IMG/VR virus record: IMGVR_UViG_3300048836_000254
Coordinates: 1 to 22,623 of that record
Reading direction: 5' to 3' (one strand)
Length of the DNA stretch: 22,623 nucleotides
Source of the DNA: a virus
This document shows, one piece after another, positions 1 through 22,623 of the stretch. The notes beneath the pieces are model-generated. The model was not told the origin of the DNA, did not search any database, and was given only the letters and a program-made list of their open reading frames with translations. The stretch's first letter is position 1; each line of letters opens with the position of its first letter. Both the position numbers and the translations under genes were made by a program.

Positions 1-201
1 GAAACCCGCGACACCATCGACGAGATCGCCAAGGATAGCGCACCATTGATTGCCGTCTTGAAAGACGCGAGGTCTGTGGACAACGTGTGGGAGTGACAGC
101 TCGGTGGCGAGGACCTTGAACGCTTCGGCGGCTTGTTGGACCGACGCGCTGGCCTCGCGGGCGGCGTTGACGACTTCCTGGGCGGTGTACTGGTCACCCA
201 C
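1..201 (-). CDS. Partial hypothetical phage protein, N-terminal 67 residues
   Basis: This minus-strand gene starts at a GTG (201-199) and is cut by the window edge. Its first 35 residues are an Ala- and Glu-rich helix (QEVVNAAREASASVQQAAEA). They are followed by the segment FQDGNQWCAILGDLVDGVAG, a pattern I recall from small phage proteins of unknown function in which QWCA..GD...GVAGFG is followed by a short helix. The GTG overlaps the TGA of the upstream gene by eight bases, which indicates translational coupling. A competing plus-strand reading through 1-96 is open but lacks this motif. Function is unknown; the gene call is fairly secure. Confidence 0.72.
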   Translation of the reverse strand, partial: MGDQYTAQEVVNAAREASASVQQAAEAFKVLATELSLPHVVHRPRVFQDGNQWCAILGDLVDGVAGF

Positions 202-454
202 GGAGCACCCCCGCACGAGCGGCCGCCGGTGACCACAGCTCGAGTTCGCCGAGCGTTACGGGGACGCCATCGAGTCGGATGGTCGATCGCAGGCCGTACG
301 GGAAGACGTACCGCTCGAGCATGGCGCGTACGGCGGTGTGGGGCTCGTGACCGGGGAGCGGCTTTTCGATCGTCTGGGTGTCGATCGTGATGCCGGCGTC
401 GGTCAACTCGACGTTGACGAAGCCGAGTTGGCGAGTGAAAATGTCGACTTGCAT
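194..454 (-). CDS. Hypothetical protein, 86 aa
   Basis: The start is the ATG at 454-452, because a GGAGG sits four bases upstream on the minus strand; a longer reading to 484 has no such site. The 86-residue product begins MQVDIFTRQLGFVNVELTDAG. It looks like a small alpha/beta protein with strands near residues 1-30, a helix around 40-52 (HTAVRAMLERYVF) and strands in 55-75. I recognise no family. It is the first gene of a leftward pair driven by the promoter-like site at 483-511, and its stop overlaps the GTG start of the next gene. Confidence 0.75.
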   Translation of the reverse strand: MQVDIFTRQLGFVNVELTDAGITIDTQTIEKPLPGHEPHTAVRAMLERYVFPYGLRSTIRLDGVPVTLGELELWSPAAARAGVLRG

Positions 455-482
455 AGTACCTCCGTGGTTGGGTATCGCGGGC

Positions 483-511
483 ATCGTACACCGGGGGCAA
501 GAGATGGTCGA
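483..511 (-). promoter_or_regulatory. Sigma-70-like promoter for the leftward gene pair
   Basis: On the minus strand TCGACC (511-506) is separated by exactly 17 bases from TACGAT (488-483). The -10 lies in a GTGTACGAT context shared with the site at 16392-16420. Transcription would start near 476 and give a leader of about 20 bases before the ATG at 454. Confidence 0.6.
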
Positions 512-619
512 GACATTGATACAGACGAAACCTGACAGGGTACTGTAACGGTAAGGCCTTATTACTCATGCTATAGCGGCAGTGTGGTACGGGTTCGCGT
601 GCATATGCGTCGAAAAATT

Positions 620-632
620 TTTACATTGTAAA
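620..632. promoter_or_regulatory. Operator-like palindrome TTTACA-T-TGTAAA
   Basis: A perfect 6-bp inverted repeat around a single T. The 10-mer ACATTGTAAA within it recurs at 929-938, so the two copies bracket the TGGCACG array. It may be a repressor or initiator binding site. Confidence 0.4.
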
Positions 633-652
633 TATCGCATGTTCGATTTGAT

Positions 653-892
653 TGGCACGGTATTTGTTCGACGAATCACGCGACGAATGGCACGCGATTT
701 GATTCGTACATTGTCGATGATTGGCACGCGATTTGATTCGTGATCGTGTCGAATCGACGCACGAATGGCACGCACATTGCACACGCGAAATGATCGACGC
801 ATGGCACGACATTTGCACACGACAATCGACGTGCCAACGTGACGCGATTTCGACACGTTGCATAATTGTCACACGTTGCAATCGACGTGCCA
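653..892. repeat. Seven-copy array of TGGCACG-N4-TTG elements
   Basis: Five copies lie on the plus strand (starting at 653, 688, 722, 766 and 802) and two on the minus strand (836-821 and 892-877). In all seven, TGGCACG is followed by exactly four variable bases and TTG. Copies at 766, 802 and 892 continue as TTGCA. This is the -24/-12 consensus of sigma-54 promoters, TGGCACG-N4-TTGCW. Plus-strand spacing is 35, 34, 44 and 36 bases. Alternative roles are origin iterons, partition sites or operators. The array is certain; its function is not. Confidence 0.8.
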
Positions 893-1039
893 TCATCATT
901 CGCATTCGTGATCGACCGTCACAATTTAACATTGTAAAACTGACATCATTTCGTCGAAATGTTGCACGATTGTTCGACGACGTGTCGATATCGTGTATAT
1001 TGATATTGTCGATCGACGTTCGATCGACACACGCAACGC

Positions 1040-1285
1040 ATGACACGAAATGATGACACAATGAACAACGCAACCGCACGCAAATCAATCAATCGCATTC
1101 GACGCAACGCGACACGCACGATGCAATCGATCGCAATGTCGATCGACGATGCGACGATCGACGACGCAACGCGTATGCAATCGATTCGCGCCTTCACACG
1201 TGCAATCGACGACGCGTGCAACGCGTTCGCAACGTCGATGCACGCGATCGACGCGAACGACGACGACGACGCGATCGACGCGTGA
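1040..1285 (+). CDS. Small hypothetical protein of restricted composition
   Basis: This frame encodes up to 81 residues. It starts at ATG 1040 or, seven codons later, at ATG 1061; no ribosome binding site is possible in this composition. The product is rich in Ala, Asp, Arg, Ile and Thr and lacks Gly, Pro, Leu, Val and Glu. It has alternating IDDA/TRAIDDAC-like helical turns and a DDDD tail. Its first 24 bases are 21/24 identical to those of the next gene (1381-1404), which argues that both starts are functional. It could still be a compositional artefact. Confidence 0.42.
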   Translation: MTRNDDTMNNATARKSINRIRRNATRTMQSIAMSIDDATIDDATRMQSIRAFTRAIDDACNAFATSMHAIDANDDDDAIDA

Positions 1286-1300
1286 TCGACGCACAACGCA

Positions 1301-1331
1301 CGACACGCGACGATGACACGTCGCGTTGTCG
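1301..1331 (+). other. Hairpin between the two small genes
   Basis: CGACACGCGACG (1301-1312) pairs with CGTCGCGTTGTCG (1319-1331) with one bulged base and a six-base loop. No T tract follows. A second long hairpin, GTGACAAC/GTTGTCAC outside CGCGAT/ATCGCG (1343-1380), ends directly at the ATG at 1381 and may control access to that start. Confidence 0.45.
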
Positions 1332-1380
1332 ATTCGCAAATCGTGACAACACGACGCGATCGTATCGCGTGCGTTGTCAC

Positions 1381-1704
1381 ATGATACGAAACGATAACAC
1401 AATGCGTATCGACGAATACGACGCGATGATGTTCGCACAATCACAATCGATCGCGTGCGAACAAGCGACAATGTTACAAATGATCGATTTGCTGCACGAA
1501 CGCATTAATACGATTCTCGAAACACACGCTGAACACGAACGCGATAATATCGTGATTCGTCGATTCATCGTAATGTACGATCAATTGTGCGAAATGTTCA
1601 CAACACTTGATCCGACGACGACACCCGTTATCGACGATGATGCGTTGTACGACGACGCGACGTTTCGTGATTTGTTGATCAAACACGCGAACGATGATCA
1701 ATAA
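1381..1704 (+). CDS. Small acidic helical protein of unknown function
   Basis: This frame encodes 107 residues from ATG 1381, or 100 from ATG 1402 (MRIDEYDAMMFAQSQSIACE). It looks more like a real protein than its upstream neighbour. It has a long helical segment (residues about 15-60 of the shorter form) with heptad-like hydrophobics, then an acidic tail containing VIDDDALYDDATF. It lies inside the AG/CT-poor block and shares its near-duplicate start region with the gene at 1040. A well-formed terminator (1721-1753) follows the stop, which supports a transcribed unit. No family recognised. Confidence 0.62.
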   Translation: MIRNDNTMRIDEYDAMMFAQSQSIACEQATMLQMIDLLHERINTILETHAEHERDNIVIRRFIVMYDQLCEMFTTLDPTTTPVIDDDALYDDATFRDLLIKHANDDQ

Positions 1705-1720
1705 TCGACACAACGCACGC

Positions 1721-1753
1721 CACAACGCGATCAAACGTCGCGTTGTGTTATTT
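1721..1753 (+). terminator. Intrinsic terminator after the 1381-1704 gene
   Basis: CACAACGCG (1721-1729) pairs perfectly with CGCGTTGTG (1739-1747) around a nine-base loop, and TTATTT follows. Unlike most of the other hairpins in the window, it has a reasonable T tract. Confidence 0.65.
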
Positions 1754-1800
1754 CGCACATATACACGACGCGACCGTATCGCGTCACATTATCAATAGGA

Positions 1801-1840
1801 CGATCAAGCGCGATCAAGCGCGATCAAGCGCGATCAAGCG
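1801..1840 (+). repeat. Four perfect tandem copies of CGATCAAGCG
   Basis: Four exact 10-bp units run directly into the AAGGAG ribosome binding site (1841-1846) of the next gene. The period is close to one helical turn, so a protein could bind each unit on the same DNA face. In the mRNA the units can pair in alternative CGC/GCG registers next to the ribosome binding site. Confidence 0.9.
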
Positions 1841-1851
1841 AAGGAGACAAG

Positions 1852-2124
1852 ATGGACGAACAAGCGAACAAGTCGACAATCGACAGCGGCGAAGTCGTGG
1901 ACATGATCCTCGATTTGATCGACAACGCGGCAACAGCGTTGGACGTTCTGACGGGGCTCGACCCACAAGACGATGAAGTGGCGATCGACACGTTGCACGA
2001 ATTGATCGACGCTGACTTCTACGAGTCGTGCTCGCACACACGACGCGAGGCGAATCGGCCGATCATCGACGTGGTGATGTCAGACGGCCGCGTGTTTCGT
2101 GTCACGGTCGAAGAGTTGAAGTGA
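1852..2124 (+). CDS. Hypothetical acidic protein, 90 aa
   Basis: The ATG follows AAGGAG at a six-base spacing. Residues 12-56 are acidic and helical (VVDMILDLIDNAATALDVL, then DTLHELIDADFYESC). Residues 66-90 form a likely two-strand hairpin (RPIIDVVMSDGRVFRVTVEELK). I recognise no family. It is the first gene after the AG/CT-poor block, and normal dinucleotide use resumes here. The upstream 10-bp tandem repeat may regulate it. A hairpin at 2132-2157 follows the stop. Confidence 0.82.
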   Translation: MDEQANKSTIDSGEVVDMILDLIDNAATALDVLTGLDPQDDEVAIDTLHELIDADFYESCSHTRREANRPIIDVVMSDGRVFRVTVEELK

Positions 2125-2131
2125 CGCACGC

Positions 2132-2157
2132 ACGCACAGCGTTAGCGCGTTGTGCGT
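2132..2157 (+). terminator. Hairpin after the 1852-2124 gene
   Basis: ACGCACAGCG pairs with CGTTGTGCGT (ten pairs including one G-T) around a six-base loop, followed by AAATTG. There is no clean T tract, so it may be a weak terminator or a processing site. It also covers a possible GTG start at 2152, which argues for the ATG at 2200 in the next gene. Confidence 0.4.
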
Positions 2158-2199
2158 AAATTGTATCCAACGGCCGTCAACGGCCAGAAAGTGAAACAC

Positions 2200-2499
2200 A
2201 TGATACACGACCTTGGTATGTTTGCATCAGAGATCATCGAACAAACACTCAACTACGAAGCTTGGGCTGACAAGCCAGGCGCAGTCCAATCACTTGACGA
2301 AATAACCATGATAGTGGATCGGGGTGACACCAACGTATACGAAATTACTATCAAACGTGTGCCTCGTAGTGAGTTCGACGCGGCCTTTGCACAGCGTTTG
2401 ATCGACGAACCCGAAATCGCCGGCACAGAGTATGACGATGATGACTACACGCCTCTGAGCACCGATGTTTCACCGGTTGAACCCGATGAACGGCCGTGA
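2200..2499 (+). CDS. Hypothetical protein, 99 aa, acidic tail
   Basis: I place the start at ATG 2200 rather than GTG 2152. The 14-mer CGGCCAGAAAGTGA precedes it at the same distance as in the next gene (start 2522), and the GTG lies in a hairpin arm. The product has an amphipathic N-terminal helix (MIHDLGMFASEIIEQTLNY), a central beta segment (ITMIVDRGDTNVYEITIKR) and a disordered acidic C-terminus with DDDDY and a Pro-rich end. No family recognised; the gene itself is likely. Confidence 0.75.
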   Translation: MIHDLGMFASEIIEQTLNYEAWADKPGAVQSLDEITMIVDRGDTNVYEITIKRVPRSEFDAAFAQRLIDEPEIAGTEYDDDDYTPLSTDVSPVEPDERP

Positions 2500-2521
2500 T
2501 CGGCCAGAAAGTGAGCGCATC

Positions 2522-2704
2522 ATGTCGTGGCAGAAAGAAGCAATCAGCAAGCAGATCGCACAGCTCGGTAACGCACGGGCCGCCGTGTGCGAGTTGATCG
2601 ACCTCGCACCGCGTAGCAGCGAGATCGAGAAGCACCTGATGGAGACAAAGCGTCATATTGAGCAGGCCATCGCCCATCTCGGCGACGCCTACAACCGTGC
2701 GTGA
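2522..2704 (+). CDS. Small helical hypothetical protein, 60 aa
   Basis: The ATG at 2522 follows the same CGGCCAGAAAGTGA leader as the gene at 2200; AGAAAG can pair with the far part of the anti-Shine-Dalgarno sequence. The 60 residues (MSWQKEAISKQIAQLGNARA...) form two amphipathic helices, probably a helical hairpin, with a Cys at 22 and many charged residues. No family recognised. A short palindromic hairpin GATTCTG/CAGAATC (2703-2720) overlaps the end of the gene. Confidence 0.7.
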   Translation: MSWQKEAISKQIAQLGNARAAVCELIDLAPRSSEIEKHLMETKRHIEQAIAHLGDAYNRA

Positions 2705-2742
2705 TTCTGAGCCCAGAATCGACGTTGACGCCTCGCACCTCG

Positions 2743-2807
2743 ACCGGGCGCAAGAAACGCCGTAGAGACGCCTCCAGGGCGCTCAGCACGCAAACTATAC
2801 GCCCGGT
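2743..2807 (+). other. Long-range inverted repeat in the leader of the 2829 gene
   Basis: ACCGGGCG (2743-2750) is the perfect complement of CGCCCGGT (2800-2807). Between them CGCC and GGCG can form a further stem-loop. The folded leader ends about 14 bases before the GGAG of the next gene and could influence its expression. Confidence 0.4.
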
Positions 2808-2828
2808 CACACCTGAAGGAGACACGCT

Positions 2829-3089
2829 ATGCGTATACAAATCGTCAGTATCACCGCCTGCCGGCCGACCCACAAGGTTGAACTCGAGATACTGAGAGGC
2901 CCGCCGGCCGACATCGGCCAGACCATCATCGGCCGCATCCGATCGGTAGATTATCGCACCGGGTGCATGGACATCGAAGGCGAAGGCATGACCGTCTACG
3001 CTCGACAGACCAGTGAAGGGCTGTGGCGAGATGACAGCACCGGCGTGACCTACACCATCGTTCGCATCCGCGATCGGCCTGAGGACTGA
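2829..3089 (+). CDS. Small beta-rich hypothetical protein, 86 aa
   Basis: The ATG follows GAAGGAG at a seven-base spacing. The 86 residues look like a small beta barrel: strands at MRIQIVSI, KVELEIL, QTIIGRIRSVD, MDIEGEGMTVYARQ and VTYTIVRIRD. This could be OB- or SH3-like, but no family is recognised. The first residues, MRIQIVSITA, resemble the 9-residue micro-frame MSLQILSIA at 11691. The next gene begins four bases after its stop. Confidence 0.78.
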   Translation: MRIQIVSITACRPTHKVELEILRGPPADIGQTIIGRIRSVDYRTGCMDIEGEGMTVYARQTSEGLWRDDSTGVTYTIVRIRDRPED

Positions 3090-3093
3090 CACC

Positions 3094-3264
3094 ATGCGCC
3101 ACACGATTCACCAACTGTTGGCCCGTATGATCGAGCAACACGACGCGGCCAGCACCGGCCGACGCATGAACCCCGGCGAACGAGACAAACGCTGGCAATG
3201 CCGATGCCGACTGCTCAGGATTCAACGCTGGCTAGCGCCGGCCGCACCACTTCGGCGTCGATAA
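3094..3264 (+). CDS. Small basic hypothetical protein, 56 aa
   Basis: The frame starts at ATG 3094, four bases after the previous stop, with a GAGG about nine bases upstream. The product is basic, with an N-terminal helix (MRHTIHQLLARMIEQHDAA) and an Arg/Cys-rich end (RWQCRCRLLRIQRWL). Its last 50 bases overlap the 3' end of the convergent terminase-like gene. The gene is plausible from its position and ribosome binding site, but short and without a known family. Confidence 0.5.
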   Translation: MRHTIHQLLARMIEQHDAASTGRRMNPGERDKRWQCRCRLLRIQRWLAPAAPLRRR

Positions 3265-3847
3265 CCGCTCTGGCAGCGGCATCATCGCCACCGATGGCAG
3301 CCCTGGCGGCCTGGGCGAACTGCTCGGCCGTCAATTTGACCTCGATTCGGTCGGCATACCGCTCCCGGCGGTTGCCCTTCAGCAAGAACTGCGTGAGTGT
3401 ATCGTGATGAACCGTCTCGTAGCCGAGCAACTCGCCTGTCTTCTGGGACCACACCGGCCGCTTATGGCCGTGGATGGCCCGTTGCATGGCCGATTCTTCG
3501 AGCCGATCGACCACTTCCTCACGAATCGACCTGACGCACGCTTCGAACTCGGGCTCTTGGTCGCAAAGATCGCAAATGTACTTGCGAGACCAGCCGACCA
3601 GCTCGGCGGCCCGGGTCATATTGCCATGACATTGGCGCAAAGCGGCGAGAAAGTCGAGCCGGCGCTGCTCGGGCGACACGACACCGAGCCTTTTTTCGCT
3701 CAAAGGCCGCTTGCCGTGCTGCCTTCGGCCACCGGCGGCCGCCTTCACGACCTCTTTGGCAGCGGCCTCGCTCTTTCCGTACTTCTCGAACCGACGCGGA
3801 CCCCTTCCTTTGAGGTCCAAACCGTTGCCATCAATTCTGTCGGCCAT
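3215..3847 (-). CDS. Terminase small subunit-like DNA-binding protein
   Basis: I chose the ATG at 3847, because AGAGGTG lies about eight bases upstream; a frame start at 3934 lacks such a site. The 210-residue product has a basic N-terminus. A helix-turn-helix follows at about 66-100 (MTRAAELVGWSRKYICDLC within FLAALRQCHGN...EPEF), then a helix EEVVDRLEESAMQRAIHG. The pattern PVWSQKTGELLGYETVHHDTLTQFLLKGNRRERY comes next, with the acidic C-tail last. This order matches phage small-terminase-like proteins that recognise packaging sites. It lies about 105 bases downstream of the RuvC-like gene on the same strand. No large subunit is present in the window. A general HTH regulator is the alternative. 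Confidence 0.7.
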   Translation of the reverse strand: MADRIDGNGLDLKGRGPRRFEKYGKSEAAAKEVVKAAAGGRRQHGKRPLSEKRLGVVSPEQRRLDFLAALRQCHGNMTRAAELVGWSRKYICDLCDQEPEFEACVRSIREEVVDRLEESAMQRAIHGHKRPVWSQKTGELLGYETVHHDTLTQFLLKGNRRERYADRIEVKLTAEQFAQAARAAIGGDDAAARAVIDAEVVRPALASVES

Positions 3848-3952
3848 TGCTATACACCTCTTGTCTTTTGTGATGGCCGGAGCAGTAACTCCCTCAACCA
3901 TCACACTCATACCAAACACCAATACTACATCCAATGCTGGCGTAGCTCAGCA

Positions 3953-4474
3953 TCATACTCCACGTTTGCGAGTATCAGCCCACCACAACGCTATTCCGAG
4001 CGCGTCTGCCTCATCGTGTGTCGTACCTCGCCAGGCCGGAAATGCCCGGCGCACACGAAGCAGCGTCACGCTCTTCGGCACTTGACCCTTCCATCGGCTC
4101 ACCGGCACCAACTCAACATTGCTCGTAAGAAAGCCTGCGTCACATATCAACACGGCCCGCAGGGTATACACCATCGCCATCAGTTTCTCGACGGACCCAC
4201 TCCCCGCGGCGGCCATACCACGCCCCGAACCAAACAACTCGGGCTTCTCGATCACAACGACCCGTGGATCGAGTCTCTCAACGATCTCGACCACACCCTT
4301 CACCATCTCATCGACGCGCCGCAACCAGTCACCGCGCCCTTTCACCCGCTCTTGCACCAACGCCCCCGACGCGACTCGGCGCACACCCCCACTCAAGTCA
4401 CACACGGCCCACCCCAACGCTTGCGTACCAGGGTCGATCGTCAACACGCGGACCGTCTTATTCTCGTCTTTCAT
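3953..4474 (-). CDS. RuvC-like Holliday junction resolvase
   Basis: This 173-residue protein has the RNase H-fold signature of RuvC resolvases. TIDPGTQALGWAV carries catalytic D14, VVVIEKPE carries E76, and the C-terminal HDEADALGIALWW supplies D154 and D157. A basic segment (VSRWKGQVPKSVTLLRVRR) precedes the last motif, as in the family. The ATG at 4474 follows AGAAAGGCGGTG, a near-perfect complement to the 16S tail. Phage RuvC-like enzymes trim branched DNA before packaging, which fits the neighbouring terminase-like gene. Length is typical. Confidence 0.88.
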   Translation of the reverse strand: MKDENKTVRVLTIDPGTQALGWAVCDLSGGVRRVASGALVQERVKGRGDWLRRVDEMVKGVVEIVERLDPRVVVIEKPELFGSGRGMAAAGSGSVEKLMAMVYTLRAVLICDAGFLTSNVELVPVSRWKGQVPKSVTLLRVRRAFPAWRGTTHDEADALGIALWWADTRKRGV

Positions 4475-5131
4475 CGCATCACCGCCTTTCTTTCTTCCTC
4501 ACCGGCATGATCGCACAACCACCCCAACTGCCAGCCTCCCATCTACCATCATCCGCCCACCCCCGTCATCGCCCTCTTAGCCTTCGATCACACCCGCCCC
4601 CCAAACACATACACACCCAAACGCCCATTTTTCCGCGTTCGTCACCCAAACCAACGTCCACAGGCGAATGCGGATAATCCTATCTATCTATCCTAATACT
4701 CACCTAATAATCATCAAATCATCGATATCATCGTCAAATCGCCGTCGGTTTGGCTCCCGTCGCTCCCAACCCTCCGCGTTCACGCAATATTTTCATAACA
4801 AACCATCATGCCCAAACCATCACACCCAAACCAATCCCGAAATCGTCGAATGCGGATTTTTTCGCTCGAACGCGGACTTTTTTCGACCGTCGCGCCCAAA
4901 AAGGCCCCGACACGCAACCGCCCGATGTTCGCCTTTTGTTCGTATACCGCACTATCGCTCGCATACAAACGGCGTGCCAAACACCCCAAATACCGTCACA
5001 AACCGTCACAAAGATTTTATTTTATTTTCTTACCCTTTTCGTTTGAGTTCGTCGATATACGTGGCATCATTCATTGTGTCGATCGCGTGTGCGGCCGACA
5101 CCTCACCCAACCGCCTTGATAGGAGCATATC
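4475..5131. other. Gene-free divergent spacer with strand asymmetry and repeats
   Basis: No convincing gene lies in these 657 bases. The plus strand is C-rich and G-poor, with CTAT repeats near 4681. CCCAAACCA occurs three times (near 4647, 4808 and 4827) and CGTCACAAA twice near 4996. The core CGAAYGCGGAY followed by a run of six T recurs near 4850 and 4870, while the inverse core CCGCGTTC occurs near 4632 and 4777. A weak minus-strand promoter candidate (TTGATG, 16 bases, TAGGAT) lies near 4690-4720. Because the spacer separates divergent units, it probably carries promoters or an origin. Confidence 0.6.
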
Positions 5132-5575
5132 ATGGCAACCCCTTCTCGTACCGTCCGTCCCGTCGATCCCCGCATCATCCCTGGCGCGTCCGTCAACGCC
5201 ACCATCCGGTCGCGCCAAGGCGCCGAGGTGTTCATCGCCACGGTCGTCTCCGCACCGGAGAAGGGCCGCGTCCGCGTGCGCTTCTCCGACGACACCGAGA
5301 AGACGCTGCCGCTCGCACACGTCACCCCTCGCGTCCGCGGGCGTCGTGCGCTGATCACCGCGCTCTCACCCGCCGAGCTCCGCGGTGAGATCACCGCTCT
5401 CCGCGCCGAGCTCCAGGATGCCATCGACGCCAAGGACGTCGCCCGTCAGAAGGCCATCCGGCGCAAGCTCCGCACACGTCGCCACAAGGGCGGCGTCTCG
5501 GGCAAGGCGTCCATCACGGTCGTCTCCAAGCCCAAGGCCGAAGAGCTCGTCGGGCACGACCTCAGCGATCTGTGA
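5132..5575 (+). CDS. Tudor/KOW-like small barrel protein with basic tail
   Basis: The ATG follows ATAGGAG at a seven-base spacing. Residues 16-65 (PGASVNATIRSRQGAEVFIATVVSA..., then RVRVRFSDDTEKTLPLAHV) have the strand pattern of a Tudor, Agenet or KOW-like barrel. A helix with an ELRGEITALRAELQDAIDAKD coiled-coil pattern follows at about 80-105, then a Lys/Arg-rich stretch (KKLRTRRHKGG-like) suited to nucleic-acid binding. The fold resembles the Tudor insert in the ssDNA-binding protein at 18321. It is the first gene of the rightward cassette. A hairpin follows the stop. Partner and role are unknown. Confidence 0.8.
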   Translation: MATPSRTVRPVDPRIIPGASVNATIRSRQGAEVFIATVVSAPEKGRVRVRFSDDTEKTLPLAHVTPRVRGRRALITALSPAELRGEITALRAELQDAIDAKDVARQKAIRRKLRTRRHKGGVSGKASITVVSKPKAEELVGHDLSDL

Positions 5576-5584
5576 CCACCCCGT

Positions 5585-5613
5585 CCGACGCGCCCACCCG
5601 GTGCGTCGGGCTT
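5585..5613 (+). terminator. Hairpin between the 5132 and 5615 genes
   Basis: CCGACGCGCC pairs with GGTGCGTCGG (ten pairs, one G-T) around a five-base loop, followed by GCTTT. The next ATG is at 5615, so this could be a leaky terminator, a processing site or a structure that presents the start codon. Confidence 0.5.
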
Positions 5614-5614
5614 T

Positions 5615-5845
5615 ATGAAACACCCCCCTGTCGGTACTAAAATTCTGGTGCATCAGCCCGACCACTCACCACTACGAGCGGTCACACTCGACCCGCCGTT
5701 CCATCAGAACAACCCCGCCAACACAACCCTCGAGCCAGGTCCGCTCGCCGTGCGAGTGCGCTTCGTCGGACGGCCTGATCTCAGCTCGCATAACTACAAG
5801 CAATACGTTGTCTGGCATCATCGCCGCTGGAACCTCCAGCCATAA
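5615..5845 (+). CDS. Hypothetical protein, 76 aa
   Basis: The ATG lies five bases after the hairpin GCGTCGG arm and has no ribosome binding site. The same arrangement is seen at 6350 and 11921. The 76-residue product is Pro-, His- and Arg-rich. It has a central strand LAVRVRFVGRPD and ends YKQYVVWHHRRWNLQP, which suggests a small beta-rich fold. No family recognised. It is followed by a short spacer and the gene at 5889. Confidence 0.62.
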   Translation: MKHPPVGTKILVHQPDHSPLRAVTLDPPFHQNNPANTTLEPGPLAVRVRFVGRPDLSSHNYKQYVVWHHRRWNLQP

Positions 5846-5888
5846 CATTCGCAACGATCCGCACGCACAACTAACCACGGAGCACCCC

Positions 5889-6287
5889 ATGCCACCCACT
5901 CGACGACAGCGCACCCCGATCACCTCCAAGATCGTCGGTGACATCGCCAACAAACTCCCGCGTTTCGACATCACCGATCCCGCGGTGTCGATCCTGCTCG
6001 GACTGCAATCCACTCTGGGCGACTATGAGTTCATCCGCGCCAAGCTCGCCCGCACTCTCCACACCATCGTCGGCGATGCTCAGCAAGCACTCATCCAAGT
6101 CAGCGCCGACCCACCCGCACGCCAGCAACTCCCGAACGCCTGCGGCATCCTCCAGCAAGCCGCCCAGGTCGAGATCCTCAACGGCAGACTCCACGCATCA
6201 CACGCAGCCACCACCACCCTGCTCAACATGGCCGAACGGCTCGGGCAGCAGCCCGACCCGACCACCATCCGATACTTTGTGCCGTAG
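5889..6287 (+). CDS. Helical hypothetical protein, 132 aa
   Basis: The ATG follows CGGAG at a six-base spacing; an upstream extension through a TTG has no support. After a basic N-terminus (PPTRRQRTPITSK) the protein is almost entirely helical. It includes TLGDYEFIRAKLARTLHTIVGDAQQALIQV and EILNGRLHASHAATTTLLNMAERLG. It resembles no family I can name. It is followed by a strong hairpin (6318-6345) before the DUF2786 gene. Confidence 0.78.
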   Translation: MPPTRRQRTPITSKIVGDIANKLPRFDITDPAVSILLGLQSTLGDYEFIRAKLARTLHTIVGDAQQALIQVSADPPARQQLPNACGILQQAAQVEILNGRLHASHAATTTLLNMAERLGQQPDPTTIRYFVP

Positions 6288-6317
6288 CTAAGCCCTCGAC
6301 TGGCGACCCACGGCACG

Positions 6318-6348
6318 GCGTCCGCCGCTCAACGGCGGCGGATGCTCT
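6318..6348 (+). terminator. Hairpin directly before the DUF2786 gene start
   Basis: GCGTCCGCCG pairs with CGGCGGATGC around an eight-base loop; a CCGCCG/CGGCGG alternative also exists. TCTT follows and the ATG is at 6350. It may act as a leaky terminator or gate translation. Confidence 0.5.
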
Positions 6349-6349
6349 T

Positions 6350-7054
6350 ATGAACACACCACCCAATCCGACACACGAGCGCATCATCGCACGCATCCGT
6401 AAGATGCTGACGCTCGCACAGGATGGCGCAGCAACCGAGGGCGAGATCGAGAACGCCATGCGCCTCGCTCGCCAACTGCTCGACGAGCACAACCTCACCG
6501 AGCAAGATGTCGCGCCCCCGCCCGGCGCGTCCGCACACGCGAGCGCCGGCATCCAGCAAGCCCCATCACGATTTCGTACCGGGTGGGGTCGATGGCGTGA
6601 GATGCTCGCGCTCGCCGCGGGCAAACTCACCGACTGCGGCGTCGTGTTTCACACGCGCCCAGACAAGCGCCAATGCGCCATCTTCGTGGGCACGTCGCTC
6701 GACACCACTATCGCTCTCGAGATGTTCGCGTACCTCGAAACGACTGCGAAGACACTCGCCCGCCAACACTACGGGCCTGGCAAGTGGAAGCCGGCGCATC
6801 GTCAATACGCGCTCGGCTTCGCGAACACCTGCTTCTCCCGCGCTTCACGAGCAACCGAAACATCATCCGCAGCCGCCGGCACCACGGCGATCGTGGTTCG
6901 CAAGGCAGAGATGGTGAAATCGTACATCCGCGAAGAGATGCGGTCACGCACCACTCGCATGACCAAAGCACGAATCAAACACCCGGACGCTTACGTCCGT
7001 GGATGCGAAGACGGTAAGCGCATCGACTTGTCAACATCCCACCGTATCGCGTAG
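6350..7054 (+). CDS. DUF2786 domain protein
   Basis: Residues 7-50 (THERIIARIRKMLTLAQ, then GEIENAMRLARQLLDEHNLT) match DUF2786, a short helical domain found in phage and bacterial proteins of unknown role. The middle (75-190) contains an alpha/beta segment with GVVFHTRPDKRQCAIFVGTSLDT, then HRQYALGFANTCFSRASRA, as often seen behind DUF2786. The C-terminus is basic and ends near YVRGCEDGKRIDL. At 234 residues the length is typical. The start at 6350 has no ribosome binding site and sits right behind a hairpin, so initiation may be coupled or unusual. Confidence 0.82.
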   Translation: MNTPPNPTHERIIARIRKMLTLAQDGAATEGEIENAMRLARQLLDEHNLTEQDVAPPPGASAHASAGIQQAPSRFRTGWGRWREMLALAAGKLTDCGVVFHTRPDKRQCAIFVGTSLDTTIALEMFAYLETTAKTLARQHYGPGKWKPAHRQYALGFANTCFSRASRATETSSAAAGTTAIVVRKAEMVKSYIREEMRSRTTRMTKARIKHPDAYVRGCEDGKRIDLSTSHRIA

Positions 7055-7086
7055 CACTCACCCACCCCATTCACCGGAGTACCACC

Positions 7087-7356
7087 ATGATCGCACAATC
7101 CATCGCCGTCGACCTCTTCGATACCACTTTCACCTTCACCCGAATCGACCACACCCGCCCCACCGTCGTGGTGCGGGTGAATGATCCCGCCCCACGACCC
7201 GCGCCGTTTCCTGCGTGGGACGCCGCCCGACTCACCAACCCGATCGAAGCGGCGCACCAGTTGCAACAGCTCTTCGAACACTTCGAGATTCCCACCACCG
7301 AGTGCGAGTGGCATGACTTGGTCGCCCTCGGCGTGATCCTCTGCTCGATGGTTTGA
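7087..7356 (+). CDS. Hypothetical protein, 89 aa
   Basis: The ATG follows ACCGGAG at a seven-base spacing, within the leader motif TTCACC(A)GGAGTACCACC that recurs at 8133 and 9144. The product has a beta-rich N-terminal half (VDLFDTTFTFTRIDHTRPTVVVRV). Its helical C-terminal half (IEAAHQLQQLFEHFEI, then WHDLVALGVILCSMV) ends in hydrophobic residues. No family recognised. Confidence 0.78.
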   Translation: MIAQSIAVDLFDTTFTFTRIDHTRPTVVVRVNDPAPRPAPFPAWDAARLTNPIEAAHQLQQLFEHFEIPTTECEWHDLVALGVILCSMV

Positions 7357-7416
7357 CCTCACCCGTGTCTCATCACTCACCGTGCTGAGATGCTTTCACA
7401 CTCACAAGGAGCATTT

Positions 7417-7677
7417 ATGCTATTTGACAAGATGGTAGTTTCGATCACCGGCAAACGCAAGAACTCACTGACGCTCAAGTACAACGGCGATCGACTCGAG
7501 ATACGCCTCCAAGGCTTTCCGAAGCCGCTGCACACAATCCGCGAGAACACCCCGGTCGACCAGCAGCGTGTCTTCGTCACCGAGGTGCTCGCCCGTATGG
7601 GCGAACCCGCAACACCCGCCCGCATCGACGCGATCCTGGCGCTCATCGCGCCCATGCTCAAGGAGCACTGCGAATAA
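7417..7677 (+). CDS. Hypothetical protein, 86 aa
   Basis: The start at ATG 7417 follows AAGGAG at a six-base spacing; an earlier ATG at 7390 lacks one. Residues 6-40 look beta-rich (MVVSITGKRKNSLTLKYNGD, then RLEIRLQGF). The C-terminal half is helical (QRVFVTEVLARMG, then ARIDAILALIAPMLKEHCE). No family recognised. The next gene starts three bases after its stop and borrows an AAGGAG inside this gene. Confidence 0.78.
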   Translation: MLFDKMVVSITGKRKNSLTLKYNGDRLEIRLQGFPKPLHTIRENTPVDQQRVFVTEVLARMGEPATPARIDAILALIAPMLKEHCE

Positions 7678-7679
7678 CC

Positions 7680-7802
7680 ATGACCACCAACGGCCGGCGT
7701 ACACCGTGGTTCACCATGATCATCACCAGCGCTGTATCGATCGCGCTTTGTGGTATTATCGTGTACTCGTTCTGGCACCTCATCCTGTTTCCCGCATCGT
7801 GA
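7680..7802 (+). CDS. Small single-pass membrane protein, 40 aa
   Basis: The frame opens at ATG 7680, three bases after the previous stop. AAGGAG lies within the upstream gene about 14 bases away, which is longer than usual. After a polar, basic start (MTTNGRRTPW) there is one hydrophobic stretch (FTMIITSAVSIALCGIIVYS) followed by FWHLILFP, consistent with one transmembrane helix. Small membrane proteins of this kind are common in phage accessory cassettes, but no function can be assigned. Confidence 0.68.
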   Translation: MTTNGRRTPWFTMIITSAVSIALCGIIVYSFWHLILFPAS

Positions 7803-7817
7803 TCGGAGCAGTCACTC

Positions 7818-8075
7818 ATGCCCATGCCGCCTCCCCACCGACCTCTGATGATCGTCGTCCATGTCACCAACCCGCACGGAAAGACGATCCAGAACAATAC
7901 GATCGACTACAACTCTACTGCCGATCGCCAGAGATTCGGCCATGACTGTCGGCGGTGGCTGGAAGACGGCTGCACGATCACCACTCGCCCCGTCGCCGAC
8001 ACCAATACTGGCACACCCCGAAGCATGGGCTTCACACCCATGACCCGCGCCGGGTACACCGGTCGTCGGCGTTGA
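7818..8075 (+). CDS. Hypothetical protein, 85 aa
   Basis: The ATG follows CGGAG at a nine-base spacing; a second ATG two codons on is possible. The protein begins with Pro-rich residues, then a strand LMIVVHVTNPHG, a polar segment NNTIDYNSTADRQRFGHDCRRWLEDG and a basic end. It may be a small alpha/beta protein. No family recognised. A hairpin (8083-8105) follows the stop. Confidence 0.75.
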   Translation: MPMPPPHRPLMIVVHVTNPHGKTIQNNTIDYNSTADRQRFGHDCRRWLEDGCTITTRPVADTNTGTPRSMGFTPMTRAGYTGRRR

Positions 8076-8082
8076 CACCCGA

Positions 8083-8113
8083 GCGCACGCCCGCCCGGTG
8101 TGCGCCCGATTTC
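8083..8113 (+). terminator. Hairpin with trailing ATTTC before the 8133 gene
   Basis: GCGCACGCC pairs with GGTGTGCGC (nine pairs, one G-T) around CGCCC, followed by CCGATTTC. The next gene's AGGAG lies only eight bases further on. Confidence 0.5.
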
Positions 8114-8132
8114 ATTCACCAGGAGCCATACC

Positions 8133-8480
8133 ATGACTCGAACACGCCCCACTACCGTTACCGCCGTCAGCAAGCGTTCATCCACCTCACGCCAACTCAC
8201 CCTGCTCGATCGTGCGATGCACGACCTCGAGATCCTCAACGAGGCGCAGCAGCGAGAGTTGACACGCAGACGGCGAACCCTCAAGGTCATCGATGTCGCG
8301 GCGCACAAGCGCACGATCTCTTCGGTGAGCGCTCGCGTGCGAACACTGCGAAAGATTCAAGCAATCGAGTCGCTCGCCCGTGACGCCGACTTCCTCACAC
8401 ACTCGATGGGCTCGATCCCGCCCGACATCCGAAAGGCTGTCAAGCGTGCGATCGTTCTGCTAGAGGACACGTTTCAATGA
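8133..8480 (+). CDS. Basic helical hypothetical protein, 115 aa
   Basis: The ATG follows CCAGGAG at a seven-base spacing within the recurring TTCACCAGGAG leader; an upstream GTG at 8100 lies in the hairpin and is rejected. The product is basic and largely helical, with long runs such as RAMHDLEILNEAQQRELTRR and RTISSVSARVRTLRKIQAIE, so coiled-coil or nucleic-acid binding is possible. Its TGA overlaps the next ATG (ATGA), which indicates translational coupling. Confidence 0.78.
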   Translation: MTRTRPTTVTAVSKRSSTSRQLTLLDRAMHDLEILNEAQQRELTRRRRTLKVIDVAAHKRTISSVSARVRTLRKIQAIESLARDADFLTHSMGSIPPDIRKAVKRAIVLLEDTFQ

Positions 8481-8866
8481 CACCCCCCAAACGCCGCCCA
8501 TCGTGCCGCGCCCCCGCGCTGGCACCCATCATGGCCCCGCCGCAGCTCGTCGAGTTCACCCTCGCCGACCCGCACACCATGAACAATGTGCAGTTCGTGC
8601 TCGACGCGAGCGCCGAGGCGCTTCCCCACCATGTCGATGAGTGGCGTAACGGGCGATACTACTACACGCACGAGGTCGCCGGCCCCGCCGCTCGTACGGG
8701 CTTGTTCGCCACGGCGATGCGTGACACGGCCAAGTTTCTCACCGGTCGCAAGGACGACCCCCTCACCCAAACACTGATCCACATGGTCCACATGGTCGCC
8801 GGAGTGTCCGTTCGACCGATCACTCACATCTCAGATGGACGTTCCAATCTGAGGATCACTCGATAG
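8477..8866 (+). CDS. Hypothetical protein, 129 aa
   Basis: This gene is coupled to the previous one by an ATGA overlap. After a Pro/Arg-rich N-terminus, a beta segment (LVEFTLADPHTMNNVQFVLD) leads into a helical segment. The middle carries GRYYYTHEVAGPAARTGLFATAMRDTAKFL, and the end has a possible strand VSVRPITHI. No family recognised. Confidence 0.76.
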   Translation: MTPPKRRPSCRAPALAPIMAPPQLVEFTLADPHTMNNVQFVLDASAEALPHHVDEWRNGRYYYTHEVAGPAARTGLFATAMRDTAKFLTGRKDDPLTQTLIHMVHMVAGVSVRPITHISDGRSNLRITR

Positions 8867-8891
8867 CGCCACGGCGCAGACAGGAAGACCC

Positions 8892-9083
8892 ATGGCAAAG
8901 ACGCCCCCCACCACCAAGCCCGCCCCGATCGTGGTCGAACTCGCCACCCGCACGGACAAGAAGGGCTCCGTGAAGTATTCGACCAAGGAAGCGGGCGCGG
9001 CGATGTCGAGCGCCTACATCGAGCGCACGGCGTTTCCGGACGGCATGCCGGACGGCGTGCGGATCACGATCGAAGCGCTGTAA
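8892..9083 (+). CDS. Hypothetical protein, 63 aa
   Basis: The ATG follows CAGGAAG at a short spacing. The product starts with a Thr/Pro/Lys-rich tail (MAKTPPTTKPAP). It then has a compact segment IVVELATRTDKKGSVKYSTKE and a C-terminal strand GVRITIEAL. It may be a small single-domain binding protein. No family recognised. Inverted GC-rich sequences follow the stop (9085-9124). Confidence 0.75.
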   Translation: MAKTPPTTKPAPIVVELATRTDKKGSVKYSTKEAGAAMSSAYIERTAFPDGMPDGVRITIEAL

Positions 9084-9143
9084 CGAGCGCACCGCACGGC
9101 GCACGCTCACCGGCGTTCGCCGCGCTTTCACCAGGAGTACACC

Positions 9144-9365
9144 ATGCAAGTTCACCATGTCTTGATCGATCACAAACCTCCGCCGAAAGCACCCGATTAC
9201 TACGCCGGGCTCAGCGCCGGCGAGCCCGTGTGGTCGAATGACCCGCGTGAAGCGGTCATCTACACGACTCACCTCGCCACGACGAACGCCCGCGAGTTCG
9301 TGCAACGCCTCAGCCCAAACCGCGTTGTGCGAACTCACGGACTGACACAGACGGCCAGCCGTTGA
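9144..9365 (+). CDS. Hypothetical protein, 73 aa
   Basis: The ATG follows CCAGGAG at a seven-base spacing within the shared TTTCACCAGGAGTACACC leader. The product opens with a strand MQVHHVLIDHK and has a middle segment EPVWSNDPREAVIYTTHLATTNAREFVQRL, a likely helix. It ends in a basic tail. No family recognised. Its final codons overlap the -35 box of the promoter at 9362-9390. Confidence 0.75.
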   Translation: MQVHHVLIDHKPPPKAPDYYAGLSAGEPVWSNDPREAVIYTTHLATTNAREFVQRLSPNRVVRTHGLTQTASR

Positions 9366-9390
9366 ACCCGACGCACGCATCGGATACGAT
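9362..9390 (+). promoter_or_regulatory. Sigma-70-like promoter for the 9418 gene
   Basis: TTGAAC (9362-9367) and TACGAT (9385-9390) are separated by exactly 17 bases. The -35 overlaps the previous stop codon. The start point would be near 9397, about 20 bases before the next ATG. Confidence 0.65.
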
Positions 9391-9417
9391 GCTGATACAC
9401 CCAACGATCGGAGCGAT

Positions 9418-9627
9418 ATGTCAAAGACACCACAGTTCGACCGATTCCTGTACGAAGCCGCTGTCCTGTTGCTCCGCGGCGTGATCTTGCTCTTGGTCTG
9501 GTACTGCATCGATGATTGGTTGGCGCAGTTGACACGCACGCCGGCGCTCGGTGATCTTCGATGGGATCGTGTGCTCGGTGTCTTCGCGATCGTTCACATT
9601 CTCGCACTCTCCATGAGGGGCAACTGA
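9418..9627 (+). CDS. Small membrane protein, 69 aa, two hydrophobic segments
   Basis: The ATG follows CGGAG at a five-base spacing and lies just downstream of a good promoter. Hydrophobic segments at about residues 13-31 (AAVLLLRGVILLLVWYCI) and 53-66 (VLGVFAIVHILALS) suggest two transmembrane helices joined by a polar loop. No lysis family is recognised, though a holin-like or superinfection role cannot be excluded. Its TGA overlaps the next ATG. Confidence 0.75.
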   Translation: MSKTPQFDRFLYEAAVLLLRGVILLLVWYCIDDWLAQLTRTPALGDLRWDRVLGVFAIVHILALSMRGN

Positions 9628-9989
9628 TGACCCATCTGCACGACATCGTACCGCAACCCGCCCAGCCACCCATCCCGCCGATCACCGTGCCGAAGTGTGC
9701 GCCGGCGGCGTCTGGTAAGCCTTACGTCCAAGTTGAGATGCACCCGGCGGGCTACGCGAGCCCGCTCATCATCGACTTGCCATGCGCCGTAGCGCAACAC
9801 CTCGCTGGCGAGCTGATCGATCGAGCGCAATCCATCGCGCCTGCCAACCCGTCGTCCGATCGCGCCGAGTTGTGGCATCGCCTCCACCGTATCCGAGCAC
9901 TCGCCGCCGTATTCGCCAATCACCGCGACAACTCGGCGCGAGGTCTGGCGCAGGACATCATCAAGCTCACGGATGGAGAAGAGCCGTAA
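9627..9989 (+). CDS. Hypothetical protein, 120 aa
   Basis: The start is the ATG that overlaps the previous TGA by one base, with GAGGGG eight bases upstream; a longer frame from 9561 is rejected. The protein has a Pro-rich N-terminus. A beta pair follows (KPYVQVEMHPAGYASPLIIDLP), and the C-terminal half is helical (CAVAQHLAGELIDRAQSI, then LHRIRALAAVFANH). No family recognised. Confidence 0.78.
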   Translation: MTHLHDIVPQPAQPPIPPITVPKCAPAASGKPYVQVEMHPAGYASPLIIDLPCAVAQHLAGELIDRAQSIAPANPSSDRAELWHRLHRIRALAAVFANHRDNSARGLAQDIIKLTDGEEP

Positions 9990-9990
9990 C

Positions 9991-10383
9991 ATGCTCACTA
10001 TTACCACACCCGAGTGGTCGACGATCATCCACCGCGCCGCCGACACCCCCACGGATAGATATCGCCAATACACGTTGCGCTTCTTGAGTGCGGTCGAGCG
10101 TGACGTGGCGAGTGATGCACTGTTGCGGCTCACCGGCGAACGCCCCGACTCGTCGTTCATCATCGACAACGCCGAGCCAGCACCCGGCGTTCCGCCGTCG
10201 TGGCGCTTCGTGCTCCAGCTGGGTCATCCACAGTTGATGGCGCTTATGAACTACTGCGCCCTTGATCTCGAGTTAGATGGCAAGTCTTTCACCCAGCGCG
10301 TCGAGCAATCGTTGCACATACCCGCAGACATTCGGCGAGCACAAGTCGAAGCATACCGCCGGTTCGTAGGTGCGACACCATGA
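9991..10383 (+). CDS. Hypothetical protein, 130 aa
   Basis: I prefer ATG 9991 over ATG 9973, because GGAGAAGAG lies 8-12 bases upstream of 9991 and nothing suitable precedes 9973. Segments include LTITTPEWSTIIHRAAD, a helix RFLSAVERDVASDALLRL, a strand SWRFVLQLGHPQLMALM and the C-terminal helix DIRRAQVEAYRRFVG. No family recognised. Its stop overlaps the ATG of the next gene by four bases. Confidence 0.78.
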   Translation: MLTITTPEWSTIIHRAADTPTDRYRQYTLRFLSAVERDVASDALLRLTGERPDSSFIIDNAEPAPGVPPSWRFVLQLGHPQLMALMNYCALDLELDGKSFTQRVEQSLHIPADIRRAQVEAYRRFVGATP

Positions 10384-11033
10384 ACACCTTCTTACCGTAC
10401 GCTGACTTCGTCCAATCGGTGCGATCGCTCGACAAGTCGAGGCTCAACAAGCAACGATCCGAGTGCACTCAGATCTTCGCAGCACTCGACAACCCTAAAG
10501 GCGCGTACGGTCATCATCCCGCTGTGCTCATGTGGACTGCGTATCAATACGCGCTCGCCCACTATGCTCTTATGGTGTGCGATGAGTGCGATTGACGCGG
10601 GATCCTGGACAACGTGGGTTGGCGCTCGAAGTTTCGATACCGGGCGTTCGACCCCAACGACACCCGCACTTGTCCGTACGAGTTATCCAACCCGCACCCG
10701 CGCCGGCCGTGGTGGCTGGGCTTCGACGTGGTGCATGAAGGCTATCGACAGAACTTAGTCTTCAAAGACCCCGCGTACTACCGCATGATACGGCTCGTCC
10801 CTGACACTTCCGACGAGAAGCCGCCGTACGCATGGCCGGTGAGTAACGGTGAGTGGTCGTTGCTTGAATCTGACCATCCCGATACAACCCGTGTCCGTTT
10901 GATACGATACAAGCGTCCCCGTGTGATCGAGGGTCGTGTCTGGGGCGTCCGATCGCCATTTGGCGCTCAAGCATTATGCCTCGAAACGCGGGACAAGCGC
11001 CAGCAGAGAGTGCGCTGGTTGCTTCGAGTGTGA
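10380..11033 (+). pseudogene. MSMEG_6728-family protein interrupted by an in-frame TGA
   Basis: The first 71 codons (MNTFLPYADFVQSVRSLDKSRLNKQR, then GHHPAVLMWTAYQYALAHYALMVCDE) match the start of the MSMEG_6728-type family, which is often annotated as a pyrimidine-dimer glycosylase relative. A TGA stands at 10593-10595. The same frame then continues without a break through PWWLGFDVVHEGYRQNL and FKDPAYYRMI to PYAWPVS, which is the family's C-terminal half, and ends at 11033. The stop sits just before RG, where the family has a sense codon. Possible explanations are a nonsense mutation, a sequencing error or readthrough (TGA is followed by C). The extension after PYAWPVS is about 65 residues. 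The ATG overlaps the previous stop. Confidence 0.75.
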
Positions 11034-11054
11034 CGTGTAGCGTTGGTCACACTC

Positions 11055-11090
11055 TCGATGCGCCGCTCCTCTCACGGCGGCGCATCGATT
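11055..11090 (+). terminator. Perfect 12-bp hairpin before the MazG-like gene
   Basis: TCGATGCGCCGC pairs perfectly with GCGGCGCATCGA around a ten-base loop and is followed by TT. The next gene's TAGGAG lies about 15 bases downstream. Confidence 0.55.
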
Positions 11091-11119
11091 ATCGTAACAC
11101 TTACCTAGGAGAAGTTGGC

Positions 11120-11488
11120 ATGATCCAAGATGGCAATTTGATTCAACAACTACGCGACTGCCTTGAGGAATTCACCATCGACATCCACCATAATGCCGTC
11201 AGCAAGGGGTTCTGGCCGACGAATCCGGACGGCTCGTGTGCGAGGAACGACGGTGAGGCAATCGCGCTGATGCACTCCGAACTGAGCGAGATGCTCGAGG
11301 CAATACGACACGGGAATCCCCCGAGCGATCACATTCCCGAGTTCACTGGCGCGGAGGAGGAAGCGGCCGATCTCGTTATCCGCCTTCTCGACTGGTGCGG
11401 AGCCCGGAACATTCGGCTTGCCGATGCGATTCTGGCGAAGATGGCGTTCAACGAGAACCGTCCGCACAAGCACGGCAAGACATGCTGA
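11120..11488 (+). CDS. MazG-like nucleotide pyrophosphohydrolase
   Basis: The ATG follows TAGGAG at an eight-base spacing. The 122-residue product matches the all-helical MazG-like NTP pyrophosphohydrolases common in phages. ALMHSELSEMLEAIR provides E54 and E57 for metal binding. EEEAADLVIRLLDWCG provides E81 and D84, and the end has the family pattern K..FNENRPHKHGK. Such enzymes hydrolyse NTPs to NMP and pyrophosphate, cleaning the nucleotide pool or acting on alarmones. A 14-bp tandem duplication spans its stop codon. Confidence 0.85.
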   Translation: MIQDGNLIQQLRDCLEEFTIDIHHNAVSKGFWPTNPDGSCARNDGEAIALMHSELSEMLEAIRHGNPPSDHIPEFTGAEEEAADLVIRLLDWCGARNIRLADAILAKMAFNENRPHKHGKTC

Positions 11489-11509
11489 ACACGCTATGCT
11501 GAACACGCT
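11482..11509 (+). repeat. 14-bp tandem duplication at the MazG-like stop
   Basis: Two exact copies of ATGCTGAACACGCT stand head to tail; the first includes the TGA of the MazG-like gene. A third ATG begins the next unit and is followed by AGGAGG. Confidence 0.9.
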
Positions 11510-11514
11510 ATGAG

Positions 11515-11670
11515 GAGGTTTGGTAGCCCGAAAATTCTGACTGTAGGCCAATCAGTTAGAGGCGTGAAACACCTGCACCGCACGCGAGCAATAAAGCGAT
11601 GCGGTAACCACCGTGATGCTCGGTGGAAAGACTACCAGTGTACCCGCTGAGAAATCGACGGGTACACTTT
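11515..11670 (+). ncRNA. Candidate structured RNA with terminator
   Basis: TGGTAG (11521-11526) and CTACCA (11632-11637) can form a closing helix. It encloses TCTGACTG/CAGTTAGA (11536-11560), ACCGCACGC/GCG-A-TGCGGT (11577-11605) and CCACCG/CGGTGG around a seven-base loop (11608-11626). Directly after the closing helix a perfect nine-pair terminator hairpin follows (11638-11667) with TTT. This is a cloverleaf-like layout, but it has no T-loop, anticodon arm or acceptor that would make a tRNA. It could be a small RNA or a riboregulator. The pairing was found by eye only. Confidence 0.5.
11638..11670 (+). terminator. Terminator of the structured RNA candidate
   Basis: GTGTACCCG pairs perfectly with CGGGTACAC around a 12-base loop and is followed by TTTCACC. 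The 11691 micro-frame starts 20 bases later. Confidence 0.6.
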
Positions 11671-11690
11671 CACCTAATCCGGAGATCACC

Positions 11691-11720
11691 ATGTCACTTC
11701 AGATTCTGAGTATCGCCTGA
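11691..11720 (+). CDS. Micro-frame MSLQILSIA, possible leader peptide or gene remnant
   Basis: CCGGAG stands six bases before this ATG, within the same TTTCACC...GGAG..ACCATG leader used by real genes nearby, but the frame ends after nine codons. The peptide resembles the first residues (MRIQIVSITA) of the 86-residue protein at 2829, and the DNA after the stop is partly alike (GCCTG, GACCG). It may be a leader peptide or the stub of a lost paralogue. Confidence 0.35.
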   Translation: MSLQILSIA

Positions 11721-11732
11721 TCTGACCGCCCC

Positions 11733-11759
11733 TTGACTTCGCGGGTAGTGGTGTATGAT
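11733..11759 (+). promoter_or_regulatory. Sigma-70-like promoter
   Basis: TTGACT (11733-11738) and TATGAT (11754-11759) are separated by 15 bases, shorter than ideal, in a GTGTATGAT context like that of the other promoters. Transcripts would start near 11766. Confidence 0.5.
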
Positions 11760-11765
11760 CCACTT

Positions 11766-11917
11766 GATTCGCACAACTCAACCGGTGCCTCAGGTGGAGG
11801 TGGAAGATGCGTATGTAAGGCAACCACGACGCCGTGACCAAGTTCGTGAGAACTCCCGGTTGGAATAGAAATTCCCAGTGAGTGAGCGGTACAGTTGCCA
11901 CTGTACCGCTCATTTCA
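11766..11917 (+). ncRNA. Candidate small RNA or long structured leader
   Basis: A promoter upstream and a strong terminator-like hairpin downstream bracket about 150 bases with no sizeable frame. The only start with a strong ribosome binding site (GGAGG near 11799) opens the three-codon frame ATG CGT ATG TAA. Hairpins are AGTTC-GTGA-GAACT with a GNRA-type loop (11841-11854), GGAAT-AGAA-ATTCC (11862-11875) and the 13-15 pair stem at 11881-11914. It could be a free RNA or the attenuated leader of the HTH gene. Confidence 0.42.
11881..11916 (+). terminator. Very strong hairpin before the HTH gene
   Basis: GAGCGGTACAGT pairs perfectly with ACTGTACCGCTC around TGCC; T-A, G-T and A-T pairs extend the stem to about 15. 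TTTC follows. The DNA is also a perfect palindrome and so a possible operator for the HTH protein encoded just downstream. Confidence 0.6.
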
Positions 11918-11920
11918 ACT

Positions 11921-12427
11921 ATGCGCCCACGAACCTTTACATCCGAAATGGCACGCGCCGCACTCGAGCAAGGTGCGAGCACAGGCCCACAAGTTGCGAA
12001 GGCGATGGGCTGCTCGCTTGAGACCGCGAAAGCCCGAATCCGCGAGCTGGGTGTGCGCCATCGCCCGGGTCGACCGCTCAAGTTCAGCGATGATGTGTGC
12101 ATCAGACACGCTCGGTCGTACCAGTCGTCCATCGAGCAGTGGGCGAAGCTCAACAACTGTTCAGTACCAGCGGCGCGCCGCACTTTGCGCCGAGGCGCCA
12201 GCTTGATCTTTCGTGACTGTCCGAATCCACCCCGAGACCTGCGAGAGTTGTCCATATGCAACCGAGTGCTCGACTTGATTCACCGCGGAGAGCCCATCGA
12301 CATCGGCGAGCTCGTCCTACCTGGTGTGTGCCCACCCGAGAGGGTGAGGTCACTCGTGAGCTTATGCGAGGACCTGCCGAAGGTCTTTGTGTCACCTGTG
12401 ACCGGCACGTTGACTCTGTCTTCGTGA
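11921..12427 (+). CDS. Putative DNA-binding protein with tandem HTH segments
   Basis: I place the start at ATG 11921, just after the hairpin; a GTG at 11882 lies inside the stem. The 168-residue protein has a helix-turn-helix pattern at about 20-45 (STGPQVAKAMGCSLETAKARIRE). A second lies at 65-88 (SSIEQWAKLNNCSVPAARRTL), and a winged-helix-like end at 125-168 (IDIGELVLPG..., then KVFVSPVTGTLTL). This suggests a regulator or DNA-binding accessory protein. It could act on the palindrome directly upstream. The exact family is not recognised. Confidence 0.68.
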   Translation: MRPRTFTSEMARAALEQGASTGPQVAKAMGCSLETAKARIRELGVRHRPGRPLKFSDDVCIRHARSYQSSIEQWAKLNNCSVPAARRTLRRGASLIFRDCPNPPRDLRELSICNRVLDLIHRGEPIDIGELVLPGVCPPERVRSLVSLCEDLPKVFVSPVTGTLTLSS

Positions 12428-12516
12428 CACGACCGCGAGGTGGGTGGTACTTGTACGACAAGGCCCCAGATGGCAACTTTCACTACGTTCGGATCATGAT
12501 CTCGAAAAGCCACTAA
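12364..12516 (+). CDS. Small CxxC protein, 50 aa
   Basis: The frame starts at ATG 12364 inside the previous gene (64-base overlap, other frame) and ends 17 bases before the ligase start. It encodes GLCVTCDRHVDSVFVTRP, with C9 and C12 as a possible half metal knuckle. A beta-like end follows (GGWYLYDKAPDGNFHYVRIMI). The part after 12427 has no other explanation, which supports the gene. The ribosome binding site is weak (GAGG about 14 bases away). Confidence 0.58.
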   Translation: MRGPAEGLCVTCDRHVDSVFVTRPRGGWYLYDKAPDGNFHYVRIMISKSH

Positions 12517-12532
12517 CCACCGAGGAGTATCA

Positions 12533-13477
12533 GTGAGTAATTCACCCGCACCGCTGAAGTCGATGACAGGTCTATGGTGTCCGCCCGTGCAGCATGCTGA
12601 CACGCTGCAACCAGCGCACATCAAGAAGTACGACCTGTCACACGCCCAGGTGAAACTGAACGGTCACCGCGTGGCGTTCTATATCCAACCACACAACGCA
12701 CGCCGACCCATCGTGGCGTTCGGTCGTGACCAGAAGCCGCATCTCGAGATGATGGCTCGATACCCGGCGCTCAACTCGCCGGCGCTGATGCTGCTACTCA
12801 TCCAGCTCCCACCCAAGACGATGATCGACTGCGAGATCATGGGCACGGGTGACGCACCATCCGACGTGGTGCCGGCGCTCAAGGCGGGTACGTTCACCGT
12901 CATGCCGTTCGGTGTGCCATTCTACGCGGGTGAAAGCCTCGCCCACGAGCGATTGCCGGTGCAACGCCAGCGTATCGTGGATATGGGCTTTCCGTTCGCC
13001 GACTATCACTCGTTGCTGAGCCCGAACGACCCGGAGTCTGAAATGAAGCGTCTGCTCGACGAGGCGCGATTTCGGAAGATGGAAGGTTGGGTGCTCAAGG
13101 GTGAGGTGGGGTGGCGGTGGTATAAGCTCAAAGTGGAGCACACCATCGACGCCTTCATCGTCGGTGTCGAGGCGGGGCAGGGCAAGTTCGAAGGGCAGAT
13201 CGGCTCGATCATCTGCGCTGTGTACGAGCTGAACCAAGACGGTACGAGCGGCACAGCGACCAGGGTCATCGCCAACGCTTCGGGTATGGACGACGCCACA
13301 CGCCAACAGATGACGCAGCTGCACGCCGCCGGGCGGCTGCGTCACCGTGTGGTAGAGCTCAAGTACAACCACATCGGAGCCAACGGGCGACTGGTGCATC
13401 CGCGGTTCATTCGGTGGCGCGAAGACAAGCCGATGAAGTTCTGTTCGTCCAAGCAATTGGGGACAAACCATGGCTGA
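12533..13477 (+). CDS. ATP-dependent DNA ligase
   Basis: The GTG start follows CGAGGAG at a six-base spacing. The 314-residue protein has the nucleotidyltransferase motifs of ATP-dependent ligases. Motif I is KLNGHR with lysine K41 for adenylation, where the usual D is N. An acidic DCEIMG (100-104) matches motif III, EGWVLKG (184-190) motif IV and WYKLK (196-200) motif V, followed by TIDAFIVG. An OB-fold domain follows, ending HPRFIRWREDK. It seals nicks during replication or recombination. Length is typical for small phage ligases. It overlaps the next gene by eight bases. Confidence 0.88.
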   Translation: MSNSPAPLKSMTGLWCPPVQHADTLQPAHIKKYDLSHAQVKLNGHRVAFYIQPHNARRPIVAFGRDQKPHLEMMARYPALNSPALMLLLIQLPPKTMIDCEIMGTGDAPSDVVPALKAGTFTVMPFGVPFYAGESLAHERLPVQRQRIVDMGFPFADYHSLLSPNDPESEMKRLLDEARFRKMEGWVLKGEVGWRWYKLKVEHTIDAFIVGVEAGQGKFEGQIGSIICAVYELNQDGTSGTATRVIANASGMDDATRQQMTQLHAAGRLRHRVVELKYNHIGANGRLVHPRFIRWREDKPMKFCSSKQLGTNHG

Positions 13478-13979
13478 CACGAACAGCGGCTCACCGGCGG
13501 TGGAGAACCTTGAAGATCAGTTTCCTGAACTCAACTTGGATAACTACGATCACTTCGAAGTGACTGAACTAAACGAGTGGGGTATCAAAGCTGCCAATGA
13601 ACTCGCCCGCCTCCGCGCCCGCGTGGCGGTGCTGGAGGGGGAGAACGAGAAGCAACAACGCGAGTTTGAGCGAGAGGATCGCAGCCACAGAGACACGATC
13701 GACGACAGAGACTCGGCGGAACAGGCCATGTCTCAGGCGTACTTCCTCATAACCGGTCGTTCCCCAGAGTGGTCGAACCTATTTGGGTACTCTAATGCTC
13801 TTGAAGAGATCGACGACGCACAGGCACTCCTCCGCGCCCGCGTGGCGGAGCTGGCGGGGTACGAGCGAGAGCTTAAGTCACTCAAGTCGCTCGTGCAAGA
13901 TAGATGTCTGAGGATCGAGGCCGTTCTCAAAGAGATAGATCCAACTGTTGGCACCCGGAAGGTAACTCATGCCCCGTAA
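13470..13979 (+). CDS. Coiled-coil hypothetical protein, 169 aa
   Basis: This gene starts within the ligase stop region (ATGGCTGA overlap). After an acidic N-terminus there are two repeated Arg/Leu-rich coiled-coil segments. One is at about 45-75 (ELARLRARVAVLEGENEKQQ), the other at 118-150 (ALLRARVAELAGYERELKSL). Both share LRARVA, which suggests an internal duplication. Between them lies AYFLITGRSPEWSNLFGY. Phage coiled-coil proteins of this type are common but of unknown role. Confidence 0.78.
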   Translation: MADTNSGSPAVENLEDQFPELNLDNYDHFEVTELNEWGIKAANELARLRARVAVLEGENEKQQREFEREDRSHRDTIDDRDSAEQAMSQAYFLITGRSPEWSNLFGYSNALEEIDDAQALLRARVAELAGYERELKSLKSLVQDRCLRIEAVLKEIDPTVGTRKVTHAP

Positions 13980-14214
13980 GCCACCGTCCACCATGAAGCA
14001 AATCCTCAATCGCCGCACGTTTCTCGTGCCGTGGTGGTTCTCGTGGCCGCTCAAGCGGTGTGTGGTGTGCCAGCGCCGTTTCCGCCGCAGTTGGCCGTGG
14101 TGTTGCTTCGAAGAGTGCTGTTCGAGGAGTTGCAACGACTACCTCATAGATCGAGTAGACAAAGATTTGGCTGCCCGAGCCATCATTTATAACCGACAGG
14201 AGCTCAATGGATGA
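13969..14214 (+). CDS. Small zinc-finger protein, 81 aa
   Basis: The ATG overlaps the previous gene by 11 bases and follows GGAAGG. The Cys pattern is C31-VV-C34 with a later CC at 45-46 and ECCSRSC (50-55), followed by NDY. This resembles the CxxC...CSxxC..Y knuckle seen in many phage zinc-finger proteins, though the DNA or protein target is unknown. The N-terminal 30 residues are basic and aromatic (FLVPWWFSWPLKR). The next gene overlaps by four bases. Confidence 0.75.
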   Translation: MPRKPPSTMKQILNRRTFLVPWWFSWPLKRCVVCQRRFRRSWPWCCFEECCSRSCNDYLIDRVDKDLAARAIIYNRQELNG

Positions 14215-14615
14215 ACGTCACACCAGCGAAGCGGGCGAAACTGCCCGAGATACGAGCGGGCCTCACACGGCGGGTGGTGATCTGTGGCCACAAGTGCTAC
14301 GTCACCGTCACTTTCTTCGATGACGGCAAACTCGATGACGGTGCCGCATCACCCGCCGAGATATTCGTGGCGATCGCGAAGCAGGGTTCAACAGTCGCCG
14401 GGCTCATGGACGGCGTGGCGATCCTGATCTCTCGTGCGTTGCAGTACGGGATCCCGTGGGATGATCTCAAGAAGCCATTGCTCGGTCAGCGATTCGAGGA
14501 CAACGGCGACACCGAGCACAGCTCGCTGCTCGATGGCTTGGCGAAGACCGTAGACGCGATCCTCAAGGATCGGGTCACGATGCTCGGAATGGACGAGCTG
14601 CCTCACAAGAACTGA
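14211..14615 (+). CDS. TSCPD domain protein
   Basis: The 134-residue protein matches the TSCPD domain, found at the end of some ribonucleotide reductases and as stand-alone phage proteins. Seen here are HKCYVTVTFFDDGK, PAEIFVAIAKQGSTVAGLMDGVAILISRALQYGIP, and KPLLGQRFEDNGDTEHSSLLDGL. The usual Cys-rich tail is missing. A role near nucleotide metabolism is likely by association, but the biochemical function of the stand-alone domain is not settled. It starts with ATGA overlapping the previous stop. Confidence 0.74.
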   Translation: MNVTPAKRAKLPEIRAGLTRRVVICGHKCYVTVTFFDDGKLDDGAASPAEIFVAIAKQGSTVAGLMDGVAILISRALQYGIPWDDLKKPLLGQRFEDNGDTEHSSLLDGLAKTVDAILKDRVTMLGMDELPHKN

Positions 14616-14616
14616 C

Positions 14617-15000
14617 ATGCCCAAGCCACGATCGAATCTACTCGATGATGAGTCAGTACCCGACGCGGTGGTGTTCGAGGCCACGATGCGGCTCAACCAT
14701 CGTCTAGTGGTGGCCATGAAGAACCGCGCCGAGCCATACTGCATCATACGCGCCACTGAGTTGGTGCACGACGATGACTACGGCTGGGGTGTCGAGTTCT
14801 ACTCGTCACTGCACAAGTCACCATTCGTGATCACTAGCCACGAGCAATGTTTCGACTTCCACCTGTCGGGCGAGTGGGTTCGGTTGTGGGTGGTCAGTGA
14901 GAACGTGAAGACCCGGCGAGATTGTCGAGTGCGTGTCGTGTCCAAGTCATCGAAGATCGAGGTGAGATCACTCAATGCCAAACCCACGATGGCGCGATAG
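14617..15000 (+). CDS. Hypothetical protein, 127 aa
   Basis: The ATG lies one base after the previous stop, which suggests coupled translation, since no strong ribosome binding site is seen. The protein appears beta-rich: AVVFEATMRLNHRLVVAMKNR, then YCIIRATELVH, WGVEFYSSL and WVRLWVVSENV, with a basic end. No family recognised. Its last 26 bases overlap the start of the helicase gene. Confidence 0.74.
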   Translation: MPKPRSNLLDDESVPDAVVFEATMRLNHRLVVAMKNRAEPYCIIRATELVHDDDYGWGVEFYSSLHKSPFVITSHEQCFDFHLSGEWVRLWVVSENVKTRRDCRVRVVSKSSKIEVRSLNAKPTMAR

Positions 15001-16432
15001 ACCCCTTCAGCCTCAGCAGGTCGACGGCAAGCGGTTCATCCGCGAACACCACCACCAGGCCGGGCTGTTCATGGCACCCGGCACCGGCAAGACGCTTGTG
15101 GCGATTCGCAGTGAGCACGACCAAGAGCTAGTGCTGCTGATTTGTCGCCGCGACGACTTCATGACCTGGCAAGATGAGCTAGTGGCCGAAGGTATGTCGC
15201 CGCCCACCATAGTGACAGGTCGAAATGTGGCCCAGGTTGCTTACGAGCTAGATGAGTGCACCCTAGTGGCGCACGATCCGACCGGCTGGTTCATGATCTC
15301 ACACGACTCACTCCGTAACAAAGCCGTCTTCGAATTTGTACTGTCTGGCAGATGGCAAGTAGTAATCGTGGACGAGGGCCATGCGTTCAAGCGTCTTGAG
15401 GCCGAGCGCACCAAGCGACTCATCAAGGCGACCCGACACATCCCGCGCCGGCTCGAGCTCACTGGCACGCCGATCACCAACCAGATCGAGGACATCTTCT
15501 CACAGGCACTATTCATCGACGATGGCAAGACGTTTGGCCGTGACTACTGGAAGTTCATGCTCAAGTACTATATCAAGGCGAGCATGATACCCGGTAAGTG
15601 GTTCATCAAGCGTGGCAGCAAAGAGCGTATCGCTGCGAAGATTCCCGAGTTCGCTTTCTCGGTGCACGAGGACGACGTTCTACGTCTTCCACCCAAGCGA
15701 TTCGTCAAGAAAGCGGTGCCTCTCACGGGTAGAACTGCTGAAGAGTATAACCGTCTCCTCACCACTTGGGAGTACGAGATTGAGAAGGGCCATCCGATAA
15801 CGGTTGACTACATCACCGTGCAGCTTATCAAGTTGCAACAGATCGCGGCCGGTTTCATTTACGATGAAGAGCACCGCCCGGTGTGGCTTGGTGATGACAA
15901 GGTCGATCTCTGCGAGTCAACGCTCATGGACATGCTCGCACATAAGCCGAAGGTGGTGATTTGGTGCAACTTCCTCGCCGAGGTGGATCGACTCTTTCAG
16001 AGTGCTCGCGATCGGAAGTGGGGTAAGGCGGTGAGATTCGATTCTAAGGACCGCGAGGAGCGCAACGCCGCACGAAAGCAGTTCGCTCAAGACCCCAAGA
16101 CGCGCCTGTTCATCTCGCAGGTAGATCGCGGTGTCGGCATGAATGAACTGGTAGTGGCCGACACTTCAATCTACCACTCGAATAGTCATCGAGTGGTGAG
16201 TAGACAGCAGTCGATGCGACGCACTCGAAGAATCGGTTCGCAGCATCACGAATCTATCCTTTACATCGACCATCTAGCCGAAAGTACGGTCGATGTCGCG
16301 GTGTATCGTGCGGTGACTCGGGGAGTAAACGTGGCCCACCAAGTGACGTTCGCACTTCAAGACGGAAAAACCCTGAGGTCCGCGTTGACCCTTGACCCTT
16401 CGGGGGTGATCGTGTACGATTCGCCCGCTTGA
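14975..16432 (+). CDS. SNF2-like superfamily 2 DNA helicase/translocase
   Basis: The 485-residue protein carries the helicase motifs in order. They are Walker A APGTGKT (34-40), Walker B DEGH (133-136) in VVIVDEGHAFKR, motif III LTGTPITN (162-169), and motif VI QxxxRxxRxG with Q412, R416, R419 and G421. The LTGTP and DEGH motifs fit the SNF2-like group, which moves along duplex DNA and remodels replication or recombination intermediates. The N-terminal Gln (PQQVDGKRF) is a Q-motif-like element. It overlaps the previous gene by 26 bases. A promoter inside its 3' end drives the next genes. Confidence 0.88.
   Translation: MPNPRWRDRPLQPQQVDGKRFIREHHHQAGLFMAPGTGKTLVAIRSEHDQELVLLICRRDDFMTWQDELVAEGMSPPTIVTGRNVAQVAYELDECTLVAHDPTGWFMISHDSLRNKAVFEFVLSGRWQVVIVDEGHAFKRLEAERTKRLIKATRHIPRRLELTGTPITNQIEDIFSQALFIDDGKTFGRDYWKFMLKYYIKASMIPGKWFIKRGSKERIAAKIPEFAFSVHEDDVLRLPPKRFVKKAVPLTGRTAEEYNRLLTTWEYEIEKGHPITVDYITVQLIKLQQIAAGFIYDEEHRPVWLGDDKVDLCESTLMDMLAHKPKVVIWCNFLAEVDRLFQSARDRKWGKAVRFDSKDREERNAARKQFAQDPKTRLFISQVDRGVGMNELVVADTSIYHSNSHRVVSRQQSMRRTRRIGSQHHESILYIDHLAESTVDVAVYRAVTRGVNVAHQVTFALQDGKTLRSALTLDPSGVIVYDSPA
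16392..16420 (+). promoter_or_regulatory. Sigma-70-like promoter for the recombination operon
   Basis: TTGACC (16392-16397) and TACGAT (16415-16420) are separated by exactly 17 bases within the end of the helicase gene. Transcription would start near 16427, about 18 bases before the nuclease ATG at 16445. Confidence 0.65.
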
Positions 16433-16444
16433 CCGAGGAAACCA

Positions 16445-17485
16445 ATGTCCCTGATCACTGGTACTACATCATTCGACTTGTCGCCGTTGATTATTCGGCA
16501 CAAGTTCAATCCGCCCGAGATCCCCGACCCGTTCGTGTGGACCTCGTCGGCATTGAAGTTGTTCCGGCGGTGTAAGCGCAAGTTCTTCTGGCGCTACATC
16601 ATGCGGCTGCGTCCGAATGCGGTTGCTCACCCGCTCATCATTGGTTCGCACTTCCATGAGGCGATCGCCACCTGGTATGTCGGTAAGCGAACGAGCATGG
16701 ATCGCATCGCCGACAAGCATCACAAGCTGCTCACCGCCGAGATCCGTGCAAACCTCCAGGCGTACAACCAAGAGGACGTGGATAAAGCCACCAAGGAGAT
16801 GGCGGCATTCGGTGGCATGATGCGTGCCTACGCCGACTTCTACGCCGAGGACCGTGAGAAGTGGATCATTGACGAGTCGAGAGTCGAAGTGAAGTTCAAG
16901 CTGAAGTTTCAGGACTTCGAGTACCACGGCAAGATCGACGCGATACCCACCATCAAGAAGCGAAAGCGTGAGGTCATACTCGTCGAACACAAGACGGCGA
17001 GCAGGATTGGTGAGTCGTACATCGATCGCTTACCACTCGACACGCAGATCCGCTCGTACTTCACCGGTGCCCGCGATGGCCTAGGCCTCAAGCCAAGCTA
17101 CGTCTTGTACGACGTGGTGGGTAAGTCATCACTGCGGCGCAAGTCGAACGAGAAGCCTGCTGACTTCAATGAGCGAGTCGCCGACGATTACCTTTCAAGG
17201 CCCGAGCGGTATCTGTACCGTGAAGAGCTGGCTTTCAGCAACCATGATGTCGAGGCGTTCAAGTTCGAACTGCACCAGGCGCACCGTGAATTCCTGCTGA
17301 TTTGCTCCGGTGAGTTCGGCGATCCCCGCGATCCGCGGTCGTGGATGCCGAACGATGGCGAATGCAATGCGTACTTCAAGACTTGTGACTATATGAAGTG
17401 CTGCAACACGGGACTCAATTCAGCGACAAGCCTGGCGTTCCGTCAGATCGACACAATGCACGAAGAACTGGCCGAAGGAGAGTGA
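16445..17485 (+). CDS. Cas4/RecB-like PD-(D/E)XK nuclease
   Basis: The ATG follows GAGGAAACCA. The 346-residue protein has the Cas4/AddB-like layout. C43 (RRCKRKFFW) pairs with a C-terminal cysteine group (C307, C314, C319 and C320 in ECNAYFKTCDYMKCC), probably holding an iron-sulfur cluster. The nuclease core has IGSHFHEA (67-73), HGKIDAI with D165, and VEHKT with E181 and K183. It would cut or trim DNA ends for recombination. It is followed after one base by the Sak4-like gene, an arrangement common in phages. Confidence 0.88.
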   Translation: MSLITGTTSFDLSPLIIRHKFNPPEIPDPFVWTSSALKLFRRCKRKFFWRYIMRLRPNAVAHPLIIGSHFHEAIATWYVGKRTSMDRIADKHHKLLTAEIRANLQAYNQEDVDKATKEMAAFGGMMRAYADFYAEDREKWIIDESRVEVKFKLKFQDFEYHGKIDAIPTIKKRKREVILVEHKTASRIGESYIDRLPLDTQIRSYFTGARDGLGLKPSYVLYDVVGKSSLRRKSNEKPADFNERVADDYLSRPERYLYREELAFSNHDVEAFKFELHQAHREFLLICSGEFGDPRDPRSWMPNDGECNAYFKTCDYMKCCNTGLNSATSLAFRQIDTMHEELAEGE

Positions 17486-17486
17486 C

Positions 17487-18314
17487 ATGCCGGTACACAG
17501 GATCACCAAGAAGAAGAGCAAGAAATCATCATTGAAAGCCGCGACAGGTGCTGTTGCGGCGCGGTCGGGTTCAAGGCTGATCACGCAGAGCAAGCGAATC
17601 GTGCTGCCCACCGAGAAGACCGTGCCATCGGTCGACCCGTCGGACTACATCATGTGCTTCTTCGGACAACCCGGGTCGGGTAAGACCACATTCGTCAACG
17701 CGCTCGCCGATCGAGTGCTGTTTCTTTCGACTGATCGCGGTACTCGATTTCAGCCATCGCTGCGTGTCGAATGCAACTCGTGGGAAGATTTCCTCGAAGT
17801 GCTTACACAGATGGAGGCCGAAGAAGCACCCGAGTACCAGATCGTGGCGATTGACCATGCGAGCGACTGGGCGAACCTCGCCGAAACATACGTCTTGACC
17901 AAGCTCGGTGTCGAGTCGTTCAGCGATCTCGACTGGGGTAAGGGTTGGAAGGCGTTCAAGACCGAGCTCTTCACATTCATGGCAAGACTCAAGGCGCTCA
18001 ACTGCGGCATCGTGTTCATCTCACACGAGACCACGAAAGAACTCGAAGTGGCCGGCATCAAAGTTGATCGGTGCATGCCCGACCTCGGTCGAAGCGCGTA
18101 TAACATGATCATACCGCTGTGTGACATTGTGGGTCACTGCTGGATCAAGCCGATGAAGGACAAGAACAATAAGCGAGTGGATCGGTGGGCGCTCGAAACA
18201 AGCCCGCGGATCGACTTGTTCGCGAAGGATCGGACGACTCGCCGCAAGCCGTCGGGTGAGCGTCCATGGGAACCACTCGACGGCGAACACTTTCTCTCAA
18301 CTTTCGGAGGTTGA
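17487..18314 (+). CDS. Sak4-like RecA-fold ATPase
   Basis: The start lies one base after the nuclease stop. After a Lys-rich N-terminal tail, the 275-residue protein has Walker A GQPGSGKT (60-67) and a Walker B-like segment YQIVAIDHASDW with D123. A later GIVFISHE is typical of the Sak4-like AAA_24 group. These phage proteins anneal or exchange single strands with help from a single-stranded DNA-binding protein. Its neighbours, the Cas4-like nuclease before and a DUF669-like protein after, are the usual partners. Confidence 0.84.
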   Translation: MPVHRITKKKSKKSSLKAATGAVAARSGSRLITQSKRIVLPTEKTVPSVDPSDYIMCFFGQPGSGKTTFVNALADRVLFLSTDRGTRFQPSLRVECNSWEDFLEVLTQMEAEEAPEYQIVAIDHASDWANLAETYVLTKLGVESFSDLDWGKGWKAFKTELFTFMARLKALNCGIVFISHETTKELEVAGIKVDRCMPDLGRSAYNMIIPLCDIVGHCWIKPMKDKNNKRVDRWALETSPRIDLFAKDRTTRRKPSGERPWEPLDGEHFLSTFGG

Positions 18315-18320
18315 CGCATC

Positions 18321-19334
18321 ATGGCAAAGAAGGTATCGAAGAAGACGGCCCGCAAAGCAGCGGGGGGCAAAGGTGACGCAGTGCTCGCCAAGCTCAGCGC
18401 CCTGAACGACACCTGGAAGAAGTCTCGCCCGGGTGGCGTGGATGTCGCTGAGGGCAAGTACCAGGTCAAGATCGAGGAGTACGCCCTCGATGAGACCGAG
18501 GCTGGCGACCTGGTCGCGGTTGCCAAGCTGAGCATCCTGTCGGGCGAGTCGAAGGGCCGAAAGCTCTACCATCGGGCGCGTCTTGTCGATGAGTCGAGCC
18601 TCGGCTGGTTCAAGGGTGATATGGAGAAGCTGGGTCTTCAGATCGACTCCATGGAGGATGTCCCGGCGGCGCTCGCCGAGCTCGTGGGCACCTACGCGCT
18701 GGTCGCCGTGAAGCACAAGGGCGAGCGTGACGATGGCCGCCCGTGGGTCAACGTCTACTACAACCAGGCGCTGGACGAGAGTGACATCGACGCCGACGGC
18801 GCGGAGGCCGAGGCCGAAGCGGAGGAGGAAGCTGAGGAGGAAGCCGCCACCACGAAGAAGACGTCGAAGAAGGCAGCGAAGAAGACCGCCAAGAAGGCGG
18901 CACCTTCGTGGAAGAAGGGTGCGAAGGTGCAAGTCAGCTTCGACGGCGATTGGTACCAGGGCACCATCACCGCGGTGAACACCGACGATGAGACTGCGAC
19001 CATCGACTTCGAGGATGGCACCACCGACGAGATTGCGTTCGGTGACATCGAGCCCATGGAGGCCGAAGCGGAGGAGGAAGCTGAGGAGGAAGCCGCCACC
19101 ACGAAGAAGACGTCGAAGAAGGCAGCGAAGAAGGCTGAGCCGTTGGCGCTCAACTTCGATGATGACAGCATCGACGACGACGCGATCGAGGCGCTTCGCA
19201 AGCTGGCGAAGAAGGCCAAGCTCGACCCCGACGACTACGCCACCTGGTGTGATCTCACGAAGGATCTGCTCGAGAAGGCGGGTAAGACGGGTGGATTCGA
19301 CACGATCGAAGACGCCATCGAAGCCCTGGCCTGA
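18321..19334 (+). CDS. DUF669-like ssDNA-binding protein with Tudor insert
   Basis: Residues about 41-150 (GKYQVKIEEYALDETEAGDLV..., then GESKGRKLYHRARL) match DUF669, a family found beside Sak4-like ATPases and thought to bind single strands. A Lys/Glu-rich linker (160-194) with histone-H1-like KKTSKKAAKK follows. A Tudor-like barrel comes next (195-245: VQVSFDGDWYQGTITAVN, then DFEDGTTDEI), then a second copy of the linker (246-272) and a helical end. The linkers are encoded by an identical 75-bp repeat. Whether the extra domains bind DNA or a partner is unknown. Confidence 0.78.
   Translation: MAKKVSKKTARKAAGGKGDAVLAKLSALNDTWKKSRPGGVDVAEGKYQVKIEEYALDETEAGDLVAVAKLSILSGESKGRKLYHRARLVDESSLGWFKGDMEKLGLQIDSMEDVPAALAELVGTYALVAVKHKGERDDGRPWVNVYYNQALDESDIDADGAEAEAEAEEEAEEEAATTKKTSKKAAKKTAKKAAPSWKKGAKVQVSFDGDWYQGTITAVNTDDETATIDFEDGTTDEIAFGDIEPMEAEAEEEAEEEAATTKKTSKKAAKKAEPLALNFDDDSIDDDAIEALRKLAKKAKLDPDDYATWCDLTKDLLEKAGKTGGFDTIEDAIEALA
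18810..18884 (+). repeat. 75-bp direct repeat, copy 1
   Basis: Identical to 19059-19133 over 75 bases and 249 bases apart (83 codons, so in frame). It encodes the acidic-then-lysine linker before the Tudor insert. Confidence 0.95.
19059..19133 (+). repeat. 75-bp direct repeat, copy 2
   Basis: Second perfect copy, after the Tudor insert. Recombination between the copies would remove 249 bases in frame and leave one linker. Confidence 0.95.
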
Positions 19335-19363
19335 CGACAGCGCCGGGGCAACCCGGTCAAGCG

Positions 19364-19397
19364 CACGGCTCCCGGTCGAGAGATCGGGGCCGTGTTT
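19364..19397 (+). terminator. Hairpin before the primase-helicase gene
   Basis: CACGGC-T-CCCG pairs with CGGGGCCGTG (ten pairs with a one-base bulge) around a ten-base loop and is followed by TTTCTC. The next ATG is at 19415. Confidence 0.58.
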
Positions 19398-19414
19398 CTC
19401 GATGAGTCACCACC

Positions 19415-22270
19415 ATGGCAGAACTAGCAAACATCTTCGCCTACGTCAAAGCTCGGGTACCGGCCCGCGAGTACTACGAGGCGTTCTTTGGTAAGAAGTA
19501 TGCGGGTGTGCGTGAAGAGCCCCGTGAGTCATGCCCGTGGCGCAAGGACAAGCATCCGTCACTCCACTTCAACCTCGAGACGGGTGCATGGTTTGATCAC
19601 GGCGCGCCGGCGGAAGAGCGCGGGCACGGTGTTGGCGGTAACTCGATTGTCTCGTTTCATGCTAACGCCAATCATAACGGCGATAAGACCGCCGCCGCGG
19701 TCGACTTGTACGATCAATGGATCCACCCGATCATCGATGAGAAGCAGATCCGCAAATGGCGGCGTCAGCTTATCGAGACACCGTCACATATCAAACTGAT
19801 CAAAGCTCGGGGTATCGCCGATCGTGTGATTGAGCAGCTGAGCATTGGCTCAGATGGTGAACGCATCATCTTTCCCGTGGTCAATGAGTTTGGTCTCTAC
19901 ATCAATGCCCGGCGGTGGGAGCCTGGTGCCACTCGATTCAAGGTGCTGAACTACGTCAATCGACGCCGCCCCGAGGCGAAGTACGGTGATATGCGGTTTG
20001 TGTTCCCCTTCGACGTGGTGCGCCGGGCGCAAGACGCGGGTGAGCAGCTGATGATCGTTGAGGGTGAGCTTGACGCCCTCGCCATGCTCTCTGTTGGTGT
20101 CCTCGCGATCACCTCCACCCATGGCGCGAAGTCTTGGCCAACTCAGCTGAACGAGCAATTCCGCGGGCTCGATGTCATCGTGTGTCTCGATAACGATGAA
20201 GATGGCCGAATTGGGTCAGATCGGATTTGCCGTGCACTCGCACCGTACGTCAAGTCATTGAAGCAAGTGCAAGTACCAGAGAAAATGGGCAAAGACGTCA
20301 GCGATTGGCTGCGTAAAGATGAGAAGATGCGTGACACGAAAGCGTGGTTCAAGCTCTTCGATAAAGCAGAAGTACTCACCCAGAATCTCACGCCAAAGCT
20401 GACGGACGACCAGCATGTTCCACTCGAAGAAGCCACTGCGAGCTCCTATCTTGGTTCACCCATCATCGTCGATGCCCATGTGGTGGGTAAGCGTCAAGAG
20501 CAGTATCTCATCCCTACCAAAGTGCGAGTGTCGTGCTCGAAGCAGTGTGAGAGATGTCCATTAGCCGAGCTTGACAAGCCATTCCGTGAGGTCACCATTA
20601 GTCCGGCGAGTGAGCACGCCCTCAACTTGGTGGACCGTGACAAGGCCCGTGTGCACCGCGAACTGATCGCTATGTCTGGCTTGCCAATCGAGAAAGATTG
20701 CCAAGCGAAAGTTGAATGCGTCGAGCACGTCACCCTCGAGGGTCTCAGGCTCACGCCATCGATCAATGATCAGACATCGACGCAGTATGTGACCAGAGAT
20801 GCTATGTCGGTGTCTCACCGCCTCGTGCCGCATCGTGAGCATCGTTTCTCCGGTCGGCTCGTAAAAAATCCGCACGACCAAAGCGCGTGCCTCGTGTTCG
20901 ATCGAGCGTCACCGATCCAGACAGAGGCCGAAGCGTTTGAGATGACCAACGAGGTAGCAAGTCGGCTTCGAAGATTCAGTGTGCGGCGCGATGACCCGAA
21001 GTCGATCAAAGCCACGATCGAGTCAAGGGCCGACTGGCTGTCCCGCCATGTTACTCGTATCATCGGCCGCACTGATCTTCATGTCTTCACATTGCTTGTT
21101 TTTCACAGTGTGGCCTCACTCACGTTCGGCCAAGAGAACGTACAGCGAGCGATGCTCGACGCTTTAGTGATCGGTGACACACGAACCGGCAAGAACCGTG
21201 TCGTCGAAGGTCTGATGCGGTATATAAGACTTGGTGACATCGCCTCGGGTGAGAATTGTTCGTTCGCAGGTCTTGTGGGCGGTTGTGAGTCTGTTGGTAA
21301 GAGTTACATCGTCAAGTGGGGTGTGATCCCCCGAAGCCACGGCCGCCTGGTCATCATCGACGAGGCTTCGGCGTTGTCGCCTGATGACTTTGGAAAGCTT
21401 TCTCGTGTGCGCTCGGAGGGAATTGCGGAAATCACGAAGATCGCCTCTGAGCGCACGCGAGCGGACGCACGACTGCTCTGGCTATCGAACCCGCGTGAAG
21501 GTAGACAGATGTCGCTCTATTCATACGGCGTTGAGGCCGTGCGTGAGCTTGTCGGCCAGCAGGAAGACATCGCTCGGTTCGATATGGCGATCACCGTGGC
21601 TGCGAACGAAGTGGACGCCCGCGAGATCAACCGCTTGATCGACTCGGGCACTGATGCGTCTCGGTTCAACGCCGAAGATTTCAGGTTGCTTGTGCTTTGG
21701 GCGTGGTCACGAAACCAGAACCAAGTAAGCTTCACGGCCGAAGCGGTGAACATGGTGCTTCAGAAAGCACTCGACCTTGGCGCAAAGTATAGCGGTGAGG
21801 TGCCGCTCGTACAGTCAGAGAATGTGCGGATCAAGCTTGCCAAGATAGCGGCGGCCACCGCTGCGATGGCCTTCTCGACCGGTGAGACGTGGGATCATTT
21901 GGTAGTAAAGCCATGCCACGTTCTGTACGCGGCTAGCTTTCTTGAGCAACTGTACGATAAGACTTCGATGGCTTACAATCAATTCTCGGTGAGGGCGCAT
22001 CGCCGATCGAAGACTTCGGATGTCGTCACTAGCAAGCTCAAGAAGGTGTTCGATCAGCTCAACGATGAGTACCGAATCAATGCGGTCAACGCTATTCGGT
22101 ACAATGCTACGGTAAGTCGCAAGATGCTGGCTGAGCACCTCGGTGATGAGCCGGTTGCGGGTGAGCTGCTGCGTCAATTGATCCAAGCTGATTGTCTCGT
22201 TCCGGTCGCCGGCAAGGATGTCTACCGGCGTACAAACTCACTGATGACTTTCTGTAGGAACTACCAATGA
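19415..22270 (+). CDS. Primase-MCM-like replicative helicase fusion
   Basis: This 951-residue protein begins with a CHC2-like region (SCPWRKDKHPSLHFN from about 39, then WFDHGAP). A Toprim domain follows, with IVEGELDALAML (acidic E216, D220) and CLDNDEDG (D259, D261, D263). A Cys cluster CSKQCERC (374-381) follows. The C-terminal AAA+ part looks MCM-like: Walker A GDTRTGKN (587-594), Walker B LVIIDEAS (D649, E650), sensor-like WLSNPREG and DIARFDMAI. Together it would unwind and prime DNA. The residue after GK is N rather than S/T, which is unusual. No strong ribosome binding site is visible. Confidence 0.85.
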   Translation: MAELANIFAYVKARVPAREYYEAFFGKKYAGVREEPRESCPWRKDKHPSLHFNLETGAWFDHGAPAEERGHGVGGNSIVSFHANANHNGDKTAAAVDLYDQWIHPIIDEKQIRKWRRQLIETPSHIKLIKARGIADRVIEQLSIGSDGERIIFPVVNEFGLYINARRWEPGATRFKVLNYVNRRRPEAKYGDMRFVFPFDVVRRAQDAGEQLMIVEGELDALAMLSVGVLAITSTHGAKSWPTQLNEQFRGLDVIVCLDNDEDGRIGSDRICRALAPYVKSLKQVQVPEKMGKDVSDWLRKDEKMRDTKAWFKLFDKAEVLTQNLTPKLTDDQHVPLEEATASSYLGSPIIVDAHVVGKRQEQYLIPTKVRVSCSKQCERCPLAELDKPFREVTISPASEHALNLVDRDKARVHRELIAMSGLPIEKDCQAKVECVEHVTLEGLRLTPSINDQTSTQYVTRDAMSVSHRLVPHREHRFSGRLVKNPHDQSACLVFDRASPIQTEAEAFEMTNEVASRLRRFSVRRDDPKSIKATIESRADWLSRHVTRIIGRTDLHVFTLLVFHSVASLTFGQENVQRAMLDALVIGDTRTGKNRVVEGLMRYIRLGDIASGENCSFAGLVGGCESVGKSYIVKWGVIPRSHGRLVIIDEASALSPDDFGKLSRVRSEGIAEITKIASERTRADARLLWLSNPREGRQMSLYSYGVEAVRELVGQQEDIARFDMAITVAANEVDAREINRLIDSGTDASRFNAEDFRLLVLWAWSRNQNQVSFTAEAVNMVLQKALDLGAKYSGEVPLVQSENVRIKLAKIAAATAAMAFSTGETWDHLVVKPCHVLYAASFLEQLYDKTSMAYNQFSVRAHRRSKTSDVVTSKLKKVFDQLNDEYRINAVNAIRYNATVSRKMLAEHLGDEPVAGELLRQLIQADCLVPVAGKDVYRRTNSLMTFCRNYQ

Positions 22271-22623
22271 ATGACACACCCGAAGTTCCAGAGCTGCTTT
22301 TCCATGACCGTGAAGCTGTGATCGCCGTGCTAAACGAGATGAGCCAGATCATGGATCACGCCGCGGACCACGGGATTCACCGCCATGTCTCACTGAAGGA
22401 GTGTACTCAGTCAAGTGAGCAGATGCGCCAAACGATCATGGGCGGCGAACTCCCACGGCTAGACTGCAAGAAGCTGATTGGCATTTACTTCGACCACATG
22501 TGGGAAACCATATCGGCGATGACTTCAATCTTACAAGCCGCCGGCCTCGAGCAACAGCGAACTGTGTTCGACCGCCAGGCGTTCGCCGCCATGCTCTTTG
22601 AGAAGCATCGATTGTACGGGATG
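22267..22623 (+). CDS. Hypothetical protein, 5' part (119 residues visible)
   Basis: The ATG overlaps the previous TGA by four bases, which indicates coupled translation. The visible part is helical and acidic (MNDTPEVPELLFHDREAVIA, then MSQIMDHAADHGIHRHVSL and YFDHMWETISAMTSILQAAG). It continues past the window edge. No family recognised. Its place behind the primase-helicase suggests a replication accessory role, but that is inference only. Confidence 0.72.
   Translation, partial: MNDTPEVPELLFHDREAVIAVLNEMSQIMDHAADHGIHRHVSLKECTQSSEQMRQTIMGGELPRLDCKKLIGIYFDHMWETISAMTSILQAAGLEQQRTVFDRQAFAAMLFEKHRLYGM

Follow-up and report, generated by a model that had tools for sequence, protein, structure and literature searches.

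A 1.2-kb zone nearly free of RG and CY dinucleotides in a virus genome fragment, and similar zones in related phages

Genes and regulatory elements at the locus

The window analysed here, an entire virus record of 22,623 bases (a 22.6-kb fragment), carries a replication module comprising an SNF2-type helicase, a PD-(D/E)XK nuclease, Sak4, an ssb-like protein and a primase-helicase, with the replication genes in the same order as in Krampusvirus and Wollypogvirus; a terminase small subunit and a RuvC-like gene are also present. To the right of a minus-strand gene that starts at 454 lies a block in which the RG and CY steps are nearly absent. Its promoter-like elements, repeats, hairpins and genes, together with those at its right edge, are listed in Table 1.

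Table 1 Features of the RG/CY-free block and its right edge (window coordinates).
Feature	Position	Strand	Remarks
RG/CY-free zone	593..1796	both	AG, GG, CT, CC nearly absent
Near-palindrome TTTTACATTGTAAA	619..632		left of array; possible operator
Sigma-54-like -24/-12 element	653..666	+	TGGCACG-N4-TTG; consensus match (PMC2245857)
Sigma-54-like element	688..701	+	TGGCACG-N4-TTG
Sigma-54-like element	722..735	+	TGGCACG-N4-TTG
Sigma-54-like element	766..779	+	full TGGCACG-N4-TTGCA
Sigma-54-like element	802..815	+	full TGGCACG-N4-TTGCA
Sigma-54-like element	823..836	-	TGGCACG-N4-TTG
Sigma-54-like element	879..892	-	full TGGCACG-N4-TTGCA
Near-palindrome, second copy TTTAACATTGTAAA	925..938		right of array
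Gene 1 (74 aa)	1061..1285	+	likely coding; no Gly or Pro; no Shine-Dalgarno
Hairpin 3' of gene 1	1301..1331	+	terminator-like; fold z -2.85
22-nt repeated element	1349..1370	+	before gene 2; 95% identity to 1763-1784
Gene 2 (100 aa)	1402..1704	+	acidic (charge -14); no Gly; at synonymous floor of ban
Hairpin and T-rich tail 3' of gene 2	1721..1747	+	terminator-like; fold z -3.00
22-nt element, second copy	1763..1784	+	before gene 3
CGATCAAGCG, four tandem copies	1801..1840	+	right block edge
Gene 3 (90 aa)	1852..2124	+	acidic; normal Shine-Dalgarno; partial-depletion shoulder, chiefly sense CY

The initial annotation had only named the TGGCACG elements; as judged from their letters, all seven in the block match the published sigma-54 promoter consensus (TGGCACG-n4-TTGCW; PMC2245857) with fixed spacing, and would be candidate promoters. 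Each of the seven (five on the plus and two on the minus strand) carries N4-TTG, and three extend to TTGCA. Across the window, TGGCACG is followed by N4-TTG in 8 of 8 intergenic versus 0 of 3 intragenic copies, the eighth element lying on the minus strand at 4966-4979. This copy falls within 4475-5131, a C-rich, G-poor intergenic stretch in which AG occurs at about one-third and CT at about one-half of expectation. The window proteins scanned include no recognisable sigma-54 activator.

Of the six GG and ten CC steps in the block, five and two, respectively, are located in this array, which indicates that the ban gives way to the requirement of a binding site for GG. We rejected the array as the cause of the ban, since perfect arrays occur on other IMG/VR contigs that show no ban. 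Near-perfect tandem TGGCACG-N4-TTGC arrays were observed on contigs L063, L086, L050, L066, L117, L059, L097 and L067, repeating every 17-19 bp in some and every 34-38 bp in others, and none of these contigs shows the ban; the arrays could be promoter clusters or sigma-54 decoys.

We then compared the genes with all of their possible synonymous codings. Gene 2 contains 8 banned steps, against a minimum of 7 over all synonymous codings and 47.7 ± 4.4 in random codings drawn from the phage's codon usage, and the other five frames of the locus have minima of 1-5; these values make it very likely that gene 2 is a real gene and that its exceptions to the ban are nearly all forced. Its product is predicted to be all-helical, at a mean pLDDT of 60. 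Gene 1 contains 3 banned steps (minimum 1, random 25.3) and is likely coding, with less support than gene 2. Not one of the 174 residues of the two proteins is Gly, and inspection of the exceptions revealed that, wherever a forced step left a choice on the sense strand between RG and CY, CY is used. Gene 3 holds 39 banned steps (random 58.6, minimum 22), and the proportion of avoidable banned steps kept runs from 0.46 in gene 3 to 0.68, 0.87 and 1.00 in the next three genes rightward.

Composition of the block

Within 593-1796 we counted 23 RG/CY steps (AG, GG, CT, CC), against approximately 284 expected from the remaining window; the best-scoring segment was 593-1797, with 23 banned among 1200 steps versus 23.7% outside (log10 P approximately -104). 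The near-absence of these four steps reported in the initial annotation is therefore real, and its figures of one AG and about six CT were reproduced: 596-1796 contains AG 1, CT 6, GG 6 and CC 10, with odds of 0.01, 0.09, 0.10 and 0.12, respectively, whereas the same steps have odds of approximately 0.7-0.8 in the remaining window. The CG odds inside the block are 2.64. Plus-strand GG, described earlier as confined to TGGCACG, has one further occurrence at position 659, in CACGGTA, which overlaps the first element at its end. Coding and non-coding DNA are depleted alike, as had been claimed, with observed/expected ratios of 0.09 in the promoter-like region, 0.05 in gene 1, 0.00 in the first spacer, 0.12 in gene 2 and 0.09 in the second spacer.

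The edges, noted as sharp, are so in that the nearest RG outside the block lies at 592 on the left and 1797 on the right, but on the right a shoulder of partial depletion runs from gene 3 onward. Similarly, both strands are affected through the near-absence of RG and CY together, but with a slight asymmetry on the plus strand outside the TGGCACG elements (2 RG versus 14 CY, two-sided P = 0.004).

Sliding-window ratios across the window showed the depletion to be local. The lowest values in the block were 0.023 (300 bp), 0.039 (600 bp) and 0.085 (1200 bp), whereas the minima over 1.89 Mb of other viral loci were 0.53, 0.63 and 0.70, respectively. The window outside the block has RG/CY at 0.80 of expectation, although the whole window is mildly low (median 0.79 versus approximately 0.93 in relatives). 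We defined a dinucleotide-free zone as at least 400 bp in which one complementary dinucleotide set stands below approximately 0.1 of expectation; the window block, at 0.08 over 1205 bp, is such a zone, from which one strand-symmetric set has been removed roughly to the limit set by the encoded proteins. Since the depletion extends equally to both strands and to coding and non-coding sequence, the constraint appears to act at the level of the DNA.

Two origins had been offered for the block, neither as established: a process removing C before a pyrimidine (deamination or RIP-like) and selection against a recognised dinucleotide. An exclusion model, in which RG and CY were set to zero in the phage's own first-order transition matrix and the matrix was renormalised, predicted the frequencies of the other 12 dinucleotides in the block with a KL of 0.0052 bits/step, compared with a sampling noise of 0.0036 on average and 0.0112 at 99%. 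C-to-T conversion before Y gave 0.14-0.17 bits/step, other single conversions 0.08-0.11, and any tested spectrum restricted to the G in RG or the C in CY at least 0.034. Random change of either base until the banned steps were gone gave 0.008, near noise, which is the result to be anticipated when variants arise by unbiased mutation and the step is eliminated by selection. These results clearly indicate that the composition of the block is one of exclusion and not of deamination; the first option is rejected for the window block, and the second is strongly supported, the exceptions being mostly forced by protein. Among 69 models, the best donor of the block at third order was the window's own genome, so that the block looks native.

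Comparable blocks in related phages

Searches with the proteins of gene 2, gene 3 and the gene left of the block, with the helicase, with the repeat pattern and by blastn of the first 8 kb revealed no close relatives of the window block in the collections covered. More distant relatives were gathered by primase-based searches (approximately 30% identity), yielding about 65 primase-related IMG/VR records, of which most were read. TG/CA blocks were found in eight records (G002, G008, G034, G035, G036, G038, G040 and G056), with TG/CA at 0.02-0.13 of expectation over approximately 0.5-1.0 kb, and G016 contains a 454-bp intergenic stretch without GA/TC (0 versus 52.6 expected). Set against the zone definition, the banned set of these nine relatives stands at 0.00-0.13, and the remainder of their loci keeps the step at 0.91-1.18. 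Per-record minima over the ten complementary classes were bimodal, at 0.00-0.03 in block records versus at least 0.11 in the others; G063 (GA/TC, 0.21) and G046 (TG/CA) are weaker cases, and an AC/GT signal in G044 was discarded as a simple repeat. All block sequences are metagenomic, and the eight TG/CA blocks do not count as eight independent origins because the TG/CA phages share ancestry. RG/CY, GA/TC and TG/CA zones are three separate states, which we infer to be one kind of zone.

The recurrence of blocks across records effectively excludes an artefact (assembly error, synthetic DNA or low-complexity sequence). The window block is somewhat repetitive (563 distinct 6-mers versus 640 ± 23 under the first-order model), but first-order statistics account for most of this, and low complexity was rejected as the cause; moreover, the same kind of block occurs in separate IMG/VR records, most from different metagenomes, the exceptions sit at protein-forced positions, and in its other statistics the block matches the window's own genome.

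Five TG/CA block genes contain 3, 2, 3, 1 and 3 banned steps, of which 2, 2, 2, 1 and 2 are unavoidable, versus 34-44 under random coding. Their products lack Cys, His and Gln, have a single Met, at the start, and no more than one Trp. Homologous block genes are only 20-56% identical, and the family had no significant match in PDB, Pfam or phage records. Family members outside blocks (G001, G041 and elsewhere in G002) have 11-13 TG/CA per 100 bases, and Gln and additional Met occur in their products; since these distant members have ordinary TG/CA, the ban belongs to the place and not to the protein.

In G036 and G056, the block genes have no ATG near the expected start, and ATC and ATA, following Shine-Dalgarno-like sequences, probably serve instead. 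Block genes with an apparent ATC or ATA start after a Shine-Dalgarno-like sequence, and without ATG, lie in L288 near 7977 and L327 near 8760, where the ban seems to extend to the start codon. Such starts bear on a translational rule, by which neither strand would carry stray Shine-Dalgarno sequences (under an RG ban) or stray start codons (under a TG ban). An RG ban does remove Shine-Dalgarno cores, a TG ban removes ATG, GTG and TTG, and genes 1 and 2 of the window both lack a Shine-Dalgarno; yet real genes preceded by good Shine-Dalgarno sequences occur in the TG/CA blocks, two of them apparently without an ATG start, and the ban covers non-coding DNA on both strands, so we give this rule a very slim chance.

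We investigated whether the ban persists over divergence in the TG/CA blocks. The G002 contig carries two diverged copies of its own block, which over 422 aligned bases and 99 substitutions retain 3 TG/CA in each copy, versus 26.2 ± 3.9 under random placement. Between the G040 and G038 blocks, 238 substitutions left 2 TG/CA versus 58.5 ± 6.1 expected, whereas a homologous control flank outside the block showed no effect (40 versus 41.8 expected). With 2 steps left where approximately 58 would arise at random, the constraint is maintained: TG/CA exclusion is upheld against ongoing substitution in the TG/CA pairs tested. Tens to hundreds of substitutions were thus taken up by homologous blocks and the banned step was not created, which again supports selection against a recognised dinucleotide. 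Furthermore, a profile search with the block genes matched G056 at 48705-49166, a stretch unread until then, and the predicted stretch turned out to be a 721-bp block free of TG/CA, the eighth of its class.

The relatives also bear on a local context-dependent mutator or editor (deaminase or RIP-like) that would remove the step while proteins shield only forced positions. TG-to-CG conversion fits several TG/CA blocks (KL 0.008-0.038) and is about as good as exclusion with a GC shift for some of them, but conversion is rejected for the window (0.08-0.17 versus 0.005) and for G016 (at least 0.17 versus 0.007 with a GC shift). A different mutator would be needed per phage, and conversion fails in two of three classes; we therefore consider this explanation very unlikely.

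In the window, G002 and G040, RuvC-like and terminase genes are found no more than a few kilobases from the zone, and the block is 0-0.9 kb from a contig end in five records (the window, G002, G008, G035 and G038), which would fit a zone near the genome end, contig ends not being proof of this. A gene-content link to the TG/CA blocks was set aside, as the clusters mostly look structural or terminase-related and are confounded by ancestry.

Several further observations were made in these loci. An unnamed phage protein family with a C-terminal RWE...YxGRGxR motif (alignment A2; L128:9108-9644, L219:1658-2122 and L174:9575-10090) occurs inside TG/CA-free blocks and, outside them, with ordinary composition. 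A hairpin-like motif close to CCCGCTAATAGGGG recurs near block edges in L133, L131, L287 and L347, and also in L326, and may serve at these sites as a common terminator or promoter element. IMGVR_UViG_3300046533_000294 (129.8 kb; L131, L133 and L174) apparently consists of two diverged tandem genome copies of approximately 64.6 kb, with a TG/CA-free block at the copy junction and at both contig ends. Partial GA/TC depletion was seen in stretches without obvious genes, at L347:12144-13072 (0.21) and in Arthrobacter phage Wollypog (L158:22714-23534, approximately 0.39, in a 1.3-kb annotation gap); the latter could offer a cultivable case.

Possible mechanisms and known systems

The zones would be explained by an enzyme that reads a two-base motif and acts along the phage DNA, for which the zone must carry no site. 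The preferred candidate would be the phage's own base-modification enzyme, and a zone free of modified bases might let early promoters, an origin or packaging sites work on virion DNA. That the zone is kept free of the sites of a dinucleotide-reading enzyme, likeliest a phage base-modification enzyme, is the best explanation we can offer, and we hold it tentatively. Its fuller form, a phage-specific mark written genome-wide at one dinucleotide set, with the early control region and its resident gene left without it, is possible but rather doubtful; avoidance would then go as far as dropping Gly here, and Cys, His and Gln and even ATG starts in the relatives.

A search for modification genes, covering incomplete contigs and known families, revealed none among six families (PF06508, PF00145, PF01702, PF18723, PF00303 and PF01555) that tracks with the blocks. 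Nearly every block record lacked QueC, C5 methylase, TGT, 5hmdU kinase, ThyA-type synthase and N6/N4 methylase, G008 alone having a C5-methylase match. RG/CY fits no modification context known to us. Known hypermodified phage DNA (PMC6449724) carries modified T in a TG or TC context; TG and TC (GA) are two of the three banned sets here, which is a resemblance and not a test. Among the primase relatives, L160 (Weizmannia phage Youna2) and G010 have queuosine-type genes, G011 has a weak 5hmdU-kinase match, and L159 has an annotated pyrimidine hydroxymethylase and methylases; no near-absolute block was found in the parts of these four that were read.

A purge of targets for a host defence with a two-base motif (CRISPR PAM or frequent cutter), acting mainly on first-entering DNA, is an unlikely alternative. 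The zone genes would then be early counter-defence proteins, and genes 2 and 3 are small and acidic; an NRG PAM would give exactly RG/CY, PAM depletion in phages is documented (PMC12174588, PMC4246573), the block lies close to a contig end in the five records named above, and T5, with no EcoRI site in its first 20 kb, is a precedent of a kind. However, documented PAM depletion is mild and genome-wide, whereas the step is kept in the remaining window (0.80) and the remainder of the other loci (0.91-1.21), where a single cut or protospacer should also kill.

It is quite unlikely that a step-reading phage or host DNA-binding protein coats the genome and leaves the zone bare as a silencing or condensation boundary. 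The local extent of the zone, its strand symmetry and its sharp edges are compatible with this, the same data as for the enzyme-site explanation, but there is no candidate, and two-base recognition is unusual for a coating protein. We see only a slim chance for a replication rule in which the zone lacks primase initiation sites and hence stays unprimed on either strand: the DnaG start sites CTG, CTA and CCC are all CY (PMC5429622), and the zone may adjoin an origin or separate gene arms, but all TG/CA is banned and not only CTG, GA/TC misfits the DnaG site, and there is no known reason to ban priming. The primase rule fails for at least one banned set, and so does the translation rule.

In open-licence papers we found no description of dinucleotide-free zones, and the block is one case of what seems to be an undescribed type of DNA zone, maintained by selection in the TG/CA pairs compared. 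Related phages have such zones purged of different dinucleotides, so that the step missing from a zone offers a hint, legible from sequence, of what an unseen enzyme recognises; this provides a direct, testable prediction per phage and a sequence-only route to such zones, and perhaps to new DNA-modification or defence enzymes in uncultured phages.

We compared the block with known systems. Its seven elements fit the sigma-54 (RpoN) promoter pattern TGGCACG-n4-TTG, but are closely spaced and in both orientations, and the array is dispensable for the ban, as other blocks have none. RIP and deaminase hypermutation likewise lose C before particular bases over a short stretch, but the block lacks a conversion-product signature; exclusion fits it and conversion fails. 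The hypermodified phages M6, ViI and phi W-14 share single dinucleotides as the unit, TG and TC among them, but there the step is modified, a step-free zone is not described in the portion of the source consulted (PMC6449724), and their enzymes were not found in the block phages. CRISPR PAM depletion (PMC12174588, PMC4246573) is likewise selection against a very short motif, the type I-F dinucleotide CC included, but is mild and genome-wide, whereas the depletion here is close to total and limited to 0.5-1.2 kb. The first-step-transfer DNA of phage T5 is similarly a leading region without a target, but EcoRI has a 6-base site, whose absence can be chance, whereas here a 2-base step is expected hundreds of times. 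The T5 region has a role in early entry. A zone of approximately 1 kb purged to the limit of the genetic code is, to our knowledge and among the papers searched, stronger than any other phage sequence avoidance.

Follow-up and report, generated by a model that had tools for sequence, protein, structure and literature searches.

A compact array of sigma-54-type elements in a viral divergent gap, a possible docking or decoy site for host sigma-54

The -24/-12 promoter element of sigma-54 (RpoN) has the consensus TGGCACG-N4-TTGCW, and the sigma-54 holoenzyme bound there remains in a closed, inactive complex that an AAA+ activator has to open. Among the host programmes under sigma-54 control are nitrogen use, motility and envelope stress. 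In E. coli, the GG, T, G and C are the key positions for sigma-54, and most sites are occupied by inactive holoenzyme (PMC4591121). Decoy sites, offered in multiple synthetic copies, are able to titrate a regulator in the same species (PMC7826281).

The locus that we compare with these systems lies in a window of 22,623 nucleotides, i.e. the whole stretch of viral DNA that was analysed (IMG/VR record IMGVR_UViG_3300048836_000254). A preliminary description had claimed seven TGGCACG-N4-TTG elements at 653-892, five on the plus and two on the minus strand, and all seven are exact at those positions. The elements and the features around them are:

653 to 666, plus strand: element 1, TGGCACGGTATTTG followed by TT, without C-12, exact match
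688 to 701, plus strand: element 2, TGGCACGCGATTTG followed by AT, without C-12, exact match
722 to 735, plus strand: element 3, TGGCACGCGATTTG followed by AT, without C-12, exact match
766 to 779, plus strand: element 4, TGGCACGCACATTG followed by CA, full consensus, exact match
802 to 815, plus strand: element 5, TGGCACGACATTTG followed by CA, full consensus, exact match; left half of a face-to-face pair
823 to 836, minus strand: element 6, TGGCACGTCGATTG followed by TC, without C-12, exact match; right half of the face-to-face pair
879 to 892, minus strand: element 7, TGGCACGTCGATTG followed by CA, full consensus, exact match
4966 to 4979, minus strand: eighth, isolated copy, TGGCACGCCGTTTG followed by TA, without C-12, exact match
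593 to 1796, both strands: block containing the array, depleted of GG, CC, AG and CT (23 observed against 294 expected)
620 to 632: palindrome TTTACATTGTAAA, left flank of the array
926 to 938: near-identical palindrome TTAACATTGTAAA, right flank of the array
194 to 484, minus strand: leftward ORF of 96 aa without family match, left bound of the gap
1040 to 1285, rightward: smaller, doubtful ORF
1402 to 1704, plus strand: rightward ORF of 100 aa without family match, within the depleted block

The array is like a sigma-54 promoter element in that all seven copies hold the ten fixed bases with the right internal spacing, GG (-25/-24) and TG (-14/-13) included, and in that three of them (766, 802 and, on the minus strand, 879) reach TTGCA, as had been claimed; the other four read TTGT or TTGA. 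It is unlike a sigma-54 promoter in having many copies on both strands of one gap, in the loss of C-12 from four of these, and in lying on a fragment in which no activator was found, and in having no gene start at promoter distance. The invariant spacing of the preliminary description holds for the internal N4 and does not extend to the distances between elements, which are 35, 34, 44, 36, 21 and 56 from start to start. Elements 5 and 6 (802 on the plus and 823 on the minus strand) face each other across a gap of 7. The eighth copy, which the earlier account lacked, sits in a second divergent gap, upstream of a ruvC-like gene and a terS gene, and when it is counted five of eight copies are without C-12. 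With the synthetic E. coli transcription-factor decoys (PMC7826281) the array shares the multiple site copies and the candidate titration of a regulator, and it differs from them in being natural, viral and putatively aimed at a sigma factor. Like TerS pac/cos sites and iterons it consists of short repeated sites in a non-coding gap, and related clusters lie near terminase genes; unlike those sites it has mixed strands, irregular spacing (21-56) and a motif shared by 48 TerL lineages.

It had also been claimed that GG is tolerated in the block within the elements only. On the plus strand 593-1797 indeed has no GG outside elements, and the avoidance is wider than was claimed, since CC, AG and CT share in it. 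In 593-915 all eight occurrences of these four dinucleotides lie inside elements and the remaining 225 bases have none, so that the elements persist in spite of the local avoidance; after 915, CC occurs outside elements at several places on the plus strand. Chance and a composition artefact were rejected by Markov nulls of orders 1, 2 and 3 (4000 simulations each, trained on the GG-poor block with the elements included), in which two copies were the most that any of the 12,000 simulated blocks of 1204 bp contained. A near-identical palindrome pair like that at 620 and 926 arose in 2.1% of simulated 360-bp regions. The depleted block, of about 1.2 kb, is non-coding in part and includes at least one plausible gene (1402-1704), and its avoidance of purine-G amounts to an absence of NGG and NAG. 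Avoidance of GG, CC, AG and CT to this degree was seen in no other fetched locus, and the idea that arrays generally go with GG-poor flanks was rejected across 227 loci (median percentile 0.51). An unrelated terminase-bearing contig carries a seven-site array (L046:2019-2256) in which most copies have TGAT instead of TTGC, and this TTGAT-type array sits in a stretch moderately poor in the same dinucleotides. Window-type TTGAT pairs elsewhere gave two matches, one an array (L263) and the other apparent coding sequence (L262).

The array occupies a divergent gap, with the leftward ORF starting at 484 and rightward ORFs from 1040 or 1402. Going right from the last plus element, the first ORF start met is that at 1040 (doubtful) or 1402, and for the minus elements it is the one at 484, past the plus elements; with no ORF start shortly downstream in the same direction, the array lacks the placement of a sigma-54 promoter. 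No sigma-54 activator (PF00158) was found in the window fragment, no initiator gene was recognised beside the array, and its left neighbours had no family match. No terL was recognised in the fragment either, which extends 0.65 kb to the left of the array. The terS gene at 3215-3934 (minus strand) reads toward the array. Its product has a Fis-type HTH match (PF02954), a fold that also occurs at the C-terminus of sigma-54 activators and that is probably ordinary for a terminase small subunit.

Several other features of the window were recorded. Four perfect tandem copies of CGATCAAGCG occupy 1801-1840, just upstream of an ORF at 1852, and 18321-19334 encodes an SSB-like protein with repeated lysine/alanine-rich tails that include two near-identical ATTKKTSKKAAKK stretches. 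A pyrimidine-dimer-glycosylase-like gene at 10380-11033 seems split (PF03013 match in 10380-10595, reading resumed in an ORF at 10614-11033), perhaps through a viral frameshift or an error of assembly; relatives of this gene were found in the array-bearing contigs L119, L140 and L245. The window primase is about 30% identical to those of Microbacterium phages and of IMG/VR relatives. Primase and helicase scans recovered no close relatives of the window, and the block had no DNA match in phage records. The 18 distant primase relatives (about 30% identity) hold three isolated copies of the motif and no array, and host inference from the other phage proteins of the window gave mixed taxa.

Clusters of the motif occur in over 100 other viral contigs. 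A search of IMG/VR for two same-strand copies 8-38 bp apart recovered at least 120 stretches; the complemented pattern, which served as control, gave 7. The columns outside the search pattern showed T before TGGCACG, A or G after it and TT in mid-spacer, and around TTG they showed C before, C after (85%) and then A or T; read from these columns, the cluster consensus is the textbook sigma-54 -24/-12 element. Of 255 single-mismatch neighbours within clusters, 1, 0, 1 and 0 deviated at the columns of GG and TG, and 86, 50 and 71 at those for C, G and C-12. The likeness to sigma-54 sites first noted in the window is supported by independent viral clusters that share the consensus, with GG and TG essentially invariant. 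We consider it probable that the window motif is a sigma-54-type binding site, whatever its role, and more probable still that this holds for the viral class as a whole. C-12, one of the five key positions, is present in three of seven window copies and in 85% of the copies in viral clusters (p = 0.012), and its absence from four suggests that the window array is a divergent member of the class or else is bound by something related.

With the clusters of other uncultured viruses (L087, L095 and L101 among them) the array shares the motif, the compactness, the divergent gap, spacings of 33-38 and 41-46, and one face-to-face pair of gap 7. It is unlike other viral clusters in that these keep C-12 in about 85% of copies and do not avoid GG, CC, AG and CT. 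A terL 1-2 kb away and transcribed away from the cluster would be typical of the class; none was recognised in the window fragment. Nine same-strand full-consensus elements, mostly at 26-28 bp spacing and facing an opposite-strand gene, lie at L101:1964-2250, and this is the clearest non-promoter-like tandem array found. L101 and L095 had no informative relative in the phage collection, and the terL of L087 resembles that of T5-like phages of Proteobacteria. Neither a sigma-54 activator nor RpoN was found in 50 array-bearing records, and the idea that the viruses carry their own was rejected.

Pairs that face each other with a TTG-to-CAA distance of 2-14 bp were found in 114 viral stretches and in none for the complement control. 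Their gap is mostly 5-9 bp, also in a set unselected for the face-to-face arrangement (54 of 69 pairs). Viral loci with the strict face-to-face form number 81, and 257 Gb of bacterial and archaeal genomes gave a single case, which lies inside an ORF; tandem pairs occurred in one of 369 whole genomes of one bacterial class. Tandem copies in other viruses are most often spaced at 24-28; other values found are 33-38 and 41-46, and these take in the window spacings of 34, 35, 36 and 44. Mixed clusters were arranged inward in 28 cases and outward in 14, in a set partly selected for face-to-face pairs. A hairpin or terminator role of the pairs was rejected, as their N4 arms are not complementary beyond base composition. 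The notion that the pairs are incapable of promoter use was likewise rejected: at a gap of 5-9 the predicted starts cross and the transcripts would run outward, so that pair geometry alone does not exclude transcription.

The position of the clusters was followed with crude gene calls in loci that were selected by motif and that come from related and unrelated viruses, and the statistics given here therefore describe the class and are not unbiased rates. In 50 whole array-bearing records the sites lie mostly in one compact locus. Ninety percent of 674 elements are outside ORFs of at least 200 aa, which span half of the sequence; the control motif occurred once. Gene calls based on codon usage put 76 of 116 intergenic clusters (66%) in divergent gaps, a class that makes up 111 of 713 gaps (16%) overall. 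The large-terminase (terL) family, whose identity was profile-confirmed on one member, is present in 119 loci and is transcribed away from the cluster in 114 of them, at a median of 1.65 kb; the same orientation was found in 45 of the 48 lineages obtained by grouping at 50% identity. No other neighbouring gene common to the clusters was found. The elements themselves are not co-oriented with terL (129 with it, 205 against it), and in co-directional gaps their orientation is random, unidirectional clusters agreeing in 9 cases and disagreeing in 8. Predicted starts are a median of 492 bp from gene starts, with 11% within 150 bp. Clusters are moderately enriched near contig ends (15 within 700 bp, 3.9 expected).

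The preliminary description had left the choice between a sigma-54 promoter cluster, a decoy that titrates sigma-54, origin iterons and operators. The distance between elements and genes, the orientation of the elements and the lack of an activator argue against ordinary promoters, and with C-12 missing from four of the seven window copies a simple promoter cluster is a poor fit. A more elaborate form of it, a bidirectional hub at which a host activator opens the host sigma-54 polymerase so that both divergent operons are transcribed, seems unlikely to us: divergent gaps hold 76 of 116 intergenic clusters, the window array and the eighth copy are both in such gaps, the flanking palindromes could be activator sites, and the crossing starts of tight face-to-face pairs would send transcripts outward without overlap, but the median of 492 bp to gene starts, the lack of co-orientation of the elements with terL, the 50 records without an activator, the C-12 loss, and the up to nine same-strand copies that L101 aims at an opposite-strand gene all speak against it. 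Another protein may be the binder, whether TerS (at a packaging site), a replication initiator (origin iterons) or a phage regulator (operators); we consider this unlikely, if slightly less so than the hub, and the resemblance to sigma-54 sites would then be convergent or come via a related DNA-binding domain. The location upstream of terL in 114 of 119 loci, the enrichment near contig ends, the sharp 5-9 bp gap that suggests a symmetric complex, the poorly kept C-12 of the window and the two palindromes that flank its array are in favour of such a binder. Against it, binders encoded by the phages would diverge along with them and would hardly share one motif across 48 TerL lineages; the consensus matches the sigma-54 element column by column, and the window terS is transcribed toward the array.

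It is improbable that the array acts as a silencer, in which parked closed complexes of the sigma-54 holoenzyme would cover the other promoters of the gap until late infection. Repression by sigma-54 where its site overlaps another promoter has been reported according to work cited in PMC4591121, and weak sigma-70-like matches are present in the region (839-866 on the plus strand), but these matches are at chance level (4 found, 2.7 expected), and at intragenic sites no roadblock effect was seen (PMC4591121). A functionless by-product of the block's composition, extreme as this is, has a negligible probability, since the elements hold exactly the dinucleotides that the block excludes, simulations gave two copies at most and an independent copy lies 4 kb away.

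Among the options put forward at the outset a decoy or docking array fits best, with the recurrence of the arrays in viruses and the poor fit of promoters in its favour, and we tentatively interpret the array as a non-coding docking or decoy array for host sigma-54. A conserved host ligand is suggested by the recurrence of the motif beside 48 TerL lineages. The host would have RpoN, which, alone or as RNA polymerase holoenzyme, would bind the array in the divergent gap; as the phage DNA multiplies, the sites would hold or titrate host sigma-54 and some of the polymerase, rather than initiate transcription, and sigma-54-dependent responses of the host would be damped. Several observations count against a decoy. 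Plain titration requires neither the position upstream of terL nor the 5-9 bp gap, and with such a fixed position and sharp pair geometry titration is perhaps not the whole story. C-12 is lost from four of the seven window copies, and the distant relatives of the window lineage, which are without the array, include phages of Microbacterium, an actinobacterium; actinobacteria generally lack sigma-54. For the class, it is possible, if short of probable, that unrelated phages convergently evolved compact arrays for host sigma-54, often with face-to-face pairs, upstream of their terminase genes, by which polymerase would be sequestered or docked, the window being a divergent member. Since bacterial genomes, prophages included, almost never show this geometry, the phages that carry the arrays are probably virulent ones.

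The sigma-54 element itself is known, and the recurrent viral array class is a regularity for which we found no published account in the open-access literature, a body that leaves subscription journals and preprints mostly outside. A weak, putative phage sigma-54-like protein mentioned in a phage paper (PMC7693777) is a different matter. If phages dock or titrate sigma-54 by DNA sites alone, this would be a simple, protein-free way of reprogramming the host and, if true, a counter-host device made of DNA only. Whatever the function, an array of sigma-54-type elements keeps a fixed place upstream of terL across many viral lineages, and bacterial genomes almost never carry one.
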